In this document: positions 1 through 64,000 of the stretch, in pieces | How positions within the stretch are numbered: the stretch's first letter is position 1 | Layout: each line of letters starts with the position of its first letter | Assembly: GCA_027365105.1 (NCBI GenBank) | Contig: DAHXNZ010000007.1 | Location: forward strand, 1 to 64,000 | DNA from: Thermoplasmata archaeon | GTDB lineage: Archaea > Thermoplasmatota > Thermoplasmata > Lutacidiplasmatales > UBA184 | Direction: 5' to 3' | DNA: 64,000 nt | The notes under the pieces: generated by a model | Database searches by the model: none | Told to the model about the DNA's origin: nothing | What the model saw: only the letters and a program-made list of their open reading frames with translations | Position numbers and translations under genes: made by a program

Positions 1-224
1 GGCCGCCGACGCCGATTCTTGTGGGCCCGGCCCAACCTACAAATCCCAGCGTCTGAAAATAAACTCCGGAGGCTGGGACAAAACCCCCCTCCGGGGACGG
101 GGCGTGCCGACCATGAATCCCAAAGCCGGCTCATGCGGAAACGTTATCGTCACTTTCAAGGTCGAGCGCCGAACTTGGCGCTCTTCGTTGACTCCGTGCG
201 CCTCGATCCAGGCCGGACCTCGAG
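1..224. other. Upstream region of the hydrogenase-like operon
   Basis: No convincing gene is seen here; the reading frames present have the Arg/Pro/Ala-rich make-up of shadow frames. An AT-richer stretch with a TTATC core near position 143-147 could be the TATA box of the downstream operon, leaving a leader of roughly 50 nt. Further subunits of the complex could lie to the left of the window. Confidence 0.4.
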
Positions 225-2291
225 ATGAGCTTCTCCGCCCTGCTCCTCTGGACCGGACTCGCCGGGGCCCTCGCCGGCAGCCTGGCCGGATTTGCGGGGA
301 GGAGCCGACGGGCCGTTTCGGCCTCCTTCCTCGCGGGTGCCCTCGGTTGCGCGTTGCTGGCGATCCAGGCGTCGTGGACCCTCTTGGGCGGCGGGTCCCC
401 CGCGTTCACCCTATCGCTGCCGGGGGCTACCAGCCCGTCGCCCTTGCTCCTCCTTGCGATTTCCGAGGATCCTCTTTCGGCGTTCTTCTTGCTGGTCGTA
501 TCAGTGAGCAGTGGCGCAGTCCTCGTGGCGTCGGTCGGTTACGTGGACCAGTTCGTCCATGACCGCAAGGGAGTGCTGGCGGGGCTCTGCAATCTGTTCA
601 TCCTGAGTATGGTCCTCGTCTGCGTGGCCGGGACGGTCTTCCTCTTCCTCGTCGCGTGGGAGGCGATGACCCTGCTCTCCTACTTCCTCGTGATCCACGA
701 GCACGAAGACCCGGCCAACCGGAGAGCCGGCCTTACGTACGTCATCATGAGTCACGCCGCCGCGGGAGGGATCATCGTGGCCCTCCTCCTGCTGGCCGTA
801 GGGACGGGCCAGCCGGCCTGGAGCGGCATTGCGGCGAACGCCTCGGCGCTCTCGCCCTGGGTCCGCGACACGGCCTTCGTGGCCGCCCTGGTCGGGTTCG
901 GGACGAAAGCGGGTATGGTGCCTCTGCACGCCTGGTTGCCGGGGGCGCATCCTGCGGCCCCGAGCAACGTCTCGGCTCTGATGTCCGGCGTCATGATCAA
1001 GATGGGGATTCTCGGTCTCATTCGGGTCGTCTTCGACCTGCTGGCCGGAGGGCCCATGTGGTGGGCCTATGCCATCCTCGCCTTGGGTGCGGTCTCGGCC
1101 TTGGTCGGAGTGCTCTATGCCATCGCTCAGCACGACCTCAAACGGCTGCTCGCGTACCACTCGATCGAGAATATCGGGATCATCCTGATGGGGATGGGCG
1201 CGTCGCTCGCCTTCCTCGATCTAGGATACCTCCCGCTCGCGGCCCTCGCCCTGGCGGCCACGCTCCTCCACACGTGGAACCACGCCCTGTTCAAGCCGCT
1301 CCTGTTCCTGGGCGCCGGGGCAGCGGTCGGCGCCACCGGCACCAAGGACATTGAACGGCTCGGAGGGCTGATCCGGCGGATGCCCGGAGTCGCGCTCGGG
1401 TTCCTGATCGGCGCGCTGGCGATCTCCGCCCTGCCTCCCTTCAACGGGTTCGTCAGTGAGTGGCTCCTCTTCCACAGCTTCTTCGCGGCGTTCACGACCG
1501 GCTCGGTGCTCACCGAAATGATCTTTTCAGCCTTGGCGGCGGTGCTGGCCCTCACGAGCGGGTTGGCCGCGTACTGCTTTGTCAAAGCCTTCGGCATCAC
1601 GTTCCTGGCCCGGCCGCGCTCGCGGGAGGCCGAGACCGCCCCTCCGGTCCGTCGGTCCCTCATCGGCGGCATGGGGTTCCTGGCGTCGCTCTGCCTCCTC
1701 TTCGGCGTCGCACCCGTCCTCGCGCTCGACATGGCCAGTCCGGCGTTGACCCAGCTGACCGGCTCCACGCTCGGTTCGGGAATCTCTTGGGGCGTGCTGT
1801 CCTCCCTCCCGGGGCCGAGCGGAGCACCCCTCCCCTTGGCACCCGGTGTCTTGGCGTTGGTCCTGCTGGCCGGCCTGGGCGTCGTGTGGGTGGCCTGGCG
1901 GCTTCGGGGGCCTCCCCGGGTGACTCCCCGACCGAGTTGGGATTGTGGGCTGGACGAACCCACATCCCGGATGGAGTATACGGCCAGCGGGTACGCCCAG
2001 CCGCTGGAGCAGGTCTTCCAGGACTTCTATCGGCCCCACCCTCGCACCGAGACCCGGCCCGCGGTCCGGAGCGACTGGGCTTCACTGTCTCGACTTAGGG
2101 CGTTCTCCCAGGAGGTCATCGACCCGGTCTGGAACACCCTCTATGCGCCCATGGCGGGTGGCGCCCTCCTCCTGGCGCGAAAGGCCAGTCGGCTCCAGTC
2201 CGGCCGGATCCACTCCTACCTGGCGTACATGTTCGTCACGCTGATCGTGGCGCTCCTCCTGGTGCGCTTCGTTTGGGGGTTCTCCCCATGA
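225..2291 (+). CDS. HyfB/NuoL-like antiporter subunit of a hydrogenase-like membrane complex
   Basis: A 688-residue polytopic membrane protein of the NuoL/MrpA/HyfB antiporter family. Such subunits move protons or sodium ions across the membrane, driven by a redox module. Residues typical of a working channel are visible: Glu in AWEAMTLLSY, Lys in FGTKAGMVPLHAWLPGAHP, and Lys in NHALFKPLLFLGAG. The C-terminus ends in a further hydrophobic helix, as in HyfB. It is the first gene of a run of six whose stops and starts overlap or nearly touch. The ATG follows a GAG-rich stretch but no strong ribosome site. Assignment to the family is firm; which ion it carries cannot be read from the sequence. 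Confidence 0.9.
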   Translation: MSFSALLLWTGLAGALAGSLAGFAGRSRRAVSASFLAGALGCALLAIQASWTLLGGGSPAFTLSLPGATSPSPLLLLAISEDPLSAFFLLVVSVSSGAVLVASVGYVDQFVHDRKGVLAGLCNLFILSMVLVCVAGTVFLFLVAWEAMTLLSYFLVIHEHEDPANRRAGLTYVIMSHAAAGGIIVALLLLAVGTGQPAWSGIAANASALSPWVRDTAFVAALVGFGTKAGMVPLHAWLPGAHPAAPSNVSALMSGVMIKMGILGLIRVVFDLLAGGPMWWAYAILALGAVSALVGVLYAIAQHDLKRLLAYHSIENIGIILMGMGASLAFLDLGYLPLAALALAATLLHTWNHALFKPLLFLGAGAAVGATGTKDIERLGGLIRRMPGVALGFLIGALAISALPPFNGFVSEWLLFHSFFAAFTTGSVLTEMIFSALAAVLALTSGLAAYCFVKAFGITFLARPRSREAETAPPVRRSLIGGMGFLASLCLLFGVAPVLALDMASPALTQLTGSTLGSGISWGVLSSLPGPSGAPLPLAPGVLALVLLAGLGVVWVAWRLRGPPRVTPRPSWDCGLDEPTSRMEYTASGYAQPLEQVFQDFYRPHPRTETRPAVRSDWASLSRLRAFSQEVIDPVWNTLYAPMAGGALLLARKASRLQSGRIHSYLAYMFVTLIVALLLVRFVWGFSP

Positions 2292-3253
2292 CCTTCGACC
2301 TGGCCGAGCAGCTTGTCCTGTTTGCCCTTCAGTACCTTGTCGTCCTCGCGCTCGGACCGCTCCTGCTCGGGTTGGGCCGCCGGGTCCGGGCCCGGGCCCA
2401 GGGACGCGCCGGCGCCTCTCTCCTCCAGGTCTACCGGGACCTTTGGAAGCTCCTCCGCAAGGACGTCGTGTACTCCGAGAGCTCCTCGTGGCTGACCCGC
2501 TACGCCCCGGGGATATCCTTTGCGGCGCTCCTGGCCGGAATTCCCCTCATTCCCTGGCTCGTCCTTCCGACCCCCCTGGGCTACATCGGGGATCTGGTCG
2601 TCCTGGTGGGGCTCCTGGCCCTCTCGCGGTTCATCATCGCGCTCGCCGCGCTCGATGCCGGGAGCGCCTTCGGGGGCATGGGCTCCACCCGTGAAATGTG
2701 GATGGGCGCGCTCGCGGAACCGGCCTTCCTCCTCGTGATCTTCGCGTTCGGCGGCCCCGTGGGCTCGTTGCAGGCCGGGGTCATCGCCGCCTCGGGGGTG
2801 GCGCTGGGTCTTGCCTACGTGCACCCGTCGCTCCTCCTCGCGATCGTCGCCTACGTTCTGCTTCTGCTCGTCGAGACCGGCCGTTTGCCCGTCGACAACC
2901 CCGCCACCCACCTCGAACTCACCATGGTTCACGAGGCGATGGTACTCGAGTACTCGGGTCGAGACCTCGCCCTCATCGAGTGGGGACAGGGGGTCAAGCT
3001 CGCGATGATGATCGGCCTCCTGGCCGCTCTGGCGCTGCCGTGGGGGCTGGCCACCTCGTGGGGACTGGTCGCCCTCCTGGTCGCGGTCGGAGTGCTGGCT
3101 CTGAAGCTGGCGGGAGGCCACTACATCGTCAGCATTTTCGAGACCCGACTGGCCAAGTGGCGGCTCTTTCGCGTGGCGGACCTGATGACCCTGGCCGTGG
3201 TCCTTGCGTTCGGATCCCTCGTGCTCATCTACATGGTCGGAGGGGGCGCCTGA
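2288..3253 (+). CDS. HyfC/NuoH-like membrane anchor subunit
   Basis: About 321 residues, with multiple membrane helices, of the NuoH/HyfC/EchB family. This subunit links the peripheral redox arm to the ion-pumping arm. The acidic cytoplasmic loop typical of the family is present (ETGRLPVDNPATHLELTM, then HEAMVLEYSGRDLALIEWG). I chose the ATG at 2288, which overlaps the previous stop as ATGA; an upstream in-frame start at 2273 would add only a few residues inside the preceding gene. The last bases overlap the next start codon, so the genes are probably translationally coupled. Confidence 0.9.
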   Translation: MTFDLAEQLVLFALQYLVVLALGPLLLGLGRRVRARAQGRAGASLLQVYRDLWKLLRKDVVYSESSSWLTRYAPGISFAALLAGIPLIPWLVLPTPLGYIGDLVVLVGLLALSRFIIALAALDAGSAFGGMGSTREMWMGALAEPAFLLVIFAFGGPVGSLQAGVIAASGVALGLAYVHPSLLLAIVAYVLLLLVETGRLPVDNPATHLELTMVHEAMVLEYSGRDLALIEWGQGVKLAMMIGLLAALALPWGLATSWGLVALLVAVGVLALKLAGGHYIVSIFETRLAKWRLFRVADLMTLAVVLAFGSLVLIYMVGGGA

Positions 3254-3915
3254 TGAGCCTCAGCAGCGCCGCCCTGAGCGCGTTGGACCTCTCCGCCGCG
3301 GTGGCGCTCGTGACGGCCTGGCTCTGTCTCGTCCATCGGAGAATCAGCGCGTTGGTGGCGACCTACGCGATCCAGTCCGCCGCGGTGGCGATCACCGTGG
3401 GACTCATCGCGTACCTCTACCAGACTCCCGACCTGTACCTGCTGGCGGCGACCACCTTCGGCGTGAACGCCGTCGTCCTCCCCTGGGTGATGGACCGGGT
3501 GATCCTCTCGCTGAAGGTCGACCGGATGGTCGGCATGTACGCCTCGGTCCGGACGAGCGCCCTAGTGGGGCTGGGCCTGCTGCTCCTGTCCGTCTTCGTC
3601 GCGGGACCCCTCGCCCCGGTCGCCGAGGTCTCATCGGGCGGTCTCCTACCGATCTCGATGGCGACGCTGCTGATCGGCTTCTTCCTCCTCCTCAGTCGGA
3701 GGAAGGCGATCACCCAGGTCGTCGGCCTCCTGGTGATGAACAACGGGATCCTGCTCGCGGGCGTCGCCCTGACCTACGGGCTGGGTCTCTTCGTCGAGCT
3801 CGCGCTGGCGGCGAACCTGCTGGTCCTCGCGATTGTGGCGCGGATTTTCCTGACCCGGATGAAGGAGTCATTCGACCATGTGGACGCGGACGCGCTCCGA
3901 GCCCTGGAGGGGTGA
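3253..3915 (+). CDS. HyfE/NuoK-like small membrane subunit
   Basis: A 220-residue, highly hydrophobic protein with about seven membrane segments. It occupies the HyfE position between the HyfC-like and HyfF-like genes. HyfE proteins carry a NuoK-like part and sit between the antiporter-like subunits in group 4 hydrogenase and complex I-like assemblies. The ATG at 3253 shares a base with the stop of the preceding gene. Identity rests on size, hydrophobicity, family-like segments such as MNNGILLAGVAL and gene order; no catalytic motif is expected. Confidence 0.8.
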   Translation: MSLSSAALSALDLSAAVALVTAWLCLVHRRISALVATYAIQSAAVAITVGLIAYLYQTPDLYLLAATTFGVNAVVLPWVMDRVILSLKVDRMVGMYASVRTSALVGLGLLLLSVFVAGPLAPVAEVSSGGLLPISMATLLIGFFLLLSRRKAITQVVGLLVMNNGILLAGVALTYGLGLFVELALAANLLVLAIVARIFLTRMKESFDHVDADALRALEG

Positions 3916-3920
3916 CCGGC

Positions 3921-5405
3921 GTGTCCGCAAACTTCCCCTGGATGCTCGTGCTCCTCGTGACGCCCCTCGCGGGGTGCGGGTTGGTCGCCGTCTCCCGGAC
4001 CCGGACCCAGTTCAACGCCTGTGCGGCCGTGACCGCGGCGGCGTTGCTCGCGCTCACCCTCGTGATCATCGACCAGGTCCTGGTCGCCGGACCGACGTCG
4101 GAGGTCTCGGGCCTGCTCTACGTCGACGCGCTCTCGGCGCTGCTCATCCTGGTCGTTTCGCTGGTCGGGTTCGCGAGCCTACTCTATTCGATCGACTATC
4201 TGGGTCGGTCCGGGAGTCCCCACGAGGCCTCCCTCCCCCGACTCCGTCGCTACTACCTGTATGTCCTCCTCTTCCTCTTCACGATGTACCTCGTCGCGGA
4301 GGCGAACAACCTAGGTATCCTGTGGGTGGCTCTGGAAGGGACCACGCTGGCCTCGGCGTTGATGGTGAGGTACTATCAGACCCGGAGGGCCCTGGAGGCC
4401 TCCTGGAAGTATCTGATCCTGTGCAGCGCGGGCTTGGCCTTCGCGCTGTTCGGGACCCTGCTGCTCTTCCTGGCCTCGGTGCGGGCCCTCGGTCTGGGAG
4501 GCTCCGGGCTGGACTGGACGACGCTCGTCGCGGCGGGGAGCCAGCTCGACCCCGGGTTGGTCCGCCTCGCCCTCGTGTTCCTGTTCATCGGGTACGGTAC
4601 CAAGGCCGGGTTGGCCCCGCTGCACAACTGGCTGCCGGACGCGCACTCGGAAGCGCCGACCCCCGTCTCCGCGCTCCTCTCAGGGGCACTGCTCAACTGC
4701 GCGATGTACGCGCTGATCCGGGTCGACGCGATCACGCTGCAGATCCCCGGGTTCACGCTGACGCACTGGCTCCTGCTGGGATTCGGCCTGGTCTCCGTCT
4801 TCGTCGCCGCGTTCTTCATCTTGCTCCAGCGGGATCTCAAGCGCCTGCTGGCCTACTCCTCGGTCGAGCACATGGGAATCATCGCGCTGGGGCTCGCTTT
4901 CGGAGGGCTCCTCGGGATCTTCGGCGCGCTCTACCACGTACTCAACCACGCCGTGACCAAGGCCGCCCTCTTCCTGGCCGGGGGGAACCTGGCGGTCGCC
5001 GCCCAGACGAAGGATTTGGAGAAGATCCAAGGGACTCTCGCGGCGATCCCGGTGACCGGGACGGTCCTCCTCCTCTGCGGTCTCGCCCTCGCGGGAGTTC
5101 CTCCGTTCTCGATCTTCGCGAGCGAGTTCATCATCCTCTCGGCGGGCTTCGCCCATGGGGATGCCGTCGCGGCCATCCTGTTGCTGGTCGCCTTGGCCAT
5201 CGTCTTCGCCGGGCTCGTCGGTCATCTCGCTCACATCCTGCTCGGGAGCGCCTCGGAACTCCGGTTCGCTCCGGGAATGAGGAAGGCCGTGGGAGTCACC
5301 CTCGGGATCGGCCTCCTGGCCTCCCTGGCGGTCGGGCTCGGGCTCTTCCTCCCGGACCCGCTTTCCCAGCTCCTCCATCGGGCCGCTGAGGTGGTGGCCG
5401 GATGA
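3921..5405 (+). CDS. HyfF/NuoN-like antiporter subunit
   Basis: A 494-residue polytopic membrane protein of the NuoN/MrpD/HyfF family, the second antiporter-like subunit of the complex. Ion-path residues are retained: Glu in VALEGTTLASALMV, Lys in GYGTKAGLAPLHNWLPDAHS, Lys in NHAVTKAALFLAGGN. The start is a GTG at 3921, about ten bases downstream of GGAGG at 3906-3910. A GTG at 3912 overlaps the previous stop but lies too close to that ribosome site. The gene overlaps the next one by four bases (ATGA). Two intact antiporter-like subunits suggest at least two ion channels per complex. Confidence 0.9.
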   Translation: MSANFPWMLVLLVTPLAGCGLVAVSRTRTQFNACAAVTAAALLALTLVIIDQVLVAGPTSEVSGLLYVDALSALLILVVSLVGFASLLYSIDYLGRSGSPHEASLPRLRRYYLYVLLFLFTMYLVAEANNLGILWVALEGTTLASALMVRYYQTRRALEASWKYLILCSAGLAFALFGTLLLFLASVRALGLGGSGLDWTTLVAAGSQLDPGLVRLALVFLFIGYGTKAGLAPLHNWLPDAHSEAPTPVSALLSGALLNCAMYALIRVDAITLQIPGFTLTHWLLLGFGLVSVFVAAFFILLQRDLKRLLAYSSVEHMGIIALGLAFGGLLGIFGALYHVLNHAVTKAALFLAGGNLAVAAQTKDLEKIQGTLAAIPVTGTVLLLCGLALAGVPPFSIFASEFIILSAGFAHGDAVAAILLLVALAIVFAGLVGHLAHILLGSASELRFAPGMRKAVGVTLGIGLLASLAVGLGLFLPDPLSQLLHRAAEVVAG

Positions 5406-7057
5406 GCATCCCCACCCGGGAAGGCGAGGAGAGCCCGCCAGCGTCCCCGCCACCCACGCTGGCACCCACCGGGGATGTGTGGAGGCGAACCCGGGCCGAG
5501 GAGGAGGACCTGCTGCTCCGCCTCGGGCTCGGGCCGACCCGTTGGTCGCTGGGGGAACGGATGTGGTGGGTGTCGGTGCACCCCGACGGCTGGGTCGCGG
5601 CGTGCGAGCAGGTCACCGGGCCCTTGGGGCATCCCCTGTCCACGCTCTTCGCCGAGGATGTCCAGGACCGTGGAGGAGGAGTCCAGGTCCATGCGCTTTT
5701 TCTCGGGAATGATCCCACCCCCGGGGTGCACCTCTGCTGTCCGCTCGGTGAGCGAGAACCGAAACTCCCCTCGCTGGGCGGAACCCTTCCGTACGTGGTT
5801 CCCTTCGAGCGGGAGATTGCCGAGATGTTCGGCGTGGAGTTCGAGGGGGCTCTGGACCGCCGCCCACTCCTGCTCCACGAGACCCATCCCCGCCCCCCGC
5901 TTCGCCGGGGCGGCCCATCGCCCCCGTCCGGTGTGCGGGCGCCCTATGCGTTCACCCCGGTCGAGGGGGAGGGCGTCCACGAGGTTGCCGTGGGCCCGGT
6001 CCACGCCGGGGTCATCGAGCCGGGTCACTTCCGCTTTCAGGTCCTGGGCGAGAAGATCCTCGACCTCGAGACCCGATTCGGCTACACCCACAAAGGCACC
6101 GAGCGGCTCTTTGAGGGCCAGACGGTGGGCCGAGGGACGGTCTGGGCCGAGTCGGTGTCCGGGGACATGTCGGTTGCGGGTGGGGTCGCCTATGCCCACG
6201 CCGTCGAGCGCGCACTGGACCTCGCGCTCCCCCCGGAGGTCGAGGAGGCCCGGGGGCTCCTGCTGGAGCTCGAGCGGGTCGCCTTCCTGAGCGGGGATGT
6301 GGCCGGCATCTCTCTCGATGTGGGATATGCCGTCGGGGCGGCCCGCGCCAATATCCAGCGGGAACGGGCCTACGGCCTTCTCCAGGCCCTGACGGGTTCG
6401 CGCCTCGGGCGATTTGCGGTCGGGGTCGGCGGTTTTCGTCGGCCCCTTGCCCTCGAAACTCTCGACCAGATTCCGGGGATCCTCCGGGACATCTCCGAGG
6501 CGATCCAGGCGCTCTTCGACCTCCTCCTCGACAAGTCCTCGGTCGTGGACCGGCTTCAAGGAACAGGGATCGTGCCGCGGTGGCTCGCGGAGATGCTCCA
6601 CTTCCTCGGACCTACGGCCCGGGCCTCGGGACTGCGGATCGACCTGCGCGCCGATCGCCCCTATGGGGCGTACCACGGCCGAGAAGTTCGTGTCCCTCGA
6701 GGTCTGGCCGGGGACGTGCTCGCTCGCCTGACCGTGAAGGTCCAGGAGATCCTCGAGGCCTGCCGCTTGGCGACGTTGTTTCACCGGAGCCTGAACGGCG
6801 GGGTCGCGTGGCGCGTTCCCGTCCCCGCACCGAACTCCTCCGCGGCGGCCGGGCTGGGCTGGGTCGAATCTCCTCGGGGGGAGCTGTTGGTCTACGTCCA
6901 GACGGGGACGGACGGGAGGCTCCAGCGGGTCCACGTTCGAGACGCGTCGTTCCTGACGTGGCCGGCCATCGAGTTCGCCGTTCGTGGGAACATCGTCCCC
7001 GACTTCCCGTTGTACAACAAGAGCTTGAACCTGTCCTATTCGGGGTATGACCGATGA
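5402..7057 (+). CDS. HyfG/HycE-like large subunit fused to a 30-kDa subunit domain, lacking NiFe ligands
   Basis: A 551-residue fusion like HycE/HyfG. Residues about 30-160 are a NuoC-like 30-kDa domain (PFEREIAEMFGVEFEG), and residues about 195-551 a NuoD-like hydrogenase large-subunit domain (GPVHAGVIEPGHFRF, RFGYTHKGTERL). Catalytic [NiFe] enzymes bind the metal through an N-terminal CxxC and a C-terminal DPCxxC. Here the N-terminal site reads AESVSGDMSV (about 249-258) and the C-terminal site DASFLT (514-519). The only four cysteines in the protein lie elsewhere (68, 112, 113 and one in EACRL). The protein therefore cannot hold a NiFe centre. This matches the energy-converting hydrogenase-related (Ehr) complexes rather than a true hydrogenase. 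The electron partner is unknown. Confidence 0.9.
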   Translation: MSIPTREGEESPPASPPPTLAPTGDVWRRTRAEEEDLLLRLGLGPTRWSLGERMWWVSVHPDGWVAACEQVTGPLGHPLSTLFAEDVQDRGGGVQVHALFLGNDPTPGVHLCCPLGEREPKLPSLGGTLPYVVPFEREIAEMFGVEFEGALDRRPLLLHETHPRPPLRRGGPSPPSGVRAPYAFTPVEGEGVHEVAVGPVHAGVIEPGHFRFQVLGEKILDLETRFGYTHKGTERLFEGQTVGRGTVWAESVSGDMSVAGGVAYAHAVERALDLALPPEVEEARGLLLELERVAFLSGDVAGISLDVGYAVGAARANIQRERAYGLLQALTGSRLGRFAVGVGGFRRPLALETLDQIPGILRDISEAIQALFDLLLDKSSVVDRLQGTGIVPRWLAEMLHFLGPTARASGLRIDLRADRPYGAYHGREVRVPRGLAGDVLARLTVKVQEILEACRLATLFHRSLNGGVAWRVPVPAPNSSAAAGLGWVESPRGELLVYVQTGTDGRLQRVHVRDASFLTWPAIEFAVRGNIVPDFPLYNKSLNLSYSGYDR

Positions 7058-7920
7058 CGTTCCCCAAGGTTCTGAGCCCGGCCGCCCCGAAGGTCCCGTC
7101 TCCGGCCGGGAGCGGGCTGGATGGGGTCGAGACCCTGGGTTATCCGCTCGGGGCCCTGCCGTCCGTCCGGGGTCCCCCCCGGGCGCCCCAGATCGACCCG
7201 ACCCGGTGCGATCTCGATGGAGCGTGCGCCCGGGAATGCCCCACGGGAGCGATCACCCTCCGTGGGCCGGGCCAACCCCCGGGAATCTCTCTCGACTATG
7301 GGAAGTGCCTCTTCTGTTCCCTCTGCGTGGACGCCTGTCCCCACCAGGCCCTGAGTTCGGGTCCCATGGAAGAGATGGCGGTCCTGGATCGGTCCGACCT
7401 GGTGCTCGTTCGCGGAGCGCCGACTCCGGCCGGGGCCCCTCATGCCCTGCGCGAGGACCTGCGCAAGCGCGTCGGGCATCTCTTCGCGGGATCGCTGTCG
7501 ATCCGCACCGTCGACGCGGGGAGTTGCAACGGATGTGAGGTCGAGGTCGGTGCCCTCTCATGGCCCCGCTACGACCTCGAGAGGTTGGGAATCCACATCG
7601 TGGCCTCCCCTCGCCACGCCGACGCCCTCCTCGTCACGGGCCCGGTCACGCGGAACATGAGGCTGGCCCTGGAAAAGACCTATCGCGCGATGCCTACGCC
7701 GTCCTTCGTCGTTGCGGTGGGCGCGTGCGGAATTTCGGGGGGACCCTTTGCCGCTTCCGCCGAGGTCGAAGGCGGAGTGGACCGTGTGCTCCCGGTCGAA
7801 GTCTACGTGCCCGGCTGCCCGCCATCGCCCCTGGCCCTGCTGTATGGACTATGGCTTGCCTTGGGCCAGGTGGAGCAGCGCATGGTGAGCGGCGAACTTC
7901 GTTCTCCCCCCCGATCCTAG
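7054..7920 (+). CDS. Ferredoxin-NuoB fusion: electron-transfer small subunit (HyfH plus HyfI in one chain)
   Basis: A 288-residue protein joining two subunits that are usually separate. Residues about 47-100 form a two-cluster ferredoxin domain. The second site is canonical (C85, C88, C91, C95; KCLFCSLCVDACP). The first has Asp in place of the second cysteine (C52, D55, C58, C62), the pattern known from Pyrococcus-type ferredoxins with an Asp-ligated or 3Fe cluster. Residues about 145-275 are the NuoB-like small subunit, with all four N2-type ligands visible (C158, C161, C225, C255; GSCNGC, GACG, PGCPP). The chain should carry three Fe-S clusters, from the outer donor to the large subunit. 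It overlaps the preceding gene by four bases and ends the operon. Confidence 0.88.
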   Translation: MTFPKVLSPAAPKVPSPAGSGLDGVETLGYPLGALPSVRGPPRAPQIDPTRCDLDGACARECPTGAITLRGPGQPPGISLDYGKCLFCSLCVDACPHQALSSGPMEEMAVLDRSDLVLVRGAPTPAGAPHALREDLRKRVGHLFAGSLSIRTVDAGSCNGCEVEVGALSWPRYDLERLGIHIVASPRHADALLVTGPVTRNMRLALEKTYRAMPTPSFVVAVGACGISGGPFAASAEVEGGVDRVLPVEVYVPGCPPSPLALLYGLWLALGQVEQRMVSGELRSPPRS

Positions 7921-8261
7921 CGGTCTTCGGCAGACCTGGCGGCGATTCCGGAGCTTCCCCTCGGAGTGGCACGGAACGCCCGGTACCCGGGGCGAAGGGG
8001 CCGGCGGCCCTCAGCGGATTTGGTCGACCCCCCCCTGCGCTCACCCTCGGAGCGGAGATCTCCCCGCGCCTCCGCACACCGGGAGCGTGGGGGCGGAAGA
8101 CCGAGGCGGAGATGCGGGCTCGCCCCCCGTCGCTCAAGAGGGGAGCGGCCCCGGACCGGCGGCGGATCGAAGTCACGAGGAAATCGGAGCCGAAGGGCGG
8201 GCACCCCGGGACCCGGGGGCCAGAGTCGCCCGGCGGGCACCGCCGGTGTTCGGATATCCTC
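7921..8261. other. Intergenic stretch without a recognised gene
   Basis: 341 bases between the end of the hydrogenase-like operon and the convergent msrB gene. The open frames are Arg/Gly/Pro-rich and resemble nothing I recognise, so I treat them as non-coding. No clear hairpin-plus-T-run terminator is seen. Confidence 0.4.
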
Positions 8262-8648
8262 TCAGGGCGGGGACTCCGGCACGAAGAGGAGAGAAATCGA
8301 ATTGACGCAGTGACGGGTGTTCTTCGGAGTGAACCGCTCCCCCTCGAAGACATGGCCCAGGTGCCCCCCGCACCCGGCGCATCGTATCTCGGTCCGTGTT
8401 CCGTCCGGGTCGGGCAACCGCAGGACGGCGCCGGGAAGGGCATCGTCAAAGCTGGGCCAGCCGCAGCCGGAATCGAACTTGTCGGTGGACCGGTAGAGCG
8501 CGGTTCCGCACCGTCGGCAGGTGTAGGTTCCGGCGCCCCGAAAGGATTCGAACTCGCCTCGGAACGGGGGCTCGGTCGCGCCGTGCTCAATCACGGCCGC
8601 CTCGGCCCGGGTGAGCTTACGCCACTGGGAGGGGGGCACCTCAGGCAT
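8262..8648 (-). CDS. msrB: Peptide methionine-(R)-S-oxide reductase
   Basis: A 128-residue MsrB that repairs the R-form of methionine sulfoxide in proteins, using thioredoxin-type reductants. Two CxxC pairs that hold the structural zinc are visible (TCRRC and RCAGC). The catalytic motif RHCVNS is near the C-terminus, and the SGCGWPSF motif is typical of the family. I chose the ATG at 8648, which gives MPEVPPSQW; a TTG nine bases upstream is also in frame. It is a single gene, probably cytoplasmic, convergent with the hydrogenase-like operon. Confidence 0.95.
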   Translation of the reverse strand: MPEVPPSQWRKLTRAEAAVIEHGATEPPFRGEFESFRGAGTYTCRRCGTALYRSTDKFDSGCGWPSFDDALPGAVLRLPDPDGTRTEIRCAGCGGHLGHVFEGERFTPKNTRHCVNSISLLFVPESPP

Positions 8649-8696
8649 TGGACCCAAAGAACCGGGGGAGGCTAAGGCTCCTTCGGGCGGTGCGGG

Positions 8697-9911
8697 TCAC
8701 GGCGCTCGCCGTCCGCCTTTGGTCCGACCGAGGGAACGGCGGATCCAGGTGCCGGCGATCACCCACGGAGGTTCCGGGCCGGTCGGGTCCATCTGATCGG
8801 ACCGGTACCGCTCGACCTGCCGTTCATCGACTTGAACGCCCAGCCCCGGGCCCTCGGGGATCTCAAAGTGCCCCTTCTCGATCCGATACCCTCGGACCAG
8901 CGACTGTTTCCAGGCGGGCCAGCTGGCCTCGAAGCTCTCCTGCAGGAAGAAGGTGGGCAAGGTGGCATCCATCTGCAACGTCGCGGCCGTCTGAATCGGT
9001 CCGAACGCGTTATGATAGGCGACGGGCGCCCCGAACGCGGCCGCGACGCCCGCGATCTCGCGGCCGTAGCTGAACCCTCCGGAATTGGTGATGTCCGGCT
9101 GGAGGATGTCCACGAGACCCCGCCGAAGGTAGCTCGCGAACTCGGCGGCGGTCAGGAGCCGCTCGCCCAGGGCGACCGGAGTCCGGACATGCTGGCGGAA
9201 CTCGACCAAGGCGTCGTTGTACTCGGGGATCATCGGTTCCTCCATGAACCGAGGGGCATACTGGTCGAGCTCCCGGCCGGCCGCGAGGGCAGCGGAGGGC
9301 AGGAACCGGCCGTGGTACTCGATCAGGAGGTCGACGTCCGGACCGACGGCCTGTCGGACGGCCGCCACCCGTTCGGACGCGGCCCGGAGCCCGGGGGGGG
9401 AAAGCTCTCGGTACTGGTCGCCAAATGGATCGAACTTGAGCGCAGTAAAGCCGGAGCGGACCATGGCCCGGGCCTTCGCTGCAAACTCCTCGGGGCGCAG
9501 GCAGTCCGAATACCAGCCGTTCGCGTAGGCTCGAACCCGTTCGCGGAGGCGCCCGCCGAGAAGGGTGCTGATCGGGGTGCCGAGTTCCCGGCCGATCAGG
9601 TCGTGGCAGGCAATATCGACGCCGCTCAGGGCGCTGGTCGCCTCCATGGAATGGTACCGATAAAATGAGTACCGCTCGAACTCACGTCGGCCCGTCCCAT
9701 GGTCGTGGAGATCCCTCCCCTCGTAGAAGCGGGCCACTTCGGCGACACTGGTCCGCACCGGGTGGGTCATCAGGGTCGTGGGCGCCTCCCCCCACCCCGT
9801 CGCGCCGGTCGAGGTGGTGACCTTGATGAACACCACCGTGGAGCTCCATGGCGAGGAAAGTTCGTCCGCGGGTGCCGCGACCTCGATCGCCTCGACGCTC
9901 TGAATCTTCAT
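8697..9911 (-). CDS. Sugar-acid dehydratase of the mandelate racemase/enolase superfamily
   Basis: A 404-residue protein with the capping domain and TIM barrel of the mandelate racemase group. Probable metal ligands and catalytic residues are present: the strand-end site LLIEYHGRF, FMEEPM, ALGERL, and the general-base His in AYHNAFGP. The YHNAFGP arrangement resembles galactonate and gluconate dehydratases. In thermoacidophilic archaea such enzymes make 2-keto-3-deoxy sugar acids in the non-phosphorylative Entner-Doudoroff pathway, so gluconate or galactonate is a reasonable substrate guess. The exact substrate cannot be read here. The gene stands alone on this strand, with a 246-base non-coding region upstream. 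Confidence 0.85.
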   Translation of the reverse strand: MKIQSVEAIEVAAPADELSSPWSSTVVFIKVTTSTGATGWGEAPTTLMTHPVRTSVAEVARFYEGRDLHDHGTGRREFERYSFYRYHSMEATSALSGVDIACHDLIGRELGTPISTLLGGRLRERVRAYANGWYSDCLRPEEFAAKARAMVRSGFTALKFDPFGDQYRELSPPGLRAASERVAAVRQAVGPDVDLLIEYHGRFLPSAALAAGRELDQYAPRFMEEPMIPEYNDALVEFRQHVRTPVALGERLLTAAEFASYLRRGLVDILQPDITNSGGFSYGREIAGVAAAFGAPVAYHNAFGPIQTAATLQMDATLPTFFLQESFEASWPAWKQSLVRGYRIEKGHFEIPEGPGLGVQVDERQVERYRSDQMDPTGPEPPWVIAGTWIRRSLGRTKGGRRAP

Positions 9912-10157
9912 GGGCCCGCCCCCCCATCCCCCGGCCGCATTAGAGGGTTACCGCCCCGCCGAGGACCGTGGTGCCGCTCCCGGACCTGAAGTGCGGCGGG
10001 GCCGGACAGGTCCGCCGCCCGCGAACCCCCCACGACGCTGGGGGTGGAGGGCCGGCCGACGGTCCGGCGACCCCCGCAGGGTCCCCTTCCGGCCGAAGGT
10101 TCGCCCGGGTCGTCGGCCCCGCTCGGTCGGGACCGGGTTCGCTTCGGAAGGGCGAAA

Positions 10158-10607
10158 CTAGCTCGATCGTGGCGCTCCGGCCGACTCGAGCGCGCGCCGG
10201 ATGTGCTCTTTGGGACGGGGGCTTTCGATGATCGACTCGACCTTCCCTTCCGGGTCGAGGATGAAGGTGACCCGACGGGCCATGCCCAGGAATCCGAGGA
10301 CGCCGTACATTCGGGCCACTTCCTTCCCCTCGTCGGCCAGGAGGGGAAACCCGAGCGAGCACTTCTCGGAGAACCGGTGCTGGTCGTCGACCGGATCGAC
10401 GCTGATCCCCAGGACCATCACATTCCGCGATGCGAACTCCGGCAGAGTGCGCTGGAACTCTCGGGTCTCGATGGTACACCCCAGGGAGTTGGCCTTCGGA
10501 TAGAAGTAGAGGACCACGGTCTTCCCTCGAAACTGCGACAGCGTGATCCGGGTCCCATCCTGCGAAGCCAGGGTGAAGTCCGGGGCGATGCTTCCTACGG
10601 TGAGCAC
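10158..10607 (-). CDS. Peroxiredoxin of the Bcp/AhpC-TSA family
   Basis: About 149 residues of thioredoxin fold that reduce peroxides with a thiol. The segment VGSIAPDFTL opens the domain, and the peroxidatic cysteine sits in ANSLGCTIETREF, where the usual TPGC reads SLGC. The start is uncertain: no ATG lies near the domain, and I chose the GTG at 10607, just before the conserved APDF. The longer open frame upstream overlaps the next gene and looks non-coding. The gene lies 25 bases downstream of the aldo/keto-reductase-like gene and may share its transcript. Confidence 0.85.
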   Translation of the reverse strand: MLTVGSIAPDFTLASQDGTRITLSQFRGKTVVLYFYPKANSLGCTIETREFQRTLPEFASRNVMVLGISVDPVDDQHRFSEKCSLGFPLLADEGKEVARMYGVLGFLGMARRVTFILDPEGKVESIIESPRPKEHIRRALESAGAPRSS

Positions 10608-10632
10608 GCCGTCGCTATCGGGCGCGGGCGGA

Positions 10633-11535
10633 TTACCCTTGCTTCGTGGCCCAAGGACTCCCGGGGGCCGGGCGCGGAGACTCGGCGTGCTGGCGAATCC
10701 ACGCCTGCTCACGGTCGGTGAGCGCTTCCGCCCCGGCAGCGCGAGAGGCCATCGCCCAGAGCTCCGGGCTCGGCAAAGGCAGGAGAGCCGCCGAAACCCC
10801 GGGCGTATCCAGGGCGTAGCGGAGGGCGATCTCCGGCAGCGCCCGTCCTCCCAACCGGACCAGGTCGGCAAACTCGATCATCCGCCGGGCCGCCTCACGC
10901 AACCGGGCGATCGGCACCGGTCCCCCCGGGCCGCTCCCGTCCGATCCCGGGAACGGGGCGCCGATTCCCCCGATGCCGGGCCACGGATCCAGGACCAGGA
11001 TGCCGGCGCTGCCGCGTTCCGGAACCCGGCCCGGCGGCACAACGATCCCGGGCTCCCAGAGCGAGTGGCGCACCGAGACGAAGGCGGTCCGGTGAGCCCT
11101 CGCGCGGCCATCATAGGGGGGATCGACCCGGCGGCCCACCCGGGGGGGCAGGGTCCTCGATTCCGGCCCGGAGGCCGGGGAGGGGATCGGGTCCCCGGGC
11201 CCGCGGCCGGAACCGTCAAGCTCGATCATGAGCTGATGGGGGAACGGAAGCATCGGTTCGGCTGCGGCAGCGAAGCCGGGAGCGGCGAGGGCCGGGCCTT
11301 GAGGAGGGACTCCGACCACGACCAAGCACTCCGCCGGTCCGGCGTAGGCTCCTTGGAGGAGCCGTCGGGCGGCGCGGCCCGGGTCGCCGAGCGGCAGCCG
11401 AACGAGGTTGACCCCGTCCCGGAGCGCCCGGTAGAGCACGCCTTCGCTGCTCGGCGGAAGCGGGCCGCAGAGGTCGATCCCGAGGACCGAAACCTCCAGA
11501 TCGGTGGCGGGGAGGGGCCGGCGTTCAACGCTCAT
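10633..11535 (-). CDS. Aldo/keto-reductase-like protein with lost catalytic residues
   Basis: A 300-residue protein whose N-terminus (VSVLGIDLCG, then RALRDGVNLVRLP) and C-terminus (GRALPEIALRYALDTPGVSAAL) resemble aldo/keto reductases. The hallmark N-terminal segment with catalytic Asp and Tyr (normally FIDTA..YG) reads LVRLPLGDP. The Lys and His positions also lack recognisable counterparts, and the centre is an atypical Gly/Pro/Arg-rich stretch. A divergent or non-catalytic family member is most likely. The ATG at 11535 is followed by a normal-looking N-terminus. It is divergent from rfcL by 93 bases and followed by the peroxiredoxin gene. Confidence 0.65.
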   Translation of the reverse strand: MSVERRPLPATDLEVSVLGIDLCGPLPPSSEGVLYRALRDGVNLVRLPLGDPGRAARRLLQGAYAGPAECLVVVGVPPQGPALAAPGFAAAAEPMLPFPHQLMIELDGSGRGPGDPIPSPASGPESRTLPPRVGRRVDPPYDGRARAHRTAFVSVRHSLWEPGIVVPPGRVPERGSAGILVLDPWPGIGGIGAPFPGSDGSGPGGPVPIARLREAARRMIEFADLVRLGGRALPEIALRYALDTPGVSAALLPLPSPELWAMASRAAGAEALTDREQAWIRQHAESPRPAPGSPWATKQG

Positions 11536-11628
11536 GAGAAGGGCCCGCCCGCCGCCCGGGTCGAGCGGGAAGGGCCCGGGGGTGAGCCCCGAACCGCGCT
11601 TAAGTGCGTCCCTCCCCTTCGGCCCTCG

Positions 11629-13368
11629 ATGCCCCTCCACCCTGCCAACCTGCCGCTGGCCGAGCGGACCCGCCCCGGCAAGCTCGGCGACCTGGTGGGA
11701 AACCCCCGGGCCCGGGCGCAGCTCATCGCTTTCGGCGAGAGCTGGGCGCGATCCCGGACCCCCCCCCCCCAGCGGGCCGCCCTGCTCTCCGGCCCGCCGG
11801 GGGTCGGGAAAACCTCGAGCGCGTGGGCCCTGGCCCAGCAGTTCGGGTGGGACCTGGTCGAAATGAACGCGTCCGATGCCCGGAATGAAGCGGCGATCGA
11901 CGAGGTCGCCGGTCGGGCCTCCCGTACCCACCCGCTGACGGCCGGACCGGTCGACCCCCACCGGCACCGGGTCCTGATCCTGCTGGACGAAGCCGACTGT
12001 CTCACCGGCCGCCCGGCGGAGGAGCGGGCCCGGGGCCCCCCGCCCCTCTCGCTCCGGGAGTTCTTGCGGGGCCGGTACGGCTCGATCGAGGATCTGAACC
12101 GTTCGTGGGGGCTCGGCGAACCCGAGGCACCGCGACCGTTTCCCCGGTGGGAGTCGGTCCCGCAGTCGGTGGGGGCGGCAGCCTGGACCCGGCATCCGGC
12201 CGCGCAGGCCGACCTCCGGGAATTCGGCTCTCGCGCCCGGCCCAGGGACCTCACCGATCGCGGGGGGCTGGGCGCGATCCAACGGCTGGTCCGGGAGACC
12301 CTCCAGCCGGTGATCCTGACCGTCAACAGCGACCAGGATCTGCTTCGATCCTCTCCGGCCTTGCGTCGATCGGTCGTCCGGATCCTCTTCGGCCCGCTCC
12401 TGCCCGGCGAGATGCGGGCGGCGCTCGGGCGGATCGCCCGAGGCGAGGGAATCCCGCTCCCCCCGCAGGGCTTGGAGGCGCTCGTCGAGCGGGCCCAAGG
12501 CGACCTCCGGGCGGGCATCAACGATCTCGAAGCGGTCGCTCGATCCCCCGCGCCGGCCGCCGGGGCGCCTCCTCTGCTGGGTCGTCGGGACCAGGCGGGG
12601 GACATGGAGGCCCTCCTCCGGGAGTCGCTGACCTCGGCCCGTTTCTATCGGGCCGTCGAGGTCCGGGAACGGACCGACTCGACCCCGGACGACCTGGTGC
12701 CCTGGGTCGAGGAGAACCTGCCGCGGGAAGCGTCGGATCCGGAGCACGGTCTTGCCGCATTCCAGATGCTGTCCGAAGCCGACCGATGCCTTCAGCGCGC
12801 CCGACGGTACCGTACGTACGGCCTGTGGAGCTACGCCTCCGAGATCCTGACAGGCGGGGTCGGGACCGCCCTCCGCGACGCGCCGGCCCCCCGGACCGGG
12901 CCTCTCCGGTTCCCCCAGTATCTGGGCGAGATGGGGCGCAGCCGGGCGAGTCGGGCCACCCGGGATGCGGTGGCCGCCAAGATCGGGGCCTTCTGCCATG
13001 TTTCCCGACGCAAGGCCCGGGATGACTTTCTCCCCCTCCTGGACTCGCTCTTCGATCGACCGGACGGTCCGCCCGGGCGCCTCCCGATCTCGGCCCTCGG
13101 GCTGACCCCCAGCGAGGTCGGCTACCTCGCGCGGCTGCCCCCCGATTCCGAGGAGATCGCCCGGCTGTTCGAGACCGTCCCGGCGACCGAGCCCCCGCTT
13201 CCGGTCGGCCGGGCGGACGGCGCGCCGGTCGAGGACCGGGTCGACACGGCGCCGGGGCGGACGACGGCGTCGGTGCCGCCCCCTCCCCCCCCGTCCGCCG
13301 GAGGTCCGGAAGCCTCCCGCAAGAGAGTCCAGCGAAGCCTCGGCGAGTTCACGGAGGGCCACCGGTGA
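11629..13368 (+). CDS. rfcL: Replication factor C large subunit with an internal insertion
   Basis: A 579-residue archaeal clamp-loader large subunit; with RfcS it opens and loads PCNA onto primed DNA. Walker A (GPPGVGKTS, about 55-63), Walker B (LILLDEAD, about 116-123), the sensor-1 region (ILTVNSD, about 229-235) and GDLRAGINDLEAV are all present. The extreme C-terminus carries a PIP box (QRSLGEF) for PCNA. About 82 extra residues (roughly 128-209) lie between Walker B and DRGGLGAIQRL, where other archaeal RfcL have only a few. That insertion contains RYGSIEDLNRSWG, which I do not know from clamp loaders. It overlaps dph6 as GTGA, giving a two-gene operon. Confidence 0.93.
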   Translation: MPLHPANLPLAERTRPGKLGDLVGNPRARAQLIAFGESWARSRTPPPQRAALLSGPPGVGKTSSAWALAQQFGWDLVEMNASDARNEAAIDEVAGRASRTHPLTAGPVDPHRHRVLILLDEADCLTGRPAEERARGPPPLSLREFLRGRYGSIEDLNRSWGLGEPEAPRPFPRWESVPQSVGAAAWTRHPAAQADLREFGSRARPRDLTDRGGLGAIQRLVRETLQPVILTVNSDQDLLRSSPALRRSVVRILFGPLLPGEMRAALGRIARGEGIPLPPQGLEALVERAQGDLRAGINDLEAVARSPAPAAGAPPLLGRRDQAGDMEALLRESLTSARFYRAVEVRERTDSTPDDLVPWVEENLPREASDPEHGLAAFQMLSEADRCLQRARRYRTYGLWSYASEILTGGVGTALRDAPAPRTGPLRFPQYLGEMGRSRASRATRDAVAAKIGAFCHVSRRKARDDFLPLLDSLFDRPDGPPGRLPISALGLTPSEVGYLARLPPDSEEIARLFETVPATEPPLPVGRADGAPVEDRVDTAPGRTTASVPPPPPPSAGGPEASRKRVQRSLGEFTEGHR

Positions 13369-14090
13369 CCGAGGTTCCCTCACCCTCGGCTCCCCTTTCG
13401 GGACCGGGCGGCGACGCGCCCCCGGGTCGCCCGCGGGTCGTCGTCTCGTGGAGCAGTGGAAAGGACTCGGCGTTTGCGCTGGGGGAACTCCTCCGGGGCG
13501 GAGCGGTCGACGTGGTCGGGCTCCTCACCACCATCACCGAGACATTTTCACGGGTATCGATGCACGGTGTGCGGGAGTCGATCCTGGAGGCCCAGGCGAA
13601 GGCGGTGGGCCTCCCGCTCTACAAGGTCCAGATCCCGTTTCCGTGCCCCAACGCGGTCTACGAGGCCCGGATGGCGGAGGTCACGCGGCGGCTGCGGGAA
13701 GAGTCGGTGACGCATGTGGCCTTCGGGGACCTGTTCCTGCAGGAGATCCGGGCCTATCGGGAGGAGAAGATGCGCTCGAGCGGGCTCGCCCCGCTCTTCC
13801 CGATCTGGGGACGGCCCACCCGGGCCCTCGCCCAGGAGATGATCGATCAGGGGTTGGAGGCCACGCTCGTCTGTGTCGATCCCCGAAAGATTCCCGGGAC
13901 CCTCGCGGGCCGCCGGTTCGACCGGCGGCTTCTCGAGGATCTTCCGGCCGACGCGGATCCGTGCGGAGAGAACGGGGAGTTCCACACCTGCGTGACCTCC
14001 GCGCCGTTCTTCGCGCATCCGCTCCGGGTCCGCCCCGGGCCGGTGGTGGCCCGGGACGGGTTTGTGTTCGCCGATCTCGAACTGGAGTGA
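13365..14090 (+). CDS. dph6: Diphthine-ammonia ligase
   Basis: A 241-residue ATP-pyrophosphatase-fold protein of the Dph6 family. It performs the last step of diphthamide formation on elongation factor 2, an archaeal and eukaryotic modification. The nucleotide-binding P-loop-like motif WSSGKDSAFAL is near residue 29-39, and the family motif ENGEFHT near the C-terminus. The first 20 or so residues are Pro/Gly-rich and may be extra. The GTG start overlaps the rfcL stop, so translation is probably coupled. Confidence 0.93.
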   Translation: MTEVPSPSAPLSGPGGDAPPGRPRVVVSWSSGKDSAFALGELLRGGAVDVVGLLTTITETFSRVSMHGVRESILEAQAKAVGLPLYKVQIPFPCPNAVYEARMAEVTRRLREESVTHVAFGDLFLQEIRAYREEKMRSSGLAPLFPIWGRPTRALAQEMIDQGLEATLVCVDPRKIPGTLAGRRFDRRLLEDLPADADPCGENGEFHTCVTSAPFFAHPLRVRPGPVVARDGFVFADLELE

Positions 14091-14099
14091 CCCGACGGT

Positions 14100-14537
14100 C
14101 TACTCCAGTTGGGCCGTTGCCGTCACCGTCACGTTGCCCTTGAGGGCGCCCGAGATCGGGCAGCCGTTGGCGGCCTGATTCACGGCCGAAGCGAACTCGG
14201 CCGCCGTGAGGCCGGGCACCTTGCCCCGTACGACCAGCTCCATGGTCGTGACCTTGAACCCGTCGCCCACCTTGTCGAACGTCGCGGTCGCGTCGACCGA
14301 CAGCCGTTCCGGGACCTTCTGCATCCGCCCGAGCGTCGCCGACAGGGCCATGGAAAGGCAGGAGGCATGGGCCGCGGCCAGCAGCTCTTCCGGGCTGGTC
14401 TTCCCAGCCGGGGCCTCCGTCCGGGCCGACCAACTGGTGGCCAAGTCCCGAAAAGCGCCGGTCTGCCCGCCGACCGAGCCGTGTCCGTGCAATAGGTCGT
14501 TCTCCCAAACCGCGTGGGCGGTGCGCTTGGCTGCCAT
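14100..14537 (-). CDS. OsmC/Ohr-family peroxiredoxin
   Basis: A 145-residue OsmC-like hydroperoxide reductase. The two redox cysteines of the family are seen in HASCLSMAL and ANGCPIS, and the region TSPEELLAAAHA is characteristic. It should detoxify organic hydroperoxides in the cytoplasm with dithiol reductants. It converges on dph6 with nine bases between stops. A TATA-like box about 25 bases upstream of the ATG suggests a leaderless mRNA. Confidence 0.93.
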   Translation of the reverse strand: MAAKRTAHAVWENDLLHGHGSVGGQTGAFRDLATSWSARTEAPAGKTSPEELLAAAHASCLSMALSATLGRMQKVPERLSVDATATFDKVGDGFKVTTMELVVRGKVPGLTAAEFASAVNQAANGCPISGALKGNVTVTATAQLE

Positions 14538-14557
14538 GCCTCCGGCCAGCCGCCCAC

Positions 14558-14566
14558 GAATTTAAC
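14558..14566 (-). promoter_or_regulatory. TATA-like box for the OsmC gene
   Basis: On the minus strand this reads GTTAAATTC, centred about 25 bases before the ATG at 14537. That spacing places transcription start at or next to the start codon. Confidence 0.55.
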
Positions 14567-14647
14567 CTGATGCGTTCGCTCCATTGGCCCGGGGGGCGCC
14601 GGCGTTGGAGCCGCAAAGGAGAAGGTCCGCGGGGCGTCCACCCCACC

Positions 14648-15433
14648 ATGGCGACCGCCCCAACCGTACCCCGTCCCCGGCCCTCTTGGACGAACTACCG
14701 GACGACCTGGGACCGGATGCAGGAGCGATACGTCCCAGAGCGGGAGGACCGATTCCGGGCGATGGGGGACATCCTGATCGAGGCCCTTCCGCGTTCCGCG
14801 CGGATCCTGGACCTCGGGACCGGGCTCGGCTCGCTGGCCGAGCGGATCGCCGGCCGAATGCCCTCCGCCCGGATCGTCGGGGTGGACCACGACCCGGTCC
14901 TGCTGAGGATCGCCCGGGAGTCGCTGGGCGGACTGAGCTCCCGCATCCGTTGGGTCGATGTCGATCTCCGCTCGCCCCGATGGGCCCAAGCGTTGCCCCC
15001 CGGCCGGTTCGATGCCGTGGTCTCGACGACCGCGCTGCACTGGCTGCGACGCCCCGAGCTCCACCGGCTCCACCGAATCCTGTTCACCCGGCTGCGGGCC
15101 GGCGGGCTTTTCCTGAATGGCGACCACATCCCCTTCTCCTACGAGGCCCCCCGGATCGGGGCGATCCTGCGGGAGATCCGCCACCGGTTCCAGCGCCGGG
15201 AGCTGAAGCGGCGTCCCGGAGCGACCTGGAACGGCTGGTGGGCCATGGTCGCCCGGGACCCCCGCCTCGCGACGGAGATGACCCTGCGCCGCCAGCGCTA
15301 CCCCCGGGAGCACCACGACCTGGTCAGCGACCGTCTGCCCGGTTGGCTGCGTTCGCTCCGATCGGCGGGCTTTAAGGAGGCCGAAGTCGCCTGGCAGCTC
15401 TGGGACGACCGGATCGTCATGGCGATCCGGTAG
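14648..15433 (+). CDS. Class I SAM-dependent methyltransferase
   Basis: About 261 residues with a Rossmann-type methyltransferase core. Motif I reads ILDLGTGLGSLAE, the acidic ribose-binding strand IVGVDHDP, and a motif IV-like segment FDAVVSTTALHWL follows. A C-terminal part rich in Arg and Trp may bind the substrate. The substrate cannot be told; the sequence is of the trans-aconitate/UbiE-like small-molecule type. I chose the ATG at 14648 (MATAPTVP); an ATG at 14570 would add a basic, non-conserved tail. It stands alone before marC. Confidence 0.85.
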   Translation: MATAPTVPRPRPSWTNYRTTWDRMQERYVPEREDRFRAMGDILIEALPRSARILDLGTGLGSLAERIAGRMPSARIVGVDHDPVLLRIARESLGGLSSRIRWVDVDLRSPRWAQALPPGRFDAVVSTTALHWLRRPELHRLHRILFTRLRAGGLFLNGDHIPFSYEAPRIGAILREIRHRFQRRELKRRPGATWNGWWAMVARDPRLATEMTLRRQRYPREHHDLVSDRLPGWLRSLRSAGFKEAEVAWQLWDDRIVMAIR

Positions 15434-15489
15434 CCCCCGCATCCAAGGCTTCATCTGCTCCAGCCGACCTCCCCGCCCGGGAGTCGACC

Positions 15490-16125
15490 ATGGTCGGGCC
15501 CGGCTTCTACGTCGCGGTGATCGCGAGCGTCTTTGCGATCGTCGACCCGATCGGCACCCTGCCGTTCTACGTCGCGCTCACCGAAGGCTTCGATCCGGCC
15601 GACCGGCGCGTCATCATGCATCGGGCGGTCGTGGTCCTCGGCACGGTCCTGGGCGTCTTCGCCCTGGTCGGCCGGTACCTGTTCGCCGCGTTCGGATTCA
15701 CCCTGTATTCCTTTGAGGTCGCGGGCGGGATCCTGCTCTTCCTCGTCGCCTACGACATGCTCCATGGGGAGATTGCCCGGACGAAACTCACCCCGGCCGA
15801 CCGGGCGGAAGCCATCCAGCGCCGGGACGAAATCTCGATTGTGCCGCTAGGGATCCCGCTCCTCGCGGGCCCCGGGGCGATCTCCACGGTCATGATCTAT
15901 GCCGGCACCTCGTCGCTCGATCCGTTCGCGCTCATCGGGACGCTGGTGGCGATCGCGATTACCACCGTGGTCTGCTATTTTGTCTTCCGCTTCGGGGAGA
16001 GGATCCTGCGCTACGTCGGAAAGGTGGGAATCATGGCCGTCACCCGGGTCCTCGGCCTCCTGCTCGCTGCGGTCGGGGTCCAGTTCGTGCTCGACGGCGT
16101 GCTGGGCGTCTTCCATGCGCTCTAA
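15490..16125 (+). CDS. MarC-family integral membrane protein
   Basis: A 211-residue protein with about six membrane helices, belonging to the MarC/NAAT family. The family signature IVDPIGTLPFYVALTEG is at the N-terminus and PLLAGPGAIS in the middle. A role in small-molecule or amino-acid transport has been suggested for relatives, but the substrate is unclear. The ATG at 15490 leaves a short, correctly placed first helix. It is followed by 456 bases with no clear gene. Confidence 0.9.
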   Translation: MVGPGFYVAVIASVFAIVDPIGTLPFYVALTEGFDPADRRVIMHRAVVVLGTVLGVFALVGRYLFAAFGFTLYSFEVAGGILLFLVAYDMLHGEIARTKLTPADRAEAIQRRDEISIVPLGIPLLAGPGAISTVMIYAGTSSLDPFALIGTLVAIAITTVVCYFVFRFGERILRYVGKVGIMAVTRVLGLLLAAVGVQFVLDGVLGVFHAL

Positions 16126-16581
16126 CGAGCTACCGGGGGGCCTCCTCCCCGTAGGGATACGGGGGCGACCTTCCCGCCGCAGCGTGCGATCGCCGAAGCG
16201 GGAGTGGGCGGTTCCAGGGTTCTTGGCCGGACCCGCCCTCCCCTCCGGCGCGGTGGAGGTCCCGTCTTCACTGACGCCGATTCCCGCGGGCCACGGAGAC
16301 TGCGCCGAGTGCGGGAGCGAGAGTGTTCGTCGGCGGCGCGTTCCGGCATCGGCCGAACCGGAACTCCCGCGACTCTCGCGCGAGCGGTCCTCGGGTGCGG
16401 CCGGGGGTCTTGAAGGCACCCTCACCCGGGGCAGGTCGGGATCGTCCGCTTCGAGGCGACATCCCCGCATCGGGCCGGACCAGCGCCCGTTGGACTCCCG
16501 CCGGGCCGTGTGAGCCCTGCGGCCGATCGATCCTTCGCTGGGCGCGGGCCGGACGCGAGGCTCCCCGGGGGTGGCCGGCCG
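16126..16581. other. Intergenic stretch without a recognised gene
   Basis: 456 bases between marC and the convergent DUF1684 gene. Frames here are Arg/Pro/Gly-rich. One plus-strand frame contains a single CxxC (DCAECGSE), but it lacks a partner pair and runs out of the marC frame region, so I do not call a gene. Confidence 0.4.
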
Positions 16582-17244
16582 CTACTTGCGACGGGTCCGC
16601 TTGGGCGCGGCGGAACGCGGAGGCGCGGGGGGGCGTCCCCCCGCCCGGCGCCGGAGTTCCTCCCGGGTCCGTTCCAGGACCGCCATCGAGGGTCCGCGGG
16701 GGTTCCGGTCTGGATCCCAAACCATCTCCCCCGCCGGAATCGGGACCGGGAGGTCGTTCTCGGCCGGGGGAAACCCGCACTCGTAGGCATCCGTGTACGC
16801 GCAGTACGGATTGAAGGCCCGATTGAAGTCGAGCCGGTACCGATCATCTTCGCTCAGTTCGAGGGTCAGATAGCGACCGGGCCCGTACGACTGGCGGCCG
16901 CTGGTCCCATCCCGAAACGGGACGAAGACTGAGGTTCCCACACCCTCTCCGGCATGGTATAGCCTGAGCGAGAGGCGCGCGCCCCGAAGCGAGAAGCGGA
17001 GATCGCCCAGGTACCGGACCACCGTCTGGCCGTCCCGGTTGGTTCGCAGGTAGGCTTCGAGGGGTCGGTCGGTGCGCGCGAGGGCAGCGTCCACGACGAA
17101 GTCGGTGGAGATGGGAAAATAACGGAGAGGATGGAACGGTACCCCCGCCGAGACGAAAGGGGAGTCGCGGTCCCGGGCCATGAATTCGTCTCGAGCCCGG
17201 CGTTCCTCCTGGAGTTCCCGCGTATACGCGTCGATCTTCGCCAC
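16582..17244 (-). CDS. DUF1684 family protein
   Basis: A 220-residue soluble protein of the DUF1684 family. The family hallmark is visible as FNPYCAYTDAYECGFPPAEN followed by LPVPIPAGE. Function is not established for the family; the conserved Cys/Tyr/Asn motif suggests a binding site. The last 25 or so residues are a basic, Pro-rich tail. The start is a GTG preceded at about 24 bases by a TATA-like box, indicating a leaderless transcript. It is followed on the same strand side by the DUF59 gene, which has its own promoter. Confidence 0.88.
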   Translation of the reverse strand: MAKIDAYTRELQEERRARDEFMARDRDSPFVSAGVPFHPLRYFPISTDFVVDAALARTDRPLEAYLRTNRDGQTVVRYLGDLRFSLRGARLSLRLYHAGEGVGTSVFVPFRDGTSGRQSYGPGRYLTLELSEDDRYRLDFNRAFNPYCAYTDAYECGFPPAENDLPVPIPAGEMVWDPDRNPRGPSMAVLERTREELRRRAGGRPPAPPRSAAPKRTRRK

Positions 17245-17264
17245 AATCGGGTACGAGACCGGCC

Positions 17265-17272
17265 CTTAAACG
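17265..17272 (-). promoter_or_regulatory. TATA-like box for the DUF1684 gene
   Basis: Reads CGTTTAAG on the minus strand, about 24 bases before the GTG at 17244. Confidence 0.5.
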
Positions 17273-17297
17273 GTTCGCCCCCCCCGGGAGGGACCGG

Positions 17298-17660
17298 TCA
17301 CATGTAGCCGAACTGGCGTTTCGCAAACTCGCTCATCCGGTCGGGAGTCCACGGGGGCTCCCAGACCAAGTCGACGGTCGCGGAGTGGACGTTCGGGACC
17401 TTCTCGATGGCCGCCTTGACCTCCTCGGCGAGGATGCCCGCGACCGGGCAGCCCGGGGCCGTCAGGGTCATGTGGAGGGTGACGTCGTCGCCCTTCCAGT
17501 CGAATCCATAAATGAGACCGAGATCGACGATGTTCATCGGGATCTCAGGGTCGTAGATTTTCTTCAGATTCTCGGTGATCGCCCGCTCTCGCTCATCTGT
17601 AGGGCCCACGGGCGGGGAGGGTGCAGTGGCTTCGGAGGACGCGGGGGACGCTTCGGTCAT
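17298..17660 (-). CDS. DUF59/MIP18-family Fe-S cluster assembly factor
   Basis: A 120-residue protein with a DUF59 domain. The opening helix and strand read DPEIPMNIVDLGLIYGF, and the conserved cysteine sits in LTAPGCPVAGI. Relatives (SufT, MIP18, PaaD) help mature Fe-S proteins, so it may serve the many Fe-S proteins of this organism, including the hydrogenase-like complex; that link is inference. I chose the ATG at 17660 because a TATA-like box lies about 27 bases upstream. The alternative ATG at 17669 would be too close to the box. Confidence 0.88.
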   Translation of the reverse strand: MTEASPASSEATAPSPPVGPTDERERAITENLKKIYDPEIPMNIVDLGLIYGFDWKGDDVTLHMTLTAPGCPVAGILAEEVKAAIEKVPNVHSATVDLVWEPPWTPDRMSEFAKRQFGYM

Positions 17661-17681
17661 GGTTCTCATATTCCCGCGATT

Positions 17682-17689
17682 CGTATAAG
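17682..17689 (-). promoter_or_regulatory. TATA-like box for the DUF59 gene
   Basis: Reads CTTATACG on the minus strand, centred about 26 bases before the ATG at 17660, and decides that start. Confidence 0.6.
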
Positions 17690-17889
17690 ACTCCTCCCCG
17701 ACGTGAGACCTGGGAACAGGTCCCACCGAGGGGACCTTCGGTGCTCGCAAAGGTCGTCGCCGAGCGGCTTGACCTCCCTCACCTCAGCCCCGGTATCCCC
17801 CGTCCCCAGCAGCGCCAACCCCGCGCCAGGATCCGGCTTCGACAACCCCACCGCCTCCCGCTTCCCCCCCAACAGTGAGGGATCTGGAA

Positions 17890-17906
17890 GCTGTGTCCCA
17901 TAATTC
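17890..17906 (+). repeat. Left terminal inverted repeat of the IS
   Basis: GCTGTGTCCCATAATTC; matches the right end at 18991-19007 in 16 of 17 positions when reverse-complemented. Confidence 0.85.
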
Positions 17907-17992
17907 GATGAACGTGAAGGGCTATCGAGGAGCGGCGACCCCGTTCCTGTGGAGAAGAGGGGGGGTCTAAATGACCCGAATCTCTCCTCGAG

Positions 17993-18992
17993 ATGCCCGA
18001 AGACCGTCGCGCGGCTTACCGGGCCTACGATCGGGTCCGTCGGCATGAGCTGGAGATCGTCACCCGACTGCTCGAAGAGATCCTCCCCGAGATGCCCAAA
18101 CCTCGAGGGTGGAGCCACCAACCCGTGGTCGGTCGCCCCGGCCCTCACCGACGGGGGCGACCCGAGCGGTTCCCGTGGGAACCGATGGTGAAGGCGCTCG
18201 GACTGATGCACGCGATGGGGTGGGACTACCGGCAGGCGGAGGGGAACCTCTGGGTCGCCTCGGACATCCGCCGCCAGATCGACCTCGGGGAAGCGCCGTC
18301 CCGCATGACCCTCTGGCGGGCGGAGCGGCGCTTCTCCGAGGAGTGGCTGCGCACGCTGAACGATCGGGGGCTCGCCGCTTCTAAAAAAAGAGCGGGACCC
18401 TGGCGGAGGAGTTCGAGCAGTTGCGGCGGACTCGACGGGCCTCGGGGAGCACGCGCGGGGGGAGTGGCGGTCGCTCCGCTTCGGGCGGAGTCTCTCGGTC
18501 CGACAGTTCCGCAAGCTCCATGTCGTCAGCGAGTGCCGAGGCGAGAGATGGGGTCTGATCCGCGCGTGGGCGCTGACCGCGCCCCACAGTGCGGACGGTC
18601 CGATGCTCCGGACGCTGCTGGACCGAATGAAGCCCCCTCTCGGCCCGGTCCTCGGGGACGCGGCGTATGCCGGCCGACGGAACGTGACGTATGTTGCCGA
18701 GCGAGGGGGCGAGCCGTACTTTCCTCCGAAGTTCCGATGGACCGCGCGCTCGCACGGCCATCCGGCCGGGCGGAGGATGATCCTGCGTTACCGCCACCAC
18801 CTGGAGGTCTTCCACGAGACCTATCGATTTCGAGCGAATGTCGAGGGAGCGTTCCCCGCGCTCCAACGACACCAGGGTCCCTTCCTCCGCGCACGGAGCA
18901 CGGTGATGTAGCGGCGCGAGGCCGGCTGGCGGATGATCGCGAGGAACGTCGACCTGCTGGCCCGCGCCCGATCCGCTCAGGGGGCGCTATGA
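17993..18992 (+). pseudogene. Broken DDE transposase
   Basis: The N-terminal part (from the ATG at 17993, MPEDRRAAYRAYDRVRR) runs in one frame up to a run of seven A at 18383-18389. The rest continues in the +1 frame: first catalytic Asp in VAADSTGLGEHARG, then LHVVSECRGERWGLI, the second in VLGDAAYAGRRN, then GGEPYFPPK, and a C-terminal EGAFPALQRHQG. An in-frame TAG at 18909-18911 interrupts the last 27 codons, after which RREAGWRMIARNVDLL continues to a TGA at 18990. Either slippage on the A-run restores the frame or the gene is dead. The second lesion favours a dead gene. Confidence 0.8.
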
Positions 18993-19007
18993 ATTATGGG
19001 ACCCAGC
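18991..19007 (-). repeat. Right terminal inverted repeat of the IS
   Basis: Plus strand reads GAATTATGGGACCCAGC, the partner of the left end at 17890-17906. Confidence 0.85.
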
Positions 19008-19328
19008 CGTCGCCTACAATACGATCAAATCAGGGTACTTCTTGCCATCCCGGGTGCCCGCTCTCCGCTGGTCGGGGATTTCGAGGTGCGGATCGGCAGG
19101 GGTCATTCCACGGCGCCGAGGCTGTAGTTCACGGACAATCCCCTTCGGGGGAGTCGAGGATCGGACCCCGGCGGAGGGCCCTGAGCGATTCGGCCGGAAT
19201 TCTGTCGGAGCGGCTTCTGGGCGGGCCCCGGCGCCGTCGGGGCGCCTGGATCGTCTCGCGTCGTACCGGCTCCGTCAACAGCTGGCCGGGGGAAGGGATG
19301 GTACCGATACTCCGTACTCCCCATTGCC
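19008..19328. other. Region between the IS and the IPT/TIG-repeat gene
   Basis: 321 bases. The frame of the downstream gene stays open here back to a TGA near 19182-19184 and, from about 19296, encodes a signal-peptide-like stretch. No ATG, GTG or TTG precedes that stretch. Nothing else is recognised. Confidence 0.5.
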
Positions 19329-22328
19329 TTGGCCGTGTTCTGTGCTTCCCTCATGATCAGCCCGACCGGGCTGAACCCCAACTCCGGGGGAACCCATACC
19401 TCCGGAACCGCTGCCAATTTGCTCAGCGGGTCGACGATCAACAGTACCGCCTTTTACCCGTACTTGGTGGCGCCCGGGGACTTTCCCTTGGCCCAATCGA
19501 TGCAGCCGATGACCGAGTCGGCCTCGTGGAGCCGTCTGATCACCTTCACGGCGGACGGTTTCACGCAGCAGGGTCTCGTCTCGATCGAGACCGACAGCCT
19601 GGGGAACCATTACCTCGAGTTCCAGAGTGGGCAGTTTTCGCCGCTGCTGGCCCAGCAGATCTCGGTCGGCACGGCCGACTGCGCGACGACCCTGCCGATC
19701 GAGTGGAGCAGCCCGACCACGGTCGCCGAACTCGGAACCACCGCCCTCCACGGGGTCGCCGCCGCGTCGAACGGGACGACGGTCGCGGTCGCGGTGGGTG
19801 TCGGCACCGAGACCGAGGTCTATCTCTCCTTCGATCTGGGGGTGAACAACACCTGGGTGGAGGCGACCGGCTCATCCCCGTTGTCGGGGAACGACCCCGG
19901 GATCACGATCTCCCCCTGCGGGGTCCTCGTGACCACGTTGACGACCTCCCACCTGGCGGTGACGACGTTTCCCATGGCCTGCCGGGCCCATCCCTCGTCG
20001 AGTTCTTCCTTCGATTCGGCGAGGTCGCTCACCGCTTCCCTGCCCGCCCCGGCGGTCACCCAGGTAAGCCCGGACTACGGAGGCGCCGGGACCTCGATCA
20101 TGGTCCTCGGGAGCAACTTCCTCGCCTCGAGCCTGACGGCCGATTTCAAGCTGGGGACCCAGTCCGTGGCGGCCCCCGTCAGCTTCCGGAGCCCGACCGA
20201 AGTCATCGTGACGGCACCGGGCGGCCTGTCGGGGGGAGTTCCATGGAACATCGTGATCAGCGATTCGGGAGGGACGAGTTCCGTGACCGCGGCCGACGAG
20301 TTCTTCTACCCACCCTATCCTCCGCCGGTCGTCTCGGGAGTCTCTCCGGCCTCGTCGCCGAGCGGAACGTACGTGAACATCACCGGGACCAACCTCATCG
20401 AAGGCTCGACCGTCGTGTTCGGCTCGAATGCCAGCGGGAGCGTGGAGTTCGAGACCCCGGATGAGCTCATCGCGCTGGCTCCCTGGGCGGCCGTGGGGTC
20501 GAAAGTCAATGTTCGCGTCTCCGATCGGGGAGGAATCAGCGCGACGAGCACGTCGGATCAGTTCACCTACACGCCCGGCATCCTTCCGGTCGTCACATCC
20601 GTCTGGCCCTCCGGCGGCCCCGCCGGAACCCGGGTCGAGATCAACGGGACGGGCTTCTCATCGACCGCCACGGTCGACTTCGGTTCGGGGCATGGGAGTT
20701 CGGTGACGATTGTTTCGTCGACGGAACTGGAGGCGACATCACCGAGCGGTTCCGGAACGGTGGACATCACGGTCAACTCCACCGGCCTGACCAGTTCGCC
20801 GAACCCCGACGACCTCTACTCGTATCCGCCGACACTCGACACCGATTTTCCGAGAGTCACCACCGACCTTCCGGCCGCCAGTTCGGCCGAGCCGGTCTGG
20901 ACCACCTCGGTCGGCGGGTCGAACGGGACGCTGGGGGTCTTCGCGGCCCTGACGGGGAGCTCCGAGTTCGAGTTCTACGGGTCCGAGGCGGTCAACGGCA
21001 GTTTCCGTGGAACGGGCCTCTTCCCGCTCAACTATTCGGCCGGTTCGGCCGACTTTCCCACGCTCGGGAACACGCTACTGGTGACTCCGGGAGGCGATCC
21101 TGGCCAGGTCGCCGCTGTCGCGGAGGGGGGGTATTTTACCGGAGTGGTCAGCGATTATGAACAGAACCGAGTCGTCCTGCGTTCCATCGGCTCGTCGAGC
21201 GCGGGGGCCACGTGGGGACCGGCCTACCTGTCCGGAGCCCCGCTGGGCTCGTTCTCGACTTTGAGCGCCTCGGCGAGTCCGGCCGGCTACGTCTATGTCG
21301 CTGCGCTCGCCACGAGTTCGGGGGTCCGCGAGGTGGATCAAGCGGTCTTCTCGCCCGCCGGGAGGCCCCTGGCGGCTCCGACACCGATTCCACAATCCGT
21401 ATCGGCTGACGCGGGGTCGGTCACCTCGGCCTCGGTCGACGTCGACCCGCTGCAAGAGCCGCTGTATGCCTGGACCCAGGTGAATACCACCACGAATCTG
21501 TCCGCCGTCGAACTGACGGGGGCCTTCTTGTCCCCCTCGAACGGGGTGGAGCAGTTGAAGGCGACCTTTGACGCCGCTCCGCTGGATGACTTTGCCTCCG
21601 GTTCCGGTCCGAGCTCCTTCCAGGCCTCCGTGAACCAGAACCTGAGTCGGGTCTTGGCCGACTTGAGCCAGGGCCCATCGAAGGTCTGCGCGGCGGAGCA
21701 GATCTTCACCGAGTACGTCCGGGCATCGATGGGGCCGTTTCCCCCCGCTCCAATCTACACCGCCGGGACGAACTGTACGCTCGTCCTCGGATCCGGGGTG
21801 TCGAATGTCCTGGCGGCGACCGGAGCGCTGAATCTGAACACTTCCTTGGCGATCCTCAGCGAGCAGGTTCTGGAGGCCTTCGGCTACGGGGTCTATCCGA
21901 ATCCCGATTGGCCCGGGACTCCGATGACGGGATCGTTCGCGGTCACCCCGCTCAAGGGAGGCGGGACCAGCATCCCGGTCGGCACGCCGGCCCGGGCCGA
22001 GAGTTCCGAATGGAACGACTGGATGGTGGTTCAACCCCAAGGCATCAGCCAGAATGCCGTCGACCTCAACCTCACGGCGGGATTCTCTCCGGTCGCAGCT
22101 CAGGGAGTCTTGACGAACGTGACGGGCGGCTGCGGAGGGCTCCCGGGGTCGGTGACCTATCTCTCCGGCAACATCTACTCGACCCGGATCGGCGGATACT
22201 CCGAAACGGTCAGTTCCGATGGACACCAGAAGGTGTACTCGGGGACCGGGCCGTCCGGGGTCTATCTGATCGACCTGGTGCCGGACAGCACCGGAACGTT
22301 CTACTTCAATGTGACCGTCAGCTTGTAA
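19329..22328 (+). CDS. Secreted IPT/TIG-repeat protein, C-terminus cut by an IS66-type element
   Basis: A 999-residue Ser/Thr/Gly-rich extracellular protein. Around residues 240-500 there are three IPT/TIG immunoglobulin-like repeats; their openings are VTQVSPDYGGAGTSIMVLG, VSGVSPASSPSGTYVNITG and VTSVWPSGGPAGTRVEING. Many Asn-X-Ser/Thr sites suggest N-glycosylation at the cell surface. A hydrophobic N-terminus (VLPIALAVFCASLM) looks like a signal peptide, but its basic start (GKGWYRYS) lies upstream of the first usable start codon, TTG at 19329, so the true start is doubtful. The stop codon TAA is made of bases 2-4 of the IS end that begins at 22325, so the original C-terminus is missing. 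Confidence 0.75.
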   Translation: MAVFCASLMISPTGLNPNSGGTHTSGTAANLLSGSTINSTAFYPYLVAPGDFPLAQSMQPMTESASWSRLITFTADGFTQQGLVSIETDSLGNHYLEFQSGQFSPLLAQQISVGTADCATTLPIEWSSPTTVAELGTTALHGVAAASNGTTVAVAVGVGTETEVYLSFDLGVNNTWVEATGSSPLSGNDPGITISPCGVLVTTLTTSHLAVTTFPMACRAHPSSSSSFDSARSLTASLPAPAVTQVSPDYGGAGTSIMVLGSNFLASSLTADFKLGTQSVAAPVSFRSPTEVIVTAPGGLSGGVPWNIVISDSGGTSSVTAADEFFYPPYPPPVVSGVSPASSPSGTYVNITGTNLIEGSTVVFGSNASGSVEFETPDELIALAPWAAVGSKVNVRVSDRGGISATSTSDQFTYTPGILPVVTSVWPSGGPAGTRVEINGTGFSSTATVDFGSGHGSSVTIVSSTELEATSPSGSGTVDITVNSTGLTSSPNPDDLYSYPPTLDTDFPRVTTDLPAASSAEPVWTTSVGGSNGTLGVFAALTGSSEFEFYGSEAVNGSFRGTGLFPLNYSAGSADFPTLGNTLLVTPGGDPGQVAAVAEGGYFTGVVSDYEQNRVVLRSIGSSSAGATWGPAYLSGAPLGSFSTLSASASPAGYVYVAALATSSGVREVDQAVFSPAGRPLAAPTPIPQSVSADAGSVTSASVDVDPLQEPLYAWTQVNTTTNLSAVELTGAFLSPSNGVEQLKATFDAAPLDDFASGSGPSSFQASVNQNLSRVLADLSQGPSKVCAAEQIFTEYVRASMGPFPPAPIYTAGTNCTLVLGSGVSNVLAATGALNLNTSLAILSEQVLEAFGYGVYPNPDWPGTPMTGSFAVTPLKGGGTSIPVGTPARAESSEWNDWMVVQPQGISQNAVDLNLTAGFSPVAAQGVLTNVTGGCGGLPGSVTYLSGNIYSTRIGGYSETVSSDGHQKVYSGTGPSGVYLIDLVPDSTGTFYFNVTVSL

Positions 22329-22350
22329 GGACTCAGCTCCACGGCCCGGC

Positions 22351-22374
22351 TGAACGCGCGTGCGCGCGCGTTCA
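22351..22374. repeat. Perfect 10-bp inverted repeat inside the IS66-type element
   Basis: TGAACGCGCG, a 4-base loop TGCG, then CGCGCGTTCA, lying between the left IS end and the transposase start. As RNA it would form a very stable hairpin. It could shield the transposase from read-through transcription of the host gene. Confidence 0.6.
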
Positions 22375-22427
22375 CTTCGACCGACAGTACTAAATCTAGG
22401 GAGCCGTTCAGCCATCGCCCGAGAGCG

Positions 22428-24008
22428 ATGGCCCCTCGGGATATTCGACTGCTACTCGCCCCGGAAGAACCTGACGACTCCGTCGTCGTTTCGCGCAAGA
22501 AGGTCGCCGAGTTGCTGCGGCGATCCGAACGGCTCGATCGGACCGAGCAACAGCTCCGAGAAGCGCAGGAGGAGATTCGGCGCCTCCGCGAGGAGAAAGC
22601 CCGATCTCGGGAGAAGAGCTCGGCGCTGAAGGCCACGCTGGATCGACTGCGTGCCTCCCTACCCGTCCTCGGCACCGATGCCCGGACCGCGGCGTCTGTG
22701 GGCGTCCCTTCGAGCCGCGTGTTCTTCCGACAGTCCCCTCCACCTCCGAAGGCCCGACGACGGACCGGTGGCCAGCCCGGTCACCCGGGCGTGACCCGAC
22801 CTCGGCCCACACCGAACGCGCCTCCGAAGGTGCTCGCGCTGAAGGAGTGCCCGAAGTGCACCCATCCGCTCGGCGAACCCGCCGACTCGTGGAGGCGGCC
22901 CGTCACCGACCTCCCCGCCCCGAGCCTCGAGGTCTTCGACCTCGAGGTGCTCCGCTACAAGTGCCCGGGCTGCGGGGAACGGGTCCACGCCGAGATCCCT
23001 GAGGCCTATCGGGGCGACTTCGGCCCGCGGCTCAAGGCGTTCGTGGCCGAGCTACGGGTCCTCGGGATGCCGTTCGAGAAGATCACCGAGCTGTTGCGGA
23101 TGCGCTACGACCTCGAGGTGAGCGTCGCCTCGCTGATCGCGATGGAGGACGGGGTGGCCGAGTCCCTGGAGGAGACCTATCGGGGTCTCGGCGAGGAGCT
23201 GCGGGACGCCGAGCGAACCCCCTCGGCCCAAGGGGACGAGACGGGGATGCCGGTGAACGGGAAGACGGAGTGGCTCTGGGTCGGCACCTCACCGACGCTG
23301 ACGGTCTACCACATCCAGGCCGGTCGAAGCGGCGAGGCGGCCGATACGATGTGGGTGGGGTATCATGGGACGCTGACCCACGACGGGCTGGACTCGTACA
23401 ACTCGGTGGCGGGAGCGGAGCACCAGATGGATCTGGTGCACGTGAATCGTTGGGCCCAAAAAGTCGAGGCCCGCCACGGGATCCGACCCCGGGGGTTGTT
23501 GAAGGAGGAGGGGCCGACGTATGAGAGGGCGGGGCGACCTCCGAAGGAGTTCCTGCGGTTCGCGAAAGGCGTTCGGGTCCGCCTGGCGGCGGAGGTGAGG
23601 TGGGTCGAACGGTATCCGAAGGCCTCGTCAGTGGCCCGGGAGCGTCGGTATGCTCGGGCGGTGCGATCGATGGGTCGGTTCTTGACGAGGAAGTGGCGGG
23701 ACGAGGACGCGGTGAGAATCGCCGACGAGCTGGGTCAGCGGCTTGAGACGCTCTTCACGTTCGTTCGACGGCCCGGGGTGTCGTGGAACTCGAACGAGGC
23801 GGAGCGCGAGGTAAGAGTCGCGGTCGTCCACCGGAAGATCAGCGGGGGTCGGAGGACGGCGCGGGGGGCGCAGGTCCTCGAGCGGCTGTTGACAGTGTGG
23901 CGGACGTGCGCGAAGCGAGAGCGAAGGTTCTGGGAAGTGATGGCGGACAGACTCGGCGCGCTCCCTCAGGCCGGGGCAGGTCCTCCGTCAGCCGGGCCAG
24001 CAAGCTGA
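22428..24008 (+). CDS. IS66-family transposase
   Basis: A 526-residue transposase. Order of parts: a coiled coil (about 30-75), a linker with GGQPGHPG typical of IS66, a zinc finger (CPKC ... CPGC, about 142-185), and the DDE catalytic core. Catalytic residues are visible in GDETGM, HDGLDSY and NEAERE. The frame is intact and no catalytic residue is missing, so the element may still be active. The ATG at 22428 lies about 100 bases inside the left end, downstream of a TACTAAATC stretch that could be its TATA box. The last bases of the gene overlap the right end. Confidence 0.93.
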   Translation: MAPRDIRLLLAPEEPDDSVVVSRKKVAELLRRSERLDRTEQQLREAQEEIRRLREEKARSREKSSALKATLDRLRASLPVLGTDARTAASVGVPSSRVFFRQSPPPPKARRRTGGQPGHPGVTRPRPTPNAPPKVLALKECPKCTHPLGEPADSWRRPVTDLPAPSLEVFDLEVLRYKCPGCGERVHAEIPEAYRGDFGPRLKAFVAELRVLGMPFEKITELLRMRYDLEVSVASLIAMEDGVAESLEETYRGLGEELRDAERTPSAQGDETGMPVNGKTEWLWVGTSPTLTVYHIQAGRSGEAADTMWVGYHGTLTHDGLDSYNSVAGAEHQMDLVHVNRWAQKVEARHGIRPRGLLKEEGPTYERAGRPPKEFLRFAKGVRVRLAAEVRWVERYPKASSVARERRYARAVRSMGRFLTRKWRDEDAVRIADELGQRLETLFTFVRRPGVSWNSNEAEREVRVAVVHRKISGGRRTARGAQVLERLLTVWRTCAKRERRFWEVMADRLGALPQAGAGPPSAGPAS

Positions 24009-24025
24009 GTCCTTACGATCGTTTG

Positions 24026-24385
24026 GTGGAGCCTACGCGGCTTGCGCCCGCGGCGTCTACAGGGACCTCGCGGACACAACCTGACTTGGCATCGCTCCTC
24101 GTCGCGTTACTTCCATTCGCAGATCGCTATCTCAGGCTTCAAGAAGGAAAGCAAAACCACGAACAAGCCATTGAGCGGGTTCAAGCCGAGTCAGGCTGGA
24201 AAGTGCTTGCTATAATGATGGCCTTCCTCGCAGGGGTAATCGCTGTCATGTCTTGGCTCACCTTCTCGGGAAGGGTAAGTGGAGACGCGCTTCTCTTTCT
24301 CGTCGGAACAGTGGCAGGCTACATGCTCGCAATCGTCCAGCGGCACCTCTTTCCCCAGACCATCGAAGTGAGCTCGGACAGTTAG
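24026..24385 (+). CDS. Small two-helix membrane protein
   Basis: About 119 residues starting at a GTG ten bases beyond the right end of the IS66-type element (a TTG three bases earlier is equally possible). A soluble N-terminal half contains a short coiled-coil-like stretch (YLRLQEGKQNHEQAIERV). It is followed by two membrane helices, around VLAIMMAFLAGVIAVMSWL and ALLFLVGTVAGYML. The layout recalls DUF2335-type membrane proteins; I am not sure of the match. Base composition is clearly lower in GC than the neighbours, a sign of transfer. The N-terminus may have been lost to the IS. Confidence 0.6.
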   Translation: MEPTRLAPAASTGTSRTQPDLASLLVALLPFADRYLRLQEGKQNHEQAIERVQAESGWKVLAIMMAFLAGVIAVMSWLTFSGRVSGDALLFLVGTVAGYMLAIVQRHLFPQTIEVSSDS

Positions 24386-24630
24386 GGTTCTGCTTCGGCA
24401 AAGAAGGCACGAAGCTCGCCGCACGCGTCAAGCTCGGCAAGACAGCGGGCGGGACCCCTTCGGTCTTCGTCGACTGGAAGCGCCGCCTACTCGCGATGGG
24501 GAGGGGGGAAGCGCGAAGGGTGGGGCTGCCTTGGCACGCCGTCACGAAGTGGAAGGCGACCCTCCGTCGGCGGGGGACCCTTCGAAAGGACGCGCTCGGT
24601 AGGTTGAAGCGCGCCTTGGTCACGGGCTGA
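24386..24630 (+). pseudogene. Probable remnant of an unrecognised gene
   Basis: A plus-strand open frame encodes a basic stretch of about 80 residues with protein-like composition (FVDWKRRLLAMGRGEARRVG, then LPWHAVTKWKATLRRRG). It ends at a TGA at 24628. No start codon precedes the sensible part. It could be the C-terminal piece of a DNA-binding or integrase-like protein of a lost element beside the tRNA gene. This is a weak call. Confidence 0.3.
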
Positions 24631-24724
24631 CGGGGCGGCGGGGGTTCGCTGATCTACGGCGGGGGGGCCTTCCGAGGGGGCTGGTCCCACTTGTGAGCCT
24701 CCGTAGTATAGCGCGACTTCTCAG

Positions 24725-24799
24725 TGGGCCCAGTCGGATTTGAACCGACGACCTCCCGGTTATCAGCCGGGTGCTCCAGCCAAACTAAGCTATGGGCCC
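24725..24799 (-). tRNA. tRNA-Ile (anticodon GAU)
   Basis: On the minus strand a complete cloverleaf is seen. The acceptor stem GGGCCCA pairs with TGGGCCC. The anticodon arm is CCCGG CTGATAA CCGGG with anticodon GAU. The T-arm is GTCGG TTCAAAT CCGAC, and A is the discriminator base. No intron and no encoded CCA. Its 3' end points towards the mobile region, an arrangement usual when elements integrate into tRNA genes. Confidence 0.96.
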
Positions 24800-25037
24800 G
24801 TCCGCCGCCACTGGAGGAGGAGCTTCTGAGATGGCCGAGCCCCAGTGGCGGAAGAGCTTGCCTTCGCACTGAGCCTGCATTCTTGGCCCCTCGCTCGCCT
24901 TCCCTGAATGAGGGGGGCATTAAAAGGCAACGCTCAGTCGCCGCGTGCCCAGGTCAGCTGGGCTGCCTGACGGCTATATCTGGGGGCATGCCGCTCGGCC
25001 CTCCAGTCGATGCTCGCCAGTCTCCCGTCCCGTTCCG

Positions 25038-25048
25038 AGGAGGTGATC
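25038..25048 (+). promoter_or_regulatory. Strong Shine-Dalgarno site deciding an ABC ATPase start
   Basis: AGGAGGTGATC, a full match to the archaeal 16S rRNA 3' end, directly before the GTG at 25049. It favours that start over the ATG at 25010. A TATATC box at about 24975-24980 could drive transcription. Confidence 0.7.
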
Positions 25049-25978
25049 GTGGCCTCGGAACTGACGCGGAGCTATCGCGGCGGCCCGCCGGCCGTTGAGC
25101 GTCTCTCGCTGACCATCCGACGCGGGGAGGTCTTTGCGCTGCTCGGTCCGAACGGAGCCGGCAAGACAACCACCCTGAGGATGCTCTCCGCGTTAATCGA
25201 ACCGACCGAAGGTCGGGTCGAAGTACTGGGGATTGACACTCGCGACCAGCGCCGGATTGACGAGATTCACAACTCCCTGGGGATTCTCCCCGAGGTCGCG
25301 GGTCTCTATGAGTCGTTGACGGCCTACCGGAACCTTCAGTTCTTCGGGCGACTCCACGGGCTCTCGGACTCGACCATCGCCGATCGGGCGAGAACGCTCC
25401 TGACCGCCTTTGGGATCTGGGATCGACGCGATGAGAAGATCGAGACCTTTTCCAAGGGAATGAAGCAGAAGGTCGCCGTCGCCCGGGCGGTGCTCCATGA
25501 CCCGCCCTGCCTCATCCTGGATGAGCCGGTCTCCGGCCTGGATCCGGAGGCAGCCAAGACCCTGAGGGACTTCATCCTCGAACAGCGACGACTGGGCAAG
25601 ACGATCGTCCTGTCGACCCACAACCTGGACGACGCCGATCGGCTGAGCGACCGGGTGGCCATACTGCGATCGAGGTTGCTGGCGCTCGACACTCCGGCCC
25701 GACTCAAGGAGCGGCTGTTCGACCGGGTGGTGGTCGTGGATCTGGCCCGTCCGGATGACGGCGCCGCGACGATTGCCCGGGCGGCCGGCGCCCAGCAGGC
25801 CAGGGTCGAGGGGCGCCGGTTGATCCTCGAGCTCGAGAACGCCGAGGAGCGGCTTCCCGACCTCGTCGAACGACTCGTCCGGTCCGGGTACCGGATCATC
25901 TACGTCCAACCCGTCGTCCGGACCCTCGAGGAGGTTTACCTCAAACTCCTCGAATCGGAGGGAGTCGCCGGCGGATGA
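25049..25978 (+). CDS. ABC transporter ATPase (export type, DrrA/NatA-like), system A
   Basis: A 309-residue cytoplasmic ATPase of an ABC-2 type exporter. Walker A ([12 protein letters not shown]), a signature region in which LSGGQ is replaced by FSKGMKQK as in NatA/DrrA-type proteins, Walker B (CLILDEPVSGLDPEAA) and the switch His (LSTHNLDDAD) are all present. About 90 C-terminal residues form the accessory domain common in this subfamily. It overlaps its permease as ATGA. The substrate is unknown; relatives export antibiotics, lipids or sodium. Confidence 0.9.
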   Translation: MASELTRSYRGGPPAVERLSLTIRRGEVFALLGPNGAGKTTTLRMLSALIEPTEGRVEVLGIDTRDQRRIDEIHNSLGILPEVAGLYESLTAYRNLQFFGRLHGLSDSTIADRARTLLTAFGIWDRRDEKIETFSKGMKQKVAVARAVLHDPPCLILDEPVSGLDPEAAKTLRDFILEQRRLGKTIVLSTHNLDDADRLSDRVAILRSRLLALDTPARLKERLFDRVVVVDLARPDDGAATIARAAGAQQARVEGRRLILELENAEERLPDLVERLVRSGYRIIYVQPVVRTLEEVYLKLLESEGVAGG

Positions 25979-26715
25979 GGGTCCAACGGGTCTGGGAGGT
26001 GGCCCAGAAGGACCTGGCCGAGATCTCGACCAACAAGGGCGCCCTCTTCGGGGTCATCTTCATCCCGGCCCTGCTGACGCTCCTCGGCGTCGCCTCGACC
26101 TACATGGTGGCCCAGGCGGTCGCCGCCGGCCGGATCCCGGCCGCCGGAGCCCCGGCGGCCATCTATGCCGTCCTGCTCCTGATGCTGCTGATTCCGACCA
26201 CCACCTCGACGGTGATCGGGTCCATGTCGGTCGTTCTTGAAAGGACCGGACGGACGCTCGAGCCGCTCCTCGCGACCCCCGTCCGGGACCGGGAACTGCT
26301 GTGGGGCAAGGCGATTCCTCCCCTGGCCTTCGGGGTGGGTGGGGCCTACCTGGCCTTCGGGGTGGTCTTCCTCGCGGGAGATATCTTTCTCGCGGCAGCG
26401 CACCTCCCGATCGAATTCCCCGGATGGTTCGGCCTCTTCGCGATGCTGGTCCTGGCCACGCTGCTCGGCCTCCTGGCCTCGTTCGTTTCGCTCCTGATCT
26501 CGAGCCGGTCGAAGGAGCTTCGGACCGCCCAGTGGTATAGCTTCCTGGTCGCATTGCCGCTGTTCGGGGGCGTCATCGCGGCCTTCGCGGCCGTTCCCAA
26601 GACATGGCTCGCGTACTCGGTCGCCGTCGGAGTCCTGATCGCGGTCACCGCCGGGGTCGTCTGGCTCGTGACCGACCGGTTCCAGCGCGCAACGATCCTG
26701 CTCGGAAGCCCGTAG
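25975..26715 (+). CDS. ABC-2 type permease, system A
   Basis: A 246-residue membrane protein with six predicted helices and an N-terminus (VAQKDLAEISTNKGALFGVIF) typical of NatB/ABC-2 permeases. The conserved cytoplasmic stretch ERTGRTLEPLLATPV lies between the second and third helices. It pairs with the overlapping ATPase gene upstream. The substrate is unknown. Confidence 0.88.
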   Translation: MRVQRVWEVAQKDLAEISTNKGALFGVIFIPALLTLLGVASTYMVAQAVAAGRIPAAGAPAAIYAVLLLMLLIPTTTSTVIGSMSVVLERTGRTLEPLLATPVRDRELLWGKAIPPLAFGVGGAYLAFGVVFLAGDIFLAAAHLPIEFPGWFGLFAMLVLATLLGLLASFVSLLISSRSKELRTAQWYSFLVALPLFGGVIAAFAAVPKTWLAYSVAVGVLIAVTAGVVWLVTDRFQRATILLGSP

Positions 26716-26780
26716 GCACCCTCCGAACCCGGGATCCAGCTCGGCCGCATCGGCCCGGCGGGCGGCCCCGCAAGCCGAGG

Positions 26781-26788
26781 TTAAGTAT
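26781..26788 (+). promoter_or_regulatory. TATA-like box for ABC system B
   Basis: TTAAGTAT in a very GC-rich setting, about 45 bases before the GTG at 26829, implying a leader of roughly 18 nt. Confidence 0.5.
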
Positions 26789-26828
26789 CCGGCGCCCTCC
26801 CCTGCCGAGTTCGATTCCGGGTGCGAAC

Positions 26829-27794
26829 GTGAGCGACTCCCAGACGGTCATCGAGGCGGAGCAGATCAAGCACGCCTACACCCCCGGCCGGTATGCCCTG
26901 AACGGGCTGAGCTTCTCTGTGCAGCGCGGGGAGGTGTTCGGGCTTCTCGGGCGTAACGGGGCCGGAAAGTCCACCCTCATCAAGGTCATGACCACCCTCC
27001 TGCGGCCCTCGGAGGGCTCGCTCCGGATCCTCGGTCTCAACCCCGCCCGGGAGGGGCGCCGGATCCGCTCCCGGATCGGCGTGGTCCAGCAAAGTGAGTC
27101 GTTTGACTTCACGAGCGTCGAAGGGAACTTCGACATCTACGGGGTCCTCTGGGGCCTCCCCGCCGAAGAGCGGATCCGGCGGCGCAACGACCTCATCGCG
27201 CGGTTCGGGCTGGAGGATCTGCGTCGACGCCGATCGTTCGACCTCTCTGGGGGCCAGAAGCGGCGCGTGCAGGTGGCGCGCGAGTTCATGCACGACATGG
27301 AGATCCTCTTTCTGGACGAACCGACGGTGGGGCTCGACGTCATCATGCGCCGTACCCTGCTCGACTCGATCCGGGCCGAGGTCCGCCGGGGGCTCACGGT
27401 CGTCTTCACCACCCACAATCTCGAGGAAGCCGACTACCTCTGCGACCGGATCGCCGTGGTGGACCAGGGCCGGCTCCTCGCCCTCGAGACGCTGGAGAAC
27501 CTCAAGCGACTCTACGGGGGGCGCAAGACGATCGATCTCACGGTCTCGGGACCCCACGACGCCGCCTTCTACGAGACGCTCCGCGCCCGGCTCGGGGGCG
27601 AGTCGACCGTGACGGTTTCGGGCCGGTCGGCGGTCATCATGGCCGCGGATCCGAAGGCCACGCTCGCGGTCATCCTCGCGCTCGCCCAGGAACGCGGGGT
27701 GGGCCTGGACTGGCTCAACGTCCGGCAGAATACGCTCGAAGACGTGTTCCTCAAATCGGTCGGACACGAGGGGGAGTCGATTGGCTCTACCTAA
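26829..27794 (+). CDS. ABC transporter ATPase (export type), system B
   Basis: A 321-residue ATPase with Walker A (LLGRNGAGKST), signature DLSGGQKRRVQ, Walker B (ILFLDEPTVGLDV) and switch His (FTTHNLEEAD). The C-terminal 90 residues are an accessory domain ending LEDVFLKSVGHEG, as in DrrA-like proteins. The start is a GTG at 26829, the first codon of a sensible N-terminus (MSDSQTVIEAEQIKHAY). It overlaps the permease gene by 14 bases. Confidence 0.9.
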   Translation: MSDSQTVIEAEQIKHAYTPGRYALNGLSFSVQRGEVFGLLGRNGAGKSTLIKVMTTLLRPSEGSLRILGLNPAREGRRIRSRIGVVQQSESFDFTSVEGNFDIYGVLWGLPAEERIRRRNDLIARFGLEDLRRRRSFDLSGGQKRRVQVAREFMHDMEILFLDEPTVGLDVIMRRTLLDSIRAEVRRGLTVVFTTHNLEEADYLCDRIAVVDQGRLLALETLENLKRLYGGRKTIDLTVSGPHDAAFYETLRARLGGESTVTVSGRSAVIMAADPKATLAVILALAQERGVGLDWLNVRQNTLEDVFLKSVGHEGESIGST

Positions 27795-28545
27795 CCTGCT
27801 CCGGCTGATCTACCGGAACGTCCGGGTCAATACCGACCCGGGCAGCCTGATCATCCTCGTGGGCCTCCCGGCGATGTACCTGATCTTCTTCGGTTTCGGC
27901 TTCCAGTCGCTCGCGGGCGGACTGGGGTCGGGAACCTACATCGACTTCCTGACCCCGGGGATCATGTCGTTCCAGGCCGTGATGGCCGGGACCGTCGGGG
28001 GCAGCATGCTCTGGGCCGACCGCCGCTACGGGATGCTCGCCCAGCTTCTGGTCGGACCCTTCACCCGGCTCCAGTACCTGCTCGGCATCATGTTCACTTC
28101 GGTTCTCTTCGCCCTGGGCGGCGCGGCGGTCATGATGGCGATGGCCTTCGTGCTGGTCCAGGTGAGCGCCGTCTCGGCGGTCGGCATCCTGGTAATGTTC
28201 GCGACCATCACCCTGGGGGCGATCTTCTTCGGGTCCCTGATGCTGTTGATCGCCGCGCTGGTGAAGTCCAACAATGCCTACAACAGCGTGCAGATCCTGG
28301 TCATCTTCGTCGTCAACTTCGCGAGTACGGTCTTCTACCCGCTCTCTTCGTCCTTGCCGGCCGCCCTGCGCTATCTCTTCCTCATCAACCCGCTCACGTA
28401 CATCGCCGATGCGGTTCGGGGGGCCTACACCGGCACCTTGACGGCCACCGATGGGATCCAGGTGGCGATCCTGGCCGTCGAGACGGCGGTCGTGCTATTC
28501 CTGGCGACCCGGGCGTACCTGCGGTCGGACGTCTCCCTGGAGTGA
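27781..28545 (+). CDS. ABC-2 type permease, system B
   Basis: A 254-residue membrane protein with about six helices. It carries the ABC-2 features FLTPGIMSFQAVMAG and YGMLAQLLVGPFTR, and a C-terminal NPLTYIADAVRGAYTG typical of DrrB-like permeases. The start is a TTG inside the end of the ATPase gene; no ATG is available at the right place. It forms an exporter with the upstream ATPase. It ends convergently with system C, leaving 73 bases. Confidence 0.85.
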   Translation: MALPNLLRLIYRNVRVNTDPGSLIILVGLPAMYLIFFGFGFQSLAGGLGSGTYIDFLTPGIMSFQAVMAGTVGGSMLWADRRYGMLAQLLVGPFTRLQYLLGIMFTSVLFALGGAAVMMAMAFVLVQVSAVSAVGILVMFATITLGAIFFGSLMLLIAALVKSNNAYNSVQILVIFVVNFASTVFYPLSSSLPAALRYLFLINPLTYIADAVRGAYTGTLTATDGIQVAILAVETAVVLFLATRAYLRSDVSLE

Positions 28546-28618
28546 GGCCGCCCGCCGGCTGGTACCACCCCGGGCCATCTCACCCCCCAGGGGCGCTCCG
28601 GGTCCGCCCGGATCGACC

Positions 28619-29470
28619 TTAGAACCGGACGATGCTACCGGTCGAAAAGGCCCGCCGTTCGAAGTTCCGCCAGAGGGCCATCGCGAGGCCGACAGCCACC
28701 GCTCCGGTCAGGGCGATCCATAGCCAGAGGGGGGCGACCGCGCCGAGTGAATCCCCGGAGATCGAGGCCCGCACCGCGGCGAGCCCCCACGTCAGGGGAA
28801 AGACGTAGCCGATCACCTGGACCGGGACGGGGAGGGCCGAGACGGGGAAGTTGACCCCGGAGACAATGAGCCCGATGAAGAGGAAGATGTTGCCGAGCAC
28901 GATCGACGACCTGAGGTAGAGCGCGATCCCGCCCAGGAGCAGGCCGAATCCGACCATCGCAAACGCCGAGAGGATCACCGAAATCGCCAGGAACGGGATC
29001 GAGCCCGCCGCGACCTGGACCCCGAAGAACGCCACCGTATAGATCAGGCCCACGGTCACGGTCGCGAGCGAGATCAGGATGGGGATCAACCCCCGCCCGA
29101 CGTACATGGGGAATCGGGGGGCGGGGGAGACCAGGAGGTGCTCCATCGTCCCTTGTTCCTTCTCGCTATCGGTCGTCTGGCAGACCGAGAAGATGCTCGG
29201 GTAGGTCACCGTCGCCACGGCATTGCCCACCGCCACGAATGCGATGCCGCTGGCCCCGCCGTTGCCGAGCTGGACCGTGAGGGCGAAAAAGAGGATCTGC
29301 ATGAGCGGGATGATGAAGATCGTCCCGAGGACGAAGTCGATGCGCATGAACCCGAGGGTCGTGCGGGGGGCGAGGATCGCGTTGGTCCAGAAGTTCCGCC
29401 AGAAGGTGGGCCGGGCGCGGACGACGGCGGCCGCGTCAGTAGTCGGCAAGGGTGCCCACCTCCAGGACAT
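28619..29470 (-). CDS. ABC-2 type permease, system C (second permease)
   Basis: About 283 residues with six membrane helices. ABC-2 features include TTDSEKEQGTMEHLLVSPA in the cytoplasmic loop and GYVFPLTWGLAAVRAS near the end. I give the ATG at 29470, which overlaps the preceding gene by 35 bases; a TTG at 29449 overlapping that gene's stop is the main alternative. It is the third gene of an ATPase-permease-permease operon. Confidence 0.82.
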   Translation of the reverse strand: MSWRWAPLPTTDAAAVVRARPTFWRNFWTNAILAPRTTLGFMRIDFVLGTIFIIPLMQILFFALTVQLGNGGASGIAFVAVGNAVATVTYPSIFSVCQTTDSEKEQGTMEHLLVSPAPRFPMYVGRGLIPILISLATVTVGLIYTVAFFGVQVAAGSIPFLAISVILSAFAMVGFGLLLGGIALYLRSSIVLGNIFLFIGLIVSGVNFPVSALPVPVQVIGYVFPLTWGLAAVRASISGDSLGAVAPLWLWIALTGAVAVGLAMALWRNFERRAFSTGSIVRF

Positions 29471-30248
29471 GCCGCTCCACCCGGTGGAAGACGAGCCCGG
29501 CGAGGACCAGGTAGACGGCCGTCGTCGCGACGGCCCCGACCACATCCCAGCCGAATCCCCACGCGAACCCCTGATAGCCCGGGATCGACCCGTAGCGCAG
29601 GGCGTCCAGCGCCCAGGTCGGCGGAAAGACCAGCGAGATCGGGTTGGTCCACCAGGGGAGGAAGATGACCGGGAACATGCAGCCGGTGCCGACGTAGAAG
29701 GCGAATTCGCCGATGTTCTGGATGAACCCGGCGAAGCGCGTGTAGACATAGAAGGCCGAGAGGATCACCCCCACGCTCGCGAGCGTGACCATCACGAAGA
29801 GGAACATCGCGACGAACAGCACGGGGTTGGCCACCGCGGGCAGCTGACCCGACTCCGCCACGACCACGGCGTAGACAATGGCGCCTCCGACCAGACCGGA
29901 GACGACGTTCCAGAGGATCCGGCCCAGCACGACGTAGACGTAGGGCGTCGGCGCCTGCAGGGTGGGTTCGAGGGTGCCGAAGACCCGGTCCTGCCCGGTC
30001 GCCCAGCCGCTTCCGTAGAGGGTCTGGCCCCACATGCTCATCATCCCGGCGCCCAGGATCGCATAGACGAGGAAGTACGGACCCGAGCCCAGGACCAGCT
30101 GGTAGGCGACGATCCCGAAGATGACCGGCGCGATCATCGACGGGATCAGCCACTGGGGGTCGGCGACGAACTGGAGGACCGAAAGCCGGACCGACGCCGC
30201 GGTCGACCGGAACCGGGAGACGGCGAAGGGGTGCCCCGGGGCGTTCAT
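29436..30248 (-). CDS. ABC-2 type permease, system C (first permease)
   Basis: A 270-residue membrane protein with about six helices. Family features are [19 protein letters not shown] and [18 protein letters not shown]. Two different permeases with one ATPase suggest a heterodimeric membrane part. It overlaps the ATPase gene by four bases (ATGA). Confidence 0.85.
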
Positions 30249-31225
30249 GCCGCCTCCTCTTCGACCAGATCGAGGTAGACGTCCTCGAGGACGGTCCGGC
30301 GCTCCCGGACCATGAGGTCGGGGTGGGCCGATCCGAGCGCCGCCCGGACCGATTCGGCGGTCAGTTCGGAACCGCTGCTCCGGAGGGTCAGGCGGAGCCG
30401 GGGACCGAACTCCTCGGTCAGGATCCGGCCCACCCCGGGGAGATGGCGGAGCCGGTCGATCTCGGAGTCTTCGAACCCGTAGGCCTCGACGGTGGTGTCC
30501 CCGCCGACCAGCCGGCGCAGACCGGCGACGGTATCCCGGGCCACGATCTTACCCTTGCTGAGGATCGCGAGCCGTTGGCAGAGCTCCTCGGCCTCGAACA
30601 TGTAGTGGGTGGTCAGGAAGATCGTCACGCCGTCGCTGACCAGCGATCGGACCAGCTTGCGGGTCTCCCGCGCGCTCTTGGGGTCGAGCCCGATCGTCGG
30701 TTCATCCAGGAAGAGCAGTTCGGGTCGGTGCAGGATCCCCCGGGCCAGGTGGAGCTTCTGCTTCATCCCCCGCGAGTACTCTTCGACGCGCCGGTCGGCG
30801 GCCTCGGTGAGGCCGACCCGGTCCAGGACCTCCTGGATCCGCCGGTCGCGAAGCGAGGCCGGGAGCCCAAAAAGGTCGGCGAAGTACCGGAGGTTCTCGC
30901 GGGCGCTGATGCGGTTGTAGAGGCCCCGTTCGCCTCCGAGCACCAGTCCAATGCGGGGCCGGAGCGCCTGCGGGTCGCGGGCGACATCGATCCCGAGGAC
31001 ATGGGCCTCCCCGCTGGTGGGCAGAAGGAGGGTCGAGAGGATCTTCGTGAGGGTGGTCTTTCCGGCCCCGTTCGGGCCGAGGAGCCCGAAGATCTCCCCC
31101 GGGTCGACCCGAAGGTCGACCCCCCGGAGCGCTTCGGTCCGGGTCTTCTCCGTGAAGAGGAATCCCTTGCGGGATTCGAAGACGCGCCGGATCCCGCGGG
31201 TTTCGATGACGGGATCGGGCGGCAT
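30245..31225 (-). CDS. ABC transporter ATPase, system C
   Basis: A 326-residue ATPase with Walker A ([14 protein letters not shown]), signature [13 protein letters not shown], Walker B ([13 protein letters not shown]) and switch His ([12 protein letters not shown]). The C-terminal 100 residues are the accessory domain of DrrA/NatA-like proteins. First gene of the operon; a TATA-like box lies about 28 bases before the ATG, so the message is probably leaderless. It is divergent from the 2-oxoacid dehydrogenase operon. Confidence 0.9.
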
Positions 31226-31248
31226 GGGGGTCTGCGGGAGTCGGGGGT

Positions 31249-31257
31249 GTATTTAAC
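31249..31257 (-). promoter_or_regulatory. TATA-like box for ABC system C
   Basis: GTTAAATAC on the minus strand, about 28 bases before the ATG at 31225. Confidence 0.6.
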
Positions 31258-31343
31258 GCTGAAAAGCGTCCGGCTCCCCGCCACCCCGGATGACGGGAGC
31301 GGGGGAGTGGCCCGGCCCGGGATAGCCGGGAGCCGCGCAAAGG

Positions 31344-31350
31344 TTTATGC
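31344..31350 (+). promoter_or_regulatory. TATA-like box for the 2-oxoacid dehydrogenase operon
   Basis: TTTATGC, about 36 bases before the ATG at 31383, implying a leader of around ten bases. It lies back to back with the ABC system C promoter, about 90 bases away. Confidence 0.55.
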
Positions 31351-31382
31351 GAAATCGCGGTTGCGTGCCCTCCGATTGGTCT

Positions 31383-32462
31383 ATGGCGAAAGCTTCCCGG
31401 ACTCCGGACGCTCCCGCTGCAGCCGGCGGGTCGGATCTCCCACCGTCGACCTGGATCGAGGCGTACCGGACGATGGTGCTCGCCCGCGCCCTGGACGAGC
31501 GGTGCCTGTCGCTCCAGCGCCAGGGACGGATCGGCTTTTACGTCCCGCTCGAGGGCCAGGAGGCGGCCCAGGTCGGCTGTGCCCTCGCGCTGGACCCGAA
31601 GGACTGGATCTTCCCGGCGTACCGGGAACTCGGGGTCGCCCTGGCCCGGGGAGTCACCCTCCCCGAGCTCTTGGATCAGTTCATCGGCAACTCGGGCGAC
31701 CGGCTGAAGGGCCGCCAGATGCCGAACCACTACGGCTACCGGGCGCAGAACTTCGTCGTCGCCTCGAGCCCGCTCGGCACCCAGATCCCGCAGGCCGTGG
31801 GAGCGGCCCTGGCGGCTCGCCGTCGGGGCGATCCGATCGTCACCGTGGCCTTCTTCGGGGACGGATCCACCAGCACCAACGATTTCCACGCCGGCCTCAA
31901 CTTCGCCGGCGTCTTCCGGAGCCCGACGATCTTCTTTTGCCAGAACAACCAGTGGGCCATTTCCATGCCCCGGTCCCGCCAGACGATGAGCGCGACCCTC
32001 GCCGAGAAGGCCGACGCCTACGGCTTCCGAGGGGTCGTGGTCGACGGGACCGACCTCGGCCAGGTCTATCGGACGGTCACCGAGGCCCGGACGCGGGCGC
32101 TCGCCGGGGACGGCCCGACCCTCATCGAGGCGCAGGTCTACCGGTTCGGCCCCCACTCCACGTCCGACGACCCGAAGCGCTACCGCAGCGACCCCGAGGT
32201 CGCCGAGTGGCGGCGTCGGGATCCGTTGCTCCGCACGAAGGAACACCTCATGACGGCCGGAGACTGGACCGAAGCCAAGGACACCGCCCTGTGGACCGAA
32301 GTGCGAGGCCGGATCGCCGAGGCCTGGAAGGCGGCCGAAGCGACATCGCCCCTCCCCCCGACCTCCTTCTTGGACGATGTGTTCTCCACGCCGACTCCCC
32401 AGCTCGAGAACCAGCGGCGCGAGCTGGACGATCTCCTCGCACGGAAGGTGATCCACGAATGA
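31383..32462 (+). CDS. 2-oxoacid dehydrogenase E1 alpha subunit (first copy)
   Basis: A 359-residue thiamine-diphosphate-dependent decarboxylase subunit of the branched-chain/pyruvate dehydrogenase type. The ThDP motif reads [17 protein letters not shown] then QNNQWAIS, and [13 protein letters not shown] resembles branched-chain enzymes. With E1 beta it decarboxylates a 2-oxoacid and passes the acyl group to the lipoyl arm of E2. I chose the ATG at 31383 because it fits the TATA box; an ATG at 31347 would overlap that box. It overlaps the next gene by four bases. Confidence 0.93.
32443..32453 (+). promoter_or_regulatory. Ribosome binding site of E1 beta
   Basis: GGAAGGTGATC inside the end of E1 alpha, five bases before the ATG at 32459; it supports that start. 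Confidence 0.6.
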
Positions 32463-33436
32463 CCGAGCTCACGCTCGTCCAGGCGGTGAACCGGGGGCTG
32501 GCCGAGGCCATGCGCCAGGATCCGGATGTGCTGCTTCTCGGCGAAGACATCGGGACCAACGGCGGAGTCTTCCGGGCGACCGAGGGGCTCCAGAAGGAGT
32601 TCGGGGCCGAGCGGGTCATCGACACCCCGCTCTCCGAGTGCGGGATCGTGGGCACCGCGATCGGCATGGCGCTCTACGGGCTCAAGCCGGTCGCCGAGAT
32701 CCAGTTCCTCGACTTCATCTATCCGGCCTTCGACCAGATCGTGAGCGAGCTCTCCAAGTTCCGGTACCGGTCGGGCGGACAGTACCCCTGCCACGTCGTG
32801 GTCCGCGCCCCGTACGGGGGCGGGATCCGCGGCGGCCTCTACCACTCGCAGAGCACGGAGGCCTTCTTCTGTCACACCGCCGGTCTCAAGGTCGTCATCC
32901 CGTCGACGCCGGCGGACGCCAAGGGGCTCCTCCTGACCGCGATCCACGACGAGGATCCGGTGATGTTCCTCGAACCCAAGCGGATTTACCGCTCGATCAC
33001 GGGCGAGGTCCCGGACGGCGACTATCGGATCCCCTTCGGGAAGGCCCGGGTGGCCCGCGAGGGCACCGACCTGACCCTGGTGGCGTACGGGGCGATGATG
33101 GTCCCGACCCTGGCGGCGGCCGAACGGCTCGCCCAGGACGGGCTGCAGGCCGAGGTCCTCGACCTGCGGACGCTGGTTCCGCTCGACGAAGCCACCCTGC
33201 TCGCCTCGGTCGAGAAGACCGGGAGGCTCGTCATCGTCCACGAGGCGGCCCGCACCGCGGGCTTCGGCGCCGAGATTGCGGCGATCGTGGCCGAGAAGGC
33301 CCTCTACAGCCTCAAGGCCCCGATTGTCCGGGTGACCGGATACGATACCCCCTTCCCCTACGCGCTCGAGCACCTCTACCTTCCCTCCGAGGAGCGGATC
33401 GTCGAGGCCGCGCGCGGAGTCGGACGCACCGGATGA
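32459..33436 (+). CDS. 2-oxoacid dehydrogenase E1 beta subunit
   Basis: A 325-residue transketolase-like subunit that completes the E1 active site. Family segments include [25 protein letters not shown], the [20 protein letters not shown] loop, and [16 protein letters not shown] at the C-terminus. The only E1 beta in the window, it would have to serve both E1 alpha proteins encoded here. It is coupled to the upstream gene by an ATGA overlap. Confidence 0.93.
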
Positions 33437-33448
33437 GGGGACGAGATC

Positions 33449-34716
<1,268 letters not shown>

Positions 34717-34720
<4 letters not shown>

Positions 34721-35751
34721 CCGCGGCCGACTCCCTGGTCCCGCTGCCCTACGACCGGAAGGCGGCCGAGCAGCAGATCGGCCCCGATTGGGCCGAGACG
34801 GCACGGACCGCCTTCCACTGGATGCTCCGGGCCCGGGCGCTGGACGCGCGGATGCAGGCTCTCCAGCGGCAAGGCCGGATCGGTTTCTACGGGGCCGCCA
34901 CCGGCCAGGAGGCGGTCAACGTCGCGGCGGGACTCGTGAGCCGGCCCGAGGATTGGATCGCCTCCGGTCTCCGGGAGCAGCTGACGGCCCTGGTGCGGGG
35001 CCATGATCTGACCACCTACGTCCACCACCTGTTCGCCGATGCGCTCGATCCGGCCCTCGGGCGGAACATGCCGTGCCACCCCACCGCGCGGGAGGTCCAC
35101 TACCTGGCGATGTCGAGCGTCATCGGGACCCAGATCAGCCATGCCGTGGGGCTCGGTCGGGCCGCCCAGTACCGGCACGACCCCTCGGTCGCCCTCGCCT
35201 TCTTCGGAGACGGAGCGACCAGCTCCAACGACTTCCACGCGGGGCTCAACTTCGCCGGGGTCTGGAAGGCGCCGGTCGTTTTCTGCTGCACCAACAACCA
35301 GTGGGCGATTTCGATCCCGGTCGAGCGTCAGACCGCGGCGTCCAGTCTCGCGATGAAGGGCTCGGCCTACGGGATCCCCGGACGGCAGGTCGACGGCACC
35401 GACTTCATCGCGGTGTACTCCGAACTGCGCCAGGCGATCGACCGCGCCCGTCGCGGGGAGGGACCCAGCCTGATCGAGTTCGTCCTGTTCCGGATGACTC
35501 CGCATTCGACCTCGGACGATCCGACCCGCTACCAGCCCCCCGACTGGGCCGCCCGGGCCCGGGCCCACGATCCGGTCGACCGGTTGAGGGGCTGGCTCAC
35601 GGCCCAGGGGCTCCTCGACCCGGCCCAGGAGGCCGAGTGGACCCGGGCCGCCGATGCCGAGGTTCGGGCGGCCATCGAGAAGGCCGAAGCGACGCCGCCC
35701 CCCCCGCCCGATTCGCTTTTCCGCGATGGGGTCTCCCGGGGCGGCGGCTAG
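34717..35751 (+). CDS. 2-oxoacid dehydrogenase E1 alpha subunit (second copy)
   Basis: A 344-residue paralogue of the first E1 alpha, with its own ThDP motif ([25 protein letters not shown]) and phosphorylation-loop-like segment ([12 protein letters not shown]). Substrate-loop residues differ between copies: the first has [13 protein letters not shown], this one NMPCHPTAREVHY. The two may give the same E1 beta/E2/E3 set two substrate ranges, or form a mixed E1; that is inference. No second E1 beta is nearby. It lies between E2 and E3. Confidence 0.93.
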
Positions 35752-35781
35752 CGCCGTCCGGGAAGGAGCCGAGGAATATCC

Positions 35782-37227
35782 ATGGCAGGGACGTACGCAA
35801 GAGCGACGGAGGTGCTGATCGTCGGCGGGGGTCCGGCGGGCTACATGGCCGCGATCCGCCTGGGCCAGCTGGGCAAGAAGGTGCTGCTCGTCGAGCGGAA
35901 GGACCTGGGGGGCGAGTGCCTGAACCGGGGCTGCATCCCCTCGAAGGCCCTCATCCACGCCTCCCGGCTCTACGCCCAGCTGGGCCAGGAGGGGGCCGGC
36001 ATCGGCGTCACGGCCACCGGGGTCACATTCGACATGGCCCAGACCCAGCGCTGGAAGACCGAAATCGTCGCGAAGGAGCGTCAAGGCGTCCAGACCCTCC
36101 TCAAGGCCGCGGGGGTCACGGTCCTCCAGGGCGAGGCGCGGTTCGTCGGGCCCCGTTCGGCCCAGTTCACGGCCCCCGACGGGGGGAGCGAACGGATCGA
36201 CTTCACCGACGCGATCGTTGCGACCGGGGCGGTCCCCCTCACCCTCCCCGGGTTCGAGACCGACGGGAAGCGGGTGATCAACGCCTGGGACCTCCTCGGC
36301 CTCGACCGGCTCCCGAAGAGCCTGATCGTCCTCGGCGGAGGCGTCTCCGGGTGCGAGCTCGGGCAGTTCATGGCCCGGGTCGGGGTCACCGTCACGATCG
36401 TCGAGCTGATGCCCCAGATCCTCCCCGGCCTCGATCCCGATCTGGCCCGGGAGCTGACCCGGGCCCTCGAGCGGTCGGGGGTCACGGTGCGCACCGGGAC
36501 CCGGGCGACCCGGCTGGACCGGTCCGGAGCTCTCCTCAAGCTCGAGGTCGAGGGGCCCAAGGGCCCGGAGAGCCTCTCGGCGGAGATGCTGTTCGTGACG
36601 GTCGGCAAGCGGCCCGACAGCCGGGACCTGGGCCTCGCGGAGGCCGGGGTCACGACCGATCCCAAGTCCGGATTCATCGCCGTCGACGCCCAGCAACGGT
36701 CCAACGTGCCGAACATCTATGCCGCCGGGGATGTCGCCCGGCTCCCGATGCTGGCGCACAAGGCCTACCGCGAGGGCATCGTCGCGGCGGAGGCGATCGC
36801 GGGACGCCCGACGCGCTACGACTTCCAGGCGATGCCCTCGGTGGTCTTCACGACCCCCGAGCTCGCCAGCGTCGGCCTGACAGGGGCGGAAGCCGCGGCC
36901 CGGGGCTACCCCGGTGCCCGGGAGGCCCGCTTCCCGTATGCCGCCCTGGGCCGGGCCCATGCTTCCCATGCGGTGGAGGGGTGGGTCAAGATCGTCGGGG
37001 ACGACTCGACCGGCCTCCTGCTGGGGGCCCACGCCGCCGGGGAGGGCGCGGGCGACTATATCGCCGAAATCGCCCATGCCCTGGAGATGGGATCCGCGGT
37101 CCGGGACATCGCGCAGACGATCCATCCCCACCCGACCTTCAGCGAGGCGCTTTCCGAGGCCGCCCTGCTCTGGCTCAACGAACCGATGCACGTGGCCCGC
37201 CGGACCGTCGACCATGCCGCTCGTTGA
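35782..37227 (+). CDS. lpdA: Dihydrolipoamide dehydrogenase (E3)
   Basis: A 481-residue FAD flavoenzyme that reoxidises the E2 lipoyl group with NAD. Visible are the FAD-binding GGGPAGYMAA, the redox disulfide GGECLNRGCIPSKAL, the NAD-binding GGGVSGCELGQFMA, a second FAD motif IYAAGDVARLP, and the C-terminal active-site pair in HPHPTFSEAL. The ATG at 35782 is 31 bases after the second E1 alpha. It overlaps lipB by 14 bases. Confidence 0.95.
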   Translation: MAGTYARATEVLIVGGGPAGYMAAIRLGQLGKKVLLVERKDLGGECLNRGCIPSKALIHASRLYAQLGQEGAGIGVTATGVTFDMAQTQRWKTEIVAKERQGVQTLLKAAGVTVLQGEARFVGPRSAQFTAPDGGSERIDFTDAIVATGAVPLTLPGFETDGKRVINAWDLLGLDRLPKSLIVLGGGVSGCELGQFMARVGVTVTIVELMPQILPGLDPDLARELTRALERSGVTVRTGTRATRLDRSGALLKLEVEGPKGPESLSAEMLFVTVGKRPDSRDLGLAEAGVTTDPKSGFIAVDAQQRSNVPNIYAAGDVARLPMLAHKAYREGIVAAEAIAGRPTRYDFQAMPSVVFTTPELASVGLTGAEAAARGYPGAREARFPYAALGRAHASHAVEGWVKIVGDDSTGLLLGAHAAGEGAGDYIAEIAHALEMGSAVRDIAQTIHPHPTFSEALSEAALLWLNEPMHVARRTVDHAAR

Positions 37228-37873
37228 CTGGGGCCGGAGGGAGTACTCCGCCTCCCTGGAGGAGATGCGCCGGCTTAGGCGCGAGCGCCGGGCCGGGCGA
37301 ATCGCCGATACCCTGATCCTGGTGGAGCACCCCCCGGTCATCACGGTCGGCGTCGAGGGGGACGACGGCACGGCCGCCGCGGGCGGTCTCCCGGTGGTCC
37401 GGGTCGAACGCGGGGGCAAGGCGACGTACCACGGGCCGGGTCAGCTGGTGGGCTATGCGATCGTGGACCTCGAGCCGCGCGGCCGGGACGTGCGACGGTT
37501 CGTCCACGATCTCGAGGAGATGGTCGTCCGGGCCCTCGCGGACTGGTCCCTGCCGGCGGCCCGGGTCGCCGGCCGACGCGGGGTCTGGATCGAGGGCCGC
37601 CGCAAGATCGCCTCGGTCGGGGTCGCGGTCGAGGAGTGGGTCACCTTCCACGGCTTCGCCCTGAACGTCTCGACCGACCTCACGATGTTCGCCCGGTTCC
37701 ACCCGTGCGGTTTCTCGGGCGAGATCATGACCTCGATGGAACGCGAGCTCCAGCGCCCGGTCGAAGGGACACGGGTCCGGGAGGCGGTGACCCGGGCCTG
37801 GACCGAGCTCTTCGAACCGTCCGGGCTCCGGTCCCTTCCCGAGTCCCCCCCGCTCCTCGGCCTGCGGCCGTGA
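37214..37873 (+). CDS. lipB: Octanoyltransferase for lipoate synthesis
   Basis: A 219-residue LipB that transfers octanoyl groups to lipoyl domains. The signature RGGKATYHGPGQLVGYAIVD is near the middle, and the active-site Lys (RKIASVGVAV) and Cys (HPCGFSGEIM) follow. Its place at the end of the dehydrogenase operon fits a role in modifying the E2 encoded here. The sulfur-inserting lipoyl synthase is not in this window. The ATG lies inside the end of the E3 gene, and the stop overlaps the next GTG. Confidence 0.93.
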   Translation: MPLVDWGRREYSASLEEMRRLRRERRAGRIADTLILVEHPPVITVGVEGDDGTAAAGGLPVVRVERGGKATYHGPGQLVGYAIVDLEPRGRDVRRFVHDLEEMVVRALADWSLPAARVAGRRGVWIEGRRKIASVGVAVEEWVTFHGFALNVSTDLTMFARFHPCGFSGEIMTSMERELQRPVEGTRVREAVTRAWTELFEPSGLRSLPESPPLLGLRP

Positions 37874-38778
37874 CCGGCGCGGCGGCCGCGCGCCGGCTCC
37901 TCCTGATCGGCGGGGGAGGAGGCCTAGTCGGACGGGCGATCCTCCGGGAGTTCTCGGCCGATTGGCAGATCCGATCGCTGCACCGGCGCCCGGTCCCGGG
38001 CGAACGGGCCGCCGGGGTCGAGTGGGTCCCCACGGACCTCCGGGGCAGCGTGGATTGGCCCCGGCGCCTGGCGGGGGTCGACCTGGTCATCAATGTGGCC
38101 TGGGACCGGTACGGGTCGGCCCGGCAGTTCCGTTCCCTCGCGGACGGGCTGCGCCGCTGCGTCCGGGCGTGCGAGTCGGTCCCCCGCCTCCGGTTCCTCC
38201 ACATCAGCGTTCCGGACGCGCCGGCCTCCCTCGAGGCCGGCCTCCCGTACCTGACCTACAAGCGGGACGTCGACCGGGAGATCCAGGCGAGCTCGCTCGA
38301 CTACTCGATCGTGCGTCCCTCGATGCTCTTCGGCCCCGGCGACCGGCTGCTCACCGTGATGCTCCGGCTCATGCGAAGGTACGGGCGGTTTCCCCTCTTC
38401 GGGGACGGGACGTACCATCTGAGCCCCCTCGCCGCGACCGACCTGGCGGCCATCCTCCGGAGGGAGGCGGCCCTTCCGGGCTCCCGGAACCTGATCTTCG
38501 GCGGCCCGACCCGCTGGAGGTACCGGGACCTGCTCGACCGGATGTATGCCGCCCTGGGCCAGCCGACCCGGTATGTCCGGCTCTCTCCGCGTCTATCGGT
38601 CGCCCTGGCCCGGACGATCCAGGATCTCGGGTCCCGCCTCATCTATGCCTACGAGGTCGAGTGGCTGCTCAGCGACCGGCTGGGGCCGCCCCCGTACCTG
38701 GGTCTCGATCGCCCGCTCCAGTCCGTCGAGCCGTTCCTGGACGAGGAGGCCCGACGCCTCAACGTCCGCAACCCCTGA
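37870..38778 (+). CDS. NAD(P)-dependent epimerase-like protein (extended/atypical SDR)
   Basis: A 302-residue Rossmann-fold protein with the nucleotide-binding motif LLLIGGGGGLVGRAIL. The catalytic YK pair of extended SDRs may be represented by YLTYKRDV. The stretch YSIVRPSMLFGPGDRLL is typical of NDUFA9-like complex-I-associated or NAD(P)H-binding members. The substrate is unknown. The GTG start overlaps the lipB stop, so it is probably part of the same transcript. Confidence 0.8.
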   Translation: MTGAAAARRLLLIGGGGGLVGRAILREFSADWQIRSLHRRPVPGERAAGVEWVPTDLRGSVDWPRRLAGVDLVINVAWDRYGSARQFRSLADGLRRCVRACESVPRLRFLHISVPDAPASLEAGLPYLTYKRDVDREIQASSLDYSIVRPSMLFGPGDRLLTVMLRLMRRYGRFPLFGDGTYHLSPLAATDLAAILRREAALPGSRNLIFGGPTRWRYRDLLDRMYAALGQPTRYVRLSPRLSVALARTIQDLGSRLIYAYEVEWLLSDRLGPPPYLGLDRPLQSVEPFLDEEARRLNVRNP

Positions 38779-38830
38779 CCGGTGGAGGCCATGGGGGCAC
38801 CGATCGACCGGGCCGTGGCCCGCGGGACCC

Positions 38831-39514
38831 TCAGGGGAGGGCCCCAAGCACGTGCCCGATGAGGAACCCCGCAAATCCGGCCACGAGACCGATGACGACC
38901 ATCCGGGTGCCGCTCGACCAGAACGACCCGAGAGTGGTCCGGGCCTCGTACCAGCCGACAGCGAAGAGCATGGCGGCGCTCAGCACCACCGAACCGATGC
39001 CGATGGCCCAGGGGTTGGTCGTCACGAAGACGGGGATCAGAGGAATGAACGAGCCGACCACCGTGGCCCCGCCCACCAGGAGCGCACTCTGGCGGGCCTG
39101 GTTCGCGTGAACCGGGGCGAGCCGGAGTTCGAAGGCCATCATGATGTCGAGCATCGCGTCGGGCTTCGATTCGATGCGCCGCAGCATCTCCTCCTGCTCT
39201 TCGCCGTCAAAGCCCCACCCGCTGAGAATCTCCCGGACCTCGCGCCGTTCCTCCTCGGGGACCTCCACCATCTCCTTCCGTTCCCGCTCGACCTCGCTGA
39301 GGTAGAGCGAACGGCGGGAGAGGGTGCTAGTATACGCGACCGCCCCCATCGAGATCGACTCGGCGGCCAGAGCGGCGAGCGCGGCGATCAGGATCAGCTT
39401 GGAGCTGGTCCCCGCCGCCAGCAGGCCCAGCAGGATGCCGAGGACATTGACGACGCCGTCCTGGCTCCCGAGGATGAAGTCGGAGAGCGTCGTGGGGTGA
39501 GAGTGGGGCTCCAC
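38831..39514 (-). CDS. VIT1/CCC1-family iron/manganese transporter
   Basis: A 227-residue membrane protein with the family pattern SQDGVVNVLGILLGLLAAG, AESISMGAVAYTS and a charged central loop (ERERKEMVEVPEEERREVRE) that binds metal in plant VIT1. Five helices are expected. It probably moves ferrous or manganous ions, for detoxification or storage. The start is a GTG with a TATA-like box 26 bases upstream, so the message is likely leaderless. Confidence 0.9.
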   Translation of the reverse strand: MEPHSHPTTLSDFILGSQDGVVNVLGILLGLLAAGTSSKLILIAALAALAAESISMGAVAYTSTLSRRSLYLSEVERERKEMVEVPEEERREVREILSGWGFDGEEQEEMLRRIESKPDAMLDIMMAFELRLAPVHANQARQSALLVGGATVVGSFIPLIPVFVTTNPWAIGIGSVVLSAAMLFAVGWYEARTTLGSFWSSGTRMVVIGLVAGFAGFLIGHVLGALP

Positions 39515-39534
39515 GCGCGCCCCACCCGGGGAAA

Positions 39535-39544
39535 CTTCATAAAG
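39535..39544 (-). promoter_or_regulatory. TATA-like box for the VIT1/CCC1 gene
   Basis: CTTTATGAAG on the minus strand, centred 26 bases before the GTG at 39514. Confidence 0.6.
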
Positions 39545-39970
39545 TCCTCTCGGCGCGATGGCTCCCTGGGGTCACGGCCCGAGCCGCTCCGGGTGCGGGC
39601 GGGAGGCGCCGCGCCTGCCGTGGGGCGGGCTCGGGGCGCGGCCCTCCCCCGGCCGTTCGGTCGATGCCCGCCTCCCCGGGCTCGCGCGTACGCCCTGGGC
39701 CCCCGACGATCCCGACGCGCCGCCCAGAGAGCCGGCGTCGAACCCGCAGGGATCGGCGGTTCCACAGGCCGGCAGTCGGGCTCTTCACGGGGGGTTCGGA
39801 GCCCGGTGCGCGGACCGCGAGAACGCCCATGGGTTACCCCCCCCCCCGCGCCGGGGGCCAAGGGGGGTCGCCGGTGGGATCTTGGGGACCCGAAGTACGA
39901 GCATCCCAACAGCCGGGGGCTGGGGCAAAGGGGGGTTCGTTCGGCCCCTCCGGATCGAAGGCTCAAACGG
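39545..39970. other. Intergenic stretch with G/C runs and no recognised gene
   Basis: About 430 bases with long C and G runs near 39836-39880. A segment near 39728-39780 resembles parts of a tRNA on the minus strand but has stem mismatches (see rejected items). I see no supported gene. Confidence 0.4.
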
Positions 39971-39982
39971 AAGTCGTATAAC
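39971..39982 (+). promoter_or_regulatory. Promoter of a small unknown gene; shares a 12-base motif with a distant palindrome
   Basis: AAGTCGTATAAC with the TATA part at 39977-39982, placing transcription start near 40005, about 13 bases before the ATG at 40018. The same 12 bases occur at 62761-62772 as half of a perfect palindrome. A hairpin (CCCCCCGT ... ACGGGGGG, about 39984-40008) overlaps the predicted start of the message. Confidence 0.5.
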
Positions 39983-40017
39983 TCCCCCCGTCCATCACTC
40001 ACGGGGGGAACGAGCGG

Positions 40018-40257
40018 ATGAAGAGCGAAGCGGAAACCGATCTGACCAAGGGAATGATCGAAGGAGCCATCGAGGCGCTGACCGGAAAACACAGCCAGCT
40101 GGAGGTCGAGTTGGGTGGAGTTCGCGTCCATCTTCCGGGCACGCGGTTCGCCGTCGAACTGAACGGCATGGTGACCGTCTCGGTCCACATGCGGGAGATG
40201 ACCGACGCCGAGCACCAGGCCCTGGCCGCGGGTCACGCGGCCCAGCACACCGCCTGA
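40018..40257 (+). CDS. Small protein of unknown function
   Basis: 79 residues, acidic at the N-terminus, with a predicted helix (EAETDLTKGMIEGAIEALTG) followed by beta-like strands (LEVELGGVRVHLPGTRFAVE, GMVTVSVHMREM) and a His/Ala-rich tail. No cysteine pairs and no membrane segment. The fold could be a small alpha/beta domain; no family is recognised. A TATA-like box at the expected distance and ordinary codon use support it as a real gene. Confidence 0.65.
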   Translation: MKSEAETDLTKGMIEGAIEALTGKHSQLEVELGGVRVHLPGTRFAVELNGMVTVSVHMREMTDAEHQALAAGHAAQHTA

Positions 40258-40334
40258 AGGTCGCGCCGGATTCGACGAGGAACGTATCCCCACGCGGCGG
40301 TCCGTGCCGGGACCGCCGGGGGTGGGTCACCCGT

Positions 40335-40757
40335 TCACGGGCCCGACGGCGGGTGCGCCTTGGGCGCGGGCGGGTGGAGCCATTCGACGACGCCCCGGAG
40401 GTGGAGTCCGACATGGCCGGACCAAGCCGGGGCCCCCCGCCCGAGCGTGACCAGTTGGCGGGCGTGACGGCTCATTTCGAGGGTCCATCCGTGCCGCTGC
40501 AGCATCGAGGCCAGGGCGACGACTCGCCGGAGCGGGAGTTCGGGGAGCGGCAACCCGGGCTCGTCGGCGGGTCCGCCGAGTCCCAGATCCATCCGGGCCC
40601 AGTGTCGGTCCAGATCGAGCGAAAGGACCTCGATGCCTTGGCGGCGGACGACCAGTTTCCCTCCGCTCGGCGGGGCCTGGAAGCGCTGCGACCCCGCGGC
40701 CGAGGTCGGCCGGCCGACAGCGAGCGGAGTCGGCCCGGTCGACTCGTGGGCTCTCAT
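40335..40757 (-). CDS. Hypothetical protein
   Basis: 140 residues from the ATG at 40757. The middle has a protein-like alternation of strands and helices (LVVRRQGIEVLSLDLDRH, RRVVALASMLQRHGWTLEMS, HVGLHLRGVVEWLHP) and no membrane segments. Both ends are Pro/Ser/Gly-rich. No family is recognised. The ATG is only 78 bases from the start of the divergent glycosyltransferase gene, so the two may share a control region. A real gene is more likely than not. Confidence 0.45.
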   Translation of the reverse strand: MRAHESTGPTPLAVGRPTSAAGSQRFQAPPSGGKLVVRRQGIEVLSLDLDRHWARMDLGLGGPADEPGLPLPELPLRRVVALASMLQRHGWTLEMSRHARQLVTLGRGAPAWSGHVGLHLRGVVEWLHPPAPKAHPPSGP

Positions 40758-40794
40758 GGGCTCTCTTCCTGAGCAGGCCGCCTGCACGTATTGG

Positions 40795-40802
40795 GTTATC
40801 TA
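40795..40802 (+). promoter_or_regulatory. TATA-like box for the GT2 gene
   Basis: GTTATCTA, about 37 bases before the ATG at 40836. Confidence 0.45.
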
Positions 40803-40835
40803 CCGGGGAAGCGATGCAGCGTGCGGACCCAAGGG

Positions 40836-41990
40836 ATGGTCAACCTTCTCTGGCTGGAACTGGTCTCGGCCGTCTTTGTCTCGATGTACTTCCCGATCGC
40901 CCTGGTGCAGACGGCCGGCATCGTCCGGGGCCTCCTCTTCCCGCCGGTCCCGACGTTCCTGCCGCCCAAACCGGGACGTCGGATCATCACCGTGATCTGC
41001 ACCAACGGCCAGAATCCCGATGTGGTGCAGCAGATCCTGGCCCGGGTCCAGAGCTATGGGTTCCCGATCGAGCAGTTCGTGATCAAGGAGGAGAGCGACA
41101 CGTTCACCTACGCGGCCCGCGCGATCGTCGTTCCCAAGGCGTACCGGGCCCCGAAGGGCTCCCGCAACAAGATGCGCGCCCTCCACTACGGGACGCTCTG
41201 GCTCGCCGAGAAGGGGTACGGCCGGGAGACCTACATCATCTTCATGGACGACGACAGCGTGGTCACCCGGGACTACGTCCGGTACGTCTACGGAATGCCG
41301 TACGACGCCGGGCAGGGGATGATCCACCTGCGGGCCGTGGGCCATCACCTCCTCTCCACCCTCTCGGACTGCATCCGGGTCACCGACTGTGAGGTCTTCT
41401 GCCGGCAGTTCAACCGGGGGCACGTCCCTCGGATCGCCCACGGGGAGGGCCTGGTGGTCCGGGCCGATGTGGCCGCCGAGGTCGGATGGGACTACGGGAC
41501 CTACGGGGCCGAAGATCTCCTCATGGCCCTCTACGTCTACACCCTGGGCTACCGCTTCGGGTTCATCCCGGCGTTCGTCGAGATCTCCCCGCCGACGTCC
41601 CGGCAGGACTTCTTCAAGCAGCGGCGTCGCTGGCTGTTCTCGTTCTTCCGGGCGAGGGCGGTCATCCGGGAGGTGAGCCCGCTGACCTTCTACTTCGGGA
41701 TCTACCGCTATATCCTGGGGTGGACCGGGTTCATCGGGATCTACCTGCTGGTCATTGACTACGTGCTCCGGCTGCCGATCGACCCGCTGGTCTTTTCGAT
41801 GTCGGCCTTCAACCTCGCCGCCTACTTCGTGGCCTACCAGTACGGGGCGGCCTCGCTACGCTCGTGGAAGTACTCGCTCGAGATGTTGGCGCTCCAGTTC
41901 GTGGTGGCCTTCTACGAAGGCGGCACGGTGATCCTGAGCGTCTTCCGGCCGCCCAGCAAGACCTCGTTCGAGGTCATCCGGAAGGTCTAG
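40836..41990 (+). CDS. Membrane GT2-family glycosyltransferase (egghead-like)
   Basis: A 384-residue membrane glycosyltransferase. An N-terminal helix (LVSAVFVSMYFPIALV) precedes a GT2 catalytic domain with FMDDDSVVTRDYV (DxD-type metal site), GEGLVVRADVAAEVGWDYG, GAEDLLMALY and the acceptor-site QRRRW. Several C-terminal helices follow. The pattern resembles animal egghead/bre-3 beta-mannosyltransferases. It probably builds cell-surface glycolipids or glycoproteins. I chose the ATG at 40836, just before the first helix, rather than an earlier in-frame start at 40791 that overlaps the TATA-like box. Confidence 0.85.
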   Translation: MVNLLWLELVSAVFVSMYFPIALVQTAGIVRGLLFPPVPTFLPPKPGRRIITVICTNGQNPDVVQQILARVQSYGFPIEQFVIKEESDTFTYAARAIVVPKAYRAPKGSRNKMRALHYGTLWLAEKGYGRETYIIFMDDDSVVTRDYVRYVYGMPYDAGQGMIHLRAVGHHLLSTLSDCIRVTDCEVFCRQFNRGHVPRIAHGEGLVVRADVAAEVGWDYGTYGAEDLLMALYVYTLGYRFGFIPAFVEISPPTSRQDFFKQRRRWLFSFFRARAVIREVSPLTFYFGIYRYILGWTGFIGIYLLVIDYVLRLPIDPLVFSMSAFNLAAYFVAYQYGAASLRSWKYSLEMLALQFVVAFYEGGTVILSVFRPPSKTSFEVIRKV

Positions 41991-41997
41991 AGCCCGG

Positions 41998-42963
41998 TCA
42001 GCGCCAGATGGGGTCCATCCGGCGTTCGGTCGGTCGGGCCGTTCCGGCCGGCTCCATCGGGGGCGGGGGCGGAGGGGTCCAGTCGGTCGGCAGGTCCCGG
42101 AAATCGACGATCCGGCCGACCGGGAGGAGATGCTGGAGAAGCCGGGGCGCCTGGGGGTCGTTGCGGAGGAACCGGATCCGGACCACCCGGTCACTGACGA
42201 CCGTGAGCTGGAAGGCCAGGGGCAGGACCGACGCCACCCTCTCGGGGGCGACCGACTGAGCGAAGGTGACCTCGACCCGTCGGAACGGGAGGAGCGTCCC
42301 GAATTCAAGGATGGGGCCGTCGTAGACCAGCGCGCCCCGGTCCAGGACCAGGGCGCGGCGGGCCACATGGGCCGCCAGCTGGGTCGACCGGGTCCCGAGC
42401 AGCAGGAGGTGACTACCGGCCAGCCCTCGAATCAGCTCCTCGACCCGCCGTACCTCCTCCTCGTCGGCCAGATTGGCCGGCTCATCCCAGACCAGGATTG
42501 GCGGGTCGGCGATCAGGCTGACGGCCAGCATGACCCGCCGCCGCTGGGTCACGGGCAGGGTCGCGACCGTCGTCCCGAGCGGAGGCAGGGTCAGGACCCG
42601 GTCCAGGTACTCGATCCGCTCCCGGATGGCGGCCCGCTTCATCCCCCGCAGCTCGCCCGCCATGTCGAGCGTATCGATGACGGTGAGGCCGTCGTAGGGC
42701 CACGGCTCCCCGACGGCGCTCCCGACGAACCGGCGGGCGGCGGGATCGGTGACACCGCACCCCTGGACCTGGATCGTTCCCCCGGTCCGGTGGACCAGCC
42801 CCGCGATCATCAGCAGGAGGGTGCTCTTGCCGGAGCGGGACGGGCCGGTGATCGCCACCACGCCGCAACGGCTCTCGTGGAACGACACGTCGCGGACGAT
42901 CTCGATTCCCCGCTTGCGTTTGGAAACATGCAGGCAGTCGAGCTCGACCGTTCGCGATCCCAT
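41998..42963 (-). CDS. ABC-type ATPase with degenerate signature and switch motifs
   Basis: A 321-residue ABC ATPase. Walker A (ITGPSRSGKSTLL) and Walker B (ILVWDEPANL) are intact. The signature LSGGQ is replaced by LPVTQRRRV, and the switch region reads LLLGTRSTQ with no His. These losses suggest weak or regulatory ATPase activity. About 100 C-terminal residues are an accessory domain ending in a Pro-rich tail. It is followed across the cassette by a membrane protein gene one base away, so the pair is likely an exporter. Confidence 0.75.
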   Translation of the reverse strand: MGSRTVELDCLHVSKRKRGIEIVRDVSFHESRCGVVAITGPSRSGKSTLLLMIAGLVHRTGGTIQVQGCGVTDPAARRFVGSAVGEPWPYDGLTVIDTLDMAGELRGMKRAAIRERIEYLDRVLTLPPLGTTVATLPVTQRRRVMLAVSLIADPPILVWDEPANLADEEEVRRVEELIRGLAGSHLLLLGTRSTQLAAHVARRALVLDRGALVYDGPILEFGTLLPFRRVEVTFAQSVAPERVASVLPLAFQLTVVSDRVVRIRFLRNDPQAPRLLQHLLPVGRIVDFRDLPTDWTPPPPPPMEPAGTARPTERRMDPIWR

Positions 42964-42964
42964 C

Positions 42965-43795
42965 CTAATCCTCCTGAAGTGTGAACAGTGTGCCGACCAG
43001 CCAGGCGCCGATCCACCAGGCGACGATGACCGTGACCCCCGCCCAGAAGGGGGGGGAACTGGACCCCAGCAGGGGAAACAGCGGAGCCGGGGCCAGGGGG
43101 TAGCTCATCACCGGGGCGACGCTCTCCAGGTTCCAGGCGAGTGACTCCGGGACCGAAGGCAGGATCTGATGGAAGGAGGTGAACAGGTCGCTGTGGACCT
43201 TCAGCAGGCCGAGCAGGATGACCAACGAGGAGGCGACCCCCCAGAGGGCCTCCCGGAAGAGGAGGCTCAAGGCCGACGCCACCGAGACGGCGGCGAGGGT
43301 GACCAGGGCCACCACCCCCATGGCCTCGGTCCAGGGCAGAATGGGAAAGGAGCCGAACCGGGCCCAGGCGATCAGGGCGACCAGAACGGCGTAGAGGAAG
43401 ACCGCCATGAGGCTCCCCAGCGCAGCGGCCATCCACATCCCCGAAAGACGGACCGCGGCCGGGTGGGGATCGCTCCGGGACAGGAGTCCGCTCTGCCCCC
43501 GGTTCCACTCGGCTCCCGAGCCGGCCAGGACGCACGCCGGCACGACGGCCAGCAGGAATCCGACCTCGCCGAGCCCGTTCGCGAGGAACCCATCGACGAC
43601 CGGAATGACGCCGTCGATGTACGGCGGCGCCACCTGCAGCGCCCCCACACCGGTGAGCAGCAGGGCGAAGAGGAACGCCGCCTGCAAACGGTGGGTGGTG
43701 CGGAAGAACCGGAGCCGGAACCGGGCGATGATCCACACCCCACGGAGGTTGGAGACGGCGGCGGGAAGTCCGTCGTCCAAGCGCTCCTCCCTCAT
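42965..43795 (-). CDS. ABC-2-like permease partner
   Basis: A 276-residue membrane protein with about six helices (for example FLFALLLTGVGALQV, LGSLMAVFLYAVLVALIAWA, VIVAWWIGAWLVGTLF). Layout and neighbourhood suggest the membrane part of the system with the degenerate ATPase. It is poorly conserved, and the substrate is unknown. It lies seven bases downstream of the GHMP kinase gene, so kinase, permease and ATPase may be one transcript. Confidence 0.7.
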   Translation of the reverse strand: MREERLDDGLPAAVSNLRGVWIIARFRLRFFRTTHRLQAAFLFALLLTGVGALQVAPPYIDGVIPVVDGFLANGLGEVGFLLAVVPACVLAGSGAEWNRGQSGLLSRSDPHPAAVRLSGMWMAAALGSLMAVFLYAVLVALIAWARFGSFPILPWTEAMGVVALVTLAAVSVASALSLLFREALWGVASSLVILLGLLKVHSDLFTSFHQILPSVPESLAWNLESVAPVMSYPLAPAPLFPLLGSSSPPFWAGVTVIVAWWIGAWLVGTLFTLQED

Positions 43796-43802
43796 CGGAG
43801 GC

Positions 43803-44852
43803 TCAGGGGTTCCCTCTCAGCGACCAGCTCTGCATGCCGGAGGGTTCCAGGGAGAAATCGACGGCCCGGCCCCCCTGGGCGGCCACCACCTTGACCACAT
43901 CGGGTCGCCGCTCCCCGTCGCAGAACAGGAGGAGGTACCCGCCTCCCCCGGAGCCCACCAGCTTCCCGCCGAGGGCCCCGGCTTCCCGGGCGGCGGCGTA
44001 AAAGCGGTCGATGGGAGGATTCGAGATGCCATCGGTGAACTGCTTCTTGAGCTGCCAGCCCTCGTCGAGGAGCCGGCCCATCTCGTCGATGTTGCCCCGG
44101 AGCAACTGGTTCTTCATCTCCACCGCGAGCCGCTTGGTCGCATCGAGGGCATCGACCGTCGACTTGCGCCCGCGGGTGTAGTTCTCCTGCTGCTGCTGGA
44201 TGATGTCGTTCGAATAGTGGCTCGTCCCCGTATAGCAGAGGAGGAGGCGGTAGGCGAGCTCGTTCTGGATTTCGGGATGGATCTTGAGCGGATTCACGAT
44301 GGTCGTCGCCCCGTTGAACTCGATGAAGTTGAAGCCGCCAAAGGCGGCCGCATACTGATCCTGCCGACCCCCTCGTACGCCCATCTCCTCCCGTTCGATC
44401 CGGTACGCGAGTTCGGCGATCTCGTAGGCCGTCCAGGGTTCCCGGAGGTACCTCTGGAATGCTCCGACGATCGCCACGCACATCGTCGAGGAACTGCCCA
44501 ACCCCGTTCCCGGCGGAGCGTCCGAATGGAGGGCCAGGCGGATGGAATCGGCCGGGGCGTGGGCGGCTTCGGAGCTCGGCTGCAGGACCCGGAGGGCGGC
44601 CTTGACCAGGTCGAGCTTCCCATCGAAGACCAGGTGCGACCCGCGCTGGTAGTCGATCGTCAGGTTGTAGTCGAGCGACTGGACCCGGGTCCGTCCGCGG
44701 CCGTCGGGCTCCACCTGCATGGAGGCGTAGGCGAATTTGTCGATGGTGCAGTTGAGCACCGCACCGCCCTTCTGCTCGGGATACGGGGAGACATCGGTCC
44801 CGCCGCCGGCAAAGCTGATCCGCAAGGGGGCCTTGCTCCGGAGGATCGGCAT
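43803..44852 (-). CDS. GHMP-family sugar kinase (heptose-7-phosphate kinase-like)
   Basis: A 349-residue GHMP kinase. Features are the N-terminal RSKAPLRISFAGGGTDVSPY, the ATP loop PPGTGLGSSSTMCVAIVGA, and the C-terminal KLVGSGGGGYLLLFC. The GGGTD start is shared by D-glycero-D-manno-heptose 7-phosphate kinases and L-fucose kinases, so a sugar or sugar phosphate feeding nucleotide-sugar synthesis is likely. A TATA-like box 27 bases upstream of the ATG implies a leaderless message. The nearby GT2 gene fits a surface-glycan role. Confidence 0.88.
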   Translation of the reverse strand: MPILRSKAPLRISFAGGGTDVSPYPEQKGGAVLNCTIDKFAYASMQVEPDGRGRTRVQSLDYNLTIDYQRGSHLVFDGKLDLVKAALRVLQPSSEAAHAPADSIRLALHSDAPPGTGLGSSSTMCVAIVGAFQRYLREPWTAYEIAELAYRIEREEMGVRGGRQDQYAAAFGGFNFIEFNGATTIVNPLKIHPEIQNELAYRLLLCYTGTSHYSNDIIQQQQENYTRGRKSTVDALDATKRLAVEMKNQLLRGNIDEMGRLLDEGWQLKKQFTDGISNPPIDRFYAAAREAGALGGKLVGSGGGGYLLLFCDGERRPDVVKVVAAQGGRAVDFSLEPSGMQSWSLRGNP

Positions 44853-44873
44853 CGGCAGGGGAGCGGCCTCCTA

Positions 44874-44883
44874 CTTCATAACC
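44874..44883 (-). promoter_or_regulatory. TATA-like box for the GHMP kinase gene
   Basis: GGTTATGAAG on the minus strand, centred about 27 bases before the ATG at 44852. Confidence 0.55.
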
Positions 44884-44917
44884 CCTTTTCCCCTGGAGAC
44901 GGCGAGGACCGGTAGCG

Positions 44918-45349
44918 ATGGTGCCCCGGGGACCGGCCGTCACGGTCGACGCGGTATGGCTCGACCGGGGCCGGGTGCTGCTGGTCCGGCGGGGTCGACC
45001 GCCCGCGGAAGGCCGCTGGGCGCTGCCCGGCGGGTTCGTCGAGTACGGCGAGACCGTGGAGGCGGCGGTCGCCCGAGAACTCCGGGAGGAGACCGGCCTC
45101 CGGGCCCGGCCGGTGCGGCTCGTCGGGGTATACTCGGGGCCGGATCGGGATCCCCGGCGCCATACCCTCACAATCGCGTTTGAGATGCACGGCCGGATCG
45201 GTCCACCCCGGGGCGGGGATGACGCAAGTCAGGCCGAGTGGGTCCCGTTCTCCCGGGCCCGGGATCTCGCCTTCGATCACGGGCGGATCCTCGCCGATGC
45301 CCGCGGGGCCCCGGCGCGGCGGATTCGGCCCGGTCGGTCGGTCGCATGA
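44918..45349 (+). CDS. Nudix hydrolase (ADP-ribose pyrophosphatase-like)
   Basis: A 143-residue Nudix protein. The Nudix box is complete (GGFVEYGETVEAAVA, then RELREETGL), giving the metal-binding Glu cluster. The substrate is probably a nucleoside diphosphate derivative such as ADP-ribose. It overlaps the next gene as ATGA and is divergent from the GHMP kinase gene. Confidence 0.9.
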   Translation: MVPRGPAVTVDAVWLDRGRVLLVRRGRPPAEGRWALPGGFVEYGETVEAAVARELREETGLRARPVRLVGVYSGPDRDPRRHTLTIAFEMHGRIGPPRGGDDASQAEWVPFSRARDLAFDHGRILADARGAPARRIRPGRSVA

Positions 45350-45807
45350 GGCCGGTCGTGGCCGTACGAACCCTTAACCCTCCCCCTCGCGCTGCGGTCC
45401 TGGAGTCGCCCGTGGCCGAAGCGAAACCTCCGCCCGCGCCGGCGTCGTCGACCGGGGGGGCGATCGGAGACGCCCTGCTCGGGGCGCTGGGGGATCCGAC
45501 AAGTCGGACGCTGCTCCTCGAGCTCACCCGATCCGAGCAGGATGTCCATTCGCTCGTCGTCCGCACCGGCCTTCCCCAGAGTTCGGTCTACCGTCACCTC
45601 AAGGAGATGCAGGCGAGCCATCTGGTGCGCATCTCCCGGCTCGCCTTCACGTCCGAAGGGCGAAAAGTCGAAATCTTCCGCTCCAGCGTCCGAGAGGCCC
45701 GGCTTTATCTAGAGGCAGGACGACTCAGGGTCGAGGTCGTTCCGGCCGAGGATGCGGCCGATCGGATCGTATCGATGTGGAGTGAAGTCGGACGGAGGCC
45801 GCGGTGA
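45346..45807 (+). CDS. Winged-helix transcriptional regulator
   Basis: A 153-residue protein with an ArsR/TrmB-like winged helix. The segment LGDPTSRTLLLELTRSEQ is followed by the recognition region VRTGLPQSSVYRHLKEMQ and a wing (RISRLAFTSEGRKVEIFR). An acidic C-terminal stretch follows. The start at 45346 overlaps the Nudix stop. A GTG at 45411, preceded by a CTTAACCC box near 45371, could give a shorter protein from its own promoter. It is coupled to a three-helix membrane protein downstream, a pairing also known in haloarchaea. Confidence 0.85.
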   Translation: MRPVVAVRTLNPPPRAAVLESPVAEAKPPPAPASSTGGAIGDALLGALGDPTSRTLLLELTRSEQDVHSLVVRTGLPQSSVYRHLKEMQASHLVRISRLAFTSEGRKVEIFRSSVREARLYLEAGRLRVEVVPAEDAADRIVSMWSEVGRRPR

Positions 45808-46094
45808 TCCCGGAGATCTGGCTCCTGCGGGCCCTCGAAGGAGGGATCTTGGTCGTCGGGGCGATCATCGCATTCCAGAGCTTCCGGGCGTACCGACGAA
45901 CGCGGAGTCGGGCCCTGGGCCTGCTCGGGGCCGGCTTTGTCCTGATCTCGGTCGCCGCCGCGGTCGCCGGGGTCCTGTACGAACTGTTCTCGCAGGATCT
46001 CCTGACGGCCTGGGTCGCCTTCTCGACCTTTGACCTGGCCGGCTTCCTCGTGATCCTCTACTCGATCCTCGAGGTCCGCGGGCCCCGAACGTAG
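45804..46094 (+). CDS. Small three-helix membrane protein (DUF7521-like)
   Basis: 96 residues with three membrane helices (GGILVVGAIIAFQSF, LGLLGAGFVLISVAAAVAGVL, TFDLAGFLVILYSIL) and a basic loop YRRTRSRALG. It resembles small archaeal membrane proteins that follow winged-helix regulators. The GTG overlaps the regulator stop, so the two are co-translated. A membrane sensor or anchor for the regulator is a reasonable guess, not shown. Confidence 0.75.
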   Translation: MIPEIWLLRALEGGILVVGAIIAFQSFRAYRRTRSRALGLLGAGFVLISVAAAVAGVLYELFSQDLLTAWVAFSTFDLAGFLVILYSILEVRGPRT

Positions 46095-46122
46095 GCGAGC
46101 CCGCTTCGGGTTCGGCTCGCGC

Positions 46123-46266
46123 TTACTTCTCGCGCGCGTTGCGCTCGTAGGCGGCGTCGCTGGTGCGTTTGAGACGGGCGCCGTCCCGGTCGCAGACCGG
46201 CCGCGCGCTCGGCGGTACGTCGATCACATAGCCTCCTCCACACTTCGGACACTCGTAGTACGGCAT
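46123..46266 (-). CDS. Small zinc-ribbon-like protein
   Basis: 47 residues, too short for most gene finders. A CPKCGGGY knuckle at residues 6-13 is followed by a third Cys in PVCDRDGARL; the fourth ligand would have to be Asp or come from a partner. The tail is basic. A palindromic TATA box upstream supports transcription. It may bind nucleic acid or a protein partner. Confidence 0.65.
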   Translation of the reverse strand: MPYYECPKCGGGYVIDVPPSARPVCDRDGARLKRTSDAAYERNAREK

Positions 46267-46297
46267 GATGGGTTCTTCCGATAGATGGGGCAGGACC

Positions 46298-46306
46298 CTT
46301 ATAAAG
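46298..46306. promoter_or_regulatory. Palindromic TATA box shared by two divergent genes
   Basis: CTTATAAAG lies between the zinc-ribbon gene (ATG at 46266, minus strand) and the methyltransferase gene (ATG at 46332, plus strand), about 36 and 30 bases from them. No other AT-rich box is seen in the 65-base gap, so one site probably serves both directions. Confidence 0.6.
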
Positions 46307-46331
46307 GGGGTGGCTCCTCTCTTCTCGGCGA

Positions 46332-47282
46332 ATGGCGACGACCGCGGGGCCGCAGCGAGGTCATTGGCGTCGGTCCGTCGACCCGTCTCCACGGACCGGC
46401 ACGTTCCGTCCCGGCTCCGGCCCCGCGGGGGGGTCCTCGGCGCCCGCCCGGGCGCGGTTCCTCGGGCTCGATGCCTATCGGGCGCACCGGGAGTGGCTCC
46501 GGTACGAGGGGACGGCCCAGCGGGACCTCTTCCGCGAGCTTCGGATGCGCGTGTTGGCGCGAAATCATCCGGGAGGCGGCCGATCCCTGGATGTGGGCTG
46601 CGGACCCGGCCGGTTCCTGGCGCCGCCCGGACTCCCGCCCTCACGGTGGGTGGGAATCGACCTCTCGTGGGAGATGCTCCGGGAGGCGGCCTCGGTCGGT
46701 CGGCCTTCGCCGGCGGGAGATTGGGTTCGGGCCGACGGCCTCCACCCCCCGTTCCGCCCGGGCACCTTCTCCTGGGTCCAGCTGCTGGGGAATGTCCTCG
46801 GGTTTTGCGGTGCCGCCGGCCCCGAGCTGCTGGAAGCGACCCTCCCGCTGGTCGGGCCCCGGGGCCGACTCCTGCTGGAAATTGCCCCCGGACCCGGTGA
46901 AGAGTCGCTGTACCTCCACCGGTTACCCTCGACCGTCGTTCGGCGGCGTCTCGAAGGGAAGGGTCACGGGCTCCCGGAAGCCATCGAACGGGAAGGGTTC
47001 CGACCCTCCCGTTCAGCGGCCGAGCCCGGGGCCGGCTTTCGTCGTTGGTCGGCCCCCGAGACCCTCCGGTATCTCCGCGGGCAGGGTTTCGACCCCCTCG
47101 AGGTGATGGCCGTGGCCCCCCTGTTCGGCTCCGATCCCTCCGCGGTGGAGGCGGCCGCCTCCTCCCCATCGGCGTGGGAGTCGCTCTTCGAGTGGGAGGA
47201 GCGGTTTGGGCGGGACCCGGACCGTTGGGCGGCGGCGGCCGCGGTCATGGTCGTCGCCCAGCGGACCGCCAGTGGACCGTAG
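46332..47282 (+). CDS. Class I SAM-dependent methyltransferase
   Basis: A 316-residue methyltransferase. The SAM-binding motif LDVGCGPGRFL, the acidic strand VGIDLSWEML and the motif IV-like FSWVQLLGNVLGF are visible. About 45 N-terminal residues are Gly/Pro/Ser-rich and probably disordered. The substrate is unknown. The ATG is placed by the TATA box 30 bases upstream. Confidence 0.82.
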   Translation: MATTAGPQRGHWRRSVDPSPRTGTFRPGSGPAGGSSAPARARFLGLDAYRAHREWLRYEGTAQRDLFRELRMRVLARNHPGGGRSLDVGCGPGRFLAPPGLPPSRWVGIDLSWEMLREAASVGRPSPAGDWVRADGLHPPFRPGTFSWVQLLGNVLGFCGAAGPELLEATLPLVGPRGRLLLEIAPGPGEESLYLHRLPSTVVRRRLEGKGHGLPEAIEREGFRPSRSAAEPGAGFRRWSAPETLRYLRGQGFDPLEVMAVAPLFGSDPSAVEAAASSPSAWESLFEWEERFGRDPDRWAAAAAVMVVAQRTASGP

Positions 47283-47283
47283 G

Positions 47284-47293
47284 GTTAAGTAAC
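47284..47293 (+). promoter_or_regulatory. TATA-like box for the membrane coiled-coil gene
   Basis: GTTAAGTAAC, nearly self-complementary, inside GGGTTAAGTAACCC; 28 bases before the ATG at 47317, implying a leaderless message. Confidence 0.6.
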
Positions 47294-47316
47294 CCGGGCC
47301 CACCGTCCCGGGTCCG

Positions 47317-48549
47317 ATGTCGATCGACGGCTCGGCTCGTCCCGGAGCTCCTCCCGCGGCCCCGGCTCCTGGGATCGTCGTTCCCCACCCCGAAGACATC
47401 CGTCTCGCCCACGATGACGCCCTCCTCCAGCTTCGGATCGGCCGACTGGCCCACACCAATGCAGTTCTGGTCTCGGGAGTACTGCTCCTGGATGCCATCC
47501 TCGTGCTGTATGTCCATTTTGTCAGCACCACGGGTTTCTTGGCAACCTGGGGCGCGACGTTCGCCGTCTGGCTGCCGGCCCTGGCCGCCGTCTATCTTGC
47601 GCTCGGGTCACTGGCCTCCAAGTGGCCGGTCTTTCAGCTTTGGCCCTGGGAGCGGCACTTCTCCCTCACCGTGGGCGCGGTCGTCTATACCCTGGGGTTT
47701 GCCGGGGTTTCGGCCCTGATCCTCTACCAGAGCCGAGCCCCGTTCACCGGCACCGACCTGCTCGGGCTCTTTCCGTTCGCTCTGCTGGGCATCACGCTCG
47801 GTCTGCTGGGCCTCATCGCGACCTGGAGCGGCTGGCATCGGCGCCAGTGGGCCGGGCTGGCGGCGTCCGTGCTGCCCCTTCCGGTGGCCCTCATCCTCTA
47901 CCTTCCGGCGACGCACGGAGCCGAGGTCGGGACCGCCCTCGCCATCACCCTTTTTGTGGGAGCCACCAGTTACCAGACCGCCGGCTCGATGCTCCATCTG
48001 ATCGCCTCCGGGACCCCGGTCCACGAACGCGAACTGATTACCTCCGGCCAGAGCCGGATGTTTCGTCTGGCCCACGAGATCCAGCGCCGGGAGCGGCAGG
48101 TCCAGGACCGGGAGTCGACGGCCGGTCAACGAGAAACAGACACCGGATACACCCAGATGGAGCTCCGCCGCCAGCAGGCTGCCCTCCAGGAGGCTCGCCA
48201 ACAGCTGGAACTGCTCGAGGCGGATTACCGCTCCCGGGCCGATGCCTTGGCCCAGCATCAGGCCGAGTGGGTGGCGCGCTCCAGCGAGGTCAATGCCCGG
48301 GCGCTGGCGCTCGAGGAAAGCGCGTCCGCGCTCCTGGCCCGGGAGAAGGCCCTTGAGGCCACCCTCGCTCAGCTCTCCGAGCGGGAGAAACGGGTGATCG
48401 CCATGGAGGGGGAGCAGGCTCGCCGGGAGTACGAGTTGACCGCCCGTCAGCAGAGACTCGAGCAGCGCGAATCAAGACCGACCTCCAGCCGAGAGGCAAC
48501 GGCCGCGACCCCCGACTCGCCCGACGCCGGGCAGGGTCGACACGCCTAG
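47317..48549 (+). CDS. Membrane protein with long cytoplasmic coiled coil
   Basis: 410 residues. After a Pro/Ala-rich start, six to seven membrane helices span about 50-240 (for example VLLLDAILVLYVHF, AVWLPALAAVYLALGSL, LGITLGLLGLIATW). From about 250 to 390 there is an uninterrupted Glu/Gln/Arg/Ala-rich coiled coil, followed by a Ser/Thr/Pro tail. No enzyme motif is seen. Such proteins may organise membrane complexes or sense the envelope; the function is unknown. Confidence 0.75.
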   Translation: MSIDGSARPGAPPAAPAPGIVVPHPEDIRLAHDDALLQLRIGRLAHTNAVLVSGVLLLDAILVLYVHFVSTTGFLATWGATFAVWLPALAAVYLALGSLASKWPVFQLWPWERHFSLTVGAVVYTLGFAGVSALILYQSRAPFTGTDLLGLFPFALLGITLGLLGLIATWSGWHRRQWAGLAASVLPLPVALILYLPATHGAEVGTALAITLFVGATSYQTAGSMLHLIASGTPVHERELITSGQSRMFRLAHEIQRRERQVQDRESTAGQRETDTGYTQMELRRQQAALQEARQQLELLEADYRSRADALAQHQAEWVARSSEVNARALALEESASALLAREKALEATLAQLSEREKRVIAMEGEQARREYELTARQQRLEQRESRPTSSREATAATPDSPDAGQGRHA

Positions 48550-49221
48550 TCCCGGATCGCGCCCGGCGTGTTGCCCCGACCGTCTCGTCCGAGGGAGCCC
48601 ATTTGCTCCGCCGCGATCTGCGAACTACCCTGGATGCGTGATGCTGCCCGGAAACCGAGGCGAGACCACCCGTCCGGGTCGGTGGCAACCTCGCGGCGTA
48701 TCGCGCGCCAGCCTCGGAAGGTCACCCGGCGCTGCCTGGGACCCCCCCATCCGACGAACCGCTCCCCCGGAGCCGCAGGGCTCCCGGCGGAACCACCAGG
48801 CAGCCCAGGAACCACCAACGACACGAGAACTCTCGCCTCGACCGCCCGACGTCTCCGAAGGAATACGCCACCCCGTCGGCCCAGGCTCTGCGGGGGGCGG
48901 GCTCAGGGTGTACGAGTTTCGAGAACGTGGGGAAGTTGCCCGGAGGCATCGACGAATCCTGGGCGGCGCTGCGTGCGCAACCCAAGCTCCTTCTGTGGGA
49001 GACGCTCGGACTCCGGCACAGTGGCCGAAGATCCGGCCCGGGGTGCGAGCAGCCTCGCTCGAACCGGACAGGATGAAGAATGTGGTGGCGTGAAACGACG
49101 GGGGTGGCGGTGCGGAATGGGGGGAGTCGTCCGGCCAAGCGGACGAAGGCCCGGACGGCGCTCGAAGGGTTCGTGCAGTCCGCGCGGATTCGCCCCGGCG
49201 ACCCGCGCTCCCGAACCTAAG
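48550..49221. other. Long intergenic region without a recognised gene
   Basis: About 670 bases, the second-longest gene-free stretch in the window. Frames on both strands are Arg/Pro/Gly-rich and lack family motifs. I looked for RNase P, SRP and tRNA features and did not find convincing ones. A structured non-coding RNA cannot be excluded. Confidence 0.4.
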
Positions 49222-49230
49222 TTCAAATAG
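49222..49230 (+). promoter_or_regulatory. TATA-like box for the LURP-one-like gene
   Basis: TTCAAATAG, about 26 bases before the ATG at 49252. Confidence 0.45.
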
Positions 49231-49251
49231 CATGAGTATGTACGACCTCCC

Positions 49252-49911
49252 ATGGCAGCCCAGGTCAGTCCGGTCGCCCAACCGAGCCCGAACACCCAGG
49301 TGAACCCGACCGCCCAGGCGCTCGTCCAGAGCCTCGGAGGCCATGAGATGCTGCTGATGAAGATGCAGATCCTCTCCTTCGGCAAAAACTACGACGTGAT
49401 GAACGAGCAAAAGGAGGTGCTCTGCAAAGTCGGCTTGGATGCCGGTCAAAACGTCAAAGGCGTGGTGGTCGGGTCGGCCGTCTCCCAGATCGCCGGCGGC
49501 TACATCGGGAGGTATGCCCAGCGTTCCCTGCAGTATACCTACATCGTGCGCGACGCACAAGGCACCCCGGCCCTCGAGATCCGGAAGGGCAGCGGCGGGA
49601 ACCATACAGAGTTCGTGGTCGCCGACCCGGTGACGAACGTCCTGCTGGGAAAGATCGACATGAAGCGCAGCCTGATCGGGGGCCTCAAGGCGAGCTGGGT
49701 CACCCCCAACGAGCAGGTCTACCTGCGCTCGAAGGGGAACATCATCCGGCGGAAATACGAGATCCTCGGCCCGGAAGGAAAGTCGGTCGGTCGGGTCCGG
49801 CACAAGATCCTGGCCATTCGCGATGTCTGGCAGCTCGAACTCAACCCGCAGGTCAACCACCTGTACTCCGCCCTCTTTGCGACGGTCCTGGACTTCGAAA
49901 AGAAGATGTGA
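49252..49911 (+). CDS. LURP-one/scramblase-like (Tubby-fold) protein
   Basis: A 219-residue protein with the beta-rich LURP-one-related fold: LLMKMQILSFGKNYDVMNEQ, then YIVRDAQGTPALEIRKG, RRKYEILGPEGKSVGRVRHK, and a C-terminal hydrophobic helix (LYSALFATVLDFE). The fold is shared with phospholipid scramblases and plant LURP1; the role in archaea is unknown. About 30 N-terminal residues are Gln/Pro-rich. The ATG fits a TATA-like box 26 bases upstream. Confidence 0.8.
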   Translation: MAAQVSPVAQPSPNTQVNPTAQALVQSLGGHEMLLMKMQILSFGKNYDVMNEQKEVLCKVGLDAGQNVKGVVVGSAVSQIAGGYIGRYAQRSLQYTYIVRDAQGTPALEIRKGSGGNHTEFVVADPVTNVLLGKIDMKRSLIGGLKASWVTPNEQVYLRSKGNIIRRKYEILGPEGKSVGRVRHKILAIRDVWQLELNPQVNHLYSALFATVLDFEKKM

Positions 49912-49951
49912 CCCCAGCGGAACGCCGGCCCGCCTCCCGCGCTGCGCGCGC

Positions 49952-50425
49952 TCAGTGCAGCGCGTAGCCGCACGACCGGCAGAACGGGGTGGACGGCGGA
50001 TTCGGCCGGGTGCAGATCGGGCAAATCCCGACCGTCGGGGCGAGCGGCGTGGGGGGAAAACTCGGCGGGCGCGGCCGGGGGTCGAGCTCGGGACTCCCGA
50101 GCTCGTGGTGGGCCAGCGCGAGAAGAAGAGCGGAAAGCGGGTTGGCCAGCAGGAGCGACAGCCCGGCGAAAACGATCGTGGGGGTCCTTGCCCCGGCAAA
50201 GTCCCCGCGGGCCATCGGACGGTACGCCAGGAGGTAGACGAGCACCAGCCCGAGCATGCTGAAGGCGCCGAGCGCGAGAGCGACCGGTGGTACGGGATCT
50301 CTGGGATCCAGATAGACCCCCAGCCAGAACCAGATCGCCGCTTCGACGGCCAGCGTGGCCATGGCCGCGCGGGTGAGGGTTCGGGCGGAGCTTCCGGTGA
50401 AACCGGTGGCCCCCGGCGAAGTCAC
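49952..50425 (-). CDS. Membrane protein with C-terminal zinc ribbon
   Basis: 157 residues starting at a GTG. Three helices (around AAIWFWLGVYL, LALGAFSMLGLVLVYLLAY, TIVFAGLSLLLANPLSALLL) are followed by a Pro-rich linker and a zinc ribbon with two knuckles (CPICTRP and CRSCGYAL). The ribbon probably faces the cytoplasm. It converges on the LURP-one-like gene. The function is unknown. Confidence 0.75.
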   Translation of the reverse strand: MTSPGATGFTGSSARTLTRAAMATLAVEAAIWFWLGVYLDPRDPVPPVALALGAFSMLGLVLVYLLAYRPMARGDFAGARTPTIVFAGLSLLLANPLSALLLALAHHELGSPELDPRPRPPSFPPTPLAPTVGICPICTRPNPPSTPFCRSCGYALH

Positions 50426-50639
50426 GGCGGTGATATCCGCCCGGCCTATAGAATGTCGATGGGTTGGCCGATCGGGGGCCGTGTTCGGAGCCCTGCCGTT
50501 GGGGCCTCATCACCGCTGGGACCGTCGGTCCGATCGGCTCGACCGCCCACCGGACGATGCGGTGGGGATCGAACCGGGGGAGAGAGGTACCACTCCGACG
50601 GTAGGGACAGCCGCCAGAACCCCGAGAGGACACCGGGGT

Positions 50640-51582
50640 GTCCGCTCGCGGCGAACCCCTACCGATCCCACCGCGAATGGCCGAGCCACGCCAAGGCGCT
50701 CGGGGTCCGACACGGGTTCCACCTCGACCCCGGACCCTTCCTCGGCTGGGAACCGGAACTGGCCGCCGTGAACCAAGGGAAGCGGATAGGCCAGTGCCGC
50801 ATCCCCGAGTCGCTCGCCCGCTGGCGGGGGATCAGGGCGCAGTCCATCGGCCATCGGGGGCTGGAGGGGATCACGCGGCGGATGGCCCGGCGAGGCTTGA
50901 TCCCTTCCCCTGCCGATTCCGCTACCCTCGGGCACCGCAGCCAGGGGTGGCGCCGATCTTGAAGATGCCGAAATGCACGGGGTGGGGCCTGGCGCTAGAC
51001 GGCACCAGACTGACGACCTGGATCGCGGAGGAGGACCGGATCGTTCTCCACAGGGACCCGAAGCGAAGCCGCGGAAGCACCGGGGAGTGGTCATCACGGC
51101 CGACGTCCGGCGGAAGCAGGCGATCGGGATCCGGGTCCACATCGAGGGAAAAGGAGACCCCGAGACCCAGGCGGGAGCGGCCCATGAGCGGGCCGGGATA
51201 CCGGGTGAGGAAGCGCTACGGGGACCGGGAGTTCGAGACTCACGACATGGCCGGGGCGCTCCACGTGACGGGGACGGGACCGGGGATCCAGATCCGGAAG
51301 AATGCCTGGCCGTGCCGTCGTCAGAGCCCGGGGGGGCGGCTGGTATCGACGCAGGGCAGTGCGGGAGCATCCCGCGTTGGGCTACGCGGACTGAGCGATG
51401 CCGGAGCAGTGCGGGCTGCGATGGCCCGGGACGGAGGGATCTTCTCGGGGGTCAAACGGTGGTTCGGAGGAAGCGTGGTCGCCCGCTTCGGCCGGGGGTG
51501 GGAAGCGGAAGGATATCCGAAGCTCGGGGTGTGCGGGGAACTCCGGGAGTACGGCGAAGCGCACGTCGGGAGGGCGGGGTAG
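50640..51582 (+). pseudogene. Decayed transposase spread over three frames
   Basis: Fragments of one DDE transposase appear in order but in different frames. They are GFHLDPGPFLGWEPELAAVN and RGLEGITRRMARRGLIP (frame 2), GLALDGTRLTTWIAEED (frame 1, first catalytic Asp), RKHRGVVITADVRRKQAIGI (frame 2), HDMAGALHVTGTGPGIQIRK (frame 1), GLRWPGTEG (frame 2), and FSGVKRWFGGSVVARF with KLGVCGELREYGEAHVG (frame 1). At least four frame changes separate them. It is a different family from the element at 17890. Terminal repeats were not identified. Confidence 0.7.
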
Positions 51583-51688
51583 GCGCCTCCTCGGATCGCG
51601 GACCAAGGGTGGGGCCCCGCGGTCGGTGTTCGTGCCGTGGAGCACTGTCGATGGGTGTCCTCATATCTGATGGGGGGATGGTCCGTCC

Positions 51689-52057
51689 GTGCAGCTCCAC
51701 CACGTCATGGTGGCCATTCCGGCCGGAGGCGAGGCGAAAGGTCGGGAGTTCTATGCAGGGATCCTCGGATTGGCCGAACTTCGCAAGCCGCCAAATCTGG
51801 CACGTCGCGGAGGCCTTTGGTTCACGTTGGGCGACCGGGAACTGCATCTCGGAATCGATCCCGAATTCCGGCCGGCCCACAAGGCCCACGTGGCCATCGT
51901 CGTCGAATCCCTCGCCGAGCTCAGGACGCGGCTGGAAGGGGCCCAGGCCCGGGTGTGGACCGATGAGCCGCTCCCGGGAATGGACCGGTTCTATGCCGAA
52001 GATCCGTTTGGAAACCGGCTGGAATTTCTCCAGCCCGCTCAGACGGCGGACCGGTAG
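51689..52057 (+). CDS. VOC-superfamily (glyoxalase/bleomycin-resistance-like) protein
   Basis: A 122-residue single VOC module pair. It starts QLHHVMVAIPAGGE with a metal-ligand His, has HKAHVAIVVESLAELRTRL in the second half, and ends FYAEDPFGNRLEFLQP with the ligand Glu. It could be an isomerase, dioxygenase-like or resistance protein; the substrate is unknown. The start is a GTG at 51689; no ATG is in range. Confidence 0.88.
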   Translation: MQLHHVMVAIPAGGEAKGREFYAGILGLAELRKPPNLARRGGLWFTLGDRELHLGIDPEFRPAHKAHVAIVVESLAELRTRLEGAQARVWTDEPLPGMDRFYAEDPFGNRLEFLQPAQTADR

Positions 52058-52143
52058 ACCGGTCCGGCCGAGGCGGGCGCCGGGACACCCCTCGGGCGAG
52101 CCCGAAGCCGGGGGGGGGGACCGCTCACCCAACGGGGGATCGG

Positions 52144-52419
52144 CTACTCTTCGCCCATCGCCCGGGGGCGGGGCATCGCCTTGGGCTGCTCGGCATCGGT
52201 AGGCATCCCGGTCGCTCCCTCAACGATCTCACAGTCCCGGTAGCTGATGCCGACCGTGACCCGGGGGAACGCGACCTTGAGCGTGTAGTTGGCGAGCATG
52301 CCGACGGCCAGTCCTTGGGCGCCGGGGACCAGATTCTGGTTCATGATCGAAAGGTCTCGAGTCAGAACGACCCGGGTCTCGCCGATCCGGATCTTTTGGA
52401 GATCCTGCGGTTCCTTCAT
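52144..52419 (-). CDS. Small protein of unknown function
   Basis: 91 residues from the ATG at 52419. The core is beta-rich (KIRIGETRVVLTRDLSIMNQ, KVAFPRVTVGISYRDCEIVE) with a Pro/Met-rich tail. It contains one cysteine and no membrane helix. The N-terminus is not obviously extended upstream. No family is recognised. It stands alone between the VOC gene and acs. Confidence 0.5.
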   Translation of the reverse strand: MKEPQDLQKIRIGETRVVLTRDLSIMNQNLVPGAQGLAVGMLANYTLKVAFPRVTVGISYRDCEIVEGATGMPTDAEQPKAMPRPRAMGEE

Positions 52420-52655
52420 CCCATCGGTCGAACCCCGCAGGCAGATAAACCGTTGCCGGAGGCTGAGGCGGCGTTCCGGCTGGGAGGGCAACCCCCCCCA
52501 TCGCTCGCCTCCGGGGCCGTCCCGGACCGGCCGGTGGGGAGGCGGCTGAGGATCCGGAGCCCCGCTCGAAGGGGATCGGGAGCCGAAGAGACTTGGGCCA
52601 TCATCCCTTCCCGAAGCCCAGGGTCCTGGGGCCTCCGGAGCCCGGGGCGACGGGC

Positions 52656-54713
52656 TCAATCCTTGGACCGGACCCGACGCTCGATCTCGGCGACCACTTC
52701 GGGGTTGGCCAGGGTCGTGAGATCGCCGGGGGGTCGGCCGTTGCTGATGGCCGAGAGGACCCGTCGAAGGATCTTGCCCGAGCGGGTTTTGGGCATGTCC
52801 GCGACAATCCAGACGTGCGTGGGTCGAGCGATCTTCCCGATCCTGCTTTCGATGGCCCGGGTCACCCGGTCGGCCAATTCGGGGGAGGGATCTGTGCCGG
52901 AGCGCAGTGAAACGTACGCCTCGGGGCACCGGCCCTTGACCGGATCGTTCACGGGAACGACCGCGGCCTCCGCGATTCCCGGCACGGTGAGGCAGGCCGA
53001 CTCGATCTCTTTGGCGCCGAGCCGGTGACCGGCGACATTGATCACATCGTCGATCCGGCCCAGGATCCGGAAGTAGCCGTCGGCGGCCTGGACGGCGCCG
53101 TCTCCGGTAAGATACGGCCAGTCGTTCCAGTCGGTGCTCTCCGGCGAGGTGTTGAACCGTTGGAAGTAGGTCTCCACATACCGGCGCGGGTCGCCCCAGA
53201 TCGTCGCCATCTGGCCGGGCCACGGGTGGGGGATGACGAGCGCGCCGGCTCGGTGGCTGCCGGGGGGGATGATCCGGCCGTCCTCGTCCCGGATCTGGGG
53301 ATGAATCCCCAAGACGCCGGGCCCTGCGCTCCCGGGCTTCATCGGATCGATTCCGGGGGCCGTCGAGCAGAGGATCCCGCCGGTTTCGGTCTGCCACCAC
53401 GTGTCGAGAACCGAGGCGGCCCCACGCCCGACCTCGGCATGGTACCAGTGCCAGGTCTCCGGTTCGATGGGCTCGCCGACGCTGGTCAGCAATCGGAACG
53501 ACGTCCGGTGCCGGCCCGGGCCGTTCGGCGCGAGCCGGCGCAGCTGGCGAATGGCCGTCGGGGAGGTGTGGAAGACGGTGACTCCCAGGCGCTCGGCGAT
53601 CCTCCAGGGCCGCTCGGGGTCGGGATAGGTCGGGATCCCTTCGTAGAGGACGACCTGGGCTCCCAGGGCCAGCGGGCCGTAGACGATGTAGGTATGGCCG
53701 GTGATCCAGCCGATGTCGGCCATGCACCAGTAGACGTCCTCGGGATCGAGGTCCTGATAGTAGTAGGTGGTCCCGGCCGCGTAGGCGAGGTAGCCGCCCA
53801 GGTTGTGCTGGACCCCCTTCGGCCGGCCGGTCGTTCCGCTGGTGTACATGAGAAAGAGGGGGTGATCCGACGCGAGTTCGCGGGCCGGCTCCCGGGCCGA
53901 GCGGTACCCCGCCAGCTCGGCTTCCAGGTCCGCTTCGACCGGAGCCCGCAGCGGGCGCTCCGACCTCCAGTGGCCCGGCGTCCGGGGCAGGACCAGGACC
54001 CTCTCGGGTGCATGGCCCTGGGCATGGGCAACGCGGTAGGCGCGATCGGCAGCCTCCCGAAGGTCAACCCATCGACCGTTGCGGAAGTAGCCATCCATGG
54101 TGATCAGGAACCGGCTCCGGGAGTCGGCGATCCGCAGACCGCAGGCCTCCCCGGAGAATCCCGAAAAGACGACCGAGTGAGGAAGTCCCAAACGGGCGCA
54201 GGCCAGCATTGCGACCGGGAGGTCGGGGGTCATCGGCAGGTGCAGCGTCACGCGCTCCCCGGCCACGGCACCGAGCCCTCGGGCCAGGTACGCCGCCAGC
54301 GCGTTGACCCGGTCGAACAGCTCTCGGTAGGTCACGATCTGCGGGGGATCGGCTTCCGCTTCCGGGACGAAGATGAGCGCCGGTGCGCCGGCGCGGCCGG
54401 GGAGATGGCGGTCGACGCAGTTGACCGAGGCGTTCAACGTTCCACCCACAAACCAGCGATAGAACGGGGGATGGTCGGAGTCGAGGGTACGGTCCCACCG
54501 GCGGTTCCACGTCAGGAGCTGGGCATACTCGTCAAAATAGGCCGGGAAGCGGTCCCGCCGGAAACGCTCCCTGAGGCCCGGCTCGGCAATGTGGGGAGGG
54601 CGACGCAGGTTTCGCGGCGGGGGTACGAGCGGTTCCTCCGGCCAGTGGACGGCGATGTCGGCCTCGCCTCCCCGGTCGGAGGCGGGAAGTCTCTCCGGAT
54701 CCGGCATGTCCAT
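52656..54713 (-). CDS. acs: Acetyl-CoA synthetase (AMP-forming)
   Basis: A 685-residue adenylate-forming enzyme that makes acetyl-CoA from acetate, ATP and CoA. Core motifs are YTSGTTGRPKG, MADIGWITGHTYIVYGPL, a nucleotide-binding DTWWQTETGG, TGDGAVQAADGYFRILGRID and the C-terminal catalytic Lys in KTRSGKILRR, which is often acetylated. The N-terminus (PPHIAEPGLRERF, DEYAQLLTWNRRWDRTLD) is normal for the family. Propionate or similar acids are alternative substrates. I chose the ATG at 54713 (MDMPDPE). Confidence 0.93.
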   Translation of the reverse strand: MDMPDPERLPASDRGGEADIAVHWPEEPLVPPPRNLRRPPHIAEPGLRERFRRDRFPAYFDEYAQLLTWNRRWDRTLDSDHPPFYRWFVGGTLNASVNCVDRHLPGRAGAPALIFVPEAEADPPQIVTYRELFDRVNALAAYLARGLGAVAGERVTLHLPMTPDLPVAMLACARLGLPHSVVFSGFSGEACGLRIADSRSRFLITMDGYFRNGRWVDLREAADRAYRVAHAQGHAPERVLVLPRTPGHWRSERPLRAPVEADLEAELAGYRSAREPARELASDHPLFLMYTSGTTGRPKGVQHNLGGYLAYAAGTTYYYQDLDPEDVYWCMADIGWITGHTYIVYGPLALGAQVVLYEGIPTYPDPERPWRIAERLGVTVFHTSPTAIRQLRRLAPNGPGRHRTSFRLLTSVGEPIEPETWHWYHAEVGRGAASVLDTWWQTETGGILCSTAPGIDPMKPGSAGPGVLGIHPQIRDEDGRIIPPGSHRAGALVIPHPWPGQMATIWGDPRRYVETYFQRFNTSPESTDWNDWPYLTGDGAVQAADGYFRILGRIDDVINVAGHRLGAKEIESACLTVPGIAEAAVVPVNDPVKGRCPEAYVSLRSGTDPSPELADRVTRAIESRIGKIARPTHVWIVADMPKTRSGKILRRVLSAISNGRPPGDLTTLANPEVVAEIERRVRSKD

Positions 54714-55035
54714 ACGCTCCAGCCTCCGGGAGCGTATGAGGGGGACGGCCGCCGAGCCGGCTCGGAGGGTTGGGAGGCCCGGGCGGGGGTCGGGGCAGGA
54801 CCCGATCCCTGATCCGGCCGGGCCCTCGGGGCTCCGGCCGGTCCGTTGGGTTACCGGAGGGGATGCGGGCCGCCCGGGACCGATCGCCGAGCCCCCCTTG
54901 GCCCCCTCCGGAACTTGTGGGGCGGGTTCATGCGGGCCCCGCTCGGTCCGGAAGAGATCCCGGTGCTCTCGGGGCCAGTTGGGTTGGCGAAAGTGTGATA
55001 GACCCCTGACCGGTCGGTTCCGGGCCCGGGGCGTC
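54714..55035. other. Divergent control region between acs and the tpiA operon
   Basis: 322 bases between two divergent genes. No supported gene lies here. A weak AT-richer site (GTGTGATAG, near 54994-55002) lies about 35-40 bases before the plus-strand ATG at 55036 and could be its promoter. Confidence 0.35.
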
Positions 55036-55251
55036 ATGGCGGAGGCATCTGGACGGCCACCGGAACGGTTCGAAAAGACCATTCACCAACGGATCGACCC
55101 GAATGACGAATCGACGACCCTGGAAGACGTCCTCTCCAAGATCTCGGAGCTCCAGCGCAAGCACCCCGACCGTGAGGTCTTCTTCGACGGGGACGAGTAC
55201 GCGATCTGCTCCCGCCCCAAGCGACTCCGCCCCGCCTCGGGTCACGATTGA
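55036..55251 (+). CDS. Small protein of unknown function, co-translated with tpiA
   Basis: 71 residues. The middle is well structured: FEKTIHQRIDPNDESTTLED, VLSKISELQRKHPD (helix) and REVFFDGDEYAICSRPKRL. One Cys, no membrane helix. No family name is recognised, but the amino-acid mix is clearly that of a real protein. Its stop codon overlaps the first codon assumed for tpiA (ATTGA), so it may help start translation of that gene. Confidence 0.65.
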   Translation: MAEASGRPPERFEKTIHQRIDPNDESTTLEDVLSKISELQRKHPDREVFFDGDEYAICSRPKRLRPASGHD

Positions 55252-55927
55252 TCCCCGCCTCAAGCCGCCGCTCTTCCTCCTGAACCTCAAGTGCTACCCG
55301 GCGGCGCTGGGCCGTCATGCCGACGATCTCGCCCGGCATCTGGCCTCGGTGGGCCACGACTACGGGGTGTCGGTCGGGCTCGTGCCTTCGTTGCCGGACC
55401 TCGGTCGGATCGCGGCGGAAGGCCGTCTGCCGATCCTGGCCCCGCACTCCGATCCTCAACCCCCGGGAGCATCCACCGGATTTGCGATTCCCGAAGCCCT
55501 GATCGCGGCCGGCGCTTCCGGAAGCCTGGTCAACCACTCGGAGCATCGCCTGACCCCGGCCCTCCTCCGATCGACGGTCCAGCGGCTGATGCAGGTCGGT
55601 CTCGCCACCGTGCTCTGTACCCGGGATCTGCCGGAGTCGGTCCGGTGGGCCCGCCTCTCGCCCTCGCACCTCGCCGTCGAACCTCCGGATCTCATCGGGG
55701 GTCATCGGTCGGTATCGTCGGCCCGGCCGGAGTTGATCCAAACGACCGTCGACTCGGTCCGGCGGGTGGCACCTTCGGTCCAGGTGCTCTGTGGCGCCGG
55801 GATCCACACCCGCCGGGATGTCGTGACCGCCCTCGAACTCGGCAGCCAGGGTATCCTGGTGGCCAGTGCCGTCGCCACCGCCCCGGATCCCAAGGCGGCG
55901 ATGATGGAGCTCGCCCGAGGCTTCTGA
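55247..55927 (+). CDS. tpiA: Triosephosphate isomerase, archaeal type, with no standard start codon
   Basis: About 226 residues, the usual length for archaeal TIM. The start of the barrel (FLLNLKCYP) supplies the active-site Asn and Lys. The catalytic His is in NHSEHRLTP and the catalytic Glu in AVEPPDLIGG. Phosphate-binding segments CGAGIHTRRDV and GILVASAVA follow. It interconverts dihydroxyacetone phosphate and glyceraldehyde 3-phosphate. No ATG, GTG or TTG lies in frame at the right place. I give the ATT at 55247 that overlaps the preceding stop. An ATG at 55103 is in frame, but the added 48 residues are shadow-like because they overlap the real 71-residue gene. Confidence 0.85.
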   Translation: MDPRLKPPLFLLNLKCYPAALGRHADDLARHLASVGHDYGVSVGLVPSLPDLGRIAAEGRLPILAPHSDPQPPGASTGFAIPEALIAAGASGSLVNHSEHRLTPALLRSTVQRLMQVGLATVLCTRDLPESVRWARLSPSHLAVEPPDLIGGHRSVSSARPELIQTTVDSVRRVAPSVQVLCGAGIHTRRDVVTALELGSQGILVASAVATAPDPKAAMMELARGF

Positions 55928-56067
55928 CCGGCGCCGCCTCCCTCCGGTCGCCGCGGCGATGGCGGCCGCGGGCCGATCCCTCCGTCCATCGCCTTTGACG
56001 GAGAGTTCATCAGCGGGCCGGCCTTCCCGCCGTTCGTCTCCCTCGACGGGAGGTCAGGCGGGCTGCA

Positions 56068-57600
56068 ATGCCGAAACCCAAGGTCGCTCCCCGAAAGCGG
56101 ACGGGGCCCCCTGTACGTCGGACTCGACGTCGGACGGAGCCGAGGAAGGCCCGGCGACCTCCCCGAACCGATGCGCCGGCCGCGCGACCCGCTCGGATCG
56201 GCGGCCGCCGTCCACGAACCGCGCCTCGGACGACCCCCTCGAGGCCCCGATCCAAGCCGAGCTCACCGCGATCCGGCCGAAGGGGCCCGGCCCGGTCCCC
56301 CCGGAGTCTGCGTGCCCCCGCAACCTCCCGACTCACCCAGGCCGAGAGCAGCTTTCTGGCCGAGATGGCCCGCGCGACAGCGTTCAAGGCGCCCGCGTCG
56401 GGCGTCCCCCGGCTCTCGGCGGCCTCGGAGCCTCCCCTTCATATCGTCATGGTGGGGTGGGAGTTTCCCCCCGACCATTCGGGTGGCCTGGGGGTCCACT
56501 CATACGAAATGGTGCGCGAGCTGGCCCAACTCGGCCACAAGGTGACGTTCCTGCTGCCCGAGGACCGTCCCCACCTGGACGTCCCCGGCGTCAGCTTTCG
56601 GGCCCCGGGGGACGCCCTGGACCGTCCGAGGCGACCCGGGGTGGAGCCGCTCCGAGCCTACGTCTCGCCGGAGACCGGGACCATTACCAACCTCTCGGAG
56701 GTGGCCGACTTCTACAATACATGGATCGCGGGCCTGGCGGATTTGGGTCGCGTGGACGTCGTCCACGTCCACGACTGGTTCGGAACAGTCGGCGGCACGG
56801 CGCTGGCCCACCGGGAGCATGCGGCGCTCGTCGTGACCATCCACTCGACCGAGTACGACCGATCGCTCGACCACCCGTGGCCCGAGATCCTCCATCGGGA
56901 GGAGCACGGGATCGCCCACGCGGACCGGATCATCGCCGTGAGCCGACACCTCCGGGCCCAGTTGATCGACCGCTACGGCGCTCCCCCGGGCCGGGTCCGG
57001 GTCGTCTACAACGCGGTTCGTCCCTCCGGTCCATCCCCTCCACCCGACCGCCGTCCTCCGACCGTCATCTACATCGGGCGACTGGCGGCGATGAAGGGGA
57101 TCGATACGTTCCTCAAGGCGGCCGCCCGGATCGCCCCGTCGTTTCCCTCCGTACAGTTCGTGGTCGGGGGGGAAGGGCCCGAACTCCCCCACCTCCTCCA
57201 CCTGGCCGCGGCGCTCGGGATTGCGGACCGGGTCATGTTCCTGGGCCGGGTTTCGGAGGCCGAACGGACCCATCTGCTCAGCCAGGCCTCGGTCTTCGTG
57301 CTCCCGTCCGTCGTGGAACCGTTCGGGATCGCCGCGCTCGAGGCGATGGCCGCCGGGACCCCCACGATCGTCTCGAAGACAAGCGGCGTCGCCGAGATCT
57401 CGGCGAACCTGTTCCGGGTCGACTTCTGGGACGTCGAGGAGTTCGCGAACCGGATCGCCGAGCTCCTCCTCTACCCCCCCTTGTCCCGGACGCTGGGGGT
57501 CCAGGGGCGGGAGGACGCTCTCCGCGAGGGCTGGCGGGAACGGGCGCTGGAGACGGTCCAGGTCTATCGGGAAGCGATCCACGACCGGAGGACGGCGTGA
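56068..57600 (+). CDS. GT4-family glycosyltransferase (glycogen synthase-like)
   Basis: A GT-B glycosyltransferase of 510 residues. The catalytic part begins at about residue 125 with IVMVGWEFPPDHSGGLGVHS (acceptor and nucleotide-sugar loop). It continues with VVHVHDWFGT, VIYIGRLAAMKGIDTFLKA and the donor-site EPFGIAALEAMAAGTPTIVS. It probably extends alpha-1,4-glucan from a nucleotide-activated glucose. The first 100 or so residues are an unusual Arg/Pro/Ser-rich tail with lower third-position GC. An ATG at 56365 would give a 411-residue protein of ordinary length, so the long start is uncertain. The stop overlaps the GH57 start. Confidence 0.85.
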   Translation: MPKPKVAPRKRTGPPVRRTRRRTEPRKARRPPRTDAPAARPARIGGRRPRTAPRTTPSRPRSKPSSPRSGRRGPARSPRSLRAPATSRLTQAESSFLAEMARATAFKAPASGVPRLSAASEPPLHIVMVGWEFPPDHSGGLGVHSYEMVRELAQLGHKVTFLLPEDRPHLDVPGVSFRAPGDALDRPRRPGVEPLRAYVSPETGTITNLSEVADFYNTWIAGLADLGRVDVVHVHDWFGTVGGTALAHREHAALVVTIHSTEYDRSLDHPWPEILHREEHGIAHADRIIAVSRHLRAQLIDRYGAPPGRVRVVYNAVRPSGPSPPPDRRPPTVIYIGRLAAMKGIDTFLKAAARIAPSFPSVQFVVGGEGPELPHLLHLAAALGIADRVMFLGRVSEAERTHLLSQASVFVLPSVVEPFGIAALEAMAAGTPTIVSKTSGVAEISANLFRVDFWDVEEFANRIAELLLYPPLSRTLGVQGREDALREGWRERALETVQVYREAIHDRRTA

Positions 57601-58787
57601 CCCAGATCGTTCTGGAGCTTCACCTCCACCAGCCGTGGCGTCTCGGTCGGTTCCGCTACCTGGACCTGGGTTCCGGCCGTTCCTACTTCGACATTCCCCG
57701 CAACCTCGAGATTTTCCGGAGGGTCGCCGATCGGAGCTACCGCCCGGTGCTCGACCGCCTCCTCGGCCTCGTCGACGAGCACGATGAGTTCCGCCTCTCC
57801 CTTTCGGTCACGGGCACGTTCCTGGAGCAGGCCCGAGAGGCCGCTCCCGACGTCGTCGAGCGGCTCCAGGCCCTGGTCGGGACCGGCCGGGTGGGCCTCG
57901 TCGCGGAGACCTACTTCCACTCGCTCGCGTTCCTGTTGCCGCCCCCGGAGCTCCACGACCAGGTCGAGCTCCACCGGGAGCTGCTCCGTCAGACGTTCCG
58001 CCAGGATCCCCGCACCCTCCGGATGACCGAACTCGCCTACTCGGACCACCTGGCCCGGTTCGCGGAAGCCCGCGGATTCCGCGCGATGCTGGCCGAAGGA
58101 TGGCCCGGCATCCTCCATGGCCACTCGCCCACCTACCGGTACTGCGCCGTGACGGCGCCGACGCTGACCGTGCTGATGCGCCACTTTCCCCTGAGCGACG
58201 ACATCGCCTTCCGCTTCTCGTCCCGGGACTGGAGCGAGTACCCCCTGACCAGCGAGAAGTTCGCCGGCTGGCTGGGCGCGACGCCCGGGGATTTCATCGG
58301 GCTCTTCATGGACTTTGAGACCTTCGGTGAGCATCAGCCGGCCGACTCGGGGATCCTGGAGTTCCTGAGCGCGCTTCCGGCGGCCGTCCGCCGGCACCCG
58401 GACCTGGCCTGGGCGACGGTGGACGAAGCGGCCCAGGGGCCGCCCCGCGACACCGTCGCCTCGCCCGAGATTGTCACCTGGGCCGATGAGCGCAGAGACC
58501 TCGGCGCGTGGCTCGGGAACGACCTCCAGAAGTCGGCCTTGGAGGCGGCGAAGAAGGTCGGCCGATTGGTTCGGCTCGCTCAGGACCCGGAGCTATGGAC
58601 CGACTGGCGCCGACTCCTCACCTCCGACCATTTCTACTACATGTATGTCGGCGGCAACCCTGCCGACCGCCGGGTACACCAGCACTTTTCGAACTATCCG
58701 AATCCGTTCGACGCGTATGCCAATTATATGAACGCCCTGACCGATCTGCGGCGACGCGCGTTGGCGGCGTCCGGACACACCGAATGA
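57597..58787 (+). CDS. GH57-family glycoside hydrolase/glucanotransferase
   Basis: A 396-residue GH57 protein. It begins with the family signature LELHLHQPWRLG. The likely nucleophile Glu is in MTELAYSDH and the acid/base Asp in MDFETFGEHQ. The helical C-terminal domain holds DHFYYMYVGG. GH57 members hydrolyse or rearrange alpha-1,4-glucan (amylase, 4-alpha-glucanotransferase). No signal peptide, so it acts inside the cell. The GTG start overlaps the GT4 stop. Confidence 0.9.
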   Translation: MTQIVLELHLHQPWRLGRFRYLDLGSGRSYFDIPRNLEIFRRVADRSYRPVLDRLLGLVDEHDEFRLSLSVTGTFLEQAREAAPDVVERLQALVGTGRVGLVAETYFHSLAFLLPPPELHDQVELHRELLRQTFRQDPRTLRMTELAYSDHLARFAEARGFRAMLAEGWPGILHGHSPTYRYCAVTAPTLTVLMRHFPLSDDIAFRFSSRDWSEYPLTSEKFAGWLGATPGDFIGLFMDFETFGEHQPADSGILEFLSALPAAVRRHPDLAWATVDEAAQGPPRDTVASPEIVTWADERRDLGAWLGNDLQKSALEAAKKVGRLVRLAQDPELWTDWRRLLTSDHFYYMYVGGNPADRRVHQHFSNYPNPFDAYANYMNALTDLRRRALAASGHTE

Positions 58788-58818
58788 GACCGATCGCCCG
58801 GCCGCCCCGGACCCGGCC

Positions 58819-60684
58819 ATGATTGCCTCGATCGTCGGCAACAACCGCCTGCTGGTGACCGGCAACGAGGACGGCGAGTGGAACGCCCTGTTCTATCCCT
58901 ATCCGGGCCAGTTCCAGCACCTGCTGCAGGCCCGCTTCGGCTGCTACGATGTGGAGCTCCGACGCTTCGCATGGACCCGGTCCCGGACGAGCCCGCTGGG
59001 GGAACCCCAGACGGCGATGGAAGGGGCGACGGCCCGTTGGGAGTGGACCGGCCCCGACCTTCGGCTTTCGGTGAGCGACCATGTCCATCCGAACCACGAT
59101 CTCCTCGTCCGGGTGGTCCGGGCGCAGGCTCCCGTGCCCCGCCCGATCCGCCTCTTTTCGTACCAGTCCCTTCGGATCGCCCAGTCGATGTACCAGGACA
59201 CCGCCTATGTCGACGCCTCGCACCGCTCCCTGGTCCATTTCAAGCGGGGCTTCTACTTCGAGTTCTTCAGCGATCCCCCGTTCTCGCGCGCCGCGTGCGG
59301 CGAGCACAGCCTGAAGGGCCTCGAGGGAACGTACGTCGACGCCGAGGACGGCCTCCTCGAGGGGGCGCACGTCGCCCACGGCTCTCCCGACAGCGCGCTC
59401 CAGTGGGATCTCCTGGCGACTCCCGGTGCGGGAACCGTGCTGCGGATCTTCCTCGCGGCCGGCGCGACGCCCTCCGAGACCGGCCGGCTCCGGGAGCTCG
59501 TCCGACATGGCGAACCCTCCCGGTTCGTCCGGGAGTCCTCGGCGTTCTGGAACGGATGGATCCGCCGGCGCATGCCCGAGGCGCCCGCCGGGCTCAGCGA
59601 CCGGGCGATCCGGGTCTACCGGCACAGCGTCCTCGTCCTCCGGCACCTGACCGCCCACAATGGGGCCATCCTGGCGTCTCCGGACACCACTCCGCTGGAG
59701 GGGGTCGGTGACACCTACAACTACTGCTGGTGGAGGGACGGCGGGTTGGTCTCCAAGGCGATGGACGAGGCGGGGCTGTACGAGAACGCCCAGCGGTTCC
59801 TCGAGTTCGCCCAGCGCTGCCAGGACGCGGACGGGTCCTTCTTCCACCGCTTCTTCCCGGATGGGGAGCGGGGATCGACCTGGCACCTGCCGCCGTTCCT
59901 TCAAATCGACCAGACCGCCACGGTCGTCGCCGCGGTGTGGCATCACTTCAAGCGCGGGAACGATCCGGATGTGCTGGTCCCCCTCTGGCCGATGGTGAAG
60001 TCCGCCGCCAACTTCCTGACATTGTTCCGCGATCCCCAGACCGGCCTCACGGCCGCGAGCTACGATCTCTGGGAGGAACGGATGGGCATCCACACCTACT
60101 CCACCGCCGCGGTCATCCACGCCCTCGAGCGGGCCGCCCGGATCGCCGAAGAGCTGGGCAAGGACCCGGCCCCTTGGCGGCAGGCCTCGACCGAGATCCA
60201 CGCGGCCGCGCTCCGGCACCTCTGGGTCCCCGACGAGCAGCGGTTCATCCGCTCCCTCGGCCCGCGGGACGATCGGGAGGATGCGAGCCTGCTGCTCGCG
60301 CTGAAGCTCGGCCTGGTCCCCTGGAGCGATCCCCGGGCCCGGAGTACGGTCGATCGGATCGAACACCATCTCTGGTCGAGCGCCCAGGGAGGCCTGGCGC
60401 GGTATGAGGGCGACCGCTACTTTGGGCCCCAGAACCCGTGGATCATCACGACCCTCTGGTTGGCCGAGGCCCGGCTCCGCCTCGGGGACCGGGAGAGGTG
60501 CCGGGAACTGATCGAGTGGGCGGCGAACCGGGCCACCCCGACCCTGCTCCTTCCCGAGCAGATCGACGCCCGGACCGGGGAGGGCCGGAGCGCCGTGCCC
60601 CTGGCGTGGTCCCACTCGACGTTCATCGATGTCGTCCACAAGTTCGCCGAGTCGGAGGTCGGCCGAATCCATTCGGATGACTGA
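58819..60684 (+). CDS. GH15-family glucoamylase-like glucan hydrolase
   Basis: A 621-residue GH15 protein with an N-terminal beta-sandwich domain (IVGNNRLLVTG, LFYPYPGQFQHL) and a C-terminal alpha/alpha barrel. The barrel holds NYCWWRDGGLVSKAM, the general-acid region YDLWEERMG and the general-base region LLPEQIDA. It should release glucose from the non-reducing ends of alpha-glucan; trehalose hydrolysis is known for some relatives. No signal peptide is seen. It is 31 bases after the GH57 gene and overlaps the kinase gene. Confidence 0.93.
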   Translation: MIASIVGNNRLLVTGNEDGEWNALFYPYPGQFQHLLQARFGCYDVELRRFAWTRSRTSPLGEPQTAMEGATARWEWTGPDLRLSVSDHVHPNHDLLVRVVRAQAPVPRPIRLFSYQSLRIAQSMYQDTAYVDASHRSLVHFKRGFYFEFFSDPPFSRAACGEHSLKGLEGTYVDAEDGLLEGAHVAHGSPDSALQWDLLATPGAGTVLRIFLAAGATPSETGRLRELVRHGEPSRFVRESSAFWNGWIRRRMPEAPAGLSDRAIRVYRHSVLVLRHLTAHNGAILASPDTTPLEGVGDTYNYCWWRDGGLVSKAMDEAGLYENAQRFLEFAQRCQDADGSFFHRFFPDGERGSTWHLPPFLQIDQTATVVAAVWHHFKRGNDPDVLVPLWPMVKSAANFLTLFRDPQTGLTAASYDLWEERMGIHTYSTAAVIHALERAARIAEELGKDPAPWRQASTEIHAAALRHLWVPDEQRFIRSLGPRDDREDASLLLALKLGLVPWSDPRARSTVDRIEHHLWSSAQGGLARYEGDRYFGPQNPWIITTLWLAEARLRLGDRERCRELIEWAANRATPTLLLPEQIDARTGEGRSAVPLAWSHSTFIDVVHKFAESEVGRIHSDD

Positions 60685-61699
60685 CCCTTCCCCTCGCCGA
60701 GGCCGGCGGACTGCGCCGGGAATCGTGGGCGTGGATCTCGGGGCGACCAAGGTCGTCAGCGCCTGGGTCGGCCGCGACGGGACGGTGGACGGGCATAGCG
60801 GAGCCCGGATCTACCGGAGCGAGGGCTATCACGAGCTCATCTCCGAGATCGTCCGGTGCGTAAGGGCCAGCCAGGCGGCCTGCCGACGGCCTCTCGCGGC
60901 GGTCGGAGTGGGGATCGCCGCCCAGGTGGACTCCTCGGCCGGGCGAGTCCTCTACGCCCCCAACTTGAAGTGGAAGAACCGGCCGTTGGCGGCGGACCTC
61001 GCGCGGCGACTCGCCTGTCCGGTCTACCTCATCAACGATGCCCGCGCGGCCACCCTCGGCGAATGGAGGCACGGAGCCGGCCGGGGCTCCGACAACTGGC
61101 TCTGCCTGATGGTGGGCACCGGGGTCGGGTCCTCCGCGGTGGTCGGAGGGGTCCTCCTCGAAGGTGCCTCCAACTCGTTCGGGGAGGTAGGCCACCTGAC
61201 CCTCGTCTCGGGAGGTCGGCCCTGCCACTGCCCTCACCGGGGGTGCATCGAGGCCTACATCGGGGGGTGGGCGATCGGAGAACGCGCCCGCCGGGAGGTC
61301 ACCCTCCCGAACGGGCGGGACAGCCGGATTCGGGTCCTGGCCGGGACCCCGGGGCGGATCACGGCCCGCACCGTCTTCGAGGCGTACCGTCAGAAGGACC
61401 CGCTCGCGATCCGGCTCGTTCAGTCGGTCGAGCAGTATTTTGCCGACGCGATCGTCGGATTGGTCAATGGGTTCAATCCCGAACGGCTGGTTCTGGGCGG
61501 AGGGATCATCGAGGGCCTTCCTCACCTGCTCCCGATCCTTCGCCAGGCCATCCGGACCCACTGTCAGCCCTCCGAATCCAAAGTCCATGTGGTACGGGCC
61601 CGCCTGGGGGCCGACACCGTGCTCATTGGGGCGGGCACCTACGCGCTCGAACGCCATCGGGGCCGATCGGTCCGGGGTCCCGCCGCCCGTCCGGGCTGA
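60677..61699 (+). CDS. ROK-family sugar kinase (probable glucokinase)
   Basis: A 340-residue ROK protein. The phosphate loop is IVGVDLGATKVVSAWV. The ROK signature includes NDARAATLGEW and GEVGHLTLVSGGRPCHCPHR, with the zinc-binding CxC....C ending RGCIEAY. The catalytic Asp is in NDARA. It most likely phosphorylates the glucose released by the neighbouring hydrolases, using ATP. I chose the ATG at 60677, which overlaps the end of the GH15 gene by eight bases; the longer open frame is not needed. Confidence 0.9.
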   Translation: MTDPSPRRGRRTAPGIVGVDLGATKVVSAWVGRDGTVDGHSGARIYRSEGYHELISEIVRCVRASQAACRRPLAAVGVGIAAQVDSSAGRVLYAPNLKWKNRPLAADLARRLACPVYLINDARAATLGEWRHGAGRGSDNWLCLMVGTGVGSSAVVGGVLLEGASNSFGEVGHLTLVSGGRPCHCPHRGCIEAYIGGWAIGERARREVTLPNGRDSRIRVLAGTPGRITARTVFEAYRQKDPLAIRLVQSVEQYFADAIVGLVNGFNPERLVLGGGIIEGLPHLLPILRQAIRTHCQPSESKVHVVRARLGADTVLIGAGTYALERHRGRSVRGPAARPG

Positions 61700-61874
61700 C
61701 CCCTCGACCCTCACGCCGGGTCGTCGGGCCCGGAATGGGCCGGGCCCCTCGGAGCCGCGTCCGGTATGCTGGTCGCCCATCCGATGATCCCTTCCTTCGG
61801 CCCGCCTCGCGCCGTTAGTTGCTGGCGAGGCCTGCGAAGCGGGCCGAAAGAAGGCCCATCTGAGGATCGATACC

Positions 61875-61881
61875 CTTATCC
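61875..61881 (+). promoter_or_regulatory. TATA-like box for the VapBC pair
   Basis: CTTATCC, 28 bases before the ATG at 61906 but only 16 from the ATG at 61894; it therefore supports the shorter VapB. Confidence 0.5.
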
Positions 61882-61905
61882 AATAGTGCACATATGTGGA
61901 TGTAT

Positions 61906-62121
61906 ATGCCGTCAAAGAACATCGCCGTGCAATCGCAGGTGTATGAAGCCTTGGATCGGGAACGTAGGGGATCTGAAAGCTTCACAAGCCTGTTCCGACG
62001 ACTGCTCAAGGATCGTCAGTCCTTGGACGAGCTGGCTGGGGCCTGGGGAGTGCGGGCCAAGGAGCCCTCGACCCCGAAGGCCGGTTCGCCGAGGCGTCGT
62101 CGCCCTCGGAGGGTCCGATGA
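61906..62121 (+). CDS. vapB: VapB-type antitoxin (DUF217 family)
   Basis: 71 residues. It follows the archaeal DUF217 antitoxin pattern: SKNIAVQSQVYEALDRERRG, then ESFTSLFRRLLKD, and a basic tail that could bind the toxin or DNA. It would neutralise the PIN toxin and repress its own promoter. I use the ATG at 61906 because of the promoter spacing; two earlier ATGs in frame would add four residues. It overlaps the toxin gene as ATGA. Confidence 0.85.
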   Translation: MPSKNIAVQSQVYEALDRERRGSESFTSLFRRLLKDRQSLDELAGAWGVRAKEPSTPKAGSPRRRRPRRVR

Positions 62122-62570
62122 AAGCCGTCGACGCCTCATTTCTCGTGGGGCTGCTGGAAGGAGACCCCAGGGTTCTGAGGTGTCTTTCGACCCTGAGAGG
62201 CGAACGCCTAGTCACGACGGAGGTCGAATTCGCCCTCCTCTTCAAGCAGGCCGAGGCAGGAGCCAAGGCGCATCGGAAGGCACGTCGGGAAGCCGTCCGG
62301 CGCCTCCGAGAGCGCCTGACGGTGGTTCCTATCGATGACCGGGCGACCCGTCTCCTCGAGCATGCCCTGGCGGACGATGGATCCTTGAGGACCTCCCTTT
62401 CCGCCCTCCACTCACTCTGCGCTCTCGAAGCCATCGGGTGCGAGGTGGTATATTCGCTGGCAAACCCGAGGGTCCTGAGGGGCTGGAGGCTGAAGCCAAT
62501 CAATCTCAGAAAATACACTACGAAGCGCGCAGATTGCGATACGGGCGAGGCTGAACACCCTAGTTTGTAG
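62118..62570 (+). CDS. vapC: VapC-type PIN-domain toxin with missing acidic residues
   Basis: A 150-residue PIN-domain protein. The first catalytic Asp (AVDASFLVGLL) and the helix Glu (TTEVEFALLF) are present. The region that normally reads DALIAAT reads SALHSLCALEAIGC, and the terminal Asp motif is replaced by YSLANPRVL. Two of the four usual acidic residues therefore appear lost, so it may be an inactive ribonuclease or use other ligands. The C-terminal extension of about 25 residues is also unusual. It is coupled to the antitoxin gene. Confidence 0.8.
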   Translation: MKAVDASFLVGLLEGDPRVLRCLSTLRGERLVTTEVEFALLFKQAEAGAKAHRKARREAVRRLRERLTVVPIDDRATRLLEHALADDGSLRTSLSALHSLCALEAIGCEVVYSLANPRVLRGWRLKPINLRKYTTKRADCDTGEAEHPSL

Positions 62571-62578
62571 ATCTGGTC

Positions 62579-62608
62579 GGGGTTTCGGCGCGACTCTTGT
62601 CGAACCCC
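62579..62608 (+). repeat. Stem-loop after vapC
   Basis: GGGGTT pairs with AACCCC across an 18-base loop, nine bases after the vapC stop. It could be part of a terminator or an RNA stability element. Confidence 0.35.
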
Positions 62609-62762
62609 TCACACTCCGTTGGACAAGTGAGGCCCAATTGGTATTTGGGTGACTGAATATCGCAATATCACATACTGCAAGGCATAGTGCGATAGTTTCC
62701 AACGTTTGGTGCTCCGAAGTCGGGGTGGTCGGGGCTTTCCGGGTATGCGCTCTCGAGGTAAA

Positions 62763-62786
62763 GTCGTATAACAGGAGTTATACGAC
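62763..62786. repeat. Perfect palindrome GTCGTATAAC-AGGA-GTTATACGAC
   Basis: Ten-base arms with a four-base spacer. Each arm contains TATAAC/GTTATA, so the site could work as a two-way TATA box or as a dimer-binding operator. The 12 bases AAGTCGTATAAC recur at 39971-39982 in front of the small gene at 40018. Confidence 0.7.
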
Positions 62787-63275
62787 GCACTTTTCGGCGA
62801 CTTTTGGCCACTTTGGGGGGGGGTGGTTCGATACCGTCGGTCGGCGAACGGGTGTGCGGGCCACTTCGGACCTAGGCCGCCTCGAAGCGTTCGCGTCATG
62901 GACTCCTGCCCGGGTATGTTCGGGGCGGCGGGGCCCAGGCCGCCAAGGCCCGTTCGATCCAACATGGTGGCTCCGCCTTCGGCAGGGGTGAGTGTCGACC
63001 GCCGGAGCTGCTGACCTGAGAATGCGGCTGCGGGGAGATCCGCTACCTCCACGTACGTAGTCAGGCGGCCTGGGGTTGCAAGGTCACTGAGTCTACTGGT
63101 TAGAGCTCAGAAGACTGCCTGTTTTGCACCTGCAGTGCTTAGTCTCTCATCCCGTGGCCAGTGGCCGTGGCCGGTTGCGTCTTGTTTTCCTCTGCAGGGA
63201 CGGCCCGTCCTGGGTAGGGGGGGTTCCTGGCCTCACCGGTCGAGGCACTTGGTCACACAGGGTGGTTTCATATGT

Positions 63276-63293
63276 ATGCATAGTCATATGCAT
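63276..63293. repeat. Perfect palindrome ATGCATA-GTCA-TATGCAT
   Basis: Seven-base arms and a four-base spacer in an AT-rich patch, just 20 bases beyond the end of the convergent membrane-protein gene. A protein-binding site is possible. Confidence 0.5.
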
Positions 63294-63313
63294 CTATTGA
63301 GGTGGGGATGCCA

Positions 63314-63985
63314 TTATGTTCGCAATCTTCGCGATTGCAGCAACGCGATCGCGACCAGGAGCGTCCCCGCGACGAGGATGAGGTAGAAACCGGCTCCCGG
63401 CCCCCAGGTCAGGGTCAGATGCCCAAAGGTGGACGTGCCCCACGGGGAGTTCCAGGGGCCCAATCCGGCCGGAACCCCGGACGGGTAGCTCTTGAGATCC
63501 GAGGCCAGCAGGGCTGGCGTAAGCAGGAGGGCCAGGGTCACGGCGGCTATGCTGAGGGCCCCGGCGGCGCCGAGGAGCCGGGGGGAGGGCTGCGTGGGGG
63601 GGGTCGACTTCAACCTCCGTGGGGTGAGCGTGATCAAGAACCAGATCCCGACGACCAGGGTGGCCATGAGGGGTACCAGGAGGACCAGATAGAGGAGACC
63701 CGTCTGGGGGAGCGAAGGAAGGATGGCAGAGTCGAGGAACTGGCCATACGGGGAGAACGAGGTCGACGGGCAGGCATATCCCGTCGGGCAGACCCAGGTG
63801 ACCGAAAGATAGGGTCCGGGGAGAAAGGCTTCGGTCTGGATTGCCGACCCCGAGGGAACGGGGGTCGACTCCGAAATGTAGAAAACTCCGCTGAGAACCC
63901 CCCCGATGAGGAGAATGAGGGCGAGCACGACGCCGGCCCAGTGGAGCCGCTCCCCCGGGTGAGGCTGCCGCTGCTTCACGCCCAC
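63314..63985 (-). CDS. Membrane protein of unknown function
   Basis: 223 residues starting at a GTG near the window edge (a second GTG lies two codons downstream). One N-terminal helix (WAGVVLALILLIGGVLSGVF) is followed by an extracellular loop of about 55 residues with two cysteines (WVCPTGYACPS) that could form a disulfide. Three more helices follow (LLYLVLLVPLMATLVVGIWF, LSIAAVTLALLLTPALL, FYLILVAGTLLVAIALL). No family is recognised. The promoter lies at or beyond the end of the window. Confidence 0.7.
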   Translation of the reverse strand: MGVKQRQPHPGERLHWAGVVLALILLIGGVLSGVFYISESTPVPSGSAIQTEAFLPGPYLSVTWVCPTGYACPSTSFSPYGQFLDSAILPSLPQTGLLYLVLLVPLMATLVVGIWFLITLTPRRLKSTPPTQPSPRLLGAAGALSIAAVTLALLLTPALLASDLKSYPSGVPAGLGPWNSPWGTSTFGHLTLTWGPGAGFYLILVAGTLLVAIALLQSRRLRT

Positions 63986-64000
63986 CCCCGGACAGGGCCC

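Follow-up and report, generated by a model that had tools for sequence, protein, structure and literature searches.

A clamp loader large subunit insertion resembling subdomain H of GH42 glycosidases in one family of Thermoplasmata

The rfcL gene of the window and its insertion

The window, a stretch of 64,000 nucleotides from a Thermoplasmata archaeon, encodes a 579-residue protein that is assigned, from its sequence and predicted structure, to RfcL, the clamp loader large subunit, with PCNA loading as its putative role. The RfcL model NF003229 matched the protein with E 5.9e-79 and 265.7 bits, just below the 280-bit cut-off of that model, and a Foldseek search with the predicted structure returned yeast and human RFC1 as the best matches (E about 1e-12). 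Walker A and B, DRGG, the lid, the collar, and the PIP-like tail are common to the window protein and ordinary archaeal RfcL (NF003229 and relatives), whereas the models of the latter break at one site: nine NCBIfam RfcL models matched the window protein in two pieces and left an insertion uncovered. The features of the gene are as follows.

11629-13368, forward strand: rfcL, replication factor C large subunit, 579 aa; open reading frame from the ATG at 11629, ending at 13368
11791-11814, forward strand: Walker A GPPGVGKT, residues 55-62; mostly invariant in alignment A1
11980-11997, forward strand: Walker B LLDEAD, residues 118-123; D120 and E121 invariant in A1
12010-12255, forward strand: family-specific insertion, residues 128-209, from Walker B to DRGG
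12010-12045, forward strand: N-terminal flexible linker of the insertion, residues 128-139; low pLDDT over 127-135 and low identity (0.38)
12046-12234, forward strand: conserved core of the insertion, residues 140-202, a helical module resembling GH42 subdomain H by profile matches and Foldseek
12052-12108, forward strand: predicted helix-turn-helix, residues 142-150 and 153-160, LREFLRGRYGSIEDLNRSW; AF2 models and HMM matches to GH42
12196-12237, forward strand: predicted third helix, residues 190-203, with the invariant Asp195; AF2 models and alignment A1
12256-12267, forward strand: DRGG, residues 210-213, conserved in A1; R211 aligned with yeast Rfc1 Arg434 by phmmer
13330-13350, forward strand: C-terminal PIP-like motif QRSLGEF, residues 568-574, preceded by a tail that is variable and probably disordered; in A1, Q568 and L571 are invariant

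An earlier note on this DNA had described about 82 extra residues between Walker B (LDEADCLTG) and DRGGLGAIQRL at positions 12010-12256. The insertion is confirmed as real, at residues 128-209 (12010-12255), and those coordinates were correct to within one base. Both of its described parts, FLRGRYGSIEDLNRSWG and the following Trp-containing stretch PFPRWESV, were found there. The expectation that ordinary archaeal RfcL has only a few residues at this site was borne out by an alignment of relatives, from whose ordinary RfcL proteins the segment was absent; L035, for example (DEADNIHGNVDRGG), has almost nothing there.

Downstream, a diphthamide synthase-like gene (PF01902; 13365-14090) has a GTG start overlapping the rfcL stop by 4 bp, which suggests translational coupling. 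Other neighbors between 8697 and 16125 encode an MR/MLE enolase-superfamily enzyme, an AhpC/TSA peroxiredoxin, an OsmC-like protein, a methyltransferase, and a MarC family membrane protein.

Distribution, origin, and constraint of the insertion

A protein search of 61 relatives separated the genus of the window, whose proteins matched through the insertion, from other families, which matched in two pieces (11-128 and about 205-510). Using a profile of 28 inserts (A2), we found the insertion in 87 of the 106 genomes of the order, distributed over seven genera of one Thermoplasmata family, with a single copy in each genome and the reading frame open in every case; it is therefore no assembly accident. 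This family consists of uncultured archaea, and every RfcL found in it carried the insertion at the same site. Across 392 genomes of the phylum (E<=0.01), the insertion was restricted to the same family, except for one match of 30 residues (E 0.009), which fell in a short, stop-containing frame. It was not found in the sampled genomes of the sister families f2 and f3. Family genomes lacking the insertion, where re-searched, yielded no RfcL, giving just RfcS-strength matches or none. Four assemblies of family members that are more than 90% complete (G061, G071, G073, and G095) had no detected RfcL.

In a tree of RfcL calculated with the insertion removed, the family formed one clade (support 100) with f2 and f3 outside, and both deep clades within it, {g1, g28, g29} and {g24-g27}, carried the insertion. 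The simplest reading of this tree is one gain in the family stem; alternatively, the insertion may have been lost in f2 and f3. Beyond what the earlier note had described, the insertion is family-wide, most simply of single origin, and ends beside the arginine that corresponds to a minor-groove residue, as detailed below. Among named records, the nearest one carrying this protein was a "Thermoplasmata archaeon" MAG with 80% identity, and a literature search covering few subscription journals found no publication on such an RfcL insertion.

Other families of the order differ at the same position. Sister family f2 has a loop of ~24 residues, and L071 (genome G038, family f3) has a Lys-rich insertion of ~85 residues at the same post-Walker-B site; the site has the look of a hot spot for insertions within the order. 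The f3 insertion was rejected as a relative of the one described here because it showed no similarity (score -2.2).

The insert core had a pairwise identity of 0.54; the values were 0.62-0.65 for the flanking AAA+ regions, 0.50-0.51 for the lid and collar, 0.38-0.41 for the insert linkers, and 0.22 for the RfcL tail. Eight residues of the insertion were invariant among the first 28 sequences. For the one pair compared, the window and its nearest relative, dN/dS by the NG86 method was the same, 0.089, for the insert core and for the AAA+ part preceding the insertion, against 0.33 for the tail, and purifying selection on the insertion is, in this pair, as strong as that on the AAA+ core. In GC and GC3 the insertion differed little from the gene, and it is accordingly either old or ameliorated.

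Similarity to subdomain H of GH42 glycosidases

Similarity to GH42 beta-galactosidases reached significance with family profiles only and not with the single sequence P0001, which had no match in Pfam; the insertion of the window alone gave GH42 4uni as its best phmmer match in the PDB, with E 0.81. When profile A2 was compared with the PDB, the first 11 matches were GH42 enzymes or beta-agarases (best E 9e-4), as were the first 12 with the more diverse insert profile A3 (1kwg, E 7.5e-5). Scanned singly, 22 of 28 and 22 of 31 inserts matched Pfam GH42 (best 3.1e-5), and no other family recurred; one insert, that of L048, scored above the curated Pfam cut-off (23.7 against 21 bits). A search of 7.3 Gb of plasmids with the consensus insert found beta-galactosidases wherever a match among those listed was annotated, and three unannotated matches that were inspected were ORFs of 664-711 aa with an NE motif; a phage collection gave weak matches alone (E 0.2 to 9). 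Two further comparisons used a GH42 set that had been collected with the insert consensus, so that their scores are biased upwards: hhalign aligned the insertion with GH42 at a probability of 96.7 and a score of 65.8 (maximum of 24.7 in 60 column-permuted controls), and a GH42 HMM scored all 50 family inserts at 10.6-31.9 bits (best of 2000 shuffled inserts, 4.3). The PDB and Pfam tests are free of this bias. At the level of sequence, these results support a GH42 match that is more than chance.

The significant sequence match spans 37-48 residues only and covers about positions 149-196 of the 376-position GH42 HMM, with the catalytic residues E136 and E295 outside it. Colinear motifs with close spacing continue over about 60 residues, and the third helix is aligned by spacing more than by residues. 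AF2 predicted the insertion as a helix (142-150), a turn, a second helix (153-160), a loop with Trp174, and a third helix (190-203); the mean pLDDT was about 80-95 per block over most of the insertion in two models, and the N-terminal linker was disordered. When this predicted structure was compared with the PDB by Foldseek, all 50 listed matches were GH42, agarase, glucosyltransferase, or beta-amylase barrels, with GH42 first. The TM score of the predicted model against several GH42 chains was 0.5-0.59 over about 60 residues, with a best E of 0.088 and none passing E 0.001. As GH42 is among the PDB structures used for AF2 training, the agreement in fold is not a fully independent confirmation of the agreement in sequence.

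The part of GH42 that matches is subdomain H, which is helical, follows the catalytic acid/base as an insertion, and corresponds to about residues 158-192 of 1kwg (A4-beta-Gal). The insertion, in its predicted form, and subdomain H share the helix-turn-helix FR-[FW]-L-x-x-RYG-[ST]-[IV]-x-x-LN-x-x-WG, followed by [YF]-x-x-[FW]-x-x-[VI] and a helix with Asp, and each of them follows a parallel beta-strand and lies next to an active site where subunits meet. The resemblance to a GH42 helix-turn segment described in the earlier note was accordingly upheld by the PDB and Pfam profile matches and by the fold predicted for the insertion, and the matching part extends beyond a helix-turn to subdomain H. 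Taking profile matches and predicted fold together, the similarity of the insertion to GH42 subdomain H is well supported.

The insertion differs from GH42 in having no barrel and no catalytic Glu and in lying inside a replication ATPase, and a role as a GH42 glycoside hydrolase was rejected in the absence of a TIM barrel and of the two catalytic Glu residues. Subdomain H of GH42 acts at a protein-protein interface (in BiBga42A, Trp-200 lies at the helix tip), and its Trp reaches the active site of the neighboring subunit, contacting the galactose site there. According to the coordinates of the PDB matches of A2, the sugar-contacting Trp of GH42 is the W of the FW pair after WGT; this Trp was absent from all 31 aligned inserts. 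Since the scaffold residues are kept and the FW Trp is missing, the scaffold appears to be retained and the ligand contact gone.

A scan of 103 family genomes with the GH42 HMM revealed no GH42 enzyme. It matched RfcL inserts in three genomes of genus g24 (HMM positions 149-196), and the other three matches fell at HMM positions 7-64 in another protein. An in-genome donor was also considered and rejected, the genome of the window having no GH42.

Position in the clamp loader, possible origin, and role

The alignment by phmmer placed D210 of the window protein at Rfc1 433, so that R211 corresponds to Arg434, the side chain of which enters the DNA minor groove in yeast Rfc1 (PMC9359705, PMC9293004). 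By this correspondence, the module is suspended with the catalytic Walker B on one side and, on the other, the residue of helix alpha-5 that is the first to contact DNA. In L046-L049 (genus g24), DEG(A/G) takes the place of DRGG, with Glu (GDEG) at the position equivalent to Rfc1 R434.

Elements added to AAA+ subunits are known from other clamp loaders. The Rfc5 plug (E-plug) of eukaryotic RFC lies in the DNA chamber, where it blocks and grips DNA (PMC8893722); it is a beta-hairpin of subunit E with basic tip residues, whereas the archaeal insertion is predicted to be helical and follows Walker B in subunit A. The upper loop of Rad24 in Rad24-RFC likewise projects into the DNA chamber and controls DNA; it serves 9-1-1 loading, and its likeness to the insertion involves no established shared sequence position or fold.

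On these grounds, we propose that the insertion folds on its own as a small helical module of ~65 residues without catalytic activity. Subdomain H of a GH42-type glycosidase would be its source, or the two would have a common ancestor, and the module would have been acquired once, in the stem of the archaeal family. In the A subunit of the clamp loader, flexible linkers would hold it in place, with Walker B before it and the DNA-binding arginine after it. By analogy with the two chamber elements just described, it may supplement the AAA+ spiral on its inner face, on a DNA-facing or inter-subunit surface, where contact with DNA or the neighboring RfcS could tune DNA entry and retention or adjust how DNA binding is coupled to ATP hydrolysis. 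The regulatory role at the DNA chamber or between subunits is thus an inferred part of the proposal, and the reading as a whole has, in our judgment, an even chance of being correct. Clamp loaders are among the most conserved replication machines, and movement of sub-domain pieces between unrelated folds is rarely seen. If the proposed origin is true, a 60-residue fragment would have been reused as a module in a single event, with its scaffold retained and its ligand contact lost, and a sub-domain fragment would have been reused across unrelated folds in core replication machinery. If the proposed function is true, the module would correspond, in archaea, to the chamber elements that eukaryotic RFC variants have added.

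The strongest alternative concerns function and fits either origin: the module may point away from DNA and recruit PCNA, primase, SSB, or a polymerase. A flexible low-pLDDT linker and conserved W, F, and P residues would suit a docking element, as would the near-neutral charge of the core (net -1 to +5, weakly charged, no typical DNA-binding patch) and the precedent of subdomain H at a protein-protein interface, whereas the anchor lies on the DNA-facing side, adjoining the equivalent of Rfc1 R434. We regard docking as a realistic possibility, somewhat short of even, and as nearly as likely as the DNA-facing or inter-subunit role.

The resemblance itself could have arisen by convergence of an unrelated helical hairpin on the same packing (amphipathic helix, RYG turn, and LNxxW cap), in which case the insertion would still be a clamp-loader interaction element. 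The strong match is indeed short (23-48 residues) and fades beyond the helix-turn-helix and the Y/F..W/F..V strip, and the genomes searched contained no donor. However, GH42 and its barrel relatives were the sole recurrent matches in Pfam (24736 families), the PDB, and the 7.3 Gb of plasmids; the similarity is present in both deep clades of the family, and, beyond the helix-turn-helix, a second motif keeps a close spacing and the third helix is colinear. Convergence is therefore rather unlikely, and common ancestry with GH42 subdomain H is, on the sequence and predicted-fold evidence, the likely explanation. A bolder version of the ancestry reading, which we consider doubtful, is that a barrel fragment captured once has become an essential DNA-facing control element that partly takes over DNA recognition, in which the Arg-to-Glu change of g24 would find a place.

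That the insertion is a tolerated spacer, a chance sequence of little function in a loop-expansion hot spot, is improbable: the site does tolerate insertions, because f2 and f3 carry others there, but every RfcL found in the family kept this one, with its invariant residues, a dN/dS equal to that of the AAA+ core, and a confidently predicted fold. Inteins account for some of the insertions in AAA+ replication genes of archaea; a mini-intein, a homing element, or an assembly chimera can nevertheless be dismissed here, as the family-wide alignment already refutes them, an intein needs at least about 130 residues with splicing blocks, against 82 here, Pfam gave no intein match, the insertion occupies the same place in 87 genomes as a single copy with no further copies in the genome, and its GC content agrees with that of the gene.
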